A stretch of DNA of 64,000 bases. It comes from Bacillota bacterium. GTDB lineage: Bacteria > Bacillota > Clostridia > Peptostreptococcales > Anaerovoracaceae. This document shows, piece by piece, positions 1 through 64,000 of the stretch. Within the stretch, counting starts at the first letter, position 1. Every line of letters begins with the position of its first letter. The stretch covers positions 114,483 through 178,482 of the forward strand of contig JAQXQE010000006.1 of NCBI GenBank assembly GCA_029101005.1, read 5' to 3'. The position numbers and the translations under genes are program-made. The notes beneath the pieces are model-generated. The model did not search any database. It saw only the letters and a list, made by a program, of their open reading frames with translations, and was not told the DNA's origin.

Positions 1-28
1 TGAATTATCGAAAGGTTAGGTACAAGCA

Positions 29-1399
29 ATGAATACTAATAGAAGACATATGATCTCATCAACAGTCTGTATGGGTCTTGCACTCTTTGCAACGCAGTTC
101 GGTGCAGGTAATCTCATCTTCCCTCCATTCCTCGGACGTGGAACTGGCTCAGACTGGATGGTAGGTTTCCTCGGCTTCCTGATTATGGATGTTGGTCTCG
201 CAGCAGCTGCAGTATATTCAGTAGTTGCAAACAGAGCAGGAACAGTTGACGGAGTTGTCGGCAAGATGGGACCTAAGGCAGGTAAGGTCCTCCTTACAAC
301 TATCATTCTCTGCCTCGGACCATGCGTATGCATCCCACGCACAGCATGCACTAGCTACGAACTAGGCCTTCAGACAATGCTCCCAGGTGTTCCACTTCCT
401 ATCTACGGAGCTGTATTCTTTGCAGTAACACTTTTTCTTGTAATAAGACCTAGCAAGGTTGTAGACATCATCGGTAAGTATCTCACACCTGCACTCCTTG
501 CAGTTATGGTGCTTCTCATCATCCTCGGTATTGCTGATCCAATCGGCAAGGCCGTTCCAATCGAGGATGTTGTTGCTTTCGCATCAGGTGTTCAGAACGG
601 TTACCAGACACTCGACGGAATCGGCGGAGTACTTATGACAATGATGCTCATGAATGCGGCTATCGGCTACGGCTTCCGCGACAAGAAGGACATCAAGCAC
701 ATGGTAGCAGGTGCTGACATCATCTCAGCAGTTCTCCTCGCACTCGTATACGGCGGACTCTCATACCTCGGATCAACAGTATCCGGCATCGAAGCATTCG
801 CTGGACTCGAGCAGGCTCCTCTTATGGTAGCAATCACATATGCACTTATGGGCAAAGCAGGAGTATATGCTCTCGCAACAATAGTTATTCTCGCATGTCT
901 CACAACAGCACTCGGACTCAGTGCAGTTGTCGGTGATTACTTCGAGGAGCTGACTAACGGCAAGCTCAAGTATAAGACAGTAGTAGTAACAGTTATCCTG
1001 CTCAGCTACGCAATGTCAAACTTTGGACTGTCAACAATCATCTCAATTGCTGGCCCAATCCTTGAGATCCTCTATCCACCACTCATCGTGCTTGTACTCG
1101 GCGCGTTCTTCGAGAGAATCTCAAGCAATCACCACATTATCAAATTCGCTACATACTTCGCTCTCATCAGCAGCATCATATGTACATTCAATAACATGTT
1201 CGGCTTTGGAATGGACTTCCTTAATATGCTTCCATTCACATCACTTGGACTCGGCTGGGTATGCCCTGCCCTCATCGGTGGAGTAATCGGTTCATTCTTC
1301 AAGGATGAGCTCCACATCACAGAGACAGTGCTCGACGCAGCTGCAGAAGAGCTCCACGAACTCGAGGAGTCAATGCACCAGCACACAGCACTTAACTAA
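29..1399 (+). CDS. brnQ: Branched-chain amino acid carrier, LIVCS family (BrnQ)
   Basis: Sodium- or proton-coupled importer of leucine, isoleucine and valine in the cytoplasmic membrane. The 456-residue length fits the family. The N-terminal signature ATQFGAGNLIFPPFLG, followed by about twelve hydrophobic segments, is typical of BrnQ. The ATG is preceded by an AGG-type ribosome binding site about 8 nt upstream. The gene is monocistronic as far as can be seen, with a strong terminator after it. The protein would feed branched-chain amino acids to the Stickland-type operon at 45-55 kb, which is an inference from metabolism rather than gene proximity. The promoter lies outside the window. Confidence 0.95.
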   Translation: MNTNRRHMISSTVCMGLALFATQFGAGNLIFPPFLGRGTGSDWMVGFLGFLIMDVGLAAAAVYSVVANRAGTVDGVVGKMGPKAGKVLLTTIILCLGPCVCIPRTACTSYELGLQTMLPGVPLPIYGAVFFAVTLFLVIRPSKVVDIIGKYLTPALLAVMVLLIILGIADPIGKAVPIEDVVAFASGVQNGYQTLDGIGGVLMTMMLMNAAIGYGFRDKKDIKHMVAGADIISAVLLALVYGGLSYLGSTVSGIEAFAGLEQAPLMVAITYALMGKAGVYALATIVILACLTTALGLSAVVGDYFEELTNGKLKYKTVVVTVILLSYAMSNFGLSTIISIAGPILEILYPPLIVLVLGAFFERISSNHHIIKFATYFALISSIICTFNNMFGFGMDFLNMLPFTSLGLGWVCPALIGGVIGSFFKDELHITETVLDAAAEELHELEESMHQHTALN

Positions 1400-1447
1400 C
1401 GCTTACATGTAATTATCCATAATACATACAACATACCCCTAACGATA

Positions 1448-1475
1448 AAAACAGCACGCTTCCGCGTGCTGTTTT
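1448..1475 (+). terminator. Rho-independent terminator after brnQ
   Basis: Perfect stem AAAACAGCACGC / GCGTGCTGTTTT with a 4-nt TTCC loop and flanking A and T runs, 48 bp after the brnQ stop. It could also end transcription coming from the minus side. Confidence 0.9.
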
Positions 1476-1483
1476 CTCGTATT

Positions 1484-1613
1484 CAATAGCTCCGAAGTGG
1501 AACACTTGCGATAGCCGGTTCACGGTGACTGGCAAGCGCCAGCGCAGACAAAGCCCTTGAACCGCTGCGTCATCGCAATAGGCGCGAGCCGAGTTCCACG
1601 CAGCGAGCTATTG
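1484..1613. repeat. Imperfect palindromic intergenic repeat, full copy
   Basis: The ends are inverted copies: CAATAGCTC..GTGGAAC on the left and GTTCCAC..GAGCTATTG on the right. They enclose about 90 bp that also contains partly complementary TTGCGAT/ATCGCAA segments. The right half (AGCCCTTGAACCGCTGCG and onwards) recurs at 6244-6290. The right end covers the stop codon of the minus-strand EamA gene. It looks like a MITE- or REP-like hairpin element. Confidence 0.65.
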
Positions 1614-2471
1614 TTTAAGTTCGGAGACGAGAGTTGCCCCCAGAATCATAGCCGCACCAACTACAATCATCGCGGTAAGCGGCTCGTGAAGCAGGAACGC
1701 TGAGAGCAATACTGCCTCAACTGGATCAATATAACTTATGATAGCTACAGTCTGTGCTTCTAGCTCCTTTACTGCGCCGAAGTAGATTACATACGCAATA
1801 CCAGTGTGTACTACTCCCACAATGAGGAGGCAGATCAGTCCTCTTAGCGAAAGCTGAATAGTGCCTATGTCCTCAGTCATCAGTACATATGGCAGCACCA
1901 TCACTGCTGCAAACGCCAGCTGAGCCATAGTCAGGTCGAAAGTGGATATATCTTTGAGGCTCTTATTGATGATTACGATTACTGCGTAAGTGATTGCTCC
2001 TGCAACAGCAAAAACAATTCCCTTGAGTGTGTTCGCATCAACCCCGGTTCCAGTTACTCCTGATACGAGAATCATTCCACCGAAGGCAATACAGATGCAG
2101 ACCACACTTCTAGCAGTAAGCTTCTCCTTGAACACCAGCGCCGCACCGATGAGGAAGAAGATTGGCTGAGTGTAGTAACATACAGTAGATATCGCAATAC
2201 TTGTATATCGAAAGGCCTCAAACTGGCAAACCCAGTTGGTCGCCATCAGTGCACCAAGCAGAATGATTTGCTTGAGGTTTCTTTTGATAGCTGGCATATC
2301 GACTCTCTGCTTAGTAAGTACGAAATACGCCAAGATAGTCAGTACCGCCAGCACCGCTCTACAGAAGCACATCGCACCCGAAGGAAGCTCTATGAATCTT
2401 CTGAAAGTACCAATGGTACCAAAGATCATACATATAATTATCAGTTTGAATTTCGCATTATTCAGTCCCAT
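1608..2471 (-). CDS. EamA/DMT-family transporter, 10 TM
   Basis: Drug/metabolite transporter superfamily permease of 287 residues with two EamA halves and about ten membrane helices. Visible features include the conserved helix containing GALMATNWVCQFEAF and the C-terminal half motif YIDPVEAVLLSAFLLHEP. The substrate cannot be told from sequence; export of an amino acid or metabolite is usual for the family. It is the last gene of a minus-strand unit behind the symporter and the radical SAM fusion (12 bp gap, AGGGG ribosome binding site). Its TAG stop lies inside the intergenic palindromic repeat. Confidence 0.9.
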   Translation of the reverse strand: MGLNNAKFKLIIICMIFGTIGTFRRFIELPSGAMCFCRAVLAVLTILAYFVLTKQRVDMPAIKRNLKQIILLGALMATNWVCQFEAFRYTSIAISTVCYYTQPIFFLIGAALVFKEKLTARSVVCICIAFGGMILVSGVTGTGVDANTLKGIVFAVAGAITYAVIVIINKSLKDISTFDLTMAQLAFAAVMVLPYVLMTEDIGTIQLSLRGLICLLIVGVVHTGIAYVIYFGAVKELEAQTVAIISYIDPVEAVLLSAFLLHEPLTAMIVVGAAMILGATLVSELKQ

Positions 2472-2483
2472 GAATCTTATCCC

Positions 2484-4523
2484 CTAATGCTTCTGTACGA
2501 GTGTTCCTCCGCAACTTGAACCCGCACCAGCTGTACATCCATAGCAGTGACAGTCGAACTTAATATCTCTTTCGAGGGACTCCACTCTTCCCTCAGCAAA
2601 ATCAAATATAGTCAGTTCGCCACAAGGGCCATCACACACCATATCCATAACCTGGTTGAAGTCGCAGTCGTAGATTCTACCATCATATCCAACGCTAATC
2701 TGGTTTCTGCACATCATATTCTCACATGCCTCAGGGTTAAATGCGTTGATAAGCATATTCATATAAGCCTCATATGTTCCGCATGCAAGGAGATGACGAC
2801 CGTATCTTCCAATTGGATTATTTGTTACTGCAAAGAGCTTGTTGAAGCATACATTGTATCTTGCAAGTTCCCTCTTATACAGTTTCTCAAGTTCATCCTG
2901 ATCTGGTGGCAGAGTCTCTCTCTGTGGATTGAACACAAGGTCGAGTTCCTTATCATCATCCATTCCATATCCAGCATCGTTCAGTTTTCTAAGAACTTCA
3001 ATACTGCCAGCAAAAGTTCCATCTCCACGCTGTCCATCAGCTGGAGCTTCACTGAAGTTTGGAAGACTCGCGATGACATTAACCCCAAGACGTGCATATT
3101 CATCAATAAGATGAGTATATCCCTCCTCGAGGAGAATTGTAAGATTTGTACGCACGATTACCTTGAGGCCTCTCTTTGAAGCTTCGTTAATGAACCACTC
3201 AAAGTCAGGGGCCATCTCCGGTGCTCCTCCTGTAACATCTACAGTTGTGAAGCCATATCTATCTGCAGCATCAAGTACTGCCTGAAGAGTATCTCTTTCA
3301 ATTACCTCAGTTCTGTTTGGACCAGCCTGCACATGGCAGTGAGCACATGCGAGATTACATCTCTTACCCACATTAACCTGAATTGTCGTAAGCTTATCTC
3401 TAGTCTTGAGCTGCTCCGACTTTGGCACCATATCCTCAAAATACATAACTCTTGCCATTGCATCGAGAAGATCCTGATGAGATGCCTGACGCTTCGGCTT
3501 ATATGCCTCTTTATGCCAAGCTGGCATAATCTCGAAACCACCAAGGATTGCATCATCAATGTACGAATCTGGTCCATTGATTATTCTATTTCTATAAGAC
3601 ACCTCTGCCGGACTATTGCGAGGCCATAACTTGTCAAACCACTCCAGATACGCATTATGGTCATACCTCACTGGAACGGCCTCAATATACACGCCTTTGT
3701 ACTCTGCTCTGTATATTGCATCATCGCAAGGCAGTATCGATATTCTTGTTAACACACCGAAATTCTGACCCTTGAACGTCGGAAGACCTGCTGAGCCGTT
3801 ATTAATCACAAATCCCGCAGCAAGCCTCATAGCAACTGCAGAACAAGTATGTGTTGTTGCCATAATGTCAATTGAATTAGCATCCATAAAGTCTGAGAGC
3901 TCCGCCTGACGCATTACATCCTCAAGCTGCTCTATCGCACAATCCCATCCACCAAGCAGTTTCTCGTCACCGTGAGTGATTCCTATCTTCAGTCCACCTA
4001 CAGATGCAATCATATGGGATGGTCTATTAACAAGCTTCGCAACAAGCTCAGGAGATGTCTGTATCTCCTTCTTCATAATATTGTGAATCCTGTTTGATCT
4101 CGACACGCTTGCATCATCAGTACAGTCTGGGTATGCGCAACCACATCCAACACCTACATCCTGAAGTCTTCTCACCTCAGCTTCAACGTTGCCGAGAAGC
4201 GGAATAAAGTTCTCTATATAATTCTCAATTCGCGCCCAGTTCTCGATATCTCTATCGAACCAGTGAATATCTCCGTTAAGAACTACACCTGCACGCCCTT
4301 TCTCTCCAAGTCTCTTACATTCATTATCGTACATTCTTGTAAGCTCCTCGGCTGCAAATGGATTGCCGTACAGTCCGCCCGCAATTAGCAGAGTATCAAA
4401 AATGTGATCATCAGAAACTTCTGATGACCACACCTTCTGATCCAATAGATAATCAATCGGGCAGGCACGACCTGCATCCTTGAAGTTATGGCGAATGTAA
4501 CTTGGTGTTCTACAACTTGCCAT
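2484..4523 (-). CDS. Metallophosphoesterase-like domain fused to ArsS-type radical SAM protein
   Basis: 679 residues in two parts. Residues ~40-270 carry a degenerate calcineurin-like phosphoesterase pattern: GDIHWFD, GNVEAE, THGDE, ATTHTC and a final NNGSAG. Residues ~365-679 are a radical SAM enzyme with the cluster motif CNLACAHC, the family stretch VDVTGGAPEM, LVFNPQ, and a C-terminal Cys-rich domain (SVGYDGRIYDCDFNQ, CHCYGC). The second half matches the arsenosugar-biosynthesis ArsS (DUF3641) family as I know it. The usual ArsS is about half this length, so this is a fusion. No arsenic genes are adjacent; the neighbours are a symporter and an EamA exporter. The reaction here is unknown. 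Confidence 0.8.
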   Translation of the reverse strand: MASCRTPSYIRHNFKDAGRACPIDYLLDQKVWSSEVSDDHIFDTLLIAGGLYGNPFAAEELTRMYDNECKRLGEKGRAGVVLNGDIHWFDRDIENWARIENYIENFIPLLGNVEAEVRRLQDVGVGCGCAYPDCTDDASVSRSNRIHNIMKKEIQTSPELVAKLVNRPSHMIASVGGLKIGITHGDEKLLGGWDCAIEQLEDVMRQAELSDFMDANSIDIMATTHTCSAVAMRLAAGFVINNGSAGLPTFKGQNFGVLTRISILPCDDAIYRAEYKGVYIEAVPVRYDHNAYLEWFDKLWPRNSPAEVSYRNRIINGPDSYIDDAILGGFEIMPAWHKEAYKPKRQASHQDLLDAMARVMYFEDMVPKSEQLKTRDKLTTIQVNVGKRCNLACAHCHVQAGPNRTEVIERDTLQAVLDAADRYGFTTVDVTGGAPEMAPDFEWFINEASKRGLKVIVRTNLTILLEEGYTHLIDEYARLGVNVIASLPNFSEAPADGQRGDGTFAGSIEVLRKLNDAGYGMDDDKELDLVFNPQRETLPPDQDELEKLYKRELARYNVCFNKLFAVTNNPIGRYGRHLLACGTYEAYMNMLINAFNPEACENMMCRNQISVGYDGRIYDCDFNQVMDMVCDGPCGELTIFDFAEGRVESLERDIKFDCHCYGCTAGAGSSCGGTLVQKH

Positions 4524-4548
4524 CTATCTATTATCCTTTCTTATCTTG

Positions 4549-6048
4549 TTATGCTTCAATTCCCTCGGGATCAATCTCTTCCCACTCAGGTCGTGAATGC
4601 TCAGCATCAAGAGCAGCAATCTCTTCGTCTGTTCTGCCCTTCCATGCTGGACGACCCTCTGTCTTGTCCATCATGTTGGCAATTATACCACAAATGATGT
4701 ATGAACCCCAACAGAGAACTGCACCCCAGAGGTTAACTCCGAGGAAGTTTGCATAAGCTCCTGTTCCAATGTTCATGAATGAAAGAGCATCAGCATTAAC
4801 AGTATCAACGATACCGAGAATCATTCCAATCCAGAATGAAAGGTGGAATCCAAGCTTTGTTGGCTTTATAGGACCAGCTCCGTGAATCAGGAAGATTGGT
4901 CCAAGACCCATAATCATTGTTCCACTGATTGTTGTAGCAGCGAGGATATCTGTTCCAACAATCATTGGAAGGTTTCCGATGAATGCAAATGCAACCATGA
5001 ATCCGATACCAATCCATCTAGCCTTCTCGTGTGGATCCTTACCGAGAATTGCTGGAAGGTCTCTTGCAGTCAGCTTAGCAAGTGAGCTGAATGTTGAGTC
5101 AAGAGTTGAACCACCACACATGATCATCATGATGGCCATAAGGAAGAATGCTGCAATTCCCATACCCTGAGCAACAGTCTGAGCAGCATCTGTTACCTCC
5201 TCGAGGCCTGACAGCATTGCGTCAACTCCGATGAGTGAGAACAGTGTGATAGCAACAAAACCGAGAAGACCAGCTACAGTGAAGCACTTGAGCATCTTCT
5301 TCTCTTCACAGATGAATCCTCTGTCTGTAAGTACAGCATCGTGGAATCCGTATGAGAGGCACTGAAGACCTGCTCCAAGCACGAAATCAAGACCAGCATC
5401 CATTGTCCATGAACCACTTGTAATGTAAGCTGATGCTGGATGCGCTGGAAGAATCCAGAAGATTGTGAATACGAGAAGAACTGCGAACAGTGCTGCCTGA
5501 AGTACGTCTGTGATAAGTGATGATCTAAGTCCACCCCAGCAGCTGTACGCAAGAGTGATGAAAGTGAACAGAAGCGCAGCAACGATGAATGGCTTGCTTC
5601 CTGACTCACCATAGTATCCACCAATTACAGAAGTATTTGACCATACCTCGTTGAACAGTCTGATAAGGATAGCTGCACTGAAGCAGAACGCTGCAGCAAC
5701 ACCATAGTTGCTTGTCAGGAACTGAGTCATAGATGTAGCACCAAATCTTCTTCTAAGTCTGTAGATAGCATATCCTGTGAGTGGAATGCAGAGCCAATAT
5801 ACAGCATATCCGATACCACCTACGATACCGAACTTATAGCCCATATTTGCGCAGTTATAAACTGACTTAGCAAAAATCCAAGCAATAAATACTGAAGAAG
5901 TAATCATAAGCGAACTTGCCGCCTTACCCTTCTTATCTGTACCCTTGAAGAAGCCTCCAATAGTAACAGCCTTTGGTGAGATTACAAACATAATCACACC
6001 ATATACAACCAGAAAACCCCAGAACAGAAGTCCTGTACCCATCTGCAT
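4549..6048 (-). CDS. Sodium:solute symporter family (SSS) protein
   Basis: Polytopic membrane transporter of about 499 residues in the SSS superfamily (relatives of PutP and PanF). It has about 13 hydrophobic segments, with family-like stretches such as SVYNCANMGYKFG and MIMCGGSTLDSTFSSLAKLTARD. The ORF track starts 19 codons earlier, but GGGAG lies 10 nt before the ATG at 6048, so I prefer that start. It is the first gene of the unit symporter - radical SAM fusion - EamA transporter. Its promoter region holds two similar palindromes (see 6086-6177). The substrate is not identifiable. Confidence 0.88.
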   Translation of the reverse strand: MQMGTGLLFWGFLVVYGVIMFVISPKAVTIGGFFKGTDKKGKAASSLMITSSVFIAWIFAKSVYNCANMGYKFGIVGGIGYAVYWLCIPLTGYAIYRLRRRFGATSMTQFLTSNYGVAAAFCFSAAILIRLFNEVWSNTSVIGGYYGESGSKPFIVAALLFTFITLAYSCWGGLRSSLITDVLQAALFAVLLVFTIFWILPAHPASAYITSGSWTMDAGLDFVLGAGLQCLSYGFHDAVLTDRGFICEEKKMLKCFTVAGLLGFVAITLFSLIGVDAMLSGLEEVTDAAQTVAQGMGIAAFFLMAIMMIMCGGSTLDSTFSSLAKLTARDLPAILGKDPHEKARWIGIGFMVAFAFIGNLPMIVGTDILAATTISGTMIMGLGPIFLIHGAGPIKPTKLGFHLSFWIGMILGIVDTVNADALSFMNIGTGAYANFLGVNLWGAVLCWGSYIICGIIANMMDKTEGRPAWKGRTDEEIAALDAEHSRPEWEEIDPEGIEA

Positions 6049-6085
6049 AGTTAAATATCTCCCTTCATACAATAAACTGTGAATT

Positions 6086-6177
6086 ATTAGATATAGTCTA
6101 GCCAAACATCGCAGATTCTACCATAACTCAAATCCCTCATCAAATAGAAGATATCTATAGCATTAGACTAAGTCTAA
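6086..6177 (-). promoter_or_regulatory. Promoter with two palindromic operator candidates upstream of the SSS gene
   Basis: On the minus strand, TTGATG (6138-6143), a 17-bp spacer and TAGAAT (6115-6120) form a good sigma-A promoter. A perfect 15-bp palindrome TTAGACTAAGTCTAA (6163-6177) lies just upstream of the -35. An imperfect copy TTAGATATAGTCTAG (6086-6100) lies just downstream of the start point. This arrangement suggests repression by a dimeric regulator bound at both sites. The regulator is not identified in the window. Confidence 0.65.
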
Positions 6178-6194
6178 ATACTAACGAACACTAG

Positions 6195-6222
6195 AAAAGG
6201 CTCCGCTACGCGAAGCCTTTTT
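6195..6222 (-). terminator. Terminator-like hairpin after the CofE-like gene
   Basis: Stem AAAGGCTCCGC / GCGAAGCCTTT with one mismatch, flanked by A and T runs. It lies downstream of the minus-strand gene ending at 6298. Confidence 0.7.
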
Positions 6223-6243
6223 CAAACATATTAGAGCTGACAG

Positions 6244-6300
6244 AGCCCTTGAATCGCTGCGTCATCGCAATAGGCGCGAGCCGAGCTCCAAGAGGAGCTA
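6244..6300. repeat. Second (partial) copy of the intergenic repeat
   Basis: AGCCCTTGAATCGCTGCG through GCCGAGCTCCA repeats the right half of 1552-1598 with only two differences over 47 bp. As in the first copy, the end of the element (GAGCTA) overlaps the TAG stop of a minus-strand gene. Confidence 0.75.
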
Positions 6301-7494
6301 GTTGCTTGTGTAATTGTCGAAGTAGCCCTGTACAAGTACTACTGGTGTTCCCTTATCTCCCGATCCTGATGTCAGGTCGCAGAGTGAACCGATGAGGTCT
6401 GTCAGACGACGTGGTGTTGTTCCCTCTGACTCCATCTGTCCGAAGAGGTCAGCGTCCTTATCCTTGATTCTCTGAGCGATAGCAGCCTTGAGCTCATCTC
6501 CGCTGAGATCAGCGAAATCGTTATCAGCAAGGTACTTGAGCTTGAGCTCATTTGGTGTTCCCTCGAGTCCTGGTGTGTAAGCTGGTGAAACAACAGGGTC
6601 TGCGAGCTCCCAGATCTTTCCTACTGGATCCTTGAAAGCTCCGTCTCCGTATACCATAACCTCAACCTTCTTGCCAGTTCTCTCGTATACCTTAGCCTGG
6701 ATATCCATTACGAGGTCTGTGCACTCACGTGGGAAGAGCTTGATTGAATCTTCAGTAGCCTTGTTTGAACCGAGGAGACCGTACTTCTCGTTGTAGCCGC
6801 TACCGTTAACAGGAGCAGTGAGGATTTCATCCATTCCTACTACTGTAGCGCCCTTAGCCTTGAGAATTCTCTTTGTTCTTGCTCTTGTGTGGATATCACA
6901 TGTGAGAACCTTATCTGTGTATTCGAGAATGTCCTCAGCGTGGTTAGCGAAGATGATCTCGCACTCAGCGCCAGCCTCCTCGATGAGCTTACCGTAGTAG
7001 TCTACGTAGTCAACACCTGTGAACTGGTGCTTGTTCTCTCCGAAGAGCTCTCTGTACTTAGCGAGAGTAAGAACATCGCTGTATGGGTTGATTCCTGCAT
7101 TGTCAACCTGATCCATTGTCAGAAGAGCATTACCAACCTCATCGCTTGGATAGCTCAGCATGAGAACAACCTTCTTAGCTCCCATTGCGATACCTCTGAG
7201 GCAGATAGCAAATCTGTTTCTTGAGAGAATTGGCCATACAACACCAATTGTCTCGCCACCGAGCTTAGCCTTAACATCCTCAGCTACAGCCTGAATGCTA
7301 GCGTAGTTACCCTGTGATCTGGCAACGATTGACTCTGTAATTGAAATAACATCTCTGTCGTTCAGAGCAAAACCCTCAACTTCAGCAGCCTCGATTACGC
7401 TGTCAGCAACGATAGCTGCGAGGTCATCGCCCTCTCTGATGATTGGGCATCTGATACCTCTTGAAATGGTTCCAACTCTTCTTTCTTCGCTCAT
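6298..7494 (-). CDS. Coenzyme F420-0:gamma-glutamyl ligase-like (CofE/FbiB-like) protein
   Basis: 398 residues from the preferred ATG at 7494, which has GGAGG a few bases upstream; the track's longer start lacks one. Motifs such as RDVISITESIVARSQGN and VVGMDEILTAP fit the F420-0:L-glutamate ligase (CofE-like) family found in many clostridia. Those organisms generally lack F420, so the substrate is probably another acceptor glutamylated or amidated by the same fold. It stands alone between the SSS unit and the mutase-ABC unit and has its own promoter. The exact reaction is not known. Confidence 0.75.
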   Translation of the reverse strand: MSEERRVGTISRGIRCPIIREGDDLAAIVADSVIEAAEVEGFALNDRDVISITESIVARSQGNYASIQAVAEDVKAKLGGETIGVVWPILSRNRFAICLRGIAMGAKKVVLMLSYPSDEVGNALLTMDQVDNAGINPYSDVLTLAKYRELFGENKHQFTGVDYVDYYGKLIEEAGAECEIIFANHAEDILEYTDKVLTCDIHTRARTKRILKAKGATVVGMDEILTAPVNGSGYNEKYGLLGSNKATEDSIKLFPRECTDLVMDIQAKVYERTGKKVEVMVYGDGAFKDPVGKIWELADPVVSPAYTPGLEGTPNELKLKYLADNDFADLSGDELKAAIAQRIKDKDADLFGQMESEGTTPRRLTDLIGSLCDLTSGSGDKGTPVVLVQGYFDNYTSN

Positions 7495-7566
7495 AATTAT
7501 CCTCCCTATGTGCTTAAACGCTGCCATAATTTGACAGCCGGAAATACATATTTCTAAAGCCGATTA

Positions 7567-7595
7567 ATTATATATCATAGCTATGGTCAATACAA
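7567..7595 (-). promoter_or_regulatory. Promoter of the CofE-like gene
   Basis: Minus strand: perfect -10 TATAAT (7567-7572), 17-bp spacer, weak -35 TTGTAT (7590-7595). Confidence 0.5.
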
Positions 7596-7605
7596 ACAAA
7601 ACTTG

Positions 7606-9294
7606 CTATTCGAGTGCATTTTTTGTAGCCGTCATTACCTTTTCTGCCTTGATTCTGGCCTTATCGGCTGTAGAATCCGAACTTTTGACGTATATCTTTA
7701 CAATTGGTTCGGTTCCAGAAGGTCTGATTAGAACTTCACAGTCCTCTGTCAGATAGAAATTGAGCATATCTGTCGCAGGGAAGCCATCTACACCCTTGCT
7801 AAAATCTCTTACTTTCTCTACAGGGTATCCCAGTTCAGTCGGAAGATTGTTTCTCAAGGCGAGCATAGATGCCGATATACGTGAAGCCGCCTCGTATCCA
7901 TCATAACGCACAGAGCTATTGAATTCCTCGCAATATCCGTACTTATCATAGAGTGCAAGCAGACCCTCATATACAGACTCACCCTTTGATCTGAAGTAGC
8001 ATGCCATCTCAGCGAGCAGCATTGCCGCAAGCACCGCATCCTTGTCTCTTGTGTATGTTCCCGCAAGATATCCAATGCTCTCCTCAAAGCCGAAGATGAA
8101 GCTGTGTTCACCTGATGCTTCGTATTCTTTAATCTTCTCACCAATGAACTTGAAGCCCGTGAGTGTCTCCACGCAACATACTCCGTATGCGTCGCAAATT
8201 CTCTCGCAGAGTGAAGTTGACACTACACTTTTGATAACTGCTGCATTAGCTGGAAGAGTTCCGAGCTCTGTCCTTCTTGTTAGAATGTAATCGAGAAGAA
8301 GCATTCCTATCTGATTACCAGTCAGTGCCTTGTAACCCTCTGGAGTCTTCATAACAGCACCACAGCGGTCACTGTCAGGATCAGTTCCTATGATGAGATC
8401 TGCATTGTTTGCCTCTGCATACTCGATTGGCAAATCATAGTTGGCAAGATACTCTGGATTCGGATTCTCCACACTTGGGAAATCTCCATCAGGAATGAGT
8501 TGCTCAACAACTGGAATTACATTTCTGATGCCTACACGCTCGAGCACCTTCTGAACTGGCTTGGCACCAGCACCGTGGAAGGCAGCATATACTATGCGCA
8601 CATCGTCTGCATACTCACTTACGTAATCACCTGCAAGAGACTGCTCGAGAACTGCATTGAGATAACGCTCATCAACTTCCGCGCCGATAATCTCGATATG
8701 TCCAGCTCCGACAGCATCTTCGAACGACATTGTTCTTACATCCTCGAAAATTCTGATCTCATCGAGAAGTTCTGCGAGTTCATTCGCCTTCTCAAGTCCA
8801 ATCTGAGATGCGTCATCCCAGTAGACTTTATATCCATTGTACTCCTTTGGATTATGGCTAGCGGTGATGTTTACACCGGCAACTGCGTGAAGGTCACGCA
8901 CAGCAAAAGAAAGCTCGGGTGTAGGGCGAAGTGCGTCGAAGAAGAAGACTTTTACCCCATTTGCTGCGAGAACAGCCGCGGTCTCCTCAGCGAAGAGCTC
9001 GCTGTTATGTCGTGAATCATGCGAGACAACAACACCATCGCTCGCTCTGCCCTCGGAAATTACGCTCTGCGCAAGAGCCTGAGAAGCGCAGCGAACTGTG
9101 TAGATGTTCATACCGTTGTAGCCGGCTCTCATCAGACCACGGATGCCGGAAGTGCCGAAGCTTGGCACTGTTCCGAAGCGATCCTTGAGTTCTTCTTCAT
9201 TATTTGAGATCGCAGCAAGCTCAGCCCTGCTCGCCTCATCGAGCACAGGAGAATTTATCCATTTATTGAATTGTTCTCTGTAGTCGCCCTTCAA
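7606..9294 (-). CDS. Phosphoglucomutase/phosphomannomutase (alpha-D-phosphohexomutase)
   Basis: Cytosolic enzyme interconverting hexose-1- and hexose-6-phosphates; 562 residues, normal for the PgcA-type family. All four active-site loops are visible: phosphoserine loop TASHNPKEYNGYKVYW (res ~135), metal loop DPDSDRCG (~305), sugar loop GFEESIGYL (~400) and phosphate loop RPSGTEPIVKIY (~525). It starts directly after the stop of the ABC gene upstream (9295), so it is probably co-transcribed with the exporter pair and the LOG protein. Confidence 0.93.
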   Translation of the reverse strand: MKGDYREQFNKWINSPVLDEASRAELAAISNNEEELKDRFGTVPSFGTSGIRGLMRAGYNGMNIYTVRCASQALAQSVISEGRASDGVVVSHDSRHNSELFAEETAAVLAANGVKVFFFDALRPTPELSFAVRDLHAVAGVNITASHNPKEYNGYKVYWDDASQIGLEKANELAELLDEIRIFEDVRTMSFEDAVGAGHIEIIGAEVDERYLNAVLEQSLAGDYVSEYADDVRIVYAAFHGAGAKPVQKVLERVGIRNVIPVVEQLIPDGDFPSVENPNPEYLANYDLPIEYAEANNADLIIGTDPDSDRCGAVMKTPEGYKALTGNQIGMLLLDYILTRRTELGTLPANAAVIKSVVSTSLCERICDAYGVCCVETLTGFKFIGEKIKEYEASGEHSFIFGFEESIGYLAGTYTRDKDAVLAAMLLAEMACYFRSKGESVYEGLLALYDKYGYCEEFNSSVRYDGYEAASRISASMLALRNNLPTELGYPVEKVRDFSKGVDGFPATDMLNFYLTEDCEVLIRPSGTEPIVKIYVKSSDSTADKARIKAEKVMTATKNALE

Positions 9295-11151
9295 TTAGCA
9301 AACCTCCTCAAACTGTGAGTTGTAAAGTTCTGCATAGAAGCCTCCCTTTGCAAGGAGCTCCTCGTGTGTACCCTGCTCGACGATATCACCGTGATTCATT
9401 ACGAGAATGAGATCAGCGTTCTTGATTGTCGAAAGTCTGTGAGCGATGATGAAGCTTGTTCTTCCCTCTGTGAGGTGATCCATAGCCTTCTGGATTCGCT
9501 CCTCTGTTCTTGTATCTACTGAAGATGTAGCCTCATCGAGGATGAGAACCTCCTTGTCAGCAAGAATTGCTCTTGCGATTGTGAGTAGCTGTCTCTGTCC
9601 CTCGGAAACATTGGTTGCATCTTCATTGAGTACCATATTGTAGCCGCCTGGCAATGTCTTGATGAAGTGATGTGCTCTTGCCGCCTTAGCTGCTGCGATT
9701 ACCTCTTCATCTGTTGCATCAAGCTTACCATATCTGATGTTCTCCATGATAGTACCTGAGAAAAGCCAGGTATCCTGAAGTACCATCGAGAAATTATCTC
9801 TTAAGCCCTCACGTGTGTAGTCTCTGATATCCACACCGTCGAGCTTGATTGAGCCTGAGTTGACATCGTAGAAGCGCATGAGAAGCTTGACCATAGTAGT
9901 CTTGCCAGCTCCTGTTGGACCTACGATGGCGATTTTCTGTCCGTCCTTAACCTTTGCAGAGAAGTCGTTGATGATAGGCTGCTCTGGATCGTATCCAAAG
10001 TGAACATGCTCGAACTCGACCTCACCTTTGACTTTGCTTGCATCTGCAGGCTTATCAGTATCAGCAATCTCCTCTTCCTCAGCGAGGAACTCGAAGACTC
10101 TCTCTGCAGCGGCAGCCATTGACTGCACCTGATTCATTACCTGTGCAATTGACTGAAGCGGACGGGTAAGATTCTTTACATACTGTACGAAGGCCTGAAT
10201 ATCACCGATTCCGATTACTCCTCTGATTGCGAGCATTCCACCTGAGATGGCAACACCAGCATATCCGAGATTGCCGACAAAGACCATAGTTGGCATCATA
10301 AGTCCAGCGATGAACTGTGACTTCCACGCTGATTCGTAGAGTATTCCATTCGCCTTATCGAACTCTTCTGTAACATCCTTCTCCTTATTGAAGGCTTTGA
10401 TTACGAGCTGACCTGCGAAGTTCTCCTCAACCTGTCCGTTGATAATTCCGAGGTACTCCTGTTGTGTGCGGAAGTACTTCTGAGAGATTTTGATGATGAA
10501 TGCGAGCAGAATTCCAGAGAGCGGAATTGTGATAATCGCAATACCTGTCATCAGCGGTGAGATGGTGAGCATCATCACAATTACTCCAATCATCGTCGCA
10601 AGTGCAGTGATGATATTTGTGATGCTCTGGTTCATTCCATTACCGAGCGTATCTACATCGTTAGTGATTCTCGAAAGAACCTCACCGTAAGGAACACCCT
10701 CGAAATACTTGAGAGGCGTTCTGTTGATCTTCTCAGAGATCTCCCTTCTCATTCTGAAGATGAGATTCTGAGTGATATGTGTCATAACCCAGCCCTGAAT
10801 GAAAGCGCATATCGAGCTGATTACATATAATGCGAGTGTCAGTAGCAGTATGTGTTTAACCGCATCGAAGTCGATACCTCCAACTCCGTTGATCTTGCGC
10901 ATGAGACCCTCAGCAATCTCTGTAGTTGCATGTCCCATTACCTTAGGTCCGATAACCTCAAAGACTGTAGCTGCCGCAGCGAAGATCATTACTACGATAA
11001 CCGCATACTTATATGCACCAATATACTTCAGAAGGTCTCTGATAGCACCCTTGAAATTCTTCGGCTTCTCGCCTGGGGCAATTCCGTGGCCGCCGCCTCT
11101 TCCTCTTCTTCTTGGGGCCTGTCTGTATCTTGTCTGATTGTTCTCAGCCAT
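9295..11151 (-). CDS. ABC exporter half-transporter, catalytic-site subunit
   Basis: 618 residues: N-terminal six-helix exporter domain, then an ATPase domain with Walker A GPTGAGKTT (~res 400), signature VSEGQRQLL, Walker B VLILDEATSSVD and H-loop IIAHRLST. It pairs with the larger subunit encoded just upstream (2-bp gap). In such heterodimers one ATP site is degenerate. Here this subunit keeps the Walker B glutamate and H-loop histidine but has an altered signature (SEGQ), which is the expected complement to its partner. The substrate (drug, lipid or peptide) is unknown. Confidence 0.92.
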   Translation of the reverse strand: MAENNQTRYRQAPRRRGRGGGHGIAPGEKPKNFKGAIRDLLKYIGAYKYAVIVVMIFAAAATVFEVIGPKVMGHATTEIAEGLMRKINGVGGIDFDAVKHILLLTLALYVISSICAFIQGWVMTHITQNLIFRMRREISEKINRTPLKYFEGVPYGEVLSRITNDVDTLGNGMNQSITNIITALATMIGVIVMMLTISPLMTGIAIITIPLSGILLAFIIKISQKYFRTQQEYLGIINGQVEENFAGQLVIKAFNKEKDVTEEFDKANGILYESAWKSQFIAGLMMPTMVFVGNLGYAGVAISGGMLAIRGVIGIGDIQAFVQYVKNLTRPLQSIAQVMNQVQSMAAAAERVFEFLAEEEEIADTDKPADASKVKGEVEFEHVHFGYDPEQPIINDFSAKVKDGQKIAIVGPTGAGKTTMVKLLMRFYDVNSGSIKLDGVDIRDYTREGLRDNFSMVLQDTWLFSGTIMENIRYGKLDATDEEVIAAAKAARAHHFIKTLPGGYNMVLNEDATNVSEGQRQLLTIARAILADKEVLILDEATSSVDTRTEERIQKAMDHLTEGRTSFIIAHRLSTIKNADLILVMNHGDIVEQGTHEELLAKGGFYAELYNSQFEEVC

Positions 11152-11152
11152 A

Positions 11153-13459
11153 CTACTTCACCCCCTTCAGTTCTTTCTCAGAAAGCTGTGATTCAGCAAT
11201 CTGTCTGTATACATCACAGGACTCAAGCAGTTCCTCGTGAGTGCCCTTGCCGACAACCTCGCCGTCGTCAAGAACGATAATCTGCTCAGCGTGGAGAATT
11301 GTTCCAACTCTCTGAGCAACAATAATCTTAGTAGCATCCTTCTGTTTCTCCGCAAGTTCCTTACGGAGCTCAGCATCAGTCTTCATATCGAGAGCCGAGA
11401 AGCTATCGTCAAAGATCAGAATTGCAGGCTTCTTCGCAAGAGCTCTTGCAATCGAAAGTCTCTGCTTCTGTCCACCAGATACATTAGTTCCGCCCTGCGA
11501 AATGAAGCTCTCGTACTTCTCTTCCTTCTCCTCAATAAAATCCTCCGCCTGCGCAATCTTAGCGAATTCCTTAACCTCGTCGTCTGTCGCCTCGTTGTTA
11601 CCAAAACGTATATTCGATGCGATTGTTCCAGAGAAAAGCACGCCCTTCTGCGGAACAAGTCCTATATTGCGTCGAAGTGACTCTATGCTGTAGTCACGAA
11701 CGTCAATACCGTCGATCTCAACAGAACCCTCCGTAACGTCGTAGAAGCGCGGGATGAGGTTCACGATAGTGGTTTTACCAGAACCAGTACTACCGATTAT
11801 GGCTGTAGTCACGCCAGGGCGAGCCTCGAAGTCGATATCGTGGATTACATCATCGTCGGCTCCAGGATATCTGAAGCTTACATGATTGAAGCGCACAACA
11901 CCTCTGCAGTCAGAAAGCTCAGTTGCATTCTTCTTGTCTGCGATGCTTGTCTTTGTTCTTCTTACCTCATCGATACGCTCAGCAGCAACGCCCGCTCTTG
12001 GCAGGATTACTGACATAGCTGTGATGATGAGGAAGGATGTGATGATCATCATCGCATATGTGATGAAGGCTGTCATCGCACCGACCTGAAGTGTTCCGGC
12101 ATCGATTCTATGAGCAGCAATCCATGTGATCACGATGGTGATTGCGTACATTACGATCATCATCAGAGGTGACATAAGAGTCATTACTCTATTAACGAAG
12201 AGCTGATTTCTCATAAGGGCTCTGTTAGCGACCTCGAAACGTTCCTCCTCTGTACGCTCTCTTCCGAACGCTCTGATTACAGGAATACCGGTGAGAATCT
12301 CTCTTGATACTGCGTTAAGTCCGTCAACGAGCTTCTGCATGATGCGGAATTTTGGCATTGTAAATGCCATTAGTACACCAACAAGTGAGAGCAACACGAG
12401 TACTCCAGCAACGATTACGAAGCTCATGTGAGCTTTGGTCTGATATACCTTGATGATTCCCCAAATTGCCATAATAGGCGCCATAAGTACCATTCTAAGA
12501 ATCATCATCGATGTCATCTGCACCTGCTGAATATCGTTAGTGGCACGTGTGATGAGTGAAGATGTCGAGAACTGATCCATCTCGGCATTTGAGTACCCCA
12601 TTACATTGCTGAATACATCTCTTCTTAATGTTCTTCCGATGCCTGCACCGACTCTTGCAGAGAGCATTGATACCAATGCCGCAAAAGCTGTCATACAAAG
12701 TGCAAGAAGCATCATCTTTGCTCCGCAAATCCAGAGGTACTTCTCCTGAAGAGCCTCACCATCAATACCTGCAGCATTGTTGCAGTCTGCAGCGTATGCA
12801 TAGCCCATTGCCATGAGAGTCTGTGAACCTACTGCCTCGAGCATCTCGTCCATCTTGTCCTTGGACTCATCGAGTGAAGCTGCATCCATAACGCCACTTG
12901 CAATCATATCCTGAATAATCGGACGCATATCAACATAAGTCTGGCTTACACCATTCTCGTCCTCAGCCTCGAAGGTATCGAACTCCACATGGAGCATTGC
13001 CTCAATCTCCTCGAGCGACATATCGCTGATGCGCTCTGCCATCGATGCCATCTGCGGATTCTGGCTGAATGAACCCTTGAGCATGTCGCGAAGAGCATCC
13101 TCTGACATATGGCCCATCTGATATGTCATTACGATAGGCTGCAGCAGCTTATCGTCGAGTTTATCGAGCTCCTTGTCATCTTCAATTGAGCATACGTAGA
13201 TGTCCCCTTCCTTCTCGTATGCTGACTCCCACGCCTCTTTCTCCTTGTCGCTCATAAAGACTTGAGCGGCCTCATACTCAGACTCAGTAATCTGTGTCGG
13301 AAGTATGTGCTCAACACCAGCATTCTGAATGCCGACGTCAATTAGATCCTGTGTGTACTGCGGAAGTGTCATATCGCAGTAGCACTGAGCCGTGATGAGC
13401 AGAAAAATCAGAAGTACAATCTTCTTATAAGGACCGTAATTCTTAATTAAGTGCTTCAT
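11153..13459 (-). CDS. ABC exporter half-transporter with large extracytoplasmic insert, degenerate ATP site
   Basis: About 768 residues. After TM1 there is an acidic, methionine-rich insert of roughly 180 residues (res ~40-220) that must face outside, followed by the remaining exporter helices and an ATPase domain. Walker A GSTGSGKTT and signature VSGGQKQR are canonical. The residue after Walker B is Asp instead of Glu (LIFDDSFSALD), and the H-loop His is Gln (IVAQRVGT). This is the degenerate-site subunit of a heterodimeric exporter. The ATG at 13459 is preferred over the TTG at 13462 because AGGAG lies 6 nt before it. It overlaps the LOG gene by 17 bp. Confidence 0.92.
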   Translation of the reverse strand: MKHLIKNYGPYKKIVLLIFLLITAQCYCDMTLPQYTQDLIDVGIQNAGVEHILPTQITESEYEAAQVFMSDKEKEAWESAYEKEGDIYVCSIEDDKELDKLDDKLLQPIVMTYQMGHMSEDALRDMLKGSFSQNPQMASMAERISDMSLEEIEAMLHVEFDTFEAEDENGVSQTYVDMRPIIQDMIASGVMDAASLDESKDKMDEMLEAVGSQTLMAMGYAYAADCNNAAGIDGEALQEKYLWICGAKMMLLALCMTAFAALVSMLSARVGAGIGRTLRRDVFSNVMGYSNAEMDQFSTSSLITRATNDIQQVQMTSMMILRMVLMAPIMAIWGIIKVYQTKAHMSFVIVAGVLVLLSLVGVLMAFTMPKFRIMQKLVDGLNAVSREILTGIPVIRAFGRERTEEERFEVANRALMRNQLFVNRVMTLMSPLMMIVMYAITIVITWIAAHRIDAGTLQVGAMTAFITYAMMIITSFLIITAMSVILPRAGVAAERIDEVRRTKTSIADKKNATELSDCRGVVRFNHVSFRYPGADDDVIHDIDFEARPGVTTAIIGSTGSGKTTIVNLIPRFYDVTEGSVEIDGIDVRDYSIESLRRNIGLVPQKGVLFSGTIASNIRFGNNEATDDEVKEFAKIAQAEDFIEEKEEKYESFISQGGTNVSGGQKQRLSIARALAKKPAILIFDDSFSALDMKTDAELRKELAEKQKDATKIIVAQRVGTILHAEQIIVLDDGEVVGKGTHEELLESCDVYRQIAESQLSEKELKGVK

Positions 13460-13973
13460 CAATATCTCCTATTCCCTTAGCATTAATAATTGTGTCAAGA
13501 TGCTCCTGCTCGTAGAACCCCTCATCTACCATCTCCTGCAGAAGCGCGAAAGTGCTGTCGTAGTATCCGCACACGTTGAAGAAAATGCACGGACTATCAA
13601 TATAACCAAGCTTGTTGAGGCCAATCGCCTCACTTATCTCGTCGAGCGTTCCAACACCTCCCGGCATAGCGATCAGCACATCGCCGAGCTCGATCATTCT
13701 GCTTCGTCTGTCTGCCATCGAAGGCACGACCTCCACAGTCTGAATCTCGGGGTGTATTACTTCCTGCTCGATAAAAAGGGCTGGCGTTATTCCGATGACT
13801 TCCCCTCCTGTCGCAAGTACAGCGTCTGCGAGAGTTCCCATCATTCCATATTTGCCCCCACCATATACGAGTGTATGGCCATTCTCACCAATCCATCTGC
13901 CAAGGTCTCTGGCAGCGTCTGCATATTCACTTCTGTTGCCGATTCTGGCGCCGCAATATACTGTGATATTCAT
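13443..13973 (-). CDS. LOG-family nucleoside 5'-monophosphate phosphoribohydrolase (TIGR00730)
   Basis: 176-residue cytosolic protein with the family hallmark PGGVGTLDE (res ~100) and an N-terminal Rossmann pattern (VYCGARIGN, YGGGKYGMMG). Family members hydrolyse AMP-like nucleotides or cytokinin ribotides to base plus ribose phosphate; in bacteria the physiological substrate is often unclear. It is the first gene of the minus-strand unit LOG - ABC - ABC - phosphohexomutase, with an extended -10 promoter upstream. Confidence 0.9.
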   Translation of the reverse strand: MNITVYCGARIGNRSEYADAARDLGRWIGENGHTLVYGGGKYGMMGTLADAVLATGGEVIGITPALFIEQEVIHPEIQTVEVVPSMADRRSRMIELGDVLIAMPGGVGTLDEISEAIGLNKLGYIDSPCIFFNVCGYYDSTFALLQEMVDEGFYEQEHLDTIINAKGIGDIDEALN

Positions 13974-13999
13974 ACATTACCTCACTTTCAAACCGAAAT

Positions 14000-14008
14000 A
14001 TTATACCA
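14000..14008 (-). promoter_or_regulatory. Extended -10 promoter of the LOG-ABC-mutase unit
   Basis: Minus strand TGGTATAAT: a perfect -10 with the TG extension, 27 bp before the start codon. No convincing -35 is seen. Confidence 0.55.
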
Positions 14009-14058
14009 TAATATGCACCCACAAATGTGTTGATATAAAGGTGTTTTGCGCACACAAA

Positions 14059-14095
14059 AAGTCCGTGAAACCTTGTCACTATGGCTCACGGACTT
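14059..14095 (-). terminator. Terminator of glutaminase
   Basis: 10-bp perfect stem AAGTCCGTGA / TCACGGACTT, followed on the minus strand by a run of T. It lies just after the glsA stop. Confidence 0.8.
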
Positions 14096-14108
14096 ATGAA
14101 CTGAAATA

Positions 14109-15110
14109 TTAGATGAGTTTCTCCTTATTGATGAGATCATCCCAGTCAGGGTCGAAGAAGAGATTCAGTCTGAGGTGCTCTGATATCTGCTCAAGAAGCT
14201 TGATGCCAGCCACGCTGTTACCCTTATCATCAAGCGCCGGACCGAACACTCCGATGCCGGCTCTCTTATCTGATACACAGAGAAGGCCTCCGCCTACTCC
14301 CGACTTTGTTGGAATACCTACCTGAATAGCATAGGTACCTGAACCGTCATACATACCACAGGTCAGCATTAGAGTCTTTACGATTCTTACAGTGCTGCCA
14401 GAGAGATATCTCTTACCTGTCTTAATGCAAACTCCATCACTTGCAAGAATCTTAGCGAAGTTCGCAAGGCTCTCAGCAGTAACATTAAGTGCACAGAGCT
14501 TTGTGTAGAACTTCAGAGTCTCCTCAACATCAGCCTGAATGATGCCCTTGCTTTCAAGAAGATATGCAATGGCGCGGTTTCTTGAGCAGGTCTTCATCTC
14601 TGATTCGTAAGCTTCCTCGTTGAATGTAATATCGTCATCAACACAAATCCTTCTTGCAAAGGCAATCATATCATAGAATGACACCTTATCAACTAGAAGC
14701 CCTGCAATTGCGAGAGCTCCTGAATTGATGAGCGGATTATATGGTTTATTGCTGTTGAGATCGAGCTCCGCAATAGAGTTGAAAGCTTCGCCTGATGGTT
14801 CAGCTCCTACATACTTGAAAACCTCTTCCATTCCCAGGATCTCGAGTGCCACGCAAAGTGACATCACCTTTGAGATACTCTGCATTGTGAATCTTACATT
14901 ATAGTCTCCAAAGCAGATCTTCTCTCCATCAAGTCTGTAGATGCAGATTCCGAGCTGGTCTGGATTAACCTTGCCGAGTTCTGGAATATATGTTGCAACA
15001 TGGCCTTCGCAGGTGTGCTTTCTCGCCTCTTCATAAGCCCTCTCGACTATATCGAGAGTCTCCTTTCTATCTTTCATTATGTACGCTTGTTCAAGCGAAT
15101 AATCGTGCAT
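14109..15110 (-). CDS. glsA: Glutaminase A
   Basis: Serine-dependent glutaminase: L-glutamine + water to L-glutamate + ammonia, in the cytosol. 333 residues from the ATG at 15110, which has GAGG 7 nt upstream; the track's start six codons earlier is less likely. The catalytic SISK motif (in FTMQSISKVMSL) and the later NSGALA, Tyr-containing RNRAIAYLL and SGVGGGLL stretches are typical. It is a single gene with its own terminator, suited to an amino-acid fermenter. Confidence 0.95.
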   Translation of the reverse strand: MHDYSLEQAYIMKDRKETLDIVERAYEEARKHTCEGHVATYIPELGKVNPDQLGICIYRLDGEKICFGDYNVRFTMQSISKVMSLCVALEILGMEEVFKYVGAEPSGEAFNSIAELDLNSNKPYNPLINSGALAIAGLLVDKVSFYDMIAFARRICVDDDITFNEEAYESEMKTCSRNRAIAYLLESKGIIQADVEETLKFYTKLCALNVTAESLANFAKILASDGVCIKTGKRYLSGSTVRIVKTLMLTCGMYDGSGTYAIQVGIPTKSGVGGGLLCVSDKRAGIGVFGPALDDKGNSVAGIKLLEQISEHLRLNLFFDPDWDDLINKEKLI

Positions 15111-15227
15111 AGCTATACCTCTTTTCATATATATTTACGACAGTCTTATTGTCATATTATCACCATTTGCGCTTCGCTAATGTTATAATAAATGATGGCT
15201 AGTTAATTGTATATCAAGGAGGTTAAG

Positions 15228-16250
15228 GTGAAAAGGGTTAATTTGGGTATGAGCGGTGGCGTTGACTCTAGCGTTGCTGCATATCTTCTCAAACAGCAGG
15301 GATACGATGTCCACGGAATTAATCTATACCTCTGTGAAGGTAGCGTAAGTTCTACGGTAACAGCATCCTTCGTTGCGCACAGACTCGGCATTGATCTCGA
15401 GATGATAGATAAGCGCAAAGAATTCCGCGAAGAGATTATGGAATACTTCGTAAGTTCGTACGAGAATGCAATCACACCTAACCCATGCGTAAGATGCAAC
15501 AGACTGGTCAAGTTCAACTGGCTTATGCCGGAAGATGGTTATGTAGCAACAGGTCACTATGCTCGCATCACACAGGATGAGGATGGGCGCTGGCTGCTGC
15601 GCAAAGCGGACAACCTCGCGAAGGACCAGAGCTATTTTCTCTATTCACTGAGCCAGGAAGTCCTCTCGAGAACGCTCTTCCCTCTCGCTGACTACAGCAA
15701 GGACCAGATACGCGCCATTGCGGATACAATAGGCTTGCCGAACGCACAGAAGAAGGACAGCCAGGACGTATGCTTCATTCCTGATGGCGATTATGCGAGA
15801 TTCATCACAGAGTTCAGAGGCCACGACTATCCAGAGGGCAATTTCGTCGATATGGACGGCAATGTTCTCGGTAGACACAAGGGAATAATCCACTACACTG
15901 TAGGCCAGCGCAAAGGACTCGGTCTGGCGCTGAAGAAGCCTATGTATGTATACAGAATCGATCCTGAACGAAATGAGGTCGTGCTCGGAGATGACGCGGA
16001 CCTTATGTCTAAGGAAGTATATGCTAAGGAAGTCAACTGGATTGCTTTCGATACTCCACCTGCGGAGTTCAGAGCCAAGGCCAGAATAAGATATAGGCAT
16101 AAAGAAGCCGACTGCACGGTAATCCCGCTGGGCAAGGACGAGGTCAAGGTGATCTTCGATGAGCCTCAGCGTGCGGTAACCGCCGGCCAGTCGCTCGTCA
16201 TATACGACGAAGATATTGTAATTGGAGGAGGAATTATATGGACTGCTTAA
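15228..16250 (+). CDS. mnmA: tRNA-specific 2-thiouridylase
   Basis: Adds sulfur to U34 of Glu/Gln/Lys tRNAs using ATP and persulfide sulfur. 340 residues. ATP-binding PP-loop SGGVDSSVAA (res ~10), catalytic Cys in NPCVRCNR and the second Cys in DSQDVCFI are all present. The start is GTG at 15228 with a perfect AAGGAGG 5 nt before it; the track's ATG seven codons upstream has no such site. A perfect -10 TATAAT lies at 15184-15189. The 3' end overlaps the hydrogenase gene by 13 bp, so the tRNA enzyme heads a sensory-hydrogenase operon. Confidence 0.93.
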   Translation: MKRVNLGMSGGVDSSVAAYLLKQQGYDVHGINLYLCEGSVSSTVTASFVAHRLGIDLEMIDKRKEFREEIMEYFVSSYENAITPNPCVRCNRLVKFNWLMPEDGYVATGHYARITQDEDGRWLLRKADNLAKDQSYFLYSLSQEVLSRTLFPLADYSKDQIRAIADTIGLPNAQKKDSQDVCFIPDGDYARFITEFRGHDYPEGNFVDMDGNVLGRHKGIIHYTVGQRKGLGLALKKPMYVYRIDPERNEVVLGDDADLMSKEVYAKEVNWIAFDTPPAEFRAKARIRYRHKEADCTVIPLGKDEVKVIFDEPQRAVTAGQSLVIYDEDIVIGGGIIWTA

Positions 16251-17914
16251 CCCTCAAGAAAAGTAACTGCGTGGATTGCCATAAGTGCATCAGACACTGC
16301 CCCGTGAAGTCAATCAGATTCTCAGGTGGACAGGCGCACATCATGAATGATCACTGCATACTCTGCGGACACTGTTTCGTAGTATGTCCTCAGGATGCCA
16401 AGCAGATTGTAAGTGAGGTTGAGAAGGTTAAGGTTATGCTTCAGGGAGATGATCCTGTTATCGTAAGCCTTGCTCCTTCATTCATTGCTAACTACAACGA
16501 CGTTGGAATCAAGGCGATGAGAACGGCCCTTCAGAAGCTCGGTTTTACCGATGTTGAGGAGACAGCACTCGGAGCTACTATGGTTAAGAAGGATTACGAG
16601 CAGCTTGCGCTGCAAGGGACACAGAGTGTTATCATCACTTCATGCTGCACTTCAGTTAATCTGCTTATTCAGAAGTACTACCCTGATCTCATCGACTGCC
16701 TCGCACCTACTCTCACACCTATGAGAGCGCACTGCGCAGATATCAAGAAGAGAATTCCAAACGCAAGAACAGTCTTCATCGGACCTTGCGTTGCTAAGAA
16801 GGATGAGGGACAGCGTTCAAGAGATCTTGTTGATGCAGTCCTTACTTTCGAAGAGCTCTCAGAGTGGCTCAAGGAGGAGAACATAGAGATCGTTCTCGAT
16901 TACGATGATGACGATGAGACAAGAGCAAGAATCTTCCCTACTGCAACTGGTGTTCTCAAGAGCATGAGCAGAGAGATTCGTCACAAAACAAAGTATCGCT
17001 ATATGTCCATCGACGGCGTCAACAACTGCATCGCCGCTCTCGAAGATATAAGGACTGGAGATATCAAGGACTTCTTCATCGAGATGAATGCCTGTCCTAA
17101 CAGTTGCATCGGTGGACCAGTATTCGAGAAGTACCACAAGAGCCCTATCCTCAACTACGCTTCAGTAGTAAATTACGCTGGACATCAGGATTTCCCAGTT
17201 ACAGACAGCAGTTGGTCAGATCTCCGCACAATTTTCGATGATCTGTCAGAGAATGATATTATGCCAACAGAGGAGCAGATCAAGGAGATTATGGGCAAAA
17301 TGGGCAAGGTAACTCCTGAGGACGAACTCAACTGCGGAACCTGCGGATATGAGACATGCCGCGAGAAAGCTATCGCTGTCTTCCAGGGCAAGGCTGAGGT
17401 AGATATGTGTCTGCCTTACCTCAAGAAGAAAACCGAGAGCTTCTCAAATGTAATTATGAACACAATGCCTAACGGACTCGTAGTTGTTAACGAGCAGTTT
17501 GAGATTCAGCAGATTAACCCTGCTGCAGCCAAGATGATGAACATCAGACCATCTATGGACGTAACTGGTGAGCACATCGTCAACCTGCTCAGTCCGGAGA
17601 TTTTCTACCAGGCTCTCGAGAGAAAGAAGCCTGTCGAGCGCACGGAGTACCTCGCAGAGTACGAGAAGTATTTTAACCTGGTAGCCTTCTACAACGAGCC
17701 TACGGCTATGATTTTCTGCATCTTAAGAGATGTTACTGCTGAGGCAGAGGAGAAAGAAAGAAGAGTCGACATCGTAAGACAGACTTCTGAGATTGCCGAC
17801 AACGTAGTAGATAAGCAGATGAGAATCGTTCAGGAGATTGCTTCCCTCCTCGGAGAGACAGCAGCCGAAACTAAGATAGCGCTTACAAAGCTTAAGGAAT
17901 CAATCAATGAATAA
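16238..17914 (+). CDS. Sensory [FeFe]-hydrogenase-like protein with PAS domain (group C, HydS-like)
   Basis: 558 residues. Two 4Fe-4S motifs (CVDCHKCIRHCP ~11-22, CILCGHCFVVCP ~41-52), then an H-cluster domain with altered loops TSCCTS (~133), GPCVAKK (~181) and NACPNSC (~283). A further Fe-S motif CGTCGYETC (~365) and a C-terminal PAS domain with a helical tail follow. The non-canonical loops plus PAS match the putative H2- or redox-sensing group C hydrogenases rather than catalytic ones. It overlaps mnmA by 13 bp and the phosphatase gene by 8 bp, so signal and output are translationally coupled. The sensing role is family knowledge, not shown here. Confidence 0.88.
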   Translation: MDCLTLKKSNCVDCHKCIRHCPVKSIRFSGGQAHIMNDHCILCGHCFVVCPQDAKQIVSEVEKVKVMLQGDDPVIVSLAPSFIANYNDVGIKAMRTALQKLGFTDVEETALGATMVKKDYEQLALQGTQSVIITSCCTSVNLLIQKYYPDLIDCLAPTLTPMRAHCADIKKRIPNARTVFIGPCVAKKDEGQRSRDLVDAVLTFEELSEWLKEENIEIVLDYDDDDETRARIFPTATGVLKSMSREIRHKTKYRYMSIDGVNNCIAALEDIRTGDIKDFFIEMNACPNSCIGGPVFEKYHKSPILNYASVVNYAGHQDFPVTDSSWSDLRTIFDDLSENDIMPTEEQIKEIMGKMGKVTPEDELNCGTCGYETCREKAIAVFQGKAEVDMCLPYLKKKTESFSNVIMNTMPNGLVVVNEQFEIQQINPAAAKMMNIRPSMDVTGEHIVNLLSPEIFYQALERKKPVERTEYLAEYEKYFNLVAFYNEPTAMIFCILRDVTAEAEEKERRVDIVRQTSEIADNVVDKQMRIVQEIASLLGETAAETKIALTKLKESINE

Positions 17915-19067
17915 CTTAGCATTAGATATTGGAAGAGTCAGCATTAATCACTTTGGTGAGACCCTATGCGGAGATACCACAGCTGAAGTCGTTGCGAAAG
18001 ACGGCTCTCAAATTATCGTGCTCGCAGATGGACTGAAGAGCGGAGTAAAGGCTTCGATCCTCTCCACTCTCACAGCCAAGATCATCTCGACTATGCTGGC
18101 TGAGGGAATGCGCCTCGAGGACTGTGTAGCTACAGTTGCCCAGACGCTCCCTATCAGTTCTGAATATGGAATGGCCTATTCGACATTCTCCATCATCAGA
18201 GTAATTCACGGTTCGACAGCGGAGATAATCGAATACGAGAATCCTCGCGTAATGTTCATCCGCAACAACGAAGTAACGCCTCTCAAAGCAAGAGAGGTAA
18301 GTATCGCAGGCAAGAACATCCTTATGTCTAGCATCAGACTGCAGGAAGGCGATACTTTTATCATGATGAGCGACGGTTGTCCTGGCGCAAATGCCGAGCT
18401 CAAATACGATCTCAGCTGGAATGAGCGCGAGATTGCGGAATTCATCGCCGCCCTGACTTTCGCTGGCTACAATTCCAAGGAGCTCGCAAGCATGCTGATC
18501 GAGGAGTGCAACAACCGCTACGCTCAGAAGCCTATCGACGACTGCTCCGCATGTATCGTTCGTGTTCTGAAGCGCCAGTCAGCTAACATCCTCTTCGGAC
18601 CAGCAACCAACAGAGCAGATAGCACGCAGATGGTTGACCTCTTTATGTCCAAATCAGGAATCCGAATCGTTTGCGGAGGCTCAACTGCCAATATGCTCTC
18701 AACAGCTATGGGCTGCATTCCAGTCAACCCATGCACCAAGTACACTAATCTCGAGGGCCCACCAATGTCTGAGATTGAGGGCATCGATTATGTAACTGAG
18801 GGCGTTCTCACAATGAACAAGGTCCTCGAGTACACCAATAAGATGCTCACTGGCGAGATGACGCAGACCGATACCGACAGGGATGCCGCCGCAATCATCC
18901 TCCGAGTTCTCCTAGAGGAAGCAACAGACGTCAACTTCTTCGTCGGCCTCGCCTTCAATCCTGCTCACAACTTCGGTATCCAGTTCAGCATCAAGAAGGA
19001 CATCACCGAGAAGCTTGCAGCCAACCTCAGGACTATGGGCAAGAACGTAAAGATCAGTTACTTCTAG
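17907..19067 (+). CDS. SpoIIE-type PP2C protein phosphatase, partner of the sensory hydrogenase
   Basis: 386 residues with a SpoIIE/PP2C fold: LADGLKSGVKASILS near residue 30 supplies the metal-binding Asp-Gly, and MMSDGCPG near residue 150 the second. The C-terminal ~180 residues are a separate alpha/beta region with no recognised motif. The 8-bp overlap with the PAS-hydrogenase gene suggests it is the output module, dephosphorylating a Ser/Thr target when the hydrogenase senses H2 or redox state. No kinase or anti-sigma gene is nearby. A strong terminator follows. Confidence 0.87.
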   Translation: MNNLALDIGRVSINHFGETLCGDTTAEVVAKDGSQIIVLADGLKSGVKASILSTLTAKIISTMLAEGMRLEDCVATVAQTLPISSEYGMAYSTFSIIRVIHGSTAEIIEYENPRVMFIRNNEVTPLKAREVSIAGKNILMSSIRLQEGDTFIMMSDGCPGANAELKYDLSWNEREIAEFIAALTFAGYNSKELASMLIEECNNRYAQKPIDDCSACIVRVLKRQSANILFGPATNRADSTQMVDLFMSKSGIRIVCGGSTANMLSTAMGCIPVNPCTKYTNLEGPPMSEIEGIDYVTEGVLTMNKVLEYTNKMLTGEMTQTDTDRDAAAIILRVLLEEATDVNFFVGLAFNPAHNFGIQFSIKKDITEKLAANLRTMGKNVKISYF

Positions 19068-19083
19068 TAATAATAGATATGAG

Positions 19084-19112
19084 AAAATCCCAGCGCTCGC
19101 CGCTGGGATTTT
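19084..19112 (+). terminator. Terminator of the mnmA-hydrogenase-phosphatase operon
   Basis: 12-bp perfect stem AAAATCCCAGCG / CGCTGGGATTTT with a 5-nt loop, 17 bp after the stop. Confidence 0.92.
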
Positions 19113-19170
19113 GTGTTTGTTGTATTGGTGTCTGCGCTTGTACTTGCGCGCGCTTTTGCCGCATGGGACC

Positions 19171-19216
19171 AAATCTAGGACGATTCTCTGTACAAATGCG
19201 CTTCTGTCCTAGATTT
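19171..19216. repeat. 11-bp perfect inverted repeat in intergenic region
   Basis: AAATCTAGGAC / GTCCTAGATTT with a 24-nt loop, between the phosphatase terminator and the small ORF. There is no T run on either side, so it may be an RNA hairpin or protein site rather than a plain terminator. Confidence 0.5.
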
Positions 19217-19228
19217 CGCAATTCTTAT

Positions 19229-19297
19229 CTATCTTCTTCTCAAAAACTTCGCCTTGCGATTGAGCTCCTGTTTGGTCAATTTGCGTTGCTTTGCCAT
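19229..19297 (-). CDS. Candidate 22-residue basic small protein
   Basis: ATG at 19297 with GGAG/GAGG just upstream, reading MAKQRKLTKQELNRK and ending in FLRRR-TAG. It has ten or more Lys/Arg in 22 residues. It starts 10 bp after the trmO stop and is probably co-transcribed with it. It is too short for the ORF track. A nucleic-acid- or ribosome-binding role is possible; I do not recognise it. The good ribosome binding site is the main support. Confidence 0.45.
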   Translation of the reverse strand: MAKQRKLTKQELNRKAKFLRRR

Positions 19298-19307
19298 ACC
19301 TCAACTC

Positions 19308-19982
19308 CTATTCCACAACATCGACACTCATTACCACAGCTTCGCGCCCGCACACTTTGAATCTGATATTGTAATTCTTGTATCTCATACCGTATTCACG
19401 CTCATCGTCCTGATAGCGTGGTCTTGGGTCGCAGGCAATGAGTTCGCAGATTGCATCATTATCCTCTACAGGAAGATCGCATTCTGCTGTCACATCAAGT
19501 CTGTCATCTCCTATTGTGTCCACGAAACCGCAGACAGCATTTGGTCTGCAGTCTCCAGCGATTACATATGGCTTTATATCATATATCGGAGTTCCATCTA
19601 GAATATCCGCTCCGCTGACAATGATTTCAGGACCGTTCTCAGTCATCTCTATGCTCACGAGCTTCAGGCAACTCAATCCGATTGCATTCGGGTGCCACGG
19701 CGATCTGCTCGCAAAAACCCCTACTCTGGTGTTACCCCCGAGGCGTGGCGGTCTCACCGTAGGTGAGAACTTTTCCAGCATATCGAGTGCACCAGAAACC
19801 TGCCAGAGCACCCAGATATGCGAGAAACCCTCGAGGCCACGTACCGCATTGGGGTCGTTCCACGGTTCATCGAGCACTATGCGACCTGCAGTTTCAACAA
19901 TGCCAGCCTGCCTTGGAATGCCGAATTTCTCGGGATAGCATGTATGTATTCTTCCTATTGGTCTGATGCTGACTGCTTCCAT
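19308..19982 (-). CDS. trmO: TrmO/TsaA-family tRNA (t6A37) methyltransferase
   Basis: 224 residues. The N-terminal TsaA/YaeB beta-barrel domain shows PIGRIHTCYPEKFGIPRQ, LEGFSHIWVLW, PPRLGGNTRVGVFASRSPWHPN and GTPIYDIKPY, the family signatures. It uses S-adenosylmethionine to N6-methylate the threonylcarbamoyl group on A37 of Thr tRNAs. GGAGG lies 6 nt before the ATG. A small basic ORF follows within 10 bp. Confidence 0.92.
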   Translation of the reverse strand: MEAVSIRPIGRIHTCYPEKFGIPRQAGIVETAGRIVLDEPWNDPNAVRGLEGFSHIWVLWQVSGALDMLEKFSPTVRPPRLGGNTRVGVFASRSPWHPNAIGLSCLKLVSIEMTENGPEIIVSGADILDGTPIYDIKPYVIAGDCRPNAVCGFVDTIGDDRLDVTAECDLPVEDNDAICELIACDPRPRYQDDEREYGMRYKNYNIRFKVCGREAVVMSVDVVE

Positions 19983-20005
19983 TTCAGCCCTCCTTATAGA
20001 ATGAA

Positions 20006-20029
20006 GCCCCTGTCCATTCGAACAGGGGC
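20006..20029 (-). terminator. Hairpin after the YgjV-like gene
   Basis: GCCCCTGT / ACAGGGGC stem with an 8-nt loop and a weak T-rich tail on the minus strand, immediately downstream of the gene ending at 20038. Confidence 0.65.
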
Positions 20030-20037
20030 AGTTATAC

Positions 20038-20565
20038 TTAATCTTCTACTCTATCAAGTTCCTTCCAGCCGAAGCGGATAATCGAGATGATCATCGAGAG
20101 CTCACTCACGACCTCATCGAGAATGCCAGCCCAGGAACCAACAATCACATTATACACTATCCAAAGCGGTGAATTAATGAAAATTCCGGCAATTCTGATC
20201 TTGCGCGCGTTCTTCGTGTATCCCGCAATCGTCGATGCTAGATTTGCCACTATCGGCAGAATGGATATCCAGCTCTCCCATGTGAGTGCAAGCACCACAA
20301 GTTGCATCGCACAGATGCAAGCGCACATTCGCCAGCTCTTAAGCTTCTCATTCGAGCTTCCGAGGCAGAACGAACGGAACGCATTGAGCATATAGCTCAT
20401 GCCTCCAGTCATCGCACCGAGTAGCAATAGATGCACGATGTAGCACACATACGACAGGAACTGCACCCTGAACAGATTCTTGTTGCTTCTGCATTGGAAC
20501 GAGAGGAAGAACACAATCGTTCCCGCGAAGCCAATGGCTTGAATCAGTAGATAGCTTAAAGTCAT
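20038..20565 (-). CDS. YgjV-family inner membrane protein
   Basis: 175 residues, about five to six membrane helices. The pattern GFAGTIVFFLSFQCRSNKNLF, then YVCYIVHLLLLGAMTGG and a C-terminal NSPLWIVYNVIVGSWAGILDEVV, matches the bacterial YgjV (Imp-YgjV) membrane family of unknown function. It is a single gene with a hairpin after it. Confidence 0.75.
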   Translation of the reverse strand: MTLSYLLIQAIGFAGTIVFFLSFQCRSNKNLFRVQFLSYVCYIVHLLLLGAMTGGMSYMLNAFRSFCLGSSNEKLKSWRMCACICAMQLVVLALTWESWISILPIVANLASTIAGYTKNARKIRIAGIFINSPLWIVYNVIVGSWAGILDEVVSELSMIISIIRFGWKELDRVED

Positions 20566-20605
20566 CAGTAACTCCAGATTATGGTCTCTCCGCTAAAAGT
20601 ATAGG

Positions 20606-20896
20606 CTATCTGTCGAGGGCTTCCGTAATTGCTTCGATGAGCTTAGGTATCTCGATAGGCTTAGCCAGATAAGCGTTCATACCTGCATTATAAGCGTTCT
20701 GCTTGTCTTCATCAAATGCATTCGCAGTCATAGCGATAATTGGAATCGAAGCCTTGTCAGAATCCGGCAGTCGTCTGATCATCTTGCTCGCCTCATAGCC
20801 GTCCATATTAGGCATCTGGATGTCCATAAGAATCAGGTCATAGTAGCCCGGCTCAGCCTTCTCGAGCATATCGATGCATATCAATGACCTCCTCAT
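20606..20896 (-). pseudogene. Remnant of a hybrid-kinase/response-regulator receiver domain
   Basis: 96 codons. From residue ~9 the sequence YYDLILMDIQMPNMDGYEA, with the phosphoacceptor Asp, then IIAMTANAFDED and YLAKPI matches the second two-thirds of a CheY-like receiver. The first beta strand with the acidic pair is missing, and nothing upstream restores it in any frame I can follow. It looks like the 3' scrap of a deleted hybrid histidine kinase beside the tRNA-Ser integration site. Confidence 0.75.
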
Positions 20897-21053
20897 AAAT
20901 TGTTCTCGGAAGCAACTACATAATCCGCTTCCTATAACAGTCCTTGTTTCTGACGCGGAGACCTATCCTGACGATTGCCGAGCGAAAACATATCCATTAA
21001 CTTGCAAGCCAGCGCTATTTGTGTTATTATCAACAAGCACGTGAATACGATAC

Positions 21054-21141
21054 GGAGGATTGACCGAGTGGCTAAGGAGCCTGATTGGAAATCAGGTAAG
21101 GCGTGACAGCCCCGTGGGTTCGAGTCCCATGTCCTCCGCCA
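21054..21141 (+). tRNA. tRNA-Ser (anticodon GGA), CCA encoded
   Basis: 88 nt. Acceptor stem GGAGGAT / GTCCTCC, D-arm from GACCGAGTGG, anticodon arm CTGATTGGAAATCAG with anticodon GGA, a long variable arm typical of tRNA-Ser, T-arm GGGTTCGAGTCCC, discriminator G and encoded CCA. Its 3' end is the integration target of the downstream element. Confidence 0.97.
21131..21141 (+). repeat. attL core at the 3' end of tRNA-Ser
   Basis: GTCCTCCGCCA, identical to 40383-40393. The tRNA end is kept intact by the element. Confidence 0.88.
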
Positions 21142-21147
21142 GATTTT

Positions 21148-21183
21148 AGGCTCTAGAGAGAAATCTCTGGAGCCTTTGTTTTT
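21148..21183 (+). terminator. Element-supplied terminator after tRNA-Ser
   Basis: AGGCTCTAGAGA / TCTCTGGAGCCT with a GAAA loop region and a following T run, only 6 bp after the tRNA. It is inside the element and replaces the displaced native terminator. Confidence 0.8.
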
Positions 21184-21412
21184 AGGGGATTCCTTGAAAT
21201 ATCAACATTTTCATGCTTCTACCAAAACGCACACAGACGCATACAGGGGTCGTACAAACTCACAGTTAAGGCGGTGAGTAAGGCGGCGGGAATGTGCGAA
21301 TCCGAAAATCGCAGTGCAAATTTTTACGAGTATGGCGCTTATTGAAGATGAATTACATGAGTTGTTGGCATATGCTGGCAGCTCATTATTTATTATCAGA
21401 AAGGATTTCATT

Positions 21413-22279
21413 ATGAATAAAGAAGAAAGAAACAGCATTGTGGAACTGCCTATCGATGTAATTGACCAGTTCCCGAAACACCCTTATAAAGTCAAAGATG
21501 ATGACGATATGATCCAACTCATCGAAAGTATCAAGGAGAATGGAGTCATCACACCTATCATCGTAAGGCCAAAGCCTAAAGGCAGGTATGAAATGATATC
21601 CGGTCATAGAAGATTGCAGGCATGCAGACATCTCGGCCATAAGACTGTCAGAGGCCAGGTGTTGGAACTGGATAGAAATGCAGCAACAGTGATGATGGTA
21701 GACAGCAATCTGGCAAGGAGTAACATACTGCCAAGTGAGAAAGCGTTTGCTTATAAGATGAAGCTGGATGCGATGAAGAAACAAGGTAAGCGGACGGATT
21801 TAACTTTGTCTCCTTTGGAGACGAAGTTGAGGTCAGACGAACAGCTTGCTAATGATGTCGGTTATAGCAGAGCTCAGATTCAGAGGTATATACGATTAAC
21901 CAATCTCATCCCCCTACTTCTTCAGATGGTAGATGAGGGCAAGATTGCCATGAGACCAGCAGTAGAGATCTCTTATCTGCCTGACCATCTGCAGGACAAA
22001 CTTGCTGATTGTATCCTCAAAGAAGATGCTACTCCATCACATGATCAGACAATAAGAATGAGAAAGCTATTCAAAGAAGGATTACTAACCGAAGAAGCAA
22101 TAGATAAGATAATGCATGAGTTGAAACCTAACCAGACCAACAGAATATCTCTGCCAGAAGATAAGGTTAAGAAGTTTATGCCTAAGAATATGCCGGTAAG
22201 CAAGCGGGAAGATTATATTCTTAAAGCTTTGGAACATTATGACAAGTATCTGAAGAAACAGAGAGAAAGAGTGAGGTAG
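21413..22279 (+). CDS. ParB/Spo0J-family partition protein
   Basis: 288 residues from the ATG at 21413, which has AAAGGA 7 nt upstream. ParB N-terminal nuclease-like fold with ISGHRRLQACRHLG and LARSNILPSEKAFAYK, then a KorB-like helix-turn-helix (QLANDVGYSRAQIQRYIRL) and a charged C-terminus. In such elements ParB works with ParA in maintenance or regulation. No intact ParA is in this element; a broken one lies in the neighbouring island at 42.1 kb. A 43-codon ORF follows 2 bp later. It resembles the shorter ParB at 34749. Confidence 0.88.
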   Translation: MNKEERNSIVELPIDVIDQFPKHPYKVKDDDDMIQLIESIKENGVITPIIVRPKPKGRYEMISGHRRLQACRHLGHKTVRGQVLELDRNAATVMMVDSNLARSNILPSEKAFAYKMKLDAMKKQGKRTDLTLSPLETKLRSDEQLANDVGYSRAQIQRYIRLTNLIPLLLQMVDEGKIAMRPAVEISYLPDHLQDKLADCILKEDATPSHDQTIRMRKLFKEGLLTEEAIDKIMHELKPNQTNRISLPEDKVKKFMPKNMPVSKREDYILKALEHYDKYLKKQRERVR

Positions 22280-22281
22280 AT

Positions 22282-22413
22282 ATGAAACTGAAACTAACAT
22301 ATGACGAAGTGAGAGTATTAGTATTTGCACTTAATGAACTTAGAAACCAGCTAATTCAGGAGAACAGATATACAGATGCAGTGGATGAACTTCTGATGAA
22401 ACTATGTAAGTGA
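22282..22413 (+). CDS. Conserved 43-residue small protein, copy 1
   Basis: Starts 2 bp after the ParB stop. It reads LTYDEVRVLVFALNELRN..ENRYTDAVDELLMKL. A near-identical protein is encoded at 41444-41587 with different synonymous codons, which is good evidence that it is a real gene. Two amphipathic helices are predicted by eye. The function is unknown; the position behind parB suggests a partition or control accessory. Confidence 0.75.
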   Translation: MKLKLTYDEVRVLVFALNELRNQLIQENRYTDAVDELLMKLCK

Positions 22414-22418
22414 GCATA

Positions 22419-22477
22419 TTCAATTCAGTCATTTTTGCTGAAATGACTGAATTGAAACAAGAAATGACTGAATTAAA
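22419..22477. promoter_or_regulatory. 16-bp perfect inverted repeat plus third direct copy
   Basis: TTCAATTCAGTCATTT, loop TTGCTG, AAATGACTGAATTGAA (22419-22456), then another AAATGACTGAATTAAA at 22462-22477. It may end the parB transcript, or bind the XRE regulator encoded just downstream as a three-half-site operator. Confidence 0.65.
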
Positions 22478-22520
22478 ATACTATAGTTCACAATTAAAAT
22501 GTGCATATGCCAATTTCAAA

Positions 22521-22548
22521 TTGCCAGAATGGGCAAGTGTGTTATAAT
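22521..22548 (+). promoter_or_regulatory. Promoter of the R-M operon with embedded inverted repeat
   Basis: -35 TTGCCA (22521-22526), 16-bp spacer, perfect -10 TATAAT (22543-22548). TTGCC-N6-GGCAA (22521-22536) sits over the -35 and is a likely operator for the XRE protein that follows. Confidence 0.7.
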
Positions 22549-22590
22549 GTTCTATAGTAAAGTGTATTAGAGAACACGAAAGGAAACATT

Positions 22591-22800
22591 ATGGCAGTTA
22601 ATTATAACCCACTCTGGCATTTGCTTATTGAGAAAGGTATGAAGAAAAAAGATCTTCGTGAGCTTGCAGGTATTAGCACAAATACACTTGCTAAGCTTGG
22701 TAAGAATCAGGATGTCAGCACTTCAATCATTGCTAAGATATGCACAGCATTAGACTGCAAGGTTGAAGATGTAATGGAATTTGTTCCAGAGAAAAAGTAA
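22591..22800 (+). CDS. XRE-family regulator (C-protein-like) of the type I R-M operon
   Basis: 69-residue Cro/CI helix-turn-helix protein (KKDLRELAGISTNTLAKLGKN). It lies 16 bp before hsdM, the usual place of a small regulator controlling restriction-modification expression. Palindromes in its own promoter suggest autoregulation (inference). Confidence 0.85.
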   Translation: MAVNYNPLWHLLIEKGMKKKDLRELAGISTNTLAKLGKNQDVSTSIIAKICTALDCKVEDVMEFVPEKK

Positions 22801-22816
22801 TTAAGAGGAGAAAGCA

Positions 22817-24379
22817 ATGGCAGATATTAAGAAAGAACAAGAAAGAGCAGAACTACACCGTACTATATGGAGTATTGCGGATGATTTAAGAGGAAGTGTT
22901 GATGGCTGGGACTTCAAGCACTACGTACTTGGTATGCTCTTTTATAGATATATTTCAGAGAACTTTACAGCATATATCAATGAAGGCGAAGCAGAAGCAG
23001 GAAATGAAGGATTCGACTATGCGAAACTTTCAGACGAAGATGCTGAAGGTGCAAGAGATGAGCTTGTAACTACAAAGGGGTTCTTTATTCCACCTAGCCA
23101 CTTATTCTGGAATGTTAAAGCAAAGGCAGCAAATGATGAGAATCTGAATGAAACTCTTGAAGCTGTTTTCAATGGAATTGAGAACTCTGCAAAGGGTACT
23201 GCATCAGAAAATGATATGGCTGGCCTTTTCGATGATTTTGATGTTAACAGTAATAAGCTGGGCGCTACAGTTGCAAAGAGAAATGAAAAACTGGTTAAGC
23301 TTATCAATGGTGTGGCATCAATGAATCTAGGTAATGTCAAGGATCACGACATTGATGCTTTTGGAGATGCTTATGAATATCTGATGACGATGTATGCTTC
23401 GAATGCAGGTAAGTCAGGTGGTGAGTTTTTCACACCTGCAGATGTATCTGAATTGCTTACAAGACTTGGAACCGTTGGCAAGACAGAAGTAAACAAAGTA
23501 TATGACCCTTGTTGTGGATCTGGCTCACTTCTTCTCAAGGCTGAAAAAGTTCTTGGCAAGGATGCTGTTAGAAATGGATTCTATGGACAGGAAATCAATA
23601 TCACTACATACAATCTGTGCAGGATCAATATGTTCCTTCATGATATTGAACCTGATAAGTTTGATATCGCATGTGAGGATACTCTTATTTCACCTGCGCA
23701 CTGGGATGATGAACCATTTGAACTTATCGTTTCAAATCCCCCTTATTCAATAAAGTGGGCTGGAGATGACAATCCACTTCTTATCAACGACCCTAGATAC
23801 TCTCCTGCGGGAGTGCTGGCACCTAAGAGCAAAGCGGACCTTGCTTTTATCATGCATTCGCTTTCTTGGCTTGCGTCAAACGGATCGGCTGCGATTGTTT
23901 GCTTCCCTGGAATCATGTACAGAGGCGGAGCGGAAAAGAAAATCAGGAAATATCTGATTGATAATAACTACATTGACTGCGTTATTCAGCTTCCAAGTAA
24001 TCTTTTCTTTGGAACCTCTATCGCTACATGCATTATGATTATAAAGAAGAATAAGGCTGATAATAAGACTCTGTTCATTGATGCTACAAATGAATGCATC
24101 AAGATTACAAACAACAACAAGCTTACTCAGGAGAATATGGATAGAATCGTTGGGACTTATGCAAGTCGCCTGGAAGACGACCATTTCTCGCACCTGGCAA
24201 GTTATGATGAGATAGAAGAAAACGATTACAATCTGTCTGTATCTACTTATGTTGAAGCTGAGGATACAAGAGAGAAGATCGATATTGTAGAGCTTAACGC
24301 ACAGATTGCAGCAATCGTAAAGAAAGAAGATGAACTCCGTAAGGCAATCGATGAGATCATCGCAGAAATCGAGGAATAG
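22817..24379 (+). CDS. hsdM: Type I restriction-modification methyltransferase subunit
   Basis: 520 residues. N-terminal HsdM helical domain (LRGSVDGWDFKHYVLGMLFYRY), SAM-binding motif DPCCGSGSLL at ~228, and catalytic NPPY at ~306 (VSNPPYSIKW), the gamma-class N6-adenine methylase signature. With HsdS it methylates the recognition site; with HsdR it forms the restriction complex. GAGGAG lies 7 nt before the ATG. Confidence 0.96.
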   Translation: MADIKKEQERAELHRTIWSIADDLRGSVDGWDFKHYVLGMLFYRYISENFTAYINEGEAEAGNEGFDYAKLSDEDAEGARDELVTTKGFFIPPSHLFWNVKAKAANDENLNETLEAVFNGIENSAKGTASENDMAGLFDDFDVNSNKLGATVAKRNEKLVKLINGVASMNLGNVKDHDIDAFGDAYEYLMTMYASNAGKSGGEFFTPADVSELLTRLGTVGKTEVNKVYDPCCGSGSLLLKAEKVLGKDAVRNGFYGQEINITTYNLCRINMFLHDIEPDKFDIACEDTLISPAHWDDEPFELIVSNPPYSIKWAGDDNPLLINDPRYSPAGVLAPKSKADLAFIMHSLSWLASNGSAAIVCFPGIMYRGGAEKKIRKYLIDNNYIDCVIQLPSNLFFGTSIATCIMIIKKNKADNKTLFIDATNECIKITNNNKLTQENMDRIVGTYASRLEDDHFSHLASYDEIEENDYNLSVSTYVEAEDTREKIDIVELNAQIAAIVKKEDELRKAIDEIIAEIEE

Positions 24380-24382
24380 AGT

Positions 24383-25564
24383 ATGAGTAGATTAGATGAA
24401 CTGATTAAGGAACTCTGTCCAGAAGGAGTGGAGAAGAAAAGAATAGGCGATTTGTGCGAGATAAAACGTGGACGAGTAATGTCAAAAGACTATATTGCTA
24501 ATAATGCTGGGGAGTATCCAGTGTTCTCTTCTCAAACCGAAAATAATGGGGAGTTAGGTAGGATTAGCACATATGATTTTGAAGGCGAATACCTCACATG
24601 GACTACAGATGGTGCAAATGCTGGAACTGTTTTTTATAGAAAAGGACAATTCAGTGTAACAAATGTTTGCGGTCTACTTAATGCAAAATCTGAAATTATC
24701 CTAACAAAGTATCTATTTTATGCTTTAAGCATTGAAGCTCCTAAATATGTAAGTAGTGGAATGGGAAATCCAAAGCTTATGAGCAATGTGATGGCTAGGA
24801 TAAAGGTACATGTCCCACCACTTCCAGTGCAGGAAGAAATAGTAAAAATACTTGACAAATTCACGGATTATGTTACTGAGCTACAGGCTGAGCTACAGGC
24901 TGAGCTACAGGCTCGTAAACTACAGTATCAGCATTACTTAGATGCTTTCTATGACACCGAAAAGTATGAGATTATTCCGTTGGCATCTTTAGGTTCATTA
25001 ACAAGAGGAAAGAGGTTTGTACATGCAGATGCTACTGATAGTGGTGTTCCATGTGTTCACTACGGTGAACTGTATACATATTATGGAAGCCATGCAGATG
25101 CAGTAAAATCTCATATCCGCGAGGATTTACGACCTAAAATGAGATATGCAGACCCTGGAGATGTAATAATTGTTGGTGCGGGAGAGAATAATATAGATAT
25201 CGGGGTTGGCTTGTCGTGGGGAGGAAAAGAGCCTGTTGCCGTGCATGATGCCTGTTACACTCTGAAACATTCTCAGAATAGCCGATATATTTCATACTAC
25301 TTAAGATCATCGTATTATCATAACCAAATAAAACGTTGGGTATCTGAAGGAAAGATATGTTCTATTTCTGCTCAAAGTTTAGGAAAAGCGCTTATCCCTA
25401 TTCCCCCTATTGATGAACAAAATAGGATTGCAGAAATTTTAAGTGGCTTCGAGGAGTTGTGTAATGATATAGTATCTGGACTGCCAGCTGAAATCGAAGC
25501 GCGCCAGAAGCAATACGAATACTATAGAGATAAACTGCTTTCATTCAAGGAGATTGAATCATGA
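24383..25564 (+). CDS. hsdS: Type I R-M specificity subunit
   Basis: 393 residues with two target-recognition domains: TRD1 ~15-150 and TRD2 ~195-350. The central conserved helix contains three perfect ELQA repeats, encoded by three identical 12-bp units, and the second conserved helix is LPAEIEARQKQYEYYRDKL. Changing the repeat number is known in other HsdS proteins to change the spacing of the bipartite target. The ATG is 3 bp after the hsdM stop, and the 3' end overlaps the next gene by 4 bp. Confidence 0.95.
   Translation: MSRLDELIKELCPEGVEKKRIGDLCEIKRGRVMSKDYIANNAGEYPVFSSQTENNGELGRISTYDFEGEYLTWTTDGANAGTVFYRKGQFSVTNVCGLLNAKSEIILTKYLFYALSIEAPKYVSSGMGNPKLMSNVMARIKVHVPPLPVQEEIVKILDKFTDYVTELQAELQAELQARKLQYQHYLDAFYDTEKYEIIPLASLGSLTRGKRFVHADATDSGVPCVHYGELYTYYGSHADAVKSHIREDLRPKMRYADPGDVIIVGAGENNIDIGVGLSWGGKEPVAVHDACYTLKHSQNSRYISYYLRSSYYHNQIKRWVSEGKICSISAQSLGKALIPIPPIDEQNRIAEILSGFEELCNDIVSGLPAEIEARQKQYEYYRDKLLSFKEIES
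24878..24913 (+). repeat. Three tandem 12-bp repeats in hsdS
   Basis: GAGCTACAGGCT repeated three times without error, in frame. This is a slippage-prone site that would add or remove four residues between the two recognition domains. Confidence 0.95.
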
Positions 25565-26487
25565 AACTAGGAAAGCTTAAAGAAGTAGATATTAGGAGCG
25601 TGTGGGCGCATGAACAATATGATTTCTCTAAATGGTTAGCGTCAGAAGAGAACATCAAAGAACTAAGTGATACATTGAACCTTTCATTAACTGACATTGA
25701 GACAGAGAAATTCGTAGGTTCATATCGTTGCGATATCATTTGTAAAGATGAGCTAACTGGTAAGAATGTACTTATTGAAAATCAGCTTGAGCAGACAAAC
25801 CACGATCATCTAGGAAAGATTATCACATATGCTTCGGGTTTGGATGCAAGTGTTATTGTTTGGATAGTTGCCAATGCTCGTCCAGAACATGCTAGCGCCA
25901 TTGAATGGCTAAATAAAAACACTACTGATGATGTGGCGTTCTTTCTCATAGAAGTCCATGCATACACCATTGGAGATTCTAGTCCGGCTCCAATGTTCAA
26001 AATAATTGAGCAGCCTAATGATTTTGCAAAAACAACAAAGTCACTGGCAAGTAAGGGGAATCTAAGCGAATCACAAATGTGTCGTCTTGAATTCTGGAAT
26101 ATGTTTAATGATGTTCTGGAAGAAAAAGGTAAGCCATTCAACAAACATAAAGCATCTACAGACCATTGGTACACAGTGGCAGTAGGTTCATCACAGTGCA
26201 GTATTTCAATTGATCTGGTAAACAAAGAACACAAAATCCGTGTAGGCTTATGGATCAATGATAACAAGGATATGTTTGACAGTATGTATTCTTACAAAGC
26301 AGAGATTGAAGCTGCTGCGGGTCAATCCTTAGATTGGTTTAGATTGGATGATAAAAAGGCATCTATTATTTCGCTGGATATCAAAGGATTAAACTTCAAG
26401 AAAAAAGATAATTATCCAGAACTAATGGATACAGTGATAGATAAGGTTGTTATTTTAAGAAATGCTATTAAACCTTATATAGGATAG
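25561..26487 (+). CDS. DUF4268-type protein within the R-M operon
   Basis: 308 residues. The first ~110 residues have a nuclease-like pattern (VGSYRCDIICKDE, then NVLIENQLEQTNHDHLGKIITYASGLDASVIVWI) resembling a PD-(D/E)XK fold with D..E-x-Q. The second half, EFWNMFNDVLEEKGKPF.., is the DUF4268 region. It overlaps hsdS by ATGA, so it is translated with the R-M genes. It could be an accessory nuclease or an independent defence effector; the function is not established. Confidence 0.8.
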   Translation: MKLGKLKEVDIRSVWAHEQYDFSKWLASEENIKELSDTLNLSLTDIETEKFVGSYRCDIICKDELTGKNVLIENQLEQTNHDHLGKIITYASGLDASVIVWIVANARPEHASAIEWLNKNTTDDVAFFLIEVHAYTIGDSSPAPMFKIIEQPNDFAKTTKSLASKGNLSESQMCRLEFWNMFNDVLEEKGKPFNKHKASTDHWYTVAVGSSQCSISIDLVNKEHKIRVGLWINDNKDMFDSMYSYKAEIEAAAGQSLDWFRLDDKKASIISLDIKGLNFKKKDNYPELMDTVIDKVVILRNAIKPYIG

Positions 26488-26502
26488 CATAGGAGGAAAA
26501 CC

Positions 26503-29500
26503 GTGCCATATTTCAACATAGTAGCACAGACAAATGAAAATACAGTCGTAACTGAATATGAACCAGTTAAGGTTAAGTCTGACAGTTATCAGAGCGAAGC
26601 GGAGTTAGAAAAGGACTTTATCAGAATGCTCCAGGAACAAGGCTACGAGTATCTTCAGATACATACAGAAGCAGACCTTGTTGCTAACCTGCGTGCGAAG
26701 CTTGAAGCTCTTAATAACTATTCCTTCACGAATAATGAATGGGATTTCTTCTTTAAGAATGCCATTGCTAATCAAAACGAAGGAATTGAAGATAAAGCTC
26801 GTAAGATTCAGGAAGACTATGTTCAGGTTCTTAAGAGAGACGATGGAACATCTAAGAACATCACTCTCATCGATAAGAAGAACATTCATAACAACAGTCT
26901 TCAGGTTATCAATCAGTATGAAGTATCGCAGGCCGAAGGTGCCAAGCATGACAACAGATACGACGTAACTGTACTTGTTAATGGATTCCCTCTTGTGCAT
27001 ATCGAGCTTAAGCGCAGAGGTGTCGCTATCAAGGAAGCCTTCAATCAGATTAACCGCTACCAGAGAGAGTCTTTCTGGGTAGGAAGCGGTTTATTTGAGT
27101 ACGTTCAGATATTTGTTATATCCAACGGAACAAATACTAAGTATTACTCTAACAGTACAAGATGGAATGCCATCAAAGATGCAAAGGCTGCAAATACCAA
27201 GAAGGAAAAGACAAGCAACAGTTTCGAATTTACATGCTACTGGGCGGATGCTAACAATAAAGTCATACCTGATCTTGTAGACTTTACTAGAACCTTCTTT
27301 GCTAAGCATACGATTCTTAATATCTTAACTAAATACTGTATTTTCACTTCTGAGCAGATGCTGATGGTTATGAGACCATACCAGATTACTGCTACTGAGA
27401 GAATTCTCAACAGAATTGAGATCGCAGATAACTATAAGAAATACGGAACAGTTGCAGGTGGCGGATATATCTGGCACACAACTGGTTCAGGTAAGACTTT
27501 GACATCGTTTAAGACTGCAAGACTTGCGTCAAACCTTCCATACATTGATAAGGTTCTCTTTGTCGTAGACAGAAAAGATCTGGACTACCAGACAATGAAG
27601 GAATACGACAGATTTGAGAAAGGTGCAGCCAACAGCAACTCATCAACAGCAGTTCTCAAGAAGCAGCTCGAGGATGATAATACTCACATTATCATTACAA
27701 CAATTCAGAAGCTGGCAACATTCATAAAGAAGAACAAAGGCCATGATGTATATCAGAAACACGTTGTAATCATCTTCGATGAATGTCATAGATCGCAGTT
27801 TGGTGATATGCATGCTGCAATCGTAAAGAATTTTAAGAAGTATCACATCTTCGGATTTACTGGAACTCCTATATTTGCAGAAAATGCCGGGGCAGTCAGA
27901 ACACCTCAGTTTATGACAACTGAGCAGACTTTTGGTGATCAGCTTCATACATATACAATCGTTGATGCAATTAATGACAAGAATGTATTACCTTTCAAAG
28001 TTGATTACATCAGCACAATGAAAGAAAAAGAAATACCTGACGAGGACGTCTGGGATATCGACAGAGAGAAAGCTATGATGGCTCCAAAGAGAATTTCTGT
28101 CGTAACAAAGTACATTCTTGATCACTTCGATAAGAAAACGTATCGAGGAGATAAGACATATATCTTCAATCAGCTCACCAATATTTCAGATGTTGCAGCT
28201 GGCAGAAACAAGGTAGAAGAAATCAAAGCAGCTCAGAGACTTAGCGGATTCAATTCAATATTTGCTGTTGCCTCAGTAGATATGGCTAAGCTGTATTACG
28301 AAGAGTTCAGGAAACAGATGGCTGAAGATCCATCAAAGAAGCTCAAGATAGCAACCATATACAGCTATGCTCCTAACGAAGAAGAGCCGGAAGGCGGTCT
28401 TCTTGATGAAGAAAATTCAGAGGATACTTCAGCACTCGATAAGAACTCAAGAGATTTCCTTGAAGAAACAATCAAGGATTATAACGAGATGTTCCATACA
28501 AACTACGATACATCAAGTGATAAGTTCCAGAACTATTACAAAGATGTTTCGCTTCGCATGAAGAATAAGGAACTGGATATGCTCATTGTAGTTAATATGT
28601 TCCTTACTGGTTTTGATGCGACAACACTCAATACTCTGTGGGTTGATAAGAATCTTAAGATGCATGGATTGATTCAGGCGTTCTCCAGAACAAACCGAAT
28701 CCTTAACAGCATCAAGACTTACGGTAACATAGTATGCTTCAGAAATCTCCAGAAGAAAGTTGATGAAGCCATAGCCCTCTTTGGCGACAAAGAAGCTGGC
28801 GGTATAGTTCTTCTTAAGAGCTTCCAGGAATACTACTACGGCTATCAAACTGCTGATGGCAAAGATATGCCAGGCTATGTGGATATGGTTGATGAACTCG
28901 TTGAGAGATTCCCTCTTGCAGTACCACAGATTGTTGGAGAAGAGAATCAGAAGAAATTCATTAAACTATTCGGAGCATTTCTCAAGATGAGAAATCTACT
29001 CAGTACATTCGATGAGTTTGAAGGAAAAGAGATTTTCTCAGATAGAGACCTTCAGGATTATCTTGGAAGGTATCAAGATTTAAAAGATATCTTCAGACCT
29101 GATGATAAAGAAAGTACTGACATTAATGATGACATTATTTTCGAAACAGAGCTGATAAAACAGATAGATATCAATATTGATTACATTCTTATGCTGGTTC
29201 AGAAATATCATGATGGACACATGCAGGATAAGGAAATCCTTGTTACTATTCAGAAAGCAGTTGGTGCTCACCCTGAACTCAGAAGCAAGAAACAGCTTAT
29301 CGAAATGTTCCTTGATAGCATTAACAATGTTAACGATGTGGTAACCGCTTGGAATGGGTTTGTAGAAAAGCAACGTGAAGATGATCTTGCAACAATCATT
29401 AGCGAAGAAAAGCTTAAGCCAGAAGAAACTCGTCGTTTCCTCGAAAAAGCTTTTGAAGACGGCGAAATCAAAGAAACTGGAACCGATATCGACAAGATTA

Positions 29501-29706
29501 TGCCACCGGTTTCCAGATTCGGAGGCGGCGCAAATAACAGAGCTGCAAAGAAGCAGACGGTTATCAGCAAGCTTAAAGGATTCTTCGAGAAGTACTTCGG
29601 AGTTGGAACAAAGTTCAAAGCAGTTCCTACAGAAGTTTACACGTTTGAGGAACCAGAAATGTTGATGGTTGCGGAAGAAACTAACGAATATTTTATAATT
29701 GAGTAA
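26503..29706 (+). CDS. hsdR: Type I restriction endonuclease subunit
   Basis: 1067 residues starting with GTG (AGGAGG 6 nt upstream). The N-terminal nuclease domain shows the pattern D..ELKRRG (res ~165). The translocase has Walker A TTGSGKT at ~330 and the DEAD-like box IIFDECHRSQ at ~425, then helicase motifs (FTGTPIF, MFLTGFDA, QAFSRTNR) and a helical C-terminus that contacts HsdM. It cuts unmodified DNA after ATP-driven translocation. Confidence 0.96.
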   Translation: MPYFNIVAQTNENTVVTEYEPVKVKSDSYQSEAELEKDFIRMLQEQGYEYLQIHTEADLVANLRAKLEALNNYSFTNNEWDFFFKNAIANQNEGIEDKARKIQEDYVQVLKRDDGTSKNITLIDKKNIHNNSLQVINQYEVSQAEGAKHDNRYDVTVLVNGFPLVHIELKRRGVAIKEAFNQINRYQRESFWVGSGLFEYVQIFVISNGTNTKYYSNSTRWNAIKDAKAANTKKEKTSNSFEFTCYWADANNKVIPDLVDFTRTFFAKHTILNILTKYCIFTSEQMLMVMRPYQITATERILNRIEIADNYKKYGTVAGGGYIWHTTGSGKTLTSFKTARLASNLPYIDKVLFVVDRKDLDYQTMKEYDRFEKGAANSNSSTAVLKKQLEDDNTHIIITTIQKLATFIKKNKGHDVYQKHVVIIFDECHRSQFGDMHAAIVKNFKKYHIFGFTGTPIFAENAGAVRTPQFMTTEQTFGDQLHTYTIVDAINDKNVLPFKVDYISTMKEKEIPDEDVWDIDREKAMMAPKRISVVTKYILDHFDKKTYRGDKTYIFNQLTNISDVAAGRNKVEEIKAAQRLSGFNSIFAVASVDMAKLYYEEFRKQMAEDPSKKLKIATIYSYAPNEEEPEGGLLDEENSEDTSALDKNSRDFLEETIKDYNEMFHTNYDTSSDKFQNYYKDVSLRMKNKELDMLIVVNMFLTGFDATTLNTLWVDKNLKMHGLIQAFSRTNRILNSIKTYGNIVCFRNLQKKVDEAIALFGDKEAGGIVLLKSFQEYYYGYQTADGKDMPGYVDMVDELVERFPLAVPQIVGEENQKKFIKLFGAFLKMRNLLSTFDEFEGKEIFSDRDLQDYLGRYQDLKDIFRPDDKESTDINDDIIFETELIKQIDINIDYILMLVQKYHDGHMQDKEILVTIQKAVGAHPELRSKKQLIEMFLDSINNVNDVVTAWNGFVEKQREDDLATIISEEKLKPEETRRFLEKAFEDGEIKETGTDIDKIMPPVSRFGGGANNRAAKKQTVISKLKGFFEKYFGVGTKFKAVPTEVYTFEEPEMLMVAEETNEYFIIE

Positions 29707-29724
29707 TGTAAATAAGGAGAGTAA

Positions 29725-31746
29725 ATGAAAACAGATTTTCATATACACACAATTCCAACAAAATGGGATGCTCCATTTGAGTTTTCCATAGAAAAGCTGG
29801 TGGAATATGTTACATTGTTAGAAATAGATGCAATTGCAATAACAAATCATAACTGCTTTGATATAAATCAATTTAAACTCATTCAAACAAAACTTGAAGG
29901 AAAAGCAATGGTTTTCCCTGGAATAGAAGTAAATGTTGCGCCAAACAACGGTCATTTGTTAATTATTGCAGAGATGGATAATCTTGATAGTTTTTCGGAT
30001 GGTTGTAAGTTCATTGAACAAAACGTTGTAAATATTCATGACTCAATGGATATTATGGATATTGAGTCTGCTTTTGGCGGATTTAATAATTATCTATTAA
30101 TACCGCATTACGACAAAAGTCCGGCGATAAGCAAAGACGTAATTGAGCAATTGGGGGACAATATAATATGCGGTGAGGTAACAAGTGCTAAAAAGTATGT
30201 TCGAATGAAGAAATCTGATAAAATCACGCCTGTAATATTCAGCGATTGTAGAATATCTGACTCTCTGAATTATAACAAAACGAGACAAACCTATTTAACA
30301 CTTGGCGAGATCTCGATATCAGCACTTAAGCTTTGTTTGAAAGATAAATCTAAAGTAGCTCTTTCTGCTTTGATGAATGATGAAAAGTTTCAAGTTACAC
30401 CTAGTATTTGTATAGCAAACGGGCTTAATATTGTCATGGGGGAGCGTTCATCAGGGAAAACATACTTCCTAAATGAAATATCTGATGCAAATGAAAATGT
30501 AAAATATATCAAACAGTTTTCTTTATTAGAAAACAAAAGTGGGCAATCATTTGAGGACAGAATAAAAAGCAAAAAATCGAGCGATATTGCAGAATATTTT
30601 GATGAGTTTTCAAAAGTCGTTCGAGATATAAAGGGTGTCAGTTTTACCGATAACATGGAATCTTTGGGCAATTATTTGGATTCTTTAAAGAAAAATGCGG
30701 AAGAGTCAAATATGCAGGATGTATATTCTAAATGCAAGCTTTTTTCTGAAGTATCCTATACTGATGATGATTTACAGAGGATACAAGGTCTCATAAAATC
30801 AACAATGAATCTATTGGATTCAGATACATATAGAAAGATTATTGATTCAGTGATTCCGTATGAAAGGATGGTATTATTACTTGAGGTTTTATTGAACCAA
30901 TTTGAAACAGAAAAAGAACTCTCAATAAAAAAGAATTGGATTAATTCTGTTATTAATAATATTAAACAAGAGTTACAGGCGAATACATCGTCTACTATGA
31001 TAGAGGATATTGATTTCTATCAAATTGCGATGGATAACAAAAGGATCGATGCCTTTAACACTATTTCAAATAAGATAAAAGAAAATAGCGTCATTTTATC
31101 TGAAGAACTAGGAAAGTTTTCGTTAGTTGCTGAAAAGAGACCGTTTGATGGAGCTGGTGAAATGAAGGCTTATAGTGGAAAAGTGTTAAAGTTTTCAGAT
31201 GCATTTCTTCTATACGATAAACCATACGAATTTCTTCAAAAACTAAAAGAAATAGATTCTTTAGATGAAAGCACATATCATGAATTTTTTGCTAAAGTGA
31301 ATTATAAGATATTGAATCAGTATGGTTTGGAAGTTTCTGGTGGGGAACAATCCGAATTTAATCTTCTAAATGAAATAACAAAAGCAAGACAATATGAAAT
31401 ACTGTTGATTGATGAACCAGAATCATCGTTTGATAATGTGTTCTTAAAATCTGATGTTAATAAAATGTTAAAAAGTATATCAGAAGAAATGCCCGTAGTT
31501 ATTGTAACTCACAATAGTACTGTAGGGGCATCGATTAACGCAGATTACCTGATATATACTCGACGAGATATTAATAATGGTAAAGTTGTATTTAGAAGGT
31601 TTATGGGAAGACCGGGGGATACATTCTTAGTGGACGATTCTGGAGAAAAATCACAAAACATTGATGCACTTCTATCATGTTTTGAAGCTGGAGATGATGC
31701 GTATCAGCAAAGGAGAAATGATTATGAAATACTTAAAAATAGATAA
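29725..31746 (+). CDS. PHP-domain / ABC-type ATPase fusion, candidate defence effector
   Basis: 673 residues. N-terminal PHP phosphoesterase domain (res 1-~200) with HIHT, ITNHN, GIEVNV, LIPHYDK and SDCRISD metal ligands. An SMC/Rad50-like ATPase follows: Walker A GERSSGKT ~240, a long helical insertion, signature VSGGEQSEF ~537, Walker B ILLIDEPESSFD ~560 and H-loop VIVTHNS ~595. Longer PHP-AAA proteins of this general design (some named TrlF-like) occur in defence islands. It lies 18 bp after hsdR and overlaps the small gene downstream by 23 bp. The nucleic-acid or nucleotide target is unknown. AT-richer than hsdR, so perhaps acquired separately. Confidence 0.8.
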   Translation: MKTDFHIHTIPTKWDAPFEFSIEKLVEYVTLLEIDAIAITNHNCFDINQFKLIQTKLEGKAMVFPGIEVNVAPNNGHLLIIAEMDNLDSFSDGCKFIEQNVVNIHDSMDIMDIESAFGGFNNYLLIPHYDKSPAISKDVIEQLGDNIICGEVTSAKKYVRMKKSDKITPVIFSDCRISDSLNYNKTRQTYLTLGEISISALKLCLKDKSKVALSALMNDEKFQVTPSICIANGLNIVMGERSSGKTYFLNEISDANENVKYIKQFSLLENKSGQSFEDRIKSKKSSDIAEYFDEFSKVVRDIKGVSFTDNMESLGNYLDSLKKNAEESNMQDVYSKCKLFSEVSYTDDDLQRIQGLIKSTMNLLDSDTYRKIIDSVIPYERMVLLLEVLLNQFETEKELSIKKNWINSVINNIKQELQANTSSTMIEDIDFYQIAMDNKRIDAFNTISNKIKENSVILSEELGKFSLVAEKRPFDGAGEMKAYSGKVLKFSDAFLLYDKPYEFLQKLKEIDSLDESTYHEFFAKVNYKILNQYGLEVSGGEQSEFNLLNEITKARQYEILLIDEPESSFDNVFLKSDVNKMLKSISEEMPVVIVTHNSTVGASINADYLIYTRRDINNGKVVFRRFMGRPGDTFLVDDSGEKSQNIDALLSCFEAGDDAYQQRRNDYEILKNR

Positions 31747-32023
31747 TGGTGCAGCTTACTTTCGTGATGAGGATTCTAATTATACATCAATCGAAAAAAT
31801 AACAAAGGAAGATTTAATGGAACTTATTAATAGAGTTGTTGATGACACTGTCTGTTTTGAAATGGATGATTTTGAAGAAAAAATAATTCAGAACCCGGCT
31901 CATAAGATAATCTATTCAAATTTATATAAAAAGTTCTTATCTTTACTGAGTGATGGGAATAGGTTTAAAGACGAAAGTAAATCAATCTATTTAGATGCAA
32001 AGATTAAATATAATATTAATTAA
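31724..32023 (+). CDS. Small acidic partner protein of the PHP-ATPase
   Basis: 99 residues from the ATG at 31724, which has GGAG 8 nt upstream; the track's start 21 codons earlier lies inside the preceding gene without a ribosome site. Reads MKYLKIDNGAAYFRDEDSN.., mostly helical afterwards (TKEDLMELINRVVDD). The 23-bp overlap with the PHP-ATPase gene implies translational coupling and a shared task. I do not recognise a family. It ends at a terminator. Confidence 0.7.
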   Translation: MKYLKIDNGAAYFRDEDSNYTSIEKITKEDLMELINRVVDDTVCFEMDDFEEKIIQNPAHKIIYSNLYKKFLSLLSDGNRFKDESKSIYLDAKIKYNIN

Positions 32024-32034
32024 TCAACTACATC

Positions 32035-32073
32035 GCCGCCAGGCTTTCAATTCGGAAAGTCGGGCGGCTTTTA
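32035..32073 (+). terminator. Terminator of the R-M / PHP-ATPase operon
   Basis: Nested stem GCCGCC..GGCGGC with inner GGCTTTC/GGAAAGTC, followed by TTTTAT. It ends the operon that began at the XRE gene. Confidence 0.75.
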
Positions 32074-32106
32074 TATTGCCCGGATTTCGGGCGGAAAGGA
32101 GGTCTT

Positions 32107-33084
32107 ATGGACCAGAATTATGAAAATTTAAGAATCATTTCAGGCTCAGAGATTGAGCCCAAGGAAGTCGACTGGCTGTGGTATCCGTATATTCCTTACG
32201 GCAAGATTACCATAGTACAGGGTGACCCAGGCGAAGGCAAGAGCACTTTCGTGCTGAATCTTGCTGCCATGCTGACGACTGGCACACCACTCCCCTACTC
32301 TACCGAAGAGTATGAACCGATGAATATCATCTATCAGAACACTGAGGATGATGCAGAAGATACGGTTGTTCCCCGCTTCATAAACGCAGGCGGAGATCTC
32401 AATCGTATCTTTTTTATTGATGAGAGAAGCCAGGCACTGAGTTTTGCGGACGACAGAATCGGCGAGACGATTAGAAGAACCGGTGCGAAGCTCATCATAT
32501 TTGATCCGCTTGCTTCATATATCGGAGCTGAAGTTTCTCTCAATCAGGCCAACGAAGTGCGTTCACAGATGAACTACCTCATCGACATTGCAAAGGAAAC
32601 CGGCTGTGCTGTTATCGTAGTTGCGCACATGAACAAGATGTCAGGAGCGAAAGCAATGTACCGCACGTCGGGGTCTATCGACATAGTAGCTTCGGCGAGA
32701 AGCTGTCTTCTGATTGGAACTGCACCTGAGGATCAGACCAAAAGAATCATGGCTGTTCAGAAATCTAACCTGGCTGAGAAAGGAAAAGCTATCGAGTTTG
32801 GCATCGAGGACAGCAAAGTTGCCTTCCTTCGCCAGCTGGATATGACAGCAGATGAACTCGTGAACAGTTATCCTTCGACTGGTTCCCGAAGAAAAACCAA
32901 GCGCGAGATGGCCAAGGAAGTATTACTTGAAATGCTGACTAATGGGCCGAAGACTCAACGGGACGTGATGGATGCAATGGATGAACTTAACATCAGCAAG
33001 CGCACCGTTGATGATGCCAAGCGTGAACTCGGGGTCGAATCCATGCGTGTAAAGGACGCCTGGATATGGCACTACGAGTCATAG
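32107..33084 (+). CDS. RepA-like AAA ATPase (replication helicase)
   Basis: 325 residues. RecA-fold ATPase with Walker A GDPGEGKST (~res 41), Walker B LIIFDPLASY (~135), the VVAHMNKMSG sensor region and a C-terminal winged-helix-like segment (TQRDVMDAMDELNISKRTVDDAKREL). Similar AAA_25/RepA proteins are hexameric helicases for plasmids and mobilizable elements. GGAGG precedes the ATG. It probably supports replication of the excised element together with the relaxase downstream. Confidence 0.82.
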   Translation: MDQNYENLRIISGSEIEPKEVDWLWYPYIPYGKITIVQGDPGEGKSTFVLNLAAMLTTGTPLPYSTEEYEPMNIIYQNTEDDAEDTVVPRFINAGGDLNRIFFIDERSQALSFADDRIGETIRRTGAKLIIFDPLASYIGAEVSLNQANEVRSQMNYLIDIAKETGCAVIVVAHMNKMSGAKAMYRTSGSIDIVASARSCLLIGTAPEDQTKRIMAVQKSNLAEKGKAIEFGIEDSKVAFLRQLDMTADELVNSYPSTGSRRKTKREMAKEVLLEMLTNGPKTQRDVMDAMDELNISKRTVDDAKRELGVESMRVKDAWIWHYES

Positions 33085-33099
33085 CGATGGCATCAGGGC

Positions 33100-33434
33100 A
33101 AGAACGCAACATTCTCATAGTGAACGGAAGAGTCCCTGAAACATGCGATGTTGCTTTTGCCCTGCAAGGGGGTCAAGGGGTATTCCCCTTGCGAACGACC
33201 TATGCAATAGGTGTAGTGAGTTACTCATATGGGATGCAGAAGCGGCCTTGCGAGGGTTTCAGATGGAAACCTCTCGCTTAGTCGCTTCTTTTGATATGAG
33301 GGTCGAGGATGCAGACTCTCATACTCATCCGGCATCCCTTATGAGTACAGCAGGTTAACCCGGAGGGAATGGCATTGAGTGAAGAATGCAAAAGACAGCG
33401 CTTCAAGGGTGTCAATGTGGAATGTTGCGTTCTT
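33100..33434 (+). ncRNA. Long structured non-coding region upstream of the relaxase (RNA and/or oriT)
   Basis: 335 bp closed by a perfect 15-bp inverted repeat (33100-33114 AAGAACGCAACATTC with 33420-33434). Inside are a 16-bp stem with one mismatch (33222-33237 with 33332-33347), a hairpin CAAGGGG-TATT-CCCCTTG (33174-33191) and TATGAGGGTC/GACTCTCATA (33295-33323). No credible ORF is present. The position just before mobV is where an origin of transfer is expected; the nested pairing also suggests a folded RNA. Which one cannot be decided from one sequence. Confidence 0.55.
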
Positions 33435-33463
33435 CCTCTCAATGCAGAAAGGAGCGAAATGAA

Positions 33464-34441
33464 ATGGCAAACTATACGATACTGAGAATTGAAAAGAGAA
33501 AGCTTAATGCCGTCACCAGGATATGCAATCATCATGAGCGACTGAAGGAACAGTACAAGAGCAATCCTGACATTGATCCTGAAAGAACACATCTCAACTA
33601 TCATCTGTACGAGCCGAAGGATAGATACAGAGCAGCTGTCCTTGGCAGAATCGAAGAGGCAGGAGCAAAGCGAAGAAAGGACAGCGTTGTTCTTCAGGAT
33701 TCGATTGTAACTGCATCACCTGACTGGATAAATAATTTAAGTCAGCAGGAGCAGAGAGAGTTCTTCGAAAGAGCATATGCCTTTTTCACAAAGACCTTCG
33801 GAGAAGAGAACATGATCTCTGCTGTTGTCCACATGGACGAAACCAATCCTCACATGCATGTCTGTTTTGTTCCCATAACAAAAGACAACAGACTTTCATC
33901 GAAGGATATCATCGGAGGTCCAAGAGGGCTGGTTAAGCTGCAGGACGATTTTTATTCTCACATGCAGGAGAGGTTTCCTGATTTAAGTAGGGGTCTTTCA
34001 AGAAAGATTACTCAGCGCAAGCATATACCGACAGAGTTCTACAAGAATGCTGACAACCTGATGTCACATTACGAAGAGATTGTAAATGCAATCAATGATA
34101 TCGGAGTGTTTAGGAACGGAGAGAAGAGAGAAGCTGCCATCACTCTTCTCGGAAGGTATGCTCCTGAGATGGCACAGATGAACAGACAGCTCAAGATGAC
34201 GGATAACTATGTTACAAGACTTGAGAATGCAATAACTGATTACAAGAAGTCTAATGCAAACAAGAACGATATCATCTACGACCAGAGAGAAGAGATCGAG
34301 CAGCTTAAAAATAAAGTAAGCGAACTTAATTTCAATCAGAGGAAGCTTCAGAGAGTAATTGATAAGATACCGCCTGATGTTATGGATCAGATGAAAAAAG
34401 ATGAGAGAGCAAGACGAAGAGCAGAAAGAGAGGCACGCTGA
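33464..34441 (+). CDS. MobV-family relaxase (Pre/Mob)
   Basis: 325 residues from the ATG at 33464, which has AAAGGAG 9 nt upstream. The N-terminal Mob/Pre domain contains the metal/catalytic motif HMDETNPHMH (~res 122), followed by PITKDNRLSSKDI, and a coiled-coil C-terminus rich in Lys/Glu/Arg. It nicks the element's oriT and pilots single-stranded DNA into a conjugation channel supplied by another element. The stop overlaps the next start by 1 bp. Confidence 0.92.
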   Translation: MANYTILRIEKRKLNAVTRICNHHERLKEQYKSNPDIDPERTHLNYHLYEPKDRYRAAVLGRIEEAGAKRRKDSVVLQDSIVTASPDWINNLSQQEQREFFERAYAFFTKTFGEENMISAVVHMDETNPHMHVCFVPITKDNRLSSKDIIGGPRGLVKLQDDFYSHMQERFPDLSRGLSRKITQRKHIPTEFYKNADNLMSHYEEIVNAINDIGVFRNGEKREAAITLLGRYAPEMAQMNRQLKMTDNYVTRLENAITDYKKSNANKNDIIYDQREEIEQLKNKVSELNFNQRKLQRVIDKIPPDVMDQMKKDERARRRAEREAR

Positions 34442-34674
34442 TGAAGAATGTGCAGATACCGCTTACGCTTTTCCTAAAGCTTTATGGTTATGTCGTGCTT
34501 GGCAACTATCAGTTTCATGATGATATCGTCAGGCAGCTTGAGGACAAGCACCGGAAAGTCTACAGCCATCTTCTCTACACAACCAGTAAGACAGCAAAAA
34601 CCGAAGAGGAACGAGAAGAAGCAAGACAAAAGTATCTTGATGAAGTCGGAATGAAAGATTCATACAGATACTGA
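34441..34674 (+). CDS. Conserved small protein coupled to the relaxase
   Basis: 77 residues. Starts in the overlap TGATG with the relaxase stop. Reads LTLFLKLYGYVVLGN.., then a charged helix (TKTEEEREEAR-like), ending DSYRY. Small proteins of this sort commonly follow MobV genes in clostridial elements, probably as mobilization accessories. No defined fold. Confidence 0.7.
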   Translation: MKNVQIPLTLFLKLYGYVVLGNYQFHDDIVRQLEDKHRKVYSHLLYTTSKTAKTEEEREEARQKYLDEVGMKDSYRY

Positions 34675-34748
34675 CTCGTTATCAGATTATGACAGCTGTG
34701 TGGCACACAGCTGTTAATTTCTTATACAGAAAGAGAGGTACGTTAATT

Positions 34749-35099
34749 ATGATTAAACACATTAGTATTGATAAGTTATATCCTTTTGAGGAAGTATTAT
34801 TCTCCCTTGATGATAACGATGAGATGGAGATGCTCATTGATAGCATCAAGGAGTTTGGAGTTCTCCAGCCTATCATTGTCAGGAAGGCTTCATACGGTTA
34901 TGAAGTTATTTCAGGCAATAGAAGACTCTATGCAGCGTGCATGGCAGACTATGAAACAGTTCCTGCTATTATAATGGATCTTACAGATGAAGAAGCGATT
35001 GCGGTAATGGTCGATTCTAATCTGCACAGGAATATACTGCCGAGCGAGAAAGCTTTTTCCTACAAAGCAAAATATGAGGCTCTTGAGAGTCTTAAGTAG
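34749..35099 (+). CDS. Short ParB-like protein lacking the DNA-binding domain
   Basis: 116 residues from the ATG at 34749 (GAGAGG upstream). Only the ParB N-terminal fold is present: VISGNRRLYAACMAD and VMVDSNLHRNILPSEKAFSYK. It stops exactly where the helix-turn-helix begins in the longer ParB at 21413. It could be a truncated relative or a stand-alone ParB-fold regulator. No frame continues the homology after the stop. Confidence 0.75.
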   Translation: MIKHISIDKLYPFEEVLFSLDDNDEMEMLIDSIKEFGVLQPIIVRKASYGYEVISGNRRLYAACMADYETVPAIIMDLTDEEAIAVMVDSNLHRNILPSEKAFSYKAKYEALESLK

Positions 35100-35155
35100 T
35101 GAACTCCATATGGGGATGAGCCGCCTATTAATCTGGCGACTCATTCCTACAAAAC

Positions 35156-35190
35156 GAACGCTTGTTCTTTTAGCGTGCTTAGCTTATACT
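35156..35190 (+). promoter_or_regulatory. Promoter overlapped by a LexA-type (SOS) box
   Basis: GAACGCTTGTTC (35156-35167) fits the Gram-positive LexA core GAAC-N4-GTTC. It covers the -35 TTGTTC (35162-35167), which is followed by a 17-bp spacer and -10 TATACT (35185-35190). The downstream gene would be derepressed by DNA damage. Confidence 0.65.
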
Positions 35191-35225
35191 ATTACTATCA
35201 ATGATGCAAAGGAATGAAAAAATTT

Positions 35226-35969
35226 ATGGCAGAAAAGAAAACCAAGCGCGTCTTCGCAGGCTACTACGAACGCTATGACCTTGTTAATATTCATGTGGCA
35301 ATGGTTGTCGATGATGTAGATTCCGGTGAAAAAATCGTGTTATTCACATACGAAGGAAAACATGACGATGGCAAGAATCATGCTATCTCACTAAAATCGT
35401 TTTGTGAGGAAGTCGAGTATCACGGCAATGTTTGCCCGAAATTCAAAAGGAAAACGCAGCGTTACAAGAACAAATACTATGAAGAAGAACTTTCAGATGC
35501 CGGACTAAAAGTTCCGCGCAGACATGTTAAGAAAGAGAAACCTTGCTATACTATCCGAACATGCCGACGCTGTTCTTCATATGAGGAATATGCTAAGGAC
35601 ATGTGCGTTCACTATTCGGAAGATCTGAACAGGTACAATCAGACAGCGAAGATGAAACGCTGTGTCGGAGTTATGGGTAAGTCCGAGTTTGCTGCCCTAA
35701 AGGAAGATCTGACGTTCCTGCAGGATTGTTTCAATACTTCACTAAAACAGTACCTGCCAATGTTCAAGATGATATATGTCAAGGGCGTTTCAATAAGGAA
35801 CTGTGCAGAGGAGCTTGGAAAGAATCGCGGCAGTATCGAATATGCCAAAAAGAAAATGCTGGATGAATTGGCTGCCTTGCTCAGATATCGAGACGAGATA
35901 GATAATACTTCCAGATTAAATATGAACTATTCAGGCGAAGAACCATCGTTCATAGATAGATACAGATAA
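35226..35969 (+). CDS. Sigma-region-4/HTH-like protein of the element
   Basis: About 247 residues (ATG at 35226, AAAGGA 12 nt upstream; 35214 is also possible). The C-terminal ~60 residues, MIYVKGVSIRNCAEELGKNRGSIEYAKKK, look like a sigma-70 region 4 or phage activator helix-turn-helix. The middle has a Cys cluster, CRRCSSYEEYAKDMC, that may bind metal. The N-terminus (VFAGYYERYDLVNIHVAMVVDD) is unrecognised. With the SOS-type promoter in front, it could be the switch that turns on excision or transfer genes after DNA damage (inference). Confidence 0.6.
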   Translation: MAEKKTKRVFAGYYERYDLVNIHVAMVVDDVDSGEKIVLFTYEGKHDDGKNHAISLKSFCEEVEYHGNVCPKFKRKTQRYKNKYYEEELSDAGLKVPRRHVKKEKPCYTIRTCRRCSSYEEYAKDMCVHYSEDLNRYNQTAKMKRCVGVMGKSEFAALKEDLTFLQDCFNTSLKQYLPMFKMIYVKGVSIRNCAEELGKNRGSIEYAKKKMLDELAALLRYRDEIDNTSRLNMNYSGEEPSFIDRYR

Positions 35970-35998
35970 TTATTTAAACTTATAGCAATTTATCACCA

Positions 35999-36033
35999 GA
36001 GACATTTGTTGAGACACGGCAGATGTCTTTTTT
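35999..36033 (+). terminator. Terminator after the HTH gene
   Basis: AGACAT..ATGTCT stem with a TTTTTT tail. The same AGACATTTGT..TGTCTTTTTT layout recurs after the AbiL-like pair (38677-38715). Confidence 0.7.
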
Positions 36034-36103
36034 GTTATGTCAAATTACGACGATACCTAATGAAATGTCCTGTATGTGAGAGGATGAATAATTTCCCCAG
36101 ACG

Positions 36104-36564
36104 AAGAATGACAGTTTACGACATTGCCTAATGCCCTGTCTAACAAGTGAAGGGACATTGCTCTCAATACAACTGAATACACATTCATCAGGTACTTTAA
36201 CTATGAGAGGCGAAAGCTACAGCATGCATGACGATGCGCCAAGACCTTCCCATGGGAGTGAGCGATAAAGCCCTAGCCCCGAAGCTTTGCTTCGGAGGCA
36301 GGTCTTATGCGAGAGGCACAGGACTTATAGTCCGTGGTGCTTACCGCAAATGTCTCGTCTGAAAGACAGGTGGCACCTGCCAAGTGCGATGATCCTCATA
36401 GAACACAATGATACTCCCGTCCAGTCACAGCCCCATAGGAATATGGGATCACGCAATGAGGGCGGCCTGGAGAGAACCTCGAGGGGGCTAGTAACCCGTG
36501 AAGCAGTTTGCCAGCTGCTGCCTTATGTATTCCTGATTCCCGGGGCGTTGAGGACAAAATGGGA
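36104..36564 (+). ncRNA. Large repeated RNA-like element, copy 1 (461 nt)
   Basis: Closely similar to 42481-42859; both begin AAGAATGACAG and end GGACAAAATGGGA. It carries an 82-nt extra segment (36266-36347) with hairpins CCGAAGC-TTT-GCTTCGG and GGACT-TAT-AGTCC. A stem with a GGAA loop (36432-36447, CCCATA/TATGGG) differs from copy 2 by compensating base pairs. The shared ORF has mostly non-synonymous differences, so it is not coding. It ends 119 bp before the AbiL-like ATPase gene. Confidence 0.65.
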
Positions 36565-36683
36565 TTCCTGGCATAGAAATGCGCTTTTTGTACTTTTTCT
36601 GCAAAAAAAGCATTTCTATGTTGAATAATTTATTGTGCGATGGTAATCTAATACTGTACACATAATTGAAGGAGGATAAGATT

Positions 36684-37943
36684 ATGTTAATACAGTTTTC
36701 AGTAAGGAATTATATGTCCCTGAAAGATGAAACAACACTTAGTTTAGTTGCAGGTCAGGGAAAAGAATTAAAGGATAACTTAAGACAGTATAAAGATGGT
36801 AATCTACTTCCTACAATTGCAATTTTTGGAGCAAATGCGGCTGGTAAGAGTAACATTTTTAAGGCTATGACAGCAGCAATTAATATCATCAGAAGTTCTA
36901 ACGAAAGACAGATTGATCGCCCAATTCCGTTCATAGTTCCATATGCGTTTGATTCAGAATGTAGGATAAATCCATCAACCTTTGATTTTATATTCATTGT
37001 CAATGGTAAAAAATATCAATATGGATTCTCGGCAGATCAATATAGGATCTATGATGAGTATTTGTATTTATATAAGACAAAGATACCATCACTTATATTC
37101 GAGCGTACCAATACCCGTGAGTATAACTTTACTTCAGCTAATGAAAGTAAATTAAAAAAATACATTGAAAAAACATCCGATAATAAACTGTTTTTATCTA
37201 CAGCAACAAACTGGAATAGTGACTTGACTAGAAATGCATATATTTGGTTTGCAAATTGTGTTGATACCTACAATGATTCAAGTTTCAAATTAAATCCAGG
37301 TACGCTGGAAGTCTTCGATAATGGCGGAGAGGCACTAGAAGATTTTGTTACTTCGTTGTTAAAAACTGCAGATATTAACATTAGTGGTTATAATATAGAG
37401 TCAGAAATCGTTGATGCACCGAATATTCTGGTTGGCGATTTACCTCCAGGTATTCAAATAAATGCTCCTCAGAAGATGAAACATTTTATGTTAAGCACTA
37501 ATCATATAATTAATAATGGTCAGGAAATTACTGAGTTTACATTGCCTTTGGAAGAAGAATCAGAAGGAACTCAAAGAATATTTGCTTTTGGACCAATTAT
37601 CAAGGATGCCCTTGAGCGTGGTAGAACACTTGTTGTTGATGAAATAGATAATAGCTTGCATCCTCTTTTCTTGGAGTATTTAATCAGTCTTTTTAACAAC
37701 AAAGAATCAAATCCGAATAACGCGCAGTTAATATTCAACACTCATTCGGTTGAGGTACTGTCTCTGGACTTATTCAGACGAGATCAAATATATTTTGTTG
37801 AAAAGAATAACGATGACGGAGTAACAGAACTGTATGCATTAGATGAGTTTTCTCCAAGAAAAACCGAGAATATAAGAAAAGGATATTTACAAGGGAGATA
37901 TGGTGCTGTTCCTAATATTGGTTGGGAGGATCTCAAATGGTAA
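36684..37943 (+). CDS. AbiL-like AAA-15 ATPase (RloA-type)
   Basis: 419 residues from the ATG at 36684, with GGAGG 8 nt upstream (the track's TTG start lies before it). SMC/OLD-like ATPase: Walker A FGANAAGKSN (~res 47) after the typical RNYMSLKDET start, Walker B TLVVDEIDNSLHP (~313) and H-loop FNTHSVEVL (~350). It overlaps the RloB-type gene by 7 bp. ATPase plus RloB is the arrangement of AbiL abortive-infection systems. Presumed to sense phage and trigger growth arrest. Confidence 0.87.
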   Translation: MLIQFSVRNYMSLKDETTLSLVAGQGKELKDNLRQYKDGNLLPTIAIFGANAAGKSNIFKAMTAAINIIRSSNERQIDRPIPFIVPYAFDSECRINPSTFDFIFIVNGKKYQYGFSADQYRIYDEYLYLYKTKIPSLIFERTNTREYNFTSANESKLKKYIEKTSDNKLFLSTATNWNSDLTRNAYIWFANCVDTYNDSSFKLNPGTLEVFDNGGEALEDFVTSLLKTADINISGYNIESEIVDAPNILVGDLPPGIQINAPQKMKHFMLSTNHIINNGQEITEFTLPLEEESEGTQRIFAFGPIIKDALERGRTLVVDEIDNSLHPLFLEYLISLFNNKESNPNNAQLIFNTHSVEVLSLDLFRRDQIYFVEKNNDDGVTELYALDEFSPRKTENIRKGYLQGRYGAVPNIGWEDLKW

Positions 37944-38554
37944 AATCCAAGGAAAAGCAAAGAGGAAAAGTTAGAAAACAACGAGCAAAGTTTGTTGTTA
38001 TTGGTGTCGAAGGAAAAAACAAAACCGAGAGAAACTATTTCCATGACTTTTTCAAGACAAACAAGGAGTATAAAGTAAAGTTCTCTTCTTCAGGAGATAC
38101 TGATCCTGAAGGAATCGTGACTGATACAATAAAGTACATACAAAAAGAGGAAATCAATCTTAATGATGGAGATGTAGCATTCTGTTTTGTTGATACTGAT
38201 ACAGATATCACTAAGCAGCCTCAAATTGACAAGGCATTAAAGCTTGCAAGCGATAACGGGATTGAACTCCTATTATCCAATCCTTGCTTTGAAGTTTGGT
38301 ATATTCAGCATTTTAATTACAGCACAAGATCTTTTGCAAATAATGCAGCAGTAATTGCCGAGTTACAAAAGCACATTCCTAGTTACGAAAAGAATACATC
38401 GGCATATTCACAACTGGTAGGAAAAACCGAAGATGCTATAAATAATGCTGAAAAACTAGAAAAATATCATGACGGTTTAGGAAACAAAGAAAAGCATATT
38501 TCAAGGAACCCTTCATCTGAAGTATTCAAAGCAATAAAAGCTTTCAAACAGTAA
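37937..38554 (+). CDS. RloB-family protein (AbiLii-like)
   Basis: 205 residues from the ATG at 37937 (GGGAGG 7 nt upstream). Basic N-terminus, then VVIGVEGKNKTERNYF, CFVDTDTD and LLLSNPCFEVWYIQHF, the acidic pattern of the Toprim-like RloB family, likely nuclease or nucleotidyl chemistry. It is coupled to the ATPase by an overlapping start (AAATGGTAA). The pair forms a compact defence module. Confidence 0.87.
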   Translation: MVKSKEKQRGKVRKQRAKFVVIGVEGKNKTERNYFHDFFKTNKEYKVKFSSSGDTDPEGIVTDTIKYIQKEEINLNDGDVAFCFVDTDTDITKQPQIDKALKLASDNGIELLLSNPCFEVWYIQHFNYSTRSFANNAAVIAELQKHIPSYEKNTSAYSQLVGKTEDAINNAEKLEKYHDGLGNKEKHISRNPSSEVFKAIKAFKQ

Positions 38555-38676
38555 ATAGTTGACTCAATTTGGTATGCAAGCAAAGAATTCAGTAAACGCA
38601 ACGTTTTCAGCAATATGATTTCGTTGACTGATAGTTGATTGCTAAAATCGATAAGGACAATATAAACAATCTATTT

Positions 38677-38715
38677 AGAAGACATTTGTCAATTAAGACA
38701 GGTGTCTTCTTTTTT
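38677..38715 (+). terminator. Terminator after the AbiL-like pair
   Basis: AGAAGACA / TGTCTTCT stem with a TTTTT tail, about 120 bp after the RloB stop. The stretch from 38555 to 38859 otherwise holds only a palindrome GATTCC-AACC-GGAATC (38803-38818), a possible site for the excisionase-type protein. Confidence 0.75.
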
Positions 38716-38859
38716 ACATCATAGATATGCAAGGAATAAGCCTATGCATATTAGCGAAGCGAATGCAAGTCTGCGATTGGTAGCTTAGCAATTCGCACAT
38801 TAGATTCCAACCGGAATCAGTATTACTATGATTATGCTGATTTCAGAAAGGATTTTAAC

Positions 38860-39099
38860 ATGTTAATGAACACCCCGGAAACTTACGGATCATCTGCCCT
38901 TGCTTGTGACGTGAAATTTTATTCGATTCCGGAACTGCAGAAAATGACAGGCTGGAGTGAAAAGACAGTACAGAAACTTTTTAACGATCCGGAATTTCCT
39001 GCTACTGACTTTGGTAGAACAAAGCTTGTGGAGGCGCATGCGCTAATTAATTATTTTTCGAAAAGAAGATGCAAGAATACAAATAGATATTGGAAATAG
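38860..39099 (+). CDS. Excisionase-like helix-turn-helix protein
   Basis: 79 residues. VKFYSIPELQKMTGWSEKTVQKLFNDPEFPATDFGRTKLVEAHALINYF is a winged-HTH/AlpA-MerR-like pattern common for small proteins encoded just before integrases. AAAGGA lies 7 nt before the ATG. It ends 12 bp before int. Likely the recombination directionality factor. Confidence 0.78.
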   Translation: MLMNTPETYGSSALACDVKFYSIPELQKMTGWSEKTVQKLFNDPEFPATDFGRTKLVEAHALINYFSKRRCKNTNRYWK

Positions 39100-39111
39100 G
39101 AGAAAAGAATT

Positions 39112-40293
39112 ATGGCAAGAAAGACTAAGACACCTAAGAACCCTAACAAGCGCGCTGAGAGAGGCACAGGCTCAATCAGACTCAAGGATAACGGCAAGTA
39201 TGAATACAGAATCACTTACAAGGACGCCTATGGCAACAGCAGAAGAAAAACATTCACTTCTTACTATGAGGATGAATGCTATGAGATGTGTGAAGAGTTC
39301 CTCCTGAACCTCGATAAAATGAACTACGGTGTTCGTATGGAGGCAACTATCCCCGATCTGGTTGAAGCATACTACCAGCGAAGACTGGATATGAATTATG
39401 TTCAGCCTCAGGGATATCACCGCAGCATGGAGACACTTAAGATTATTAGAAGAAGTTTAATCGGAGGAATGCCGATACAGGATGTCGAGAAAGAACATAT
39501 TCTCATATTCCTGAGAAGCATCACTAAGTATGCAGACAGCACTATTGAGAAACTGTACCTTCAGCTTCAGAAGGCTTTTGCTCTAGCTGTGAACAAGAAA
39601 ATCATCAAAGATAATCTTATGCTTGATGAAGACCTTGTAAGACCAAGATCAAAGAAGCCGACCAAAGAAGTTGTCAGTCTTACACAGGAGCAGCAGAAGA
39701 TATTCCTTGATACGCTGAATGCTCACAAGGTTCCTGCTTACAGAAATAATTACAAGAAGCAGCTGCTCCTCGCTCTGAATACTGGAATGCGTATGGGAGA
39801 AATCAATGCGCTTAAGAAGTCGGATATAGATTTCAAACGCAAGATAATCAAGGTTAGAAGAACCATTTCACTCGGTGAGAAATCTATTCCATTTCTTAAT
39901 GATACAACCAAGACAGATGCAGGAAGAAGAGATATCCCATTCACCGAAGCAGTTGAGAAGCTTCTGAGAGAAGTCATTGCAGAGAGCAAGTCTAACCCTG
40001 ATAACCTGCTGTTCTACGACTACAATAAGATGAGCCTTATTACGACAAATCAGGTCAACAGCTTCTTCAACAGAATCTGTAAGAAAGCCGGCCTTGAAAT
40101 CACGGGTCAGCACGCGTTAAGACATACCTTCGCAACCAGATGCATTGAAGCTGGTGTTGAAGCAATTGTTTTGAAAAAATGGATGGGACACACTGATATT
40201 CATGTTACACTAGACCAGTACGCAGATGTCTTTGACAGCATGCATAACAACTCAATCAATAAGCTTGAAGCACATATGATAACGATTGCATAG
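39112..40293 (+). CDS. int: Tyrosine site-specific integrase
   Basis: 393 residues. N-terminal AP2-like arm-binding domain (GTGSIRLKDNGKYEYRITYKD), SAM-like core-binding domain, then the catalytic domain with Arg in TGMRMGEINAL (~224), HALRHTFATR (~334), GHTDIHVTLDQY with the nucleophile Tyr (~370). It lies 89 bp from attR, so it acts on the tRNA-Ser site. Confidence 0.96.
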   Translation: MARKTKTPKNPNKRAERGTGSIRLKDNGKYEYRITYKDAYGNSRRKTFTSYYEDECYEMCEEFLLNLDKMNYGVRMEATIPDLVEAYYQRRLDMNYVQPQGYHRSMETLKIIRRSLIGGMPIQDVEKEHILIFLRSITKYADSTIEKLYLQLQKAFALAVNKKIIKDNLMLDEDLVRPRSKKPTKEVVSLTQEQQKIFLDTLNAHKVPAYRNNYKKQLLLALNTGMRMGEINALKKSDIDFKRKIIKVRRTISLGEKSIPFLNDTTKTDAGRRDIPFTEAVEKLLREVIAESKSNPDNLLFYDYNKMSLITTNQVNSFFNRICKKAGLEITGQHALRHTFATRCIEAGVEAIVLKKWMGHTDIHVTLDQYADVFDSMHNNSINKLEAHMITIA

Positions 40294-40382
40294 AGATTAA
40301 GGAGTCGAAAGCCTTCGAGTCATGGCGAAAATCAGCGGCAGACCTTGAAAACAGGGCAAAACATACAGCCTATCAGTCTGCC

Positions 40383-40393
40383 GTCCTCCGCCA
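40383..40393 (+). repeat. attR core
   Basis: GTCCTCCGCCA, an exact copy of the last 11 nt of tRNA-Ser (21131-21141). It marks the right end of the element. The DNA between int and attR has no gene. Confidence 0.88.
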
Positions 40394-40399
40394 TAACCT

Positions 40400-40425
40400 A
40401 GAGACCTGAACAAGGTCTCTTTTTT
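40400..40425 (+). terminator. Terminator right of attR (probably the original tRNA-Ser terminator)
   Basis: AGAGACC-TGAACAA-GGTCTCT-TTTTT, starting 7 bp after the attR core. The following 40426-40722 has no gene; it contains direct repeats AATTGCAAGGGTT (x2) and CCTTATAC/CCTTATACAACCTTAC, possibly integrase arm sites of a second, decayed element. Confidence 0.85.
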
Positions 40426-40722
40426 CTTGTAATTGCAAGGGTTCCAGCAATTGCAAGGGTTTGCGGGCTTTCTCCATTTCTTACGAAAACCTCATATAAC
40501 CTTATACAGCCTTATACAACCTTACTTCCAGTCAGGATTCGTTCAGGATTTGGCCTATTTCGGTTAGGAGACGAAAGTGCAAAATCGCATTTTGGTATGA
40601 AAGCGCCATAGTCGAAGTCTGGTGTCTGGTACTCCTGATCAAGATTAATTTGAGATATTGTATAAGTGTAGATAGTGGATTATGATTGAAAGAGAAATTA
40701 GAATTTGTGGAGGTGTTAGCAT

Positions 40723-41136
40723 ATGTGGTTTGTATTTGCACTGTTGTCTGCAATATTTGCAGCTCTTACTTCAATACTGGCGAAAGTCGGTATAGAAGGA
40801 GTTAATTCTAATCTCGCAACAGCAATCAGGACGGTTGTTGTTGTAATCATGGCATGGGGAATGGTATTTCTCACAAATGCACAAGGTGGTATTTCTGCTA
40901 TTGGAAAGAAGAGCTGGGTGTTTTTGATTCTGTCAGGGTTGGCAACAGGAGCTTCATGGCTATGTTATTACAGAGCTTTACAGCTGGGCGAAGCATCAAA
41001 GGTAGTGCCGATTGATAAATTAAGTGTTGTAATAACCTTGATTTTAGCCTTTGTTTTCTTACATGAAGAATTCACGGCGAAGTCTTTCCTTGGTTGTGCT
41101 TTAATTGGCGTTGGAACGTTGGTTATGGTTTTATAA
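40723..41136 (+). CDS. Half-size EamA-family membrane protein
   Basis: 137 residues with four to five hydrophobic helices: ALLSAIFAALTSILAKVGIEGV, ATAIRTVVVVIMAW, LATGASWLCYYRALQLGEASKVVPIDKLSV and an ending FLGCALIGVGTLVM. Stand-alone proteins of this length and pattern exist as EamA dimers, so it is complete rather than truncated. GGAGG lies upstream. Transported compound unknown. Confidence 0.85.
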   Translation: MWFVFALLSAIFAALTSILAKVGIEGVNSNLATAIRTVVVVIMAWGMVFLTNAQGGISAIGKKSWVFLILSGLATGASWLCYYRALQLGEASKVVPIDKLSVVITLILAFVFLHEEFTAKSFLGCALIGVGTLVMVL

Positions 41137-41165
41137 ATCCCAGTTTCTAGAGGAGGCAGGATATT

Positions 41166-41369
41166 ATGACCATGGATCAATTCATAGACAAACTAGACTT
41201 CATACTGAATAGAGGAATGCTGATAGCAGGTATTATATTTATCCTCGTTATCATCGGTGGTCTCATCTATAGGATTGTAAAAAAGAAACCTTATAGAGGC
41301 AATCCGCCTATCGGAGTAATGAACGACCTGCCAAGTAGTGTAACAGGCATAAATAAATATCATGAATAG
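41166..41369 (+). CDS. Small single-pass membrane protein
   Basis: 67 residues: short N-terminus, one membrane helix (MLIAGIIFILVIIGGLIYRIV), then a KKKPYRGNPP tail. It has an AGGAGG ribosome site and lies 29 bp after the EamA gene. No family recognised. Confidence 0.6.
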   Translation: MTMDQFIDKLDFILNRGMLIAGIIFILVIIGGLIYRIVKKKPYRGNPPIGVMNDLPSSVTGINKYHE

Positions 41370-41443
41370 TTAATAATACAATTTCGCATCATTGCTGCCC
41401 TACATTCTTCATATTAATATGAAGAAAAACGGAGGTGCTGGCA

Positions 41444-41587
41444 ATGAGAAATACAATGAAGCTTAAGCTCACATACGACGAGATCAGAGTTCTGGTTTTC
41501 GCACTCAATGAGCTCAGAAACAACTTAATAGCTGAAAACAGATACACAGATGCAGTCGATGATATTCTTGTAAAGCTCATCGCATAA
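41444..41587 (+). CDS. Conserved 47-residue small protein, copy 2
   Basis: Starts at 41444 with GGAGG 8 nt upstream. From residue 5 it matches the 43-residue protein at 22282 almost throughout (LTYDEIRVLVFALNELRN..AENRYTDAVDDILVKL), with many synonymous codon changes. This indicates selection on the protein. A terminator follows. Confidence 0.78.
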   Translation: MRNTMKLKLTYDEIRVLVFALNELRNNLIAENRYTDAVDDILVKLIA

Positions 41588-41609
41588 CCTTCTGCCAGTA
41601 TCGATACAT

Positions 41610-41639
41610 GCCGTACTCAATCAGGAGTGCGGCTTTTTT
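41610..41639 (+). terminator. Terminator after the 47-residue ORF
   Basis: GCCGTACTC / GAGTGCGGC stem (one G.T pair) and TTTTTT. Confidence 0.85.
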
Positions 41640-41671
41640 GTTTAAGCCGATTTGGCGGAAAGGAATAAGTA

Positions 41672-42100
41672 ATGAGCGAAAGAATTTCAATTAAAATCAA
41701 TTTAATGGATCCGGATGAATGCGGATGCATTTCATGGGATGGTGAAAACATCTGCCCGCATCAGGTTGCTATTGAAAAGACCTGTGCAGAAATGGCACAG
41801 CATGTAGCAGTATCAATTGGAGAAATTACGAAAGATAATGGTGAGCTTAATAATATGTATGCTTATCTGTTCTCTCATCTGGACGTGTTATGCGATGGAC
41901 TCACCTATTCAGCAATACTGGCGAGCCTGCAGATTATATGTACCATTATGGGAGATGATGTTGCTGCAGATTTAGTAGAGGAAGTGTTCTGTTTGGATGG
42001 AAAATACGATGGAGCTGCTATGAATTTCCTGTGGAAATTAGCTGACGAAATGCAGGTTAAATATGGCATTAAATATACTTTCGACGATGAGGAGGACTAG
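41672..42100 (+). CDS. Uncharacterised acidic protein next to ParA remnant
   Basis: 142 residues, strongly acidic, reading ISIKINLMDPDECGC, then a helical body, ending YTFDDEED. The ribosome site GGAAAGGAATAAGTA is modest. The stop is 3 bp before the ParA start, so the two were one operon. No recognised domain; probably a mobile-element accessory. Confidence 0.6.
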   Translation: MSERISIKINLMDPDECGCISWDGENICPHQVAIEKTCAEMAQHVAVSIGEITKDNGELNNMYAYLFSHLDVLCDGLTYSAILASLQIICTIMGDDVAADLVEEVFCLDGKYDGAAMNFLWKLADEMQVKYGIKYTFDDEED

Positions 42101-42103
42101 CCT

Positions 42104-42478
42104 ATGGAGAAATGTAATGTTATTGCCGTATGCAATCAGAAAGGTGGTGTTGGAAAGACCGCCACCGCACTCAATCTGGGTGTCGGTCTTGCAAACGAGA
42201 GCCGCAAGGTTCTTCTCATTGATTGCGATCCACAGGCTGATCTGAGTGCTTCTTTAGGCATCCATAATCCTGATGAACTTGATGTAACACTTTCAGATCT
42301 TATGGAGAAAGTAATCAAGGACAAGCAGATTGTTCCAGAGGAAGGCATTATATCTCATAAGGAAGGTGTTGACCTGATACCTTCCAACATAGGACTTTCC
42401 TCTATGGAGATGCAGCTTGTAAACATTATTGGCAAGGTTAAGAAAAATCTGAATCCCAAGGCAAATGAATCCCACTGA
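42104..42478 (+). pseudogene. ParA-type ATPase, internally deleted and truncated
   Basis: 124 codons against about 260 in intact ParA. The start is normal ([18 protein letters not shown] deviant Walker [16 protein letters not shown]). After SSMEMQLVN it jumps to [12 protein letters not shown], which in complete ParA proteins lies some 50-60 residues later, beyond the second catalytic Asp. It then ends four codons on, right at the start of RNA-like repeat copy 2. So there are two lesions: an in-frame deletion and loss of the 3' third. Confidence 0.82.
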
Positions 42479-42480
42479 CC

Positions 42481-42859
42481 AAGAATGACAGTTTATGACG
42501 CTGCCTAATGTCGTGGCTAACAAGTGAAAGGACATTTCTCTCAATACAACTGAATACACATTCATCAGGTACGTTAACTATGAGATGCGAAAGCTACAGC
42601 ATGCATGACGATGCGCCAAGACCTTCCTCTGGAAGTGAGCGACAATGTCTCGTCTGAAAGACAGGTGGCACCTGCCAAGTGCGATGACACTCATAGAATA
42701 TAATGATACTCCCGTCCAGTCACAGCCCTGCAGGAATGCGGGATCACGCAATGAGGGCGGCTCGGAGAGAACCTCGGAGGGGTTAGATTCCCGTGAAGCA
42801 GTTTGTCAGCTGCTGCCTGATGCATTCCTGATTTCCGGGCTGTCGTGGACAAAATGGGA
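42481..42859 (+). ncRNA. Large repeated RNA-like element, copy 2 (379 nt)
   Basis: Starts 3 bp after the broken parA and ends GGACAAAATGGGA like copy 1. It lacks the 82-nt insert. The GGAA-loop stem is CCTGCA/TGCGGG (42727-42742), two pairs changed in both strands compared with copy 1. Another stem, CTTCC-TCT-GGAAG, is kept as CTTCC/GGGAG in copy 1 with a wobble pair. It ends 168 bp before fic. Confidence 0.65.
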
Positions 42860-43027
42860 CTACATATAAATATTTTTAACAGGATAGCTATATAAGCTTC
42901 TGGATTAAAAAATATCACTAAATTTTTAAATTCTGCCCCTATACTTGTATATGGATTTTAAATTTTGCTTGTTTTTTTAAATCCTATCCCTTAATATGGT
43001 TAGTATATAGAAAAAGGAGGTGTTATT

Positions 43028-44248
43028 TTGAAAAGCAAGGAATACGTATTACTCAAAAGTCTATATTATGACAATAAAGAAGAATACGATGAACTGTACA
43101 ACAGCAGATTTAATGCAAGTGATTGCATTCATCTGAATTTCTCAATTGCTGGTAACCCTGCTTTCTTTATGGAAACACCGGAGCTAATTAAAAAAGTTGT
43201 TGCGATCACTAGACTTGATAAAGATATCTCACTATTATCACATTCTCTCCCAGGGGTTGCACTTAAGCAGTATATCAACAAATGCTTGATTGATGAGATT
43301 GTCATAACTAATAACATCGAAGGTGTCCATAGTACTCGTAAAGAAATTGGCGAGATACTTGATGACCTTGAAGGAAAAAGCGACAAGAGATTCTTTGGTC
43401 TAGTTAATAAATATAATGCATTAATGACTGGCAATTATATAGCTATAAAAGACAGTCATGAGGTCCGCGCTCTGTATGACGAAATGTTCCTTTCGGAAAT
43501 CATTGAAGAAAACCCGAAAGACGAACCTGATGGTGAGATTTTCAGAAAGGATCATGTTGACGTAGTTGATCCAACACAGAAAGTCATTCATCATGGTGTG
43601 TATCCAGAAAGCAAAATTATTGACAGCATGAACGATGCCATCAATATACTAAATGATTCTACGATAGAACCTCTATTCAGGATATCAATTTTCCATTATT
43701 TGTTTGGATATATTCACCCGTTCTACAATGGCAACGGACGTCTGAACAGGTTCATAAGCAGCTATTATTTAGCCAATACGCTTGAATCAATTATGGGATA
43801 TCGCCTGTCTTATACGATAAAAGAAAACATCAATAAGTATTACAAGAGTTTTAAGATAGTAAACGAAGAAATTAATAAAGGTGATATAACGCCATTTATA
43901 TTCACTTATCTGGATTTTATTAAGGAATCCGCAATCAATCTGAGAAATGGTCTTATGGAAAAAGCACAGCGTTTGGAAGCTTTTGCAAAACAGCTGGAAA
44001 CTTTGCCAAATGGCAATGACGAGAAGTATAGCCGCTTATATTACTATTTACTGCAGGCTTCTCTGTTCTCTGAAATTGGTATTTCGATTAGTGAGTTGCT
44101 TAATTACTTAAATATCACCAGACCAACGTTACAGAAGCGTTTAAGTGAAATAGATAAACACGGTTTATTGATTACTGAAAAACGTGATGCAAACAAATTC
44201 TACCAGTTAAATCTCGAAAATTTAGCCGAGATGATGACAACCAAATAA
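43028..44248 (+). CDS. Fic-family protein (AMPylator-type)
   Basis: 406 residues starting with TTG (AAGGAGG 7 nt upstream). Fic core motif HPFYNGNGRLNRF (~res 237) has the catalytic His and the phosphate-binding loop. An N-terminal inhibitory-helix motif TNNIEG (~res 95) with the autoinhibitory Glu is present. The C-terminus holds a winged-helix (ISELLNYLNITRPTLQKRLSEID). It likely transfers AMP or a related group to a protein Tyr/Ser/Thr. AT-rich 5' region, typical of transferred DNA. Confidence 0.92.
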   Translation: MKSKEYVLLKSLYYDNKEEYDELYNSRFNASDCIHLNFSIAGNPAFFMETPELIKKVVAITRLDKDISLLSHSLPGVALKQYINKCLIDEIVITNNIEGVHSTRKEIGEILDDLEGKSDKRFFGLVNKYNALMTGNYIAIKDSHEVRALYDEMFLSEIIEENPKDEPDGEIFRKDHVDVVDPTQKVIHHGVYPESKIIDSMNDAINILNDSTIEPLFRISIFHYLFGYIHPFYNGNGRLNRFISSYYLANTLESIMGYRLSYTIKENINKYYKSFKIVNEEINKGDITPFIFTYLDFIKESAINLRNGLMEKAQRLEAFAKQLETLPNGNDEKYSRLYYYLLQASLFSEIGISISELLNYLNITRPTLQKRLSEIDKHGLLITEKRDANKFYQLNLENLAEMMTTK

Positions 44249-44297
44249 TAATACTTAGGGCAAGAAGCTTGGAATTATCCGGGCTTCGAGATTTTCC

Positions 44298-45074
44298 TTG
44301 ATGCTCTCGCATATATCTGACAAGCCACTTCGTAAAGTATCAATAGAAGAAGCACATGAGTTCATTAAGTCAACAAAAGGATGTGCTATTGAGGTTGCCA
44401 ATGCAACAGCACTTTGCATCCTCAGCCCTGTCCTTCTTGTAATACTTGGCTCGCTTTCCGAAGAAAGCAAGTTCAATATTACAGAAGGAATTGCATCCCT
44501 TATCGGTTGCACTGCTCTCTTCTTACTAATTGCTATAGCAGTATTCATATATATCACATACGGTGTAAGAGCTAGTCACACAGAGCACCTCGAGAAAGAG
44601 CATTTCGAGACCGCCTACGGTGTTTCTGGCATGGTAAAAGAGAAGCGTCAGGCGTACGAGTACACTTATGCGCTCGGCCCTGCATTCGGCGTAGTTCTCT
44701 GCATCGTTTCAGTAATCCCTGTCATCATCGCAGGCTCACTCAATGCACCAGATTATGTTACAGGTTGCTTAGTAGGACTGCTCCTGTCTATGGTAGCAGT
44801 AGAAGTTAACCTCACCATCCGCGTAAGCATGGTGAAGGCTGGCTATGACATTCTCCTTCAGGAAGGCGAATACTCAAGTGAAGAGAAGCGAATCAGATGC
44901 AAGACTGATCCACTCTCAGGCGTATACTGGTGCTTTATCACAGCAGTATATCTCGGATGGAGCTTCTGGACAGAGAACTGGAAGTTCACATAGATTATCT
45001 GGCCAGTAGCTGGAGTACTCTTCGCAGCAATCAAGGGAATTATGCGAATCAAGGCATCTAAAGACGACAAGTAA
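44298..45074 (+). pseudogene. XRE-type regulator with membrane domain: N-terminus lost, amber codon near the end
   Basis: The frame opens at PLRKVSIEEAHEFIKSTKGCA, the linker that normally follows an N-terminal XRE DNA-binding domain. Four membrane helices follow (ILSPVLLVILGSL, CTALFLLIAIAVFIYI and others). The HTH is absent. The frame meets TAG at 44991-44993 (WTENWKFT-stop) and then continues sensibly as IIWPVAGVLFAAIKGIMRIKA to TAA at 45072, so the TAG replaces a sense codon, perhaps TGG. No ribosome site is seen at the 5' end. Confidence 0.75.
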
Positions 45075-45089
45075 TAATCCCAACATAAC

Positions 45090-45117
45090 AAATGACCTGC
45101 CTTGCGGCAGGTCATTT
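45090..45117. terminator. Bidirectional terminator between the island and buk
   Basis: AAATGACCTGCC-TTGC-GGCAGGTCATTT with A/T runs on both sides. It serves the plus-strand remnant and the minus-strand had operon. Confidence 0.88.
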
Positions 45118-45135
45118 TATATACATACACATTTC

Positions 45136-46269
45136 TTAAATTTGATAACGCTCTGAATGGAAGCCCTCGAATACTGGCTTGCCAGTATACTCCATAACCT
45201 CAGCCTCTCCGATAAGAGCTCTGTAACCACCGGCTGCAAGAGCTGCAACCTCAAGCTCACCTGGATATACGTATACTGGAGCAATCCAATCAACATATGA
45301 TTTGACGATATCCATAATGCGTTCACTTCTAGCAACTCCCCCAGTGAGAAGAATTGCTTCGAATTTGCCTTTGAGAACCACAGAATACTCTCCTATAGCC
45401 TTTGCGAACTGGTATGCCATACCCTCAATTATGAGCTTAGCATACTCGTCGTTCTCCTCGACGATTCGTCTTTCTATCTCCTGAATATCTGATGTACCAA
45501 GGTGATCGATGAGTCCACCCTCTCTGATAAGCTTAGTCTCAAGGCCTATCATCGATGGATAGTCCTTGCTGTATGCCATCTTGAATACTACTGAGTTAGG
45601 CAGAATTCCAGCACGAGTTGGAGTCATTGGTCCATCTCCGATAAGGCTATCACTAGTATCAATCATCTTACCGTTATGATGAACTGTGATAGAACATCCA
45701 CCACCGAAGTGAGCTACAAGAAGATCTGTTTCCTCATACTTAAGCCCCTTCTCCTTGCAGAATCTGTACGCAACCTCTTTCTGATTAAGGCAGTGACAGT
45801 GACTCTGTCTGTATAAGCCCTTGAGGCCTGACACTCTCGCAATTTCCTGAAGTTCATCAGTATCTGGAGAGTTGACAGTGAACGCTTTTACTCCATACTT
45901 ATCAGCAAGCTTCCTGCAAATCTGAGGTGCAAGGTTTGCTGGGTGTGGAACACCAGCTGCCGCCTTTATGCAGTCTCTGAGCATAGTTGTATTAATCTCA
46001 TACACTCCACCGGAACAGCCGACCATTCCGCCTCCACGACCAATAAATGCATCAATCGTCGAGAGATCAAGATCATGCTCTTTGCATGTCTTCTCAACCA
46101 TCTCCCAGCGGTAATATAGCTGATCTTGTATGCAGCTATATCTCGCAAGTTCATCCTTCTCATGGTGAATATTCTCAATCCACACCTTCTCATCATTATG
46201 ATAGAAGCCTATCTTTGTCGATGTAGAGCCTGGATTAATTGCGATGATGTTATATATTGCCTTCTCCAT
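45136..46269 (-). CDS. buk: Butyrate kinase
   Basis: About 377 residues from the ATG at 46269; 46278 is also possible, and the track start is too long for the family. ASKHA-fold kinase: INPGSTSTKIGFY, HFGGGCSITVH, GDGPMTPTRAG and ILLTGGVARSERI are butyrate-kinase signatures. It converts acyl phosphate + ADP to acid + ATP. It is the last gene downstream of etfA, past a hairpin. No phosphotransbutyrylase gene is adjacent, which is unusual. Confidence 0.92.
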   Translation of the reverse strand: MEKAIYNIIAINPGSTSTKIGFYHNDEKVWIENIHHEKDELARYSCIQDQLYYRWEMVEKTCKEHDLDLSTIDAFIGRGGGMVGCSGGVYEINTTMLRDCIKAAAGVPHPANLAPQICRKLADKYGVKAFTVNSPDTDELQEIARVSGLKGLYRQSHCHCLNQKEVAYRFCKEKGLKYEETDLLVAHFGGGCSITVHHNGKMIDTSDSLIGDGPMTPTRAGILPNSVVFKMAYSKDYPSMIGLETKLIREGGLIDHLGTSDIQEIERRIVEENDEYAKLIIEGMAYQFAKAIGEYSVVLKGKFEAILLTGGVARSERIMDIVKSYVDWIAPVYVYPGELEVAALAAGGYRALIGEAEVMEYTGKPVFEGFHSERYQI

Positions 46270-46329
46270 TACATGCATACCCCATTTCTCGTAGATTATC
46301 CCCGGAGTTTGAGGGGAAGATATAAAGCC

Positions 46330-46364
46330 GGCGCCTCTCAAAGGAAGACTAGAAGAGAGGCGCC
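46330..46364 (-). terminator. Hairpin between etfA and buk
   Basis: 10-bp perfect stem GGCGCCTCTC / GAGAGGCGCC with a 15-nt loop and only a weak T tract on the minus strand. Probably partial termination or 3'-end stabilisation that lowers buk expression relative to etfA. Confidence 0.6.
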
Positions 46365-46387
46365 ATATGCTTCAAGAAAGAAGTCTA

Positions 46388-47503
46388 TTACTTGCCGGCC
46401 TTTGCTGCTCTGATTGAATCGAGGAGCAGAGGTCCAACCTTAAAGAGGTCTCCTACAATACCGTAGTCAGCAATCTCAAAGATAGGAGCTGCATCATTCT
46501 TATTAACAGCGATGATGCACTCTGAATCCTGCATTCCAGCCTTGTGCTGAATAGCTCCTGATATACCGAGAGCGATGTATACCTTAGGATGAACTGTCTT
46601 ACCAGTCTGTCCTACCTGATGGTCTGCGCTGATCCATCCTGCATCAACTACAGCACGTGATGAACCAACTACGCCACCGAGCTCCTCTGCGAGCTCTTCT
46701 GCAATCTTGATTCCTCCCTCAACGTCCTTAGCGATTCCACGACCAACTGATACGATGAAGTCTGCTCCGATGAGGTCAACCATCTTCTTAGCTGCCTTAA
46801 CGATCTCAACTACCTCTGTCTCGATATCAGCCTCTGTGAGTGAGAACTCTGGGTGGAGAATCTCAACAGCCTTTGCTGCTGCCTCGTCGAAAGGTCTCTT
46901 CTGCATTACTCCAGGTCTTACTGTAGCCATCGCTGGGCGGAATCTTGGGCATACGATAGTAGCCATGAGGTGTCCACCGAAAGCCGGTCTTGTCATCTTC
47001 AGGTTAGTGTTAACGTCGAAGAGAGGACTCTCCCACTTCATGTTCTCGATGTCGAGTGATGATCCTGATCTCAGGAACTCCTTGTATCCCTCAAGATCTA
47101 CATCGAGGTGTGTGCAGTCAGCACAGAGTCCTGTGTGAAGTCTTGCAGCACAACGAGGTGCGAGATCTCTTCCGATATTTGATGCTCCAAAGAGCATAAT
47201 CTCTGGCTTGAACTCCTCAACTGCCTCAGCGATAACCTTTGTGTATCCGTCAGTTGTGTAGTTCTTGAGAAGAGGGCTGTTGTATACGTATACCTTATCA
47301 GCACCGTATCCGCCGAGCTCGTTTGCGATTCCATCTACATCGTCTCCGAGAAGAATTCCGCAGAGCTCTACGCCGAGCTCATCAGCGAGCTTACGACCCT
47401 CAGAAATAAGTTCGAATGTTGTAGGCATCATTTTGCCCTGACGCTGCTCACAGAAAACCCATACATTCTTGAAAGCAGCGATATCTGCACTGTTATATGA
47501 CAT
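46388..47503 (-). CDS. etfA: Electron transfer flavoprotein alpha subunit
   Basis: 371 residues. N-terminal ETF domain I (VWVFCEQRQGKM, LFGASNIGRDLAPR) and C-terminal FAD domain with VGRGIAKDVEG, GSSRAVVDAGW, HQVGQTGKTVHPKVYIALGISGAIQH and AVNKNDAAPIFEIADYGIVGD. With EtfB it passes electrons between NADH/ferredoxin and the acyl-CoA dehydrogenase. In Stickland reducers the pair is thought to bifurcate electrons to ferredoxin. 22 bp after etfB. Confidence 0.95.
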   Translation of the reverse strand: MSYNSADIAAFKNVWVFCEQRQGKMMPTTFELISEGRKLADELGVELCGILLGDDVDGIANELGGYGADKVYVYNSPLLKNYTTDGYTKVIAEAVEEFKPEIMLFGASNIGRDLAPRCAARLHTGLCADCTHLDVDLEGYKEFLRSGSSLDIENMKWESPLFDVNTNLKMTRPAFGGHLMATIVCPRFRPAMATVRPGVMQKRPFDEAAAKAVEILHPEFSLTEADIETEVVEIVKAAKKMVDLIGADFIVSVGRGIAKDVEGGIKIAEELAEELGGVVGSSRAVVDAGWISADHQVGQTGKTVHPKVYIALGISGAIQHKAGMQDSECIIAVNKNDAAPIFEIADYGIVGDLFKVGPLLLDSIRAAKAGK

Positions 47504-47525
47504 TGTTAGTACTCCCTTCCTGCTA

Positions 47526-48326
47526 TTAGATGATGTGCTTATCTGTAAGAATTCCTACGAGCTTGTCTGTAGTCTCTTTGCCACAACCCTCAAGCATCAT
47601 TCCTACACCCTTCTGTGGAGGTGTGAATGACTTGTAGATGTTTGTAGGTGAACCCTTCAGACCGATTGTTGTTGCATCGATAAGCTCGTGATCCTTAAGA
47701 GCATCGAAGTCCATTACTGTAAGTGGCATATCCCAGCACTTAACAGTACCTGCAACTGTCATATAACGAGGAGTGTTGAGCTCCTTGATACATGTAATCA
47801 TGCAAGGTGTCTTAACCTTAACTGTCATATATCCGTCCTCAAGCATTCTCTTAACTGTGAGAACGTTGCCATCCTTCTTGATCTCTCCAGCATATGTAAC
47901 CTGTGGGAGGTGGAGCTTCTCAGCAATCTGTGGACCAACCTGAGCTGTATCTCCGTCGATAGCCTGGCGTCCTGCCATGATGATATCGCCCTCTTCGAAG
48001 CCATATGTGTCAATAGCTGCAGCGAGAATCTGTGATGTAGCATATGTATCTGATCCACCGAACTGTCTAGCAGATACGAGAACTGTCTCATCAACGCCCA
48101 TAGCCATGAGCTCTCTGAGCATTCCCTCTGCAGGAGCTGGTCCCATTGTGAATGCAACTACCTTATATCCATACTCATCCTTGAGTGTGAGAGCTGCCTC
48201 AACTGCATTCAAATCATCAGGGTTGATTATTGTCTGCATTGAAGCTCTATCGAGAGTTCCGTCAGCATTTACTGCAACCTTACCAGAGGTATCAGGAACC
48301 TGCTTTACTGTAACAATTATTTTCAT
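47526..48326 (-). CDS. etfB: Electron transfer flavoprotein beta subunit
   Basis: 266 residues. VKQVPDT at the start, NPDDLNAVEAAL, VVAFTMGPAPAE and the conserved GRQAIDGDTAQVGP loop. Binds the second FAD/AMP of the Etf complex. It follows acdB by 19 bp in the operon acdB-etfB-etfA. Confidence 0.96.
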   Translation of the reverse strand: MKIIVTVKQVPDTSGKVAVNADGTLDRASMQTIINPDDLNAVEAALTLKDEYGYKVVAFTMGPAPAEGMLRELMAMGVDETVLVSARQFGGSDTYATSQILAAAIDTYGFEEGDIIMAGRQAIDGDTAQVGPQIAEKLHLPQVTYAGEIKKDGNVLTVKRMLEDGYMTVKVKTPCMITCIKELNTPRYMTVAGTVKCWDMPLTVMDFDALKDHELIDATTIGLKGSPTNIYKSFTPPQKGVGMMLEGCGKETTDKLVGILTDKHII

Positions 48327-48345
48327 TTTCCGTATCCTCCTTCTC

Positions 48346-49488
48346 TTACTTCAAAAGTCCATTAGCAATTACAACCTGCTGAATCTGTGATGTTCCCTCG
48401 AAGATTGAAAGGATACGAGCGTCTCTGTACAGTCTCTCAACTTTGTACTCCTGAATGTATCCATATCCACCGTGAATCTGCACAGCCTTATAAGCAGCTC
48501 TGTTTGCAGCCTCTGCAGCGAAGTACTTAGCCTTTGAGCAAGCGAGTCCAGCTTCTGGATCACCAGCATCCTTAAGTACTGCAGCATGGTATACGAGCTG
48601 TCTAGCAGCCTCGATCTCAGCCTCCATATCAGCAATCATGAAGCTTACACCCTGGAAATCTGCAATTGGTCTACCGAACTGCTTTCTCTCCTTAGAATAC
48701 TTTACAGCCTCGTCGATGCAAGCCTGACCAAGACCAACTGCCATAGCAGCTACTCCAAGTCTTCCGCCATCGAGAGTCTTCATTGCGTACTGGAATCCCT
48801 TGTGGAGAGGTCCGATGAGGCACTCCTTGCCTACTCTTACGTCCTCGAATACTACGTCACATGTTGGGTATCCCTTGATTCCCATCTTCTTCTCATGAGC
48901 TCCGAGAGATACGCCAGGAAGCTTCATGTCAACGATGAACATTGAGATTCCTCTTGAACCCTTCTTTGTGAGGTCTGTCTTTGCGAAAATGATGATCCAG
49001 TCTGCAACAGGTGCTCCTGAGATGAAGCACTTTCTTCCGTTGATGATGTAGTCATCGCCGTCAGGGATTGCAGTTGTTGTTGTTCCTCCGGCATCTGATC
49101 CAGCACCTGGCTCAGTAAGTCCGAATACGAGAATCTTCTCTCCTCTAGCTACAGGTGGAAGATACTGCTGCTTCTGCTCCTCGCTACCAGCGATCATGAG
49201 TGGACCACCACCGAGTGAGTTAGATGTGTTAGCGTAGATTGCAAGGCAAAGATCCTGTCTTGCGAGCTCCTCGTCCATAATTGCATATGAGAGGTAGTCT
49301 CCGCCCTGTCCGCCGTACTCAGCAGGAATCTTTGTTCCCATGAAGCCGTACTTAGCCATCTTGTTGTGGATGTCCCAGTTAAATTCTCCAGTTGCCTCTA
49401 ACTCGTCCTGCAGTTCCTTTGTGAACTCATTCTCTGCGAACTCGCGGAAGAGTTTTCTCTGAAGTGCATGTTTCTTGTCAAGAATCAT
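48346..49488 (-). CDS. acdB: Acyl-CoA dehydrogenase of the reductive branch
   Basis: 380 residues, FAD-dependent. [65 protein letters not shown] and the C-terminal [23 protein letters not shown] are family signatures; the catalytic base Glu lies in the IFEGTSQIQ region. In this operon it should reduce the enoyl-CoA made by HadBC (for example isocaprenoyl-CoA or cinnamoyl-CoA) using EtfAB. Confidence 0.93.
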
Positions 49489-49565
49489 ATTGTCCTCCTA
49501 AATAATGTAATTTCGTGTGGAAGCTTTCCAATGAATAATAGCCGCCATACGAACAGATAATTCCT

Positions 49566-50579
49566 TTAGTCCTGTGGCAGTTCGTGTCTTGATGAGCCAG
49601 TTGTGAGAATCTCGTAGATTCCATCAACTCCTGCAGCACACATCTCCTCAGCAGCCTCGCGTGTGAAGAACGCCATATGAGGTGTGTGGATTACATTCAC
49701 GAATGAGCGTACATACTGCAGCTTGAGCCAGCTCTTCTTCTCGCCTGCGAAGTTTGTTACGATATCCTCATCATGTGTCATGTGGATGATTCCCTCCTCA
49801 CCAGGATATGCATCCATAGCGAGTACTCCGAACTTCTCATTCTCGAGAGCCTCGATTACATCGTCGATGTTCATAAGGCCTCCACGAGCATTGTTAACAA
49901 GGATTACTCCGTCCTTCATCTTAGCGATTGTTTCCTTGTTGATTACGCCCTCTGTTGATGGAAGAAGTGGAGCGTGGAGTGTGATTACATCTGACTCTGC
50001 AAGGAGAGTATCGAATGGAACATACTCAGCAATCTCCTTAACTACAGGGTTCTCATATACGTCGTTACAGATGATTCTGCATCCGAATCCCTTGAGCAGT
50101 TTGATTACGTGATATCCGATTCTTCCAGTTCCGTATACTCCTACTGTAAGTGATCCGAGCTGACGTCCCTGCTTGCCCTTGAGTGTGAAGTCCTTATCAT
50201 CAGTATTCGCCATAGCTCTCTTCATCTTTCTGATTGCCATGAGAATAGTCATGATTGTGAACTCAGCAACTCCGTTTGGTCCATATGATCCGTGGCAGAG
50301 CTTGAAGCCCTGTGCCTCAGCATACTCTCTGTTCATACGATCATAACCAACACATCTTGCAGCTACTACCTTAACTCCCATCTCCTTCAGCTTGTCATAT
50401 ACTTCATTGCTGAATGTTGACTGACCAAGTGTAGTAACTCCATCTGCACCTTCTGCAAGCTCTACTGTTGTCATATCCAGATTAGCAGCTGTCATCACGA
50501 GCTCAATGCCCTTCTCAGTGCATAATCTTTCCAGAGTATTTCTTTCATCAGGTCTAACTTCATAAGCAGTAATTTTCAT
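49566..50579 (-). CDS. ldhA: NAD-dependent D-2-hydroxyacid dehydrogenase
   Basis: 337 residues. Rossmann motif GVYGTGRIGYHVIKLLKGFG (~res 150), catalytic Arg in NNARGG (~233), Glu and the active-site His in the IHTPHMAFFT region. It reduces a 2-oxo acid from transamination to the (R)-2-hydroxy acid, the substrate for CoA activation by HadA. Within the had operon this fits the 2-hydroxyisocaproate or phenyllactate dehydrogenases of Stickland pathways. Confidence 0.9.
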   Translation of the reverse strand: MKITAYEVRPDERNTLERLCTEKGIELVMTAANLDMTTVELAEGADGVTTLGQSTFSNEVYDKLKEMGVKVVAARCVGYDRMNREYAEAQGFKLCHGSYGPNGVAEFTIMTILMAIRKMKRAMANTDDKDFTLKGKQGRQLGSLTVGVYGTGRIGYHVIKLLKGFGCRIICNDVYENPVVKEIAEYVPFDTLLAESDVITLHAPLLPSTEGVINKETIAKMKDGVILVNNARGGLMNIDDVIEALENEKFGVLAMDAYPGEEGIIHMTHDEDIVTNFAGEKKSWLKLQYVRSFVNVIHTPHMAFFTREAAEEMCAAGVDGIYEILTTGSSRHELPQD

Positions 50580-50683
50580 AATAAAGTCTCCTATCAGTAT
50601 TCAATATTATCAATTGGATGGCTCTTCCGGATTCAAGACCCGGAAGAGTTATTATGTGCTTACTTGTCCCTTGCCCTAATGCT

Positions 50684-51919
50684 CTACTTGAGGTTTGGAT
50701 CGAGTGTTACTGCAGCGCCAGACTCTACCATCTCAGCAATCTGCTCGTCTGTATATCCAAACTCCTTAAGTACTGACTCTGTATGCTCTCCTGGATATGG
50801 ACCTCTCTCGTAAGGAGGAAGTCCAATCTCCTCGAACATGATTGGTGGGCGAACCAGAGTTCTCTTCGCACCAGTTGGGTACTCCATCTCATAGAAGCAA
50901 TCTGAGCCCCAAGCCTGCTTATCAACAAGCAGCTCTTCCCAGCTCTGTGCGACAGCATATGGCAGGTCTGCCTCGTCCATGATCTTTGTCCACTCGTCGA
51001 GTGTCTTTGATCCCATAATATCTACGAGAATGTCGTAGAACTCCTCTCTGTTTGCCTGAAGAGCAGCCTGTGGATAATACTTAGGATCTCCAACAAGTTC
51101 TGGATGTCCTGCTGCCTCCATGAAGATAGGATAATGTCTATCGTACTGAGGCATAGCAATTTGCAGCCACTGCTCATCTTTGGTCTTATGGCAAACAGTA
51201 AGAGGGTTAGCAATGTTACTTCTCTTCATTGGGAACTTCATACACTCTGCACCATACTGGCTCGCCTGAAGAACAAGCGAGATATCCCAGATAGCACTGT
51301 GGAGGAGTGATACAACAACCTTATCTCCCTCTCCTGTCATCTTTGCCTTGAAGAGAGCTGCAAGCACTCCTGTAGCAAGGTTCATTGAAACCTGATGATC
51401 TCCGAATCCAGGAACAGTCAGCATTGGTACGCTGTCCTTGTCACGAAGCGGTCCAAGGATTCCGCCACGAGCATAGAATGCTGTGAAGTCGAATCCAGGA
51501 AGATCCTTGTCTGGACCCTTCTCCCCGTATCCTGATACATATCCGAATACGAGTGATGGATACTTAGCGTGAAGTGTGTCGTAATCAAAGCCCATCTTCT
51601 TCAGAGGTGTCTGTCTCATGTTAGTGATGAAAACATCAGCTTCGCTGATCATCTTCTCAAGAGCGTCGTGACCCTCCTTGGTCTTTGTGTTGAGAGTTAC
51701 ACATCTCTTACCTGCGTTCTCGAGGTCATATGATGTGTTCTCAAGGTGAGTGAGAGGTCTTCCCTCATTAACAGCTGTGAATCTGAGCGGATCTCCTGCA
51801 GGAGCCTCAACCTTGATAACGTCAGCTCCAAGATCTGCAAGTACTCTAGCTGTGCAAGGTGCTGCGATAAAAGTCGCAAGCTCTACTACCTTGATTCCTT
51901 CTAATGGTCTACTTGTCAT
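50684..51919 (-). CDS. hadA: Class III CoA-transferase for 2-hydroxy acids
   Basis: 411 residues from the ATG at 51919, with GGAGG 5 nt upstream; the track's start 12 codons earlier is unlikely. CaiB/BaiF fold: PLEGIKVVELATFIAAPCTARVLADLGADVIKVEAP, FITNMRQTPLKKMGFDYDTL, PGFDFTAFYARGG with the catalytic Asp, and PPIMFEEI. It moves CoA from the product acyl-CoA to the 2-hydroxy acid. Position between dehydratase and dehydrogenase genes supports the HadA/FldA role. Confidence 0.9.
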   Translation of the reverse strand: MTSRPLEGIKVVELATFIAAPCTARVLADLGADVIKVEAPAGDPLRFTAVNEGRPLTHLENTSYDLENAGKRCVTLNTKTKEGHDALEKMISEADVFITNMRQTPLKKMGFDYDTLHAKYPSLVFGYVSGYGEKGPDKDLPGFDFTAFYARGGILGPLRDKDSVPMLTVPGFGDHQVSMNLATGVLAALFKAKMTGEGDKVVVSLLHSAIWDISLVLQASQYGAECMKFPMKRSNIANPLTVCHKTKDEQWLQIAMPQYDRHYPIFMEAAGHPELVGDPKYYPQAALQANREEFYDILVDIMGSKTLDEWTKIMDEADLPYAVAQSWEELLVDKQAWGSDCFYEMEYPTGAKRTLVRPPIMFEEIGLPPYERGPYPGEHTESVLKEFGYTDEQIAEMVESGAAVTLDPNLK

Positions 51920-51976
51920 GTCATCCTCCAAATAGTACTTATATGATTTTCGCATTCATTACGATTACCGTTTACA

Positions 51977-53092
51977 TTACATTGAGATTACATCTCTAAA
52001 AGTTTCGAGGTTAGTTCTAATCTGCTCGAACTGGTTCATCTGACGATCCACCTCTACGATAGCAACTGGGATTCCAGCCTCTTCGCAAGCCTTCTTGATG
52101 ATTGGATAATCAAACTCTTCTGGATCGCAGAACTTTGTCATTACAACTACTACACCATCAGCGCCTCTTGCCTTAGCTGTGTCTACGATCAGCTGAACTC
52201 TCTTCTTCTCTACATCGTAGAGAACTGAGCAGTTATCCATTACCGCAAACTTCTCAGCCATTGCCTGAAGTGCATCGTCGCCTGCTGGCACGTCTGTGCG
52301 GTACTGTCTTGACTGTGCTGCTACATCGTCAGCAACGATATGCATTCCCATCTCATCGAAGATCTCGTTGAGCTGTGGAGCATCTGTCAGAATTCCAGAT
52401 ACAAGGATTGCCTGCTTCTTCTCCCCTGCCTCTGTCTTCTCGAGCTCTGCGATAAGCTTCTCAACAAGCTCAGTGTGCTCCTCTGCAGTCATGAAGAATG
52501 CACTCTTGAATACATCACTTCTCTGTACTGCACTTACCTCAGGATGCTTAGCGATTACTTCATCGACCTTGCGCATTGCCTCGTTGTGCTTGTTGTATAT
52601 CTTGCAGGACTCAGCGAGTGCCGCATTGTCGAACACTCCACCGACAGCCTCAAGATCTCTTATTACTCTCTCATAGCCTGCTCTTGTGAACTTCACGCCG
52701 TAGTCAGGCTTGCGATTCTGTGGGTATGTCATAGGGATAAAAGGAATATCCTTTACCGCGTACTTCCAGTTCTGACCGAGGGTCTTCAGTGTGTCGCAGA
52801 GTGAAGGAATAATCAGAGCGCTTGCTCCATCATATGCTCCATCCATTCCGAGCTCGAGAATCGACTGAGCGATTGAGCAGAGGAATGCTGGGCAGTACTC
52901 CTTAGCCTTGTTGAGCTGTACATCTGCTCCCCATGCACCCATTGGAACGAATCCCATTGAGTGAACGATCTCTCCTGGTGTGTATACAGGAGCTGTAAGA
53001 ACTACCTTCTTACCTTCAGCAATGTACTTATCCATCTGTGCACGAGGAGATGTAGCTACCTCATGGAATTTTGCAAAAATCTCATTTACCAT
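51977..53092 (-). CDS. hadC: (R)-2-hydroxyacyl-CoA dehydratase subunit C
   Basis: 371 residues, HgdB/FldC superfamily. Cys residues typical of the 4Fe-4S site (EYCPAFLCSI, SLCDTLK, MTKFCDPEEFDYP) and VEVDRQ near the C-terminus. With HadB it eliminates water from 2-hydroxyacyl-CoA by a ketyl-radical mechanism after one-electron activation by HadI. 14 bp after hadB. Confidence 0.93.
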   Translation of the reverse strand: MVNEIFAKFHEVATSPRAQMDKYIAEGKKVVLTAPVYTPGEIVHSMGFVPMGAWGADVQLNKAKEYCPAFLCSIAQSILELGMDGAYDGASALIIPSLCDTLKTLGQNWKYAVKDIPFIPMTYPQNRKPDYGVKFTRAGYERVIRDLEAVGGVFDNAALAESCKIYNKHNEAMRKVDEVIAKHPEVSAVQRSDVFKSAFFMTAEEHTELVEKLIAELEKTEAGEKKQAILVSGILTDAPQLNEIFDEMGMHIVADDVAAQSRQYRTDVPAGDDALQAMAEKFAVMDNCSVLYDVEKKRVQLIVDTAKARGADGVVVVMTKFCDPEEFDYPIIKKACEEAGIPVAIVEVDRQMNQFEQIRTNLETFRDVISM

Positions 53093-53106
53093 AACTATTC
53101 TCCTTC

Positions 53107-54333
53107 CTACTTATTTGCTTCCATAATTTCCATCAGACCCTCAACACGTGTCTCATACTGTGCCTCTGAGAAGTTTCTTGGATCTGCCTGGTCTCCGTCG
53201 AAGTGAGCAACTGGGATGTTGCACTCTGCTCCGATCTGGCGTCCCATCTCTGCCATAAATCCACTCCACAGCTTGCAGGAACGGTTGTTGTGAATGAGAA
53301 GTCCCTCTACATGGTTCTCCTTGCAGAGCTTGATTCTCTTATCTCTTGATTTCTCGAGATTGATTGCATTAGGTACGCTGCAGTAAGCTGCAATCATCTC
53401 ATCGAAGCTGTTATAGTCGAAACCGAATGCATCAGCATAGATTGTTGTAACCATGTTGATACCTCTGTTCTTGAGTCCCTTTGAAGTAGCTCTGAGGTAT
53501 GGCCAGCAAGCGATTCCCTCGAACATGATTCTGTACTTCTCTTCTTCTCTGAAAGTACTCTTACCAGTCTCGTGGTTCTCCTTGTACTCCTTGAGAAGGA
53601 CGTTCATTGCTTCACCAGCCTCTTCCTTACCTCTTGCTGTAACCATTACAGCCATGTGGTTGAGAAGGTCGAAACCGTTGAATGGTGAAGGAACATGACA
53701 TGCCTCAGATGTTGCTGCGAGCCATGCACGGCTTGCTGTGCAGCTGAATCCTGTTACTTCCTTGAACTTCTCATCATCCCACTTCAGGTCGAAGATCTCC
53801 TCAAGCTGATGAACTGCATCCCAGAACTGAGCTCCAACATATTCGATAATCTCTGGTGTTGGCTCATAATCAGGATTAAATGGGATGTCCAGCATAATCA
53901 TTGGAATGTTCAGCTCAAGAGCAAGATTCTCATACCACTTAATCATGCAGTTACAGATATTGTTACAGCAGAGCACTGCATCTGGCATTGCTACATCCTG
54001 CTCAGGACATTCCTTGAGCTTTGCGTATGCAAGGCTGATTCTCGCATATGCACAGATATCATTTGAGTATCCATCAGCCTCTGCAACCTCGCACATACGC
54101 TGACCTGCGCCTCTTGCTGCGATTCCTGCAGCCTGATTCTCAGGATATACTGTTGCAAGGCCAAGTGTCTCTGGAATCTCAACTGGGAAATTACTTGAGA
54201 TCCACACTACAGGCTTGCCCTGCTTCTTTGCTTCGATAGCATTAACATAAGCATCGGATGCGATCTTGCCGAGCTTATATTTCGCAGAATTAGGATCTAC
54301 TGGACGCGGTGCCTTTTTTACTTCTTCTGCCAT
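53107..54333 (-). CDS. hadB: (R)-2-hydroxyacyl-CoA dehydratase subunit B
   Basis: 408 residues, larger dehydratase subunit. VYPENQAAGIAARGAGQRMCEVAEADGYSNDICAYARISLAY, LCCNNICNCMIKWYENLA, NRSCKLWSGFM and the final VAHFDGDQADPRNFSEAQYETRVEGL are family signatures that include the Fe-S cysteines. Forms the heterodimer with HadC. 31 bp after hadI. Confidence 0.94.
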   Translation of the reverse strand: MAEEVKKAPRPVDPNSAKYKLGKIASDAYVNAIEAKKQGKPVVWISSNFPVEIPETLGLATVYPENQAAGIAARGAGQRMCEVAEADGYSNDICAYARISLAYAKLKECPEQDVAMPDAVLCCNNICNCMIKWYENLALELNIPMIMLDIPFNPDYEPTPEIIEYVGAQFWDAVHQLEEIFDLKWDDEKFKEVTGFSCTASRAWLAATSEACHVPSPFNGFDLLNHMAVMVTARGKEEAGEAMNVLLKEYKENHETGKSTFREEEKYRIMFEGIACWPYLRATSKGLKNRGINMVTTIYADAFGFDYNSFDEMIAAYCSVPNAINLEKSRDKRIKLCKENHVEGLLIHNNRSCKLWSGFMAEMGRQIGAECNIPVAHFDGDQADPRNFSEAQYETRVEGLMEIMEANK

Positions 54334-54364
54334 ATATCTGTCCTCCTTATTACATAGCAGCGAA

Positions 54365-55150
54365 TTAACGCTTCTGCTTCATCAGCTTGTTGTATGAGTA
54401 AAGCGCTGCTCCTATTGCTCCGAAATACTGAGCACGTGGATCAAACGCAATATCAACTTCGAGACTCTTCTCAAGGGCACGTCTTACTGCCTCGTTCTTC
54501 GCAACTCCTCCAGACATACAGACAAGTTCTTTTACTCCTGCCCTCCTTGCCAGTGCCGCAACCCTTACGGCCACGCTGTTGCAGATTCCTGCGACGAGGT
54601 CTTCTCTCTTTACACCATTAGCGAGCTGACTGATTACTTCAGATTCAGCGAAAACCGTGCAGGTGCTCGAGATAGATACCTCTTCGGTCGATGCTGCAGC
54701 GCAAGCACCGAAGTCGTTGACGTCCATCTTGAGAATATTTGCCATTACATCAAGAAATCTGCCTGTTCCAGCCGCACATTTGTCATTCATCACGAAGTTT
54801 GACATACGACCGTCCTCAGACAGACTTATTACTTTGGCATCTTGGCCACCAATATCAATTACTGTACGGAGCTGTGGATAGACGTATCGTCCACCTAAAG
54901 CGTGGCAAGTCAATTCACTTGCTTCGTCATCAGCCCCTTCGAATTTCATTCTTCCGTATCCTGTTACTGTAGTTCTTGCAATATCAGACGCAGTAAGACC
55001 GCAGGACTCCCACAGCTTAGCAATGGCAGTTGCAGGTCCATCAGTTCCAAGACCACCGATTTCGAGGGAATAGCCTACAAGCTCGGCGCCATCATCAAGA
55101 ATTGCACATTTTGAAGTTGTTGATCCGATGTCGATGCCGAGTGTGTACAT
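54365..55150 (-). CDS. hadI: 2-hydroxyacyl-CoA dehydratase activator (ATP-dependent)
   Basis: 261 residues, ASKHA fold: GIDIGSTTSKCAILD phosphate loop, IDIGGQDAKVISL, cluster ligand KCAAGTGRFLDVMA and second ligand SSTCTVFAESEVISQ. The homodimer bridges one 4Fe-4S cluster and drives ATP-coupled electron transfer to HadBC. First gene of the operon, behind a near-consensus promoter; GAGGG precedes the ATG. Confidence 0.95.
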   Translation of the reverse strand: MYTLGIDIGSTTSKCAILDDGAELVGYSLEIGGLGTDGPATAIAKLWESCGLTASDIARTTVTGYGRMKFEGADDEASELTCHALGGRYVYPQLRTVIDIGGQDAKVISLSEDGRMSNFVMNDKCAAGTGRFLDVMANILKMDVNDFGACAAASTEEVSISSTCTVFAESEVISQLANGVKREDLVAGICNSVAVRVAALARRAGVKELVCMSGGVAKNEAVRRALEKSLEVDIAFDPRAQYFGAIGAALYSYNKLMKQKR

Positions 55151-55177
55151 TACGAAAACCCTCTACTTGATAATTTC

Positions 55178-55231
55178 TTAACAATTATGATTATAGCCTT
55201 CGTCAAATTTTTGTCAATATACAATTGTTAA
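55178..55231 (-). promoter_or_regulatory. Promoter of the had operon flanked by inverted half-sites
   Basis: Minus strand: perfect -35 TTGACA (55212-55217), 16-bp spacer, perfect -10 TATAAT (55190-55195). TTAACAATT (55178-55186) downstream of the start point and AATTGTTAA (55223-55231) upstream of the -35 are exact inverted copies, suggesting two operator half-sites around the promoter. Confidence 0.75.
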
Positions 55232-55347
55232 AACATTATCAATAAAAAGTCAAATGAGCCATAAGATGTTGTTATCACTCGAATTAAAAAAAAAGTTATA
55301 TCCCTCAGAAATTCTGCCTTGCTTCTGTTTCTGTGCCAGTTCAAGTG

Positions 55348-55356
55348 TGGTAGAAT
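55348..55356 (+). promoter_or_regulatory. Extended -10 of the YjiH-like gene
   Basis: TGGTAGAAT, an extended -10 without a clear -35, 41 bp before the ATG. Confidence 0.45.
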
Positions 55357-55396
55357 TAATCAACGTTATTCCTATAGATTAACCCTAATAAGAAAT

Positions 55397-56746
55397 ATGA
55401 TGACAACAACAAAGAACAAACTATTATTCCTGATTCCGTCCTTCGTAGGAGTTTTCCTCTTTATGCTCCCTGTGAAGTTCGATGGTGCCTGGACAGTTAC
55501 CGTTAAGATTATCGCTGACATCATTGCTGGATGGATCTCAGGCTTCCTTCCCCTGCTCTGCCTGATGATTCTCACAGTATCCGGAGTGCTGTCGACAATT
55601 GCGCTAGCAAAGCCGCGTTTCATTATGAATAACAGCATCCTGCGTGATGTATTCTATACAACTCCTATCTGGGTTGTTATTCGTGTGCTTGGTGCAATCT
55701 TCTGCTGGATTACCTACCTTGGACTTCAGGGCGGTGTTCTCGGAGCAATCTCAAGTGGCGATCAGGGCGGATTCATTCTCAACGACCTGCTCTGCACACT
55801 TGTAATCATATTCGTAATCGCAGGACTGCTTCTTCCGCTGCTCCTCGACTTCGGTCTTCTCGAGTTCATCGGTGCTATTCTGACAAGATTCATGCGCCCT
55901 CTCTTCAAGATTCCAGGCAGAGCTGCTGTTGACTGTATCACTTCATGGATTGGTGACGGAACTCTCGGAGTTATGCTCACTTGCAATCAGTATGAAGGTG
56001 GATACTACTCAGCACGTGAGGCATCAGTTATCGCCACAACATTCTCCGCAGTATCAATCACTTTCTCACTCGTAGTTCTCGATCAGGTGGGAATGACTGA
56101 GTACTTCGGAGTGTACTACCTCATCATCTGCCTCGTAGCAGTTGTGTGCGCACTTATCTGCCCTCGTATACCACCTCTTTCTCGCAAGAAGGATACTTAT
56201 CTTGTAGAGGGTAATAAGATGCCTGAGACAATTCCTGAGGGGTACGCTAATGCTAGAGAGTACGGCTTGAGCCTCGCAGCGCAGAGAGTTGCCAAGCATC
56301 AGGGAATCGGGGAATTTCTAAGAAATGGTGTCAAGAACTCAATCAGCATGTGGTTCTGTGTTCTGCCAACAGTAATGTGCATTGGAACAGTTGCACTTAT
56401 TCTGGCAAACTACACATCAATCTTCCAGACACTGGGAATTCCTTTCAGACCAATTCTCGATGTACTCGGAGTACCAGATGTCAACGACGCAGCATCTACA
56501 ATGATCATCGGCTTCGTCGATATGTTCACACCATCAATTCTCATCGCAGGTTCCGGAGCATGCGAGATGACTAAGTTCATCGTTGCTGTAATCTCAGTAA
56601 CTCAGGTTCTCTACCTCTCAGAGGTTGGAAGCCTTATCGTATCTTCAAAGCTTCCGCTGAATATCGTTGAGCTGTTCTTCATCTTCCTTGAGAGAACAAT
56701 TATCAGCATTCTGATTGTGTGCCCTATCGCTCAGCTGATTTTCTAG
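55397..56746 (+). CDS. YjiH-like membrane protein with nucleoside-recognition (Gate) domain
   Basis: About 449 residues from the ATG at 55397 (a second ATG follows directly); the track's start lies 26 codons upstream, before the presumed transcription start. Ten or more membrane helices. LLPLLLDFGLLEFIGAILTRFMRPLFKIPGRAAVDCITSW is the Gate-type segment, repeated in the C-terminal half (FVDMFTPSILIAGSG). Family proteins are presumed transporters of unknown substrate. Divergent from the had operon, so it may be a related carboxylate or amino-acid carrier (inference). Confidence 0.8.
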   Translation: MMTTTKNKLLFLIPSFVGVFLFMLPVKFDGAWTVTVKIIADIIAGWISGFLPLLCLMILTVSGVLSTIALAKPRFIMNNSILRDVFYTTPIWVVIRVLGAIFCWITYLGLQGGVLGAISSGDQGGFILNDLLCTLVIIFVIAGLLLPLLLDFGLLEFIGAILTRFMRPLFKIPGRAAVDCITSWIGDGTLGVMLTCNQYEGGYYSAREASVIATTFSAVSITFSLVVLDQVGMTEYFGVYYLIICLVAVVCALICPRIPPLSRKKDTYLVEGNKMPETIPEGYANAREYGLSLAAQRVAKHQGIGEFLRNGVKNSISMWFCVLPTVMCIGTVALILANYTSIFQTLGIPFRPILDVLGVPDVNDAASTMIIGFVDMFTPSILIAGSGACEMTKFIVAVISVTQVLYLSEVGSLIVSSKLPLNIVELFFIFLERTIISILIVCPIAQLIF

Positions 56747-56782
56747 CAAGTATTATTCAATATATAAGGAGGGTAAATTTTT

Positions 56783-57406
56783 ATGAACAAGAAAGCAATG
56801 TATAAGTTAAGTTACGGCCTCTTCGTTCTCACTGCAAAAGAAGGCGACAAGGACAACGGTTGCATCATCAATACAGCTATTCAGGCTGCATCTACACCTA
56901 ATCAGATCAGCATCTGTGTTAACAAGGACAACTACACACACGATATGATTGTCCGCACTGGTGAATTCACCGTATCCACAATCAGCCAGAAAGCAAGCTT
57001 CGATCTCTTCAAGCACTTCGGCTTCCAGACAGGTCGTGAGGTAGATAAGTTTGCAGACTTCACAGCCTGCAGAAGAGGATCTAATGGTATTATGATTATC
57101 ACCGAAGGAACTAACGCCTACATCTCAGTCAAGGTAGATAAGACTGTAGATCTCGGCTCACACACTATGTTCATCGGTGAAGTAACAGATATGGAAGTGC
57201 TCAGCGACGATTCATCCGCAACATATGAGTACTATATGAACAATATCAAACCAAAGCCAGAGGCTGTAGGCACAACACCATCAGGTGAGACCGTATGGAG
57301 ATGCATCATCTGCGGCTATGAGTACGTAGGTGAAGAACTCCCAGATGACTTCATCTGTCCGTTGTGCAAGCACCCTGCTTCGGATTTTGAGAAAGTAGTT
57401 AGATAG
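56783..57406 (+). CDS. Flavin reductase-like / rubredoxin fusion (high-molecular-weight rubredoxin type)
   Basis: 207 residues. FMN-binding flavin-reductase domain (res 1-~150: SYGLFVLTAKEGDKDNGCIINTA, HDMIVRTGEFTVSTIS) followed by a rubredoxin domain with WRCIICGYEYVGEELP and CPLCKHPASDFEKV, the two CxxC iron ligands. It transfers electrons from NAD(P)H to flavodiiron proteins or superoxide reductase. The superoxide reductase gene is 25 bp downstream, so the pair forms an oxygen-defence unit. AAGGAGGG precedes the ATG. Confidence 0.93.
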   Translation: MNKKAMYKLSYGLFVLTAKEGDKDNGCIINTAIQAASTPNQISICVNKDNYTHDMIVRTGEFTVSTISQKASFDLFKHFGFQTGREVDKFADFTACRRGSNGIMIITEGTNAYISVKVDKTVDLGSHTMFIGEVTDMEVLSDDSSATYEYYMNNIKPKPEAVGTTPSGETVWRCIICGYEYVGEELPDDFICPLCKHPASDFEKVVR

Positions 57407-57431
57407 AGATAACGAAAGGAGAGTACGAAAA

Positions 57432-57803
57432 ATGAAATTCTATGTATGCGAGCACTGCGGCAATTTCGTAGGAGTTATCCATGATTCAGGGGTTCCTATG
57501 ATGTGCTGTGGACAGAAGATGACAGAAGTTATTCCAGGCACAACAGATGCAGCCGTTGAGAAGCACGTTCCTGTATTCACCGTTGACGGCAACAAGGTTT
57601 CAGTTAAAGTTGGTTCTGTCGAGCATCCTATGGCTGATGAGCACTTCATCGAGTGGGTTGCAATCGAAACAGAACAGGGCGCACAGAGAAAGACACTCAA
57701 GCCAGGCGATGCTCCAGCTATAGAGTTCGCTCTCTCAGACGATGACGCTCTCGTAGCAGTATACGCATACTGCAACCTCCACGGACTCTGGATGGCTGAG
57801 TAG
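57432..57803 (+). CDS. dfx: Desulfoferrodoxin (superoxide reductase, 2Fe type)
   Basis: 123 residues. N-terminal desulforedoxin centre CEHCGN..CCGQKM; catalytic SOR domain with EKHVP, EHPMADEHFIEW and YCNLHGLW supplying the His4Cys iron site. Reduces superoxide to hydrogen peroxide without making O2. Co-transcribed with the rubredoxin fusion. Its TAG stop is followed in the same frame by the next ORF. Confidence 0.96.
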   Translation: MKFYVCEHCGNFVGVIHDSGVPMMCCGQKMTEVIPGTTDAAVEKHVPVFTVDGNKVSVKVGSVEHPMADEHFIEWVAIETEQGAQRKTLKPGDAPAIEFALSDDDALVAVYAYCNLHGLWMAE

Positions 57804-57830
57804 GAATTTGATGACATCTTAACCTACACT

Positions 57831-58133
57831 GTGTTAGAATTTGAATTCTACTGCGACTGCTGCGGTAACGGATACAAATCAACATTCAAGGAGTCATCAA
57901 CCTACGGTTCACACCAGAGAATGCAGGACATCAGTCGCAAGGCCGACGCTCTTAACAACATCCTCGGTGGCAGACTCTGTGGAATCGGCTGGGACGTTGC
58001 CCGCGGTGCCGATGCACTGAGAGATCGCATTGACCAGCATGGTCCTGAGTGGCGCAGAGAGCAGGAAGCTGCTTTCGATGAAGCGCAGGAAGAGATCAGA
58101 CCATACTTCCGTAGGACACGTAACGACACATAA
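57831..58133 (+). CDS. Small zinc-ribbon-like protein in frame after dfx
   Basis: 100 residues if GTG at 57831 is the start, but no ribosome site precedes it. CDCCGNGYKSTFKESSTYG looks like a zinc-ribbon start, then a helical body. The same frame is open back to the dfx stop (EFDDILTYTV between TAG and GTG), which looks like a genuine N-terminus missing its Met. Possible readings: lost start codon, an unusual start, or read-through from dfx. A terminator directly follows. Confidence 0.55.
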   Translation: MLEFEFYCDCCGNGYKSTFKESSTYGSHQRMQDISRKADALNNILGGRLCGIGWDVARGADALRDRIDQHGPEWRREQEAAFDEAQEEIRPYFRRTRNDT

Positions 58134-58138
58134 ACACA

Positions 58139-58168
58139 AGACAGCTTCTTGGGAAGCTGTCTTTTTTT
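58139..58168 (+). terminator. Terminator of the oxygen-defence unit
   Basis: AGACAGCTTC-TTGG-GAAGCTGTCT followed by seven T. Confidence 0.93.
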
Positions 58169-58283
58169 GCGTGAGGTGACTGTAATGTCGATTTGAGGGA
58201 CGCTGTTGTTTGTTGTGTATTCGATAAGAACTTACACTTTAATCATCAAATATTACTCAGTAAACAATAGGAGAATTCAAAAT

Positions 58284-59240
58284 ATGATGACATTTGAACA
58301 GTTTATCGAATACGTTGCAGCTGAGATTCAGAGCATTCTCTCTGACGATATTCCAGATATCAAGGTCGAGTCTACTACAGTCGTGAAGGTCAATGATCAG
58401 AAGTTACATGGCATCTTCATTATGGAGGATGAGGGCAAGGCCTGTCCGAATTTCTATCTCGATGCTGCATATGAAGCATATTGTGATGGCCATGACCCCG
58501 ATGACATCGCTTACGACATCTGCAAACAGTATTGGGTTATTCGACACGATATGACGCCACCGACAGCTCAAGTATATGAAGAACACAACCAATTCAAGGA
58601 CAGCGAGTTCAATCTGAGACTTCTTGATTCGACCAGGAACACCGAGTACCTGCAGGATATTCCGCACCTCGAGGTTGGCAACGGCTTCGTTCTCATCTGT
58701 GATGTCAGAGTCATCTCTTCTGATAACGGTATCTACTCAAGCGTAATCAATGATTCTATGCTCGATTCACTTGAGATGAGTGCAGATGAACTCTTCGAAC
58801 GCGCTCTCAGCAACGCCTGGGATAATGACACTCCACTTCTCTACAGTATGGAAGAGAAGCTTCTCAATTATTACAAATACGATGAATATAGAATGACCAA
58901 CCTTCTCACCGCGAGCAAGCTGCGCCCGCAACAGCTTCAGTATCCAATGTACCTTCTTTCGACTGACTCTGGTATATACGGCGCAGCTGCCCTCTTCTTC
59001 CCGGGAGTACAGGAACGAATCGCGCAGGTTTTCAAAGACGATTACTACGTCCTGACAAGTTCAACAGAGGATGTAATTATCGTCCCTCTCACCAACGCAG
59101 GTCCGGTTTCTATGTATACAGATATGGTCAATGATATGAATAACACAGTAATGGAGCCGCATGAGATTCTCAGCGACAAAGTCCTTCGCTATTACCGCAA
59201 GAGCGGTAAGCTACGCGACGTTACTGCGAGAATTGCTTAG
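58284..59240 (+). CDS. DUF5688 family protein
   Basis: 318 residues from the ATG at 58284 (AGGAG 10 nt upstream). Acidic soluble protein; MTFEQFIEYVAAEIQSIL at the start, and VLICDVRV, MYLLSTDSGIYGAAALFFPG, DDYYVLTSSTEDVIIVP along its length match the DUF5688 family of clostridia, of unknown function. Single gene between two terminators. No membrane segment or signal peptide. Confidence 0.8.
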   Translation: MMTFEQFIEYVAAEIQSILSDDIPDIKVESTTVVKVNDQKLHGIFIMEDEGKACPNFYLDAAYEAYCDGHDPDDIAYDICKQYWVIRHDMTPPTAQVYEEHNQFKDSEFNLRLLDSTRNTEYLQDIPHLEVGNGFVLICDVRVISSDNGIYSSVINDSMLDSLEMSADELFERALSNAWDNDTPLLYSMEEKLLNYYKYDEYRMTNLLTASKLRPQQLQYPMYLLSTDSGIYGAAALFFPGVQERIAQVFKDDYYVLTSSTEDVIIVPLTNAGPVSMYTDMVNDMNNTVMEPHEILSDKVLRYYRKSGKLRDVTARIA

Positions 59241-59339
59241 AAGGTATTTGATATTTATATCTTTCCTTATCTTGCGATGAATGTATAATCAAATTATCCG
59301 TATTATTCTTACATCAATTGACATTTCAGGGAGACAAGT

Positions 59340-60209
59340 ATGCATTTCGTTGAGGTCAAAGGCATCCTCTCAAGCAAGAACGGAATGAATATCTACCGTG
59401 GCTGTTCTCACGGGTGTATCTACTGCGATAGTCGAAGCAAATGCTACGGCTTCACACATGAATTCGAGGACATCGAGGTCAAGGCTAATGCTCCAGAACT
59501 CCTGGAGCACGCTTTGCGTACTAAGAGAAAGAAATGCATTATAGGCACTGGTTCGATGTGCGACCCCTATCTTCACATCGAGGAAGAACTCAATCTAACT
59601 AGACGCTGCCTCGAACTGATAAATCAATACGGATATGGCGTAACAGTACTCACCAAATCTGCCAGAGTCCTGCGAGATCTGGATCTTCTTCAGTCCATCA
59701 ACGAGAAGTCAAAGGCAGTTGTACAGATGACTCTAACCACCTTCGATGAAGACCTGTGCAGAATTCTAGAGCCTAACGTATCAACAACATATGAACGCTT
59801 TGAAGCTCTGATGGAGTTCAAGCGAGCTGGTATACCTACAGTAGTATGGCTCTCTCCTATTCTTCCGTTCATTAATGATACCGAGGATAATATCAATGGC
59901 ATACTCGATTACTGCATTGAAGCAGGTGTCAAGGGCATCATATGCTTTGGTATGGGGCTTACTCTCCGCGAAGGCAATCGGGAGTACTATTACAGAGCTC
60001 TTGACAGACACCTCCCTGGTCTCAAGGAGAAATACGCTAGAGTATATGGCAATGCATATGAGCTTAACAGTCCTAACAACAGACAGCTAATGCGCATATT
60101 CGAGAAGAGATGTGCAGAGAACGGCATACTGAGCAGACCAGATGAATGCTTCAGCTACTTGCAGGAATTCCCTCTGAAATATGAACAGATGTCCTTGTTC
60201 GATTATTAA
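59340..60209 (+). CDS. SPL-family radical SAM protein
   Basis: 289 residues. Radical SAM motif GCSHGCIYCDSRS (CxxxCxxC, res ~22-30), then IGTGSMCDPY, the usual Gly-rich SAM region, VLTKSARVLRDLDLL and LSPILPFINDTEDN. This layout matches the spore-photoproduct-lyase-like Rv2578c/SPL group; true SPL repair activity is uncertain. GGGAGACAAGT precedes the ATG. Confidence 0.88.
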   Translation: MHFVEVKGILSSKNGMNIYRGCSHGCIYCDSRSKCYGFTHEFEDIEVKANAPELLEHALRTKRKKCIIGTGSMCDPYLHIEEELNLTRRCLELINQYGYGVTVLTKSARVLRDLDLLQSINEKSKAVVQMTLTTFDEDLCRILEPNVSTTYERFEALMEFKRAGIPTVVWLSPILPFINDTEDNINGILDYCIEAGVKGIICFGMGLTLREGNREYYYRALDRHLPGLKEKYARVYGNAYELNSPNNRQLMRIFEKRCAENGILSRPDECFSYLQEFPLKYEQMSLFDY

Positions 60210-60268
60210 ACTGGTAGTAGAATCAACTCGTATATTTGTCAAAAGGGTTCCAGAGGAGGGACAATATT

Positions 60269-60350
60269 ATGGAAGAGAAATGCGTAATGGTCATCGATAG
60301 CGAGCTACCGCAAGGACGGCAACAATCACCTCGGAATAATCCACTTCTTC
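60269..60350 (+). pseudogene. Remnant of a DUF2000-like gene
   Basis: A good ribosome site (GGAGGG) and MEEKCVMVIDSELPQG resemble the N-terminus of DUF2000 proteins, but after about 16 codons the frame loses any similarity and runs into the terminator. Probably a 5' scrap; a tiny leader ORF is the alternative. Confidence 0.4.
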
Positions 60351-60379
60351 GATTAATTGTTCATGCGATATATAACAGC

Positions 60380-60409
60380 AAAGCTACGGCTCATCTCAGC
60401 CGTAGCTTT
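60380..60409. terminator. Terminator between the SPL gene and the ferredoxin gene
   Basis: 12-bp perfect stem AAAGCTACGGCT / AGCCGTAGCTTT with a 6-nt loop, usable in both directions for the convergent units. Confidence 0.88.
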
Positions 60410-60430
60410 GCTTTTGTCAGTATGGATGTA

Positions 60431-60724
60431 TTATTCTGCTTCAGGTTCTGGAATTGCATCCACAAACTTTGTTCGATTCATGATAGGATGCTCAAGTCTG
60501 ATTGCACCCTCAACAGGGCACTCGATTACGCATGCTCCGCAGTACCAGCACTCGCCTGGCCATGCAACGATTGGGTGCACACCCTTCTCTGTGCTTGGAA
60601 GAAGCACGTCTGAATGGCAAGTTCTTGCACAAGTGTTGCAACCGATGCACTTAGTCTCGTCGAACTGAATTGGATTTGCGCTGCATGGAACAACGGATAC
60701 CTTAAGCTCATTCATCTTCTTCAT
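60431..60724 (-). CDS. 2x[4Fe-4S] ferredoxin-type subunit, AprB-like
   Basis: 97 residues with CIGCNTCARTCHSDVL and CWYCGACVIECPVEGAI. The spacing and the WPGECWYCGACV segment resemble the beta subunit of adenylylsulfate reductase (AprB). It starts at the last base of the flavoprotein stop, so the two are co-translated. Likely the electron-entry subunit for the flavoprotein upstream. Confidence 0.88.
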   Translation of the reverse strand: MKKMNELKVSVVPCSANPIQFDETKCIGCNTCARTCHSDVLLPSTEKGVHPIVAWPGECWYCGACVIECPVEGAIRLEHPIMNRTKFVDAIPEPEAE

Positions 60725-62661
60725 TACTTCTTACCTCCGTTGATATAATCCTGATTACGCTTCTCATACTCTGTCTTCAAATCACCAAAGTAGTCGAGCT
60801 CTATATCTCCTCTTACAGGAACTCCATTCTCTTTTCTAATTGTGATGAAGTGATGATCTGCTTCTGGATCAACTTCCGGATAATCACTTCTATTGAAGCA
60901 AAGAGTTGCTGAGCTTGACTTTCTCATACGGCATGCCTCGAGAATCATCTCAGCTACCTCGAGAATATCAAGAACCTCATGTGTACGAACAAGATCATGT
61001 GTGTTATGGCAAGAAAGCTTAGGCACGATCTCCTCTCTGTATGTTCTAAGAAGATCGAGACCCTGTACGAGCAGTGCCTCGTTCTTGATAGCTCCACAGT
61101 AGTTCTTCATACACTTAGCGATAGCCCAGTTGAGTTCCTTCCATGTGTAACCTTCCTCTACGTACATAGGAGCGTAAAGTCTCTCAATCTCATCATCTAC
61201 AATCTTTCTGTCGTAGTCAGCAAGCTCAACAGAATCTGCGTATGCTGATGCTTTTCTTCCTGCATAGTATCCAGTTGCAGCAGCGAAGCCAGCACAGTCG
61301 GAACCGAAGAGCTGATCTCCAGCCGCATAGATTCCGTCGATATTTGTCTTAAGATCCCAGTCGTGCATAATTCCGCCTGGAGCACCAAAGAGCTGTCTCT
61401 CGTCATCGCTGAATGAAGCTGATGTCCAACCTGTTCCGTATACCTGCATTGCCTTCTTAGCAGGGTCGAAACCTCTCTTATTGTAGTAATCGAGAACAGG
61501 AATTGCAGTCTTACCCTCGTTACCGACCATCATACCCCAGATTACATCTCTCTCCTGCTTTGGCATTCTTGACATATCTGCGTAGAATGGGAGCTTGTAT
61601 CCTCTCTTCATAAGCTCATCGAATGGTACAGTCTCTGGTCCTCTATATTCATACTTAGGCTCATCGATTACACCACCCTTGAGGAAGAACTTCTGTCCAG
61701 GAGCTGGCATGAATCTCTCCTTAACAGTCTTGAGCTCATTTCCATCTCTATCAAGGTATGGAATCTCAACACCGCGTGAGTCAACCATTGTGCAAGCGTA
61801 CCATGTATTGTGGTTATTACCTGCACTGTATGGAGGGAAGCTTGAACCAGCTGCTGAGAACTCAGCTCGAACGCTCTTCTCCATCATTGTGAACTCCATT
61901 CCTACTCTGTATCCCATAGCATGTCCAGAACCGATAGAGTTAAAAGGTCTGAACTCGCAGAGGCCCGGCAGGTCTGCGTTGAAGAGCCAGATTCTCGCTG
62001 GTCGTGACATTGTAAGAATTGTTGACTTTGAATGGAACACCTTAATCTTTCCAGTATGTGTATCCATTCCAATAGCTCCTACCCCTATCTTCTTGCCATC
62101 AACCTCTGTAGTGAGAAGTGCAGTAGCTTCTGTATAATCGTAAATAATTACTCCGAGTCTCTTAAGCTCCTTAAGAAGAGCTGGCTTGAAAGTCTTACCC
62201 CATACTCTAAGAGTAAACTTGTTCTCATAATCATATGCGAACATAAGCTTTGTCTCTTCGTCTCTGAAGTCAGCTCCTACGAACTCGTCTTCTGTATCTC
62301 TAATCTTTCCACCAATACCCTCAAGGTCAAGCAGTCTATCCCAACCTTCCTCGCAGCAGATATAATGAGCGATTCCGTTTGACATATGGTCCTGCTCATC
62401 TACATAAGCCTCAGCAATCTCCTTTGATGTAACCTTTGAGCAAGGGTTAGTACAAGCAGACTCCCAGTGGTCGAAACCTGTTCCAGCAGCTCCGCTTCGA
62501 ACAGTCGCACCTTTCTCAACGAGTACAACCTTCTCTCCTCTTCTAGCAGCAGACAGAGCAGCAAAGCAACCAGCAATTCCTCCTCCGAGGACGAGGACAT
62601 CTGCTTCTATCTGTTCTTCCTGACCGAATTCATTGGCATAAGGCCATTTAATCTCGCTCAT
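60724..62661 (-). CDS. FAD-dependent reductase, AprA/fumarate reductase-like flavoprotein
   Basis: 645 residues from the ATG at 62661 (AGAGG 7 nt upstream; the track's longer start lacks one). FAD-binding ADVLVLGGGIAGCFAALSAARRGEKVVLVEK, then IDGIYAAGDQLFGSDCAGFAAATGYYAGRKA near residue 450. The pairing with an AprB-like ferredoxin recalls adenylylsulfate reductase, but no sulfate-reduction genes are here. AprA-like pairs in gut anaerobes often act as respiratory or detoxifying reductases of unsaturated or hydroxylated organic acids. Substrate unknown. Divergent from a GntR regulator. Confidence 0.82.
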   Translation of the reverse strand: MSEIKWPYANEFGQEEQIEADVLVLGGGIAGCFAALSAARRGEKVVLVEKGATVRSGAAGTGFDHWESACTNPCSKVTSKEIAEAYVDEQDHMSNGIAHYICCEEGWDRLLDLEGIGGKIRDTEDEFVGADFRDEETKLMFAYDYENKFTLRVWGKTFKPALLKELKRLGVIIYDYTEATALLTTEVDGKKIGVGAIGMDTHTGKIKVFHSKSTILTMSRPARIWLFNADLPGLCEFRPFNSIGSGHAMGYRVGMEFTMMEKSVRAEFSAAGSSFPPYSAGNNHNTWYACTMVDSRGVEIPYLDRDGNELKTVKERFMPAPGQKFFLKGGVIDEPKYEYRGPETVPFDELMKRGYKLPFYADMSRMPKQERDVIWGMMVGNEGKTAIPVLDYYNKRGFDPAKKAMQVYGTGWTSASFSDDERQLFGAPGGIMHDWDLKTNIDGIYAAGDQLFGSDCAGFAAATGYYAGRKASAYADSVELADYDRKIVDDEIERLYAPMYVEEGYTWKELNWAIAKCMKNYCGAIKNEALLVQGLDLLRTYREEIVPKLSCHNTHDLVRTHEVLDILEVAEMILEACRMRKSSSATLCFNRSDYPEVDPEADHHFITIRKENGVPVRGDIELDYFGDLKTEYEKRNQDYINGGKK

Positions 62662-62704
62662 CTTCAATCCTCTCTTTCTTAATGCAACATTTTGAGATGA
62701 GATT

Positions 62705-62752
62705 ATTATATACTTCAGATTATGCACAATTCAAGTTGAAATTATGCATAAT
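62705..62752 (-). promoter_or_regulatory. Promoter and twin operators of the flavoprotein-ferredoxin operon
   Basis: Minus strand: -35 TTGAAT (62729-62734), 18-bp spacer, perfect -10 TATAAT (62705-62710). Two similar palindromes, ATTATGCACAAT (62719-62730) and the perfect ATTATGCATAAT (62741-62752), have centres 22 bp apart, two turns of the helix. They are well placed for control by the divergent GntR protein. Confidence 0.72.
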
Positions 62753-62773
62753 GCAAAATTTCGCAAATCTGTA

Positions 62774-62810
62774 TTGAAGATGAATATCACATATTGTAAT
62801 ATCTATTACA
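62774..62810 (+). promoter_or_regulatory. Promoter of the GntR gene with inverted repeat
   Basis: -35 TTGAAG (62774-62779), 17-bp spacer, -10 TAATAT (62797-62802). TGTAATA-TC-TATTACA (62795-62810), a perfect 7-bp inverted repeat, covers the -10 and may be an autoregulatory site. Confidence 0.55.
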
Positions 62811-62832
62811 GAATAGATAGGAGAGCGATACT

Positions 62833-63474
62833 ATGGCTGAGGTAAAGACAATAACAGAACAGATATACAGCAACATCTATGAACTAATCATAAGTGGCAA
62901 GTTCCCTGCTGGTGCCAGATTGACAATGAAGACGCTGCAGGAAGAACTCGGTGTGAGTTCAAGCCCTATCAGAGAAGCCCTGACAAGACTACAGCAGGAT
63001 GGACTTGTTGAATATCAGCCTAACAGCGGAGTTAGAGTCAGAGTGTACACACCAAGAGATGTAGTAAGCCTCTTCACGCTCATGGCAGACCTTGATTCCC
63101 TCGCACTCAAATACGCATTGAACTCAAATAATATCAATGAGCTAATTGAACAACTTAAGGAGAATGCCCAGGAGTCAAGATTAGCCCTCTTGGGGAATCA
63201 AATTGAAGAATGGCGCAGGCTTACTGATTATTATCACGCACTGGTTATTCAGTTCATTAACAATCCATTCCTTCAGGATTCCTTAGAGAGAATTTATCGC
63301 CATATCAATGTATTCTCAATCAGATATGAAGCAGATGATTCCGTTAGACGGAGAATACAGGATGAGCATGAGGAAGTAATTGTGCTTATGGAACAGAATA
63401 AGAAAGAGGACGCTATCACACTCTATCGTGAGCACGTCCTTTCATCAATGAACGAAGCACTCAAGAGTCTATAG
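62833..63474 (+). CDS. GntR-family transcriptional regulator, FCD (FadR-like) subfamily
   Basis: 213 residues. N-terminal winged helix (ISGKFPAGARLTMKTLQEELGVSSSPIREALTRLQQDGLVEYQPNSGVRV) and a C-terminal all-helical FCD ligand-binding domain, which usually binds carboxylic acids with a metal. GGAG lies 7 nt before the ATG. Divergent from the flavoprotein operon, so that operon is its likely target, with the reductase's substrate or product as effector (inference). Confidence 0.93.
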   Translation: MAEVKTITEQIYSNIYELIISGKFPAGARLTMKTLQEELGVSSSPIREALTRLQQDGLVEYQPNSGVRVRVYTPRDVVSLFTLMADLDSLALKYALNSNNINELIEQLKENAQESRLALLGNQIEEWRRLTDYYHALVIQFINNPFLQDSLERIYRHINVFSIRYEADDSVRRRIQDEHEEVIVLMEQNKKEDAITLYREHVLSSMNEALKSL

Positions 63475-63490
63475 ACTTCTTGAGTGCTTT
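63457..63490 (+). terminator. Terminator overlapping the end of the GntR gene
   Basis: GCACTCAAGAGTC / GACTTCTTGAGTGC stem with one bulge, then TTTGTT. Its left arm lies inside the last codons of the gene. Confidence 0.8.
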
Positions 63491-63518
63491 GTTCGTTCGC
63501 GTGTTATATATAGAAAAA

Positions 63519-63776
63519 TTACATATTATGCTTCTTATCGTATCTCATATTCATCAGCTTCAGTACCGTGAGAGGAACATTGATGATGAGTGAGATTATC
63601 GCAAAGATTCTTCCGAAACCGAAGAACAGGCAGAACCAACCCTTCTCCAGGAGATATGGTGCGAAATTAGATCCGTACCAATAACCCAGCATAATAATAG
63701 CCGGAATAATGATATACAGAATCAGGCCGAAAGCGGTGATTGTAGATCTGTGATCAGGACGTTCTGCAGTATTCAT
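63519..63776 (-). CDS. Small membrane protein, two TM
   Basis: About 85 residues from the ATG at 63776 (AGAGG 9 nt upstream). Two hydrophobic segments (FGLILYIIIPAIIMLGYWYG and FGFGRIFAIISLIINVPLTVL) and a short basic tail NMRYDKKHNM. No family recognised. It has a near-consensus promoter of its own. Confidence 0.65.
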   Translation of the reverse strand: MNTAERPDHRSTITAFGLILYIIIPAIIMLGYWYGSNFAPYLLEKGWFCLFFGFGRIFAIISLIINVPLTVLKLMNMRYDKKHNM

Positions 63777-63814
63777 AGTACAAAGCCTCTCTTTCAAGAA
63801 AATCTCTTTACTTA

Positions 63815-63843
63815 ATTGTAAAGCATCGAAATGATTTTTTCAA
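63815..63843 (-). promoter_or_regulatory. Promoter of the small membrane protein gene
   Basis: Minus strand -35 TTGAAA (63838-63843), 17-bp spacer, -10 TACAAT (63815-63820); five of six consensus bases in each. Confidence 0.75.
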
Positions 63844-63867
63844 CACGTAATCTCGCGACATAATCAT

Positions 63868-63994
63868 AACCACTAGTAAACTAGTGGTTTGCTCTGGCCC
63901 TGGAAGGGCCTATTACTTGCTCGCCCTCTCAAAGAGGGCACTGAAGGTTTAACATCGCATCACTATCACAAGAGGCCACTAAAAGTGGCTTCTT
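63868..63994. other. Cluster of four hairpins at the window edge
   Basis: AACCACTAG-TAAA-CTAGTGGTT (63868-63889), GGCCC-TGGAA-GGGCC (63896-63910), GCCCTC-TCAAA-GAGGGC (63923-63939) and an AGAGGCCACT..AGTGGCTTCT stem with a following T-rich stretch (63970-63994). The last is terminator-like on the plus strand. No ORF is visible. Together they could be a small structured RNA or a tandem of terminators for a gene outside the window. Confidence 0.5.
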
Positions 63995-64000
63995 TTATTT

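Follow-up and report, generated by a model that had tools for sequence, protein, structure and literature searches.

Directly upstream of a MobV relaxase gene in the window, the 64,000-nt stretch of DNA analyzed here, lies a conserved, folded module of 335 nt that is very probably an extended MOBV-type origin of transfer (oriT) of an integrative mobilizable element (IME), folded as DNA. We favor this reading of the sequence because the module has the anatomy of a MOBV core, its pairing covaries among relatives, it keeps synteny with MobV, and a model built from its relatives detects the mapped oriT of pMV158. A widespread branch of Clostridia appears to wrap the MOBV nick in a far larger conserved fold, the orientation of which can flip.

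The module (33100-33434) is closed by an exact 15-bp inverted repeat, AAGAACGCAACATTC at 33100-33114 and GAATGTTGCGTTCTT at 33420-33434, with a spacer of 305 nt; at about 90% match the repeat lengthens to 20-21 nt (left arm to about 33095-33115). None of 200 dinucleotide shuffles matched this pair of arms. Read along the forward strand, the interior comprises the conserved pre-nick hairpin H2 (33174-33191, CAAGGGG-TATT-CCCCTTG), the nick-proximal hairpin H3 (33198-33212, ACCTAT-GCA-ATAGGT), and a branched stem, H4. The 5' arm of H4 (33222-33237) begins 2 nt past the predicted nick and pairs at 15 of 16 positions with its 3' arm (33332-33347), enclosing the side hairpins H4a (33238-33289, defined by inverted repeat I2 and the fold) and H4b (33292-33327, defined by the fold). 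The perfect closing repeat, the internal 16-bp stem and the nested hairpins described in an earlier note on this DNA were therefore all recovered, and the region's lack of coding potential held, as only mechanical ORFs overlap it. Predicted folding of the 335-nt region as RNA gave -140.9 kcal/mol (z -8.1), with none of 100 dinucleotide shuffles as good; the minus strand scored z -8.4, and DNA parameters applied to 33095-33439 gave z -9.7. The earlier note had also seen two competing folds, the left arm pairing locally through GCAACAT with ATGTTGC. That pairing exists, but 34 of 100 shuffles equaled it and the closest relative, locus L032, lacks it; the left-arm switch was rejected. A second copy of the left-arm motif (GAAGAATGCAA, 33381-33391, forward strand) offers the right arm an alternative local partner: pairing of 33381-33391 with 33425-33435 was reached by none of 100 shuffles in the window and was weaker in L032 (4 of 100).

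DNA similarity searches for further copies of the window region were negative for its own genome, 98 relatives, plasmids and phages, and relatives were therefore sought by relaxase, which yielded about 100 loci. Upstream of most of these relaxase genes stood a conserved hairpin, then a second hairpin, then GTAGTGNG^TTA, the known MOBV nick core. The window has the same MOBV feature, a hairpin about 8 nt before the G^T of GTGNG^TT, in the form GTAGTGAG^TTA. A covariance model of the core (R1) was built from 24 Clostridia relatives with pMV158 left out. In a 1.6-kb stretch of pMV158 its top match was the mapped oriT (17.6 bits, E 6.5e-5; next match E 1.0), and its alignment superposed the pMV158 nick on G33220^T33221 of the window and identified H3 as the equivalent of pMV158 IR1. 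The predicted nick within GTAGTGAG^TTACTC (33220-33221) hence rests on homology to pMV158 G3595^T3596 (PMC5863519). R1 matched the window at 33159-33234 with 65.2 bits, the single match in a scan of the window's genome.

Aligning the regions upstream of related MobV genes confirmed that the pairing is conserved. Across the 24 loci, 96.1% of core cells were paired, 7 pairs showed double changes, and the covariation score was 0.289 versus 0.097 in shuffles, with none of 500 shuffles reaching it; covarying pairs in H2 included C-G/A-T and A-T/G-C. The putative stem H0 (GGGAG/CTCCC), which would close the core, is invariant in one clade and therefore gives no covariation there. Relatives extend the base of H3 with CCCAC/GTGGG or CACAC/GTGTG. 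This IR3-like extension is non-complementary in the window and L032, where the facing letters mismatch GTGAG, and is kept by the other aligned loci. An IR3-like extension ending at the nick is present in pMV158, but the definition of a MOBV oriT does not demand one. It is extremely unlikely that the structure arose by accident from repeats or reflects a composition artifact. Template switching does homogenize inverted repeats without selection (PMC8604942), but against an accident stand compensatory changes seen in H2, H3 and H4 among loci with widely diverged relaxases, the shuffle controls, and an island of 96% identity (33167-33220) shared by the window and L032 beside flanking DNA that is 42% identical.

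Pairing was also seen beyond the nick. Because the search for H4 takes the best available partner, shuffled sequences served as its control; H4 beat all 60 shuffles in 34 of 49 loci, representing 32 distinct helices, and did not do so in the other 15. In most lineages showing H4 it starts at +2 or +3 from the nick, and its 3' arms end at about +95 to +215. H4 also occurs in the variant-core lineages L019, L020, L052, L055 and L075, and is clear in most of them. A single RNAalifold run over all 50 modules returned an energy of 0, the clades being too divergent, and clade-wise alignments were therefore used. That of the GTGAC-arm clade gave a 72-pair consensus with 98.5% of cells paired, and its double changes were reached by none of 500 shuffles. 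Wobble cells, considered for strand choice, numbered 46 G.T versus 7 A.C, but these reduce to 11 versus 6 distinct pairs (p 0.33). The pMV158 oriT lacks a branched stem after the nick: 279 of 300 shuffles did as well.

A closing helix outside the core exceeded dinucleotide shuffles in 25 of 34 loci, in 23 of them beyond all 200, and none was significant in the remaining nine; an outer repeat in related elements, at issue in the earlier note, was thus found in part. Given those nine loci, outer arms are frequent without being obligatory. Different clades use unrelated arm sequences (GCAACAA-, GTGACGGTG-, TGACATCTT- and CAATAAGT-types), which often consist of 8-9 nt repeats in opposed orientation. 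L084 and L089 have arms that match perfectly over 42 bp (42/42). In L032, with a relaxase 98% identical to that of the window, DNA from the left arm to the core is only 42% identical, and two mirrored changes distinguish its arms from those of the window, leaving all 15 pairs intact.

These arms may instead be repeats (iterons) that bind a relaxosome accessory protein or a replication initiator as double-stranded DNA, their pairing a by-product of opposed orientation. Such a reading, which is compatible with an oriT reading of the core, has a reasonable though minority chance of being correct. It fits the clade-specific construction of arms from short direct repeats (GTGACGGTG-, GCAACAA- and CAATAAGT-type) in opposed orientation, as well as the extra inner copies that permit local pairing. 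Arms perfect to 42/42, with mirrored changes in close relatives, exceed what separate binding sites need, and the window arm holds little beyond one repeat; template switching could, on the other hand, yield both the perfect arms and the mirrored changes.

The module keeps its position next to MobV, and its fold is kept in both orientations relative to mob. In the GTGAC-arm clade, module and arms are mostly reversed relative to mob and lie between the helicase and relaxase genes. Exceptions are the forward modules of L054, which aligns with L084 in inverted orientation (83% over 232 bp), and L107. The module of L141 is also forward, with a relaxase 89% identical to that of the reversed L076. 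Aligned with L089, L141 shows a direct upstream gene (-1300 to -377), an inverted module (-432 to -61, 83%) and direct mob (-6 to 198); its genome also holds reversed copies. Parsimony with forward outgroups required three orientation changes. A tree with a single reversed clade was disfavored, not strictly rejected (p-AU 0.08), and the direct flanks around an inverted middle in L141 argue against it. Flips occur between loci with 74-89% relaxase identity. High-frequency phase variation found no support, as near-identical copies all share one orientation.

Orientation also bears on whether relaxase expression is controlled by the module acting as a structured leader of the mob transcript. The strong RNA fold is what such a leader would show, and in the window the mob ribosome-binding site follows the module directly, with both pointing the same way. 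The module is, however, inverted relative to mob in most of one clade and forward again in L141, and a mob leader would therefore carry the opposite strand there. An Rfam search of the region returned no family at gathering score or E < 0.01, and promoter-like or terminator-like sites inside the module were not above chance. We therefore consider a leader RNA very unlikely. The combined oriT and leader RNA proposed in the earlier note keeps its first half, on the strength of the core, covariation, synteny and pMV158 match; its second half found no support, though the module may have an RNA role in addition.

Template switching between inverted repeats homogenizes their arms and inverts the spacer, the cited cases having short spacers (PMC8604942). 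By analogy, it would explain both the homogenized arms and the inverted modules seen here. Inversion may even be functional choice rather than accident, with the oriT an invertible cassette whose paired arms let the element flip its origin and are kept complementary by template switching or by selection. We hold this idea tentatively and consider it doubtful on present data; were it true, a flip would reverse which genes enter the recipient first. Reversal of transfer direction by an element is a question now directly testable.

Read as an extended oriT, the module would work as follows. The transferred strand, single-stranded or extruded, would fold into H2, H3 and the branched H4, placing the cleaved G^T at the base between H3 and H4, since H4 starts 2-3 nt past the nick. 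By analogy with pMV158 and IMESag-rpsI (PMC5863519, PMC5090054), the neighboring MobV would bind to H3 and cleave G33220^T33221. The first DNA out of the donor would then be H4, which would refold at the relaxase-bound 5' end and may there aid nick exposure and/or, once in the recipient, rejoining or the priming of a second strand. Flanking the module, the outer arms may pair over long range or, in many relatives, locally. A specific role for H4 as a single-strand origin (sso) or single-stranded promoter, priming complementary-strand synthesis in the recipient, is unlikely, if less so than a leader RNA. H4 would enter the recipient first and is a feature absent from the pMV158 oriT, and in pMV158-type modules the sso is a separate site located past the mob gene (PMC5090054); an origin so near the 5' end would, however, run into the nick until rejoining. 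The conservation of H4 suggests that structure just past the nick matters in transfer.

The module resembles the oriT of pMV158 and its relaxase MobM (MOBV1), to which the window relaxase is homologous, in its hairpin, bulge and GTGNG^TTA nick core and, in forward members, in the same order relative to mob. It differs in that the pMV158 oriT consists of three overlapping small repeats, whereas the Clostridia fold, with outer arms, spans about 175-345 nt. IMESag-rpsI, a streptococcal MOBV IME, likewise has a MobV relaxase (MobSag), an upstream oriT and a GTGCG^T nick, but this oriT measures only 42 bp and contains three repeats (PMC5090054). MOBV origins described in the open-licence papers searched are short. 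Those papers gave no description of the larger fold or of its inversion, which is weak evidence that both are undescribed. Tn4451, also a MobV IME, carries a serine recombinase (PMC5704250). As in Tn4451/Tn6215-type MOBV IMEs of Clostridia, relatives with a reversed module couple MobV to a large serine-recombinase-like gene, whereas the window element carries a tyrosine integrase. SGI1 offers another parallel: mobilization of this IME needs a structured nucleic acid besides oriT; there, a small RNA is required (PMC9299015), and both the module and the relaxase are unrelated to those of the window.

The genes on either side of the module both lie on the forward strand. The relaxase gene (33464-34441) encodes a MobV/Mob_Pre protein (Pfam Mob_Pre, E 7.5e-56; MobM structure 4lvi, E 1.1e-25). 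It starts with ATG at 33464, preceded by AGGAG at 33450-33454, and carries the motif HxDExxPHxH as HMDETNPHMH; H123, D125, E126, P129, H130 and H132 are invariant in relaxase alignment A1. Upstream, an AAA_25 (RepA/KaiC-like) helicase-type ATPase gene (32107-33084; Pfam AAA_25, E 3.8e-28) is also the usual neighbor among relatives. A search for attachment sites of the window element found no convincing repeat. Elsewhere in the window, a ParB-like gene (34749-35099) encodes 116 aa and ends in two stop codons in succession; relatives have about 284 aa at the same place, and the gene is probably truncated. Type I restriction-modification-like genes (HsdM-, HsdS- and HsdR-like) and a gene for a PHP-domain/ATPase protein (22817-31746) are likely cargo of the element. 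Two matches to the Rfam pemK RNA (RF02913; 36405-36501 and 42700-42796; 53 and 71 bits) share a strand and are separated by about 6 kb, in the region around the integrase.

The family was found in Blautia, Oscillibacter and Eubacterium elements, and provides a signature by which mobilizable elements of gut bacteria can be recognized from sequence. For L124 (LR962153.1), two Enterococcus faecalis plasmids carry a GTGAC-arm module at 99% identity, and tet(O) is located about 3.4 kb upstream of it on the plasmid that was inspected. Near-identical versions of the element also occur in several Clostridia and in a Veillonellaceae record. Eight IMG/VR "viral" contigs (L126-L133) carry MobV and the oriT module and, judged by that content, would hold, or be, mobilizable elements. 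One MobV clade, with about 43% identity to the window relaxase (L060, L085, L094, L095, L098, L100, L101 and L102), has its core some 3.5-5.7 kb upstream of mob rather than beside it. L024 gave a weak yet significant match to the core at 1313-1402, upstream of a far more distant MobV gene, which suggests that the family extends further.
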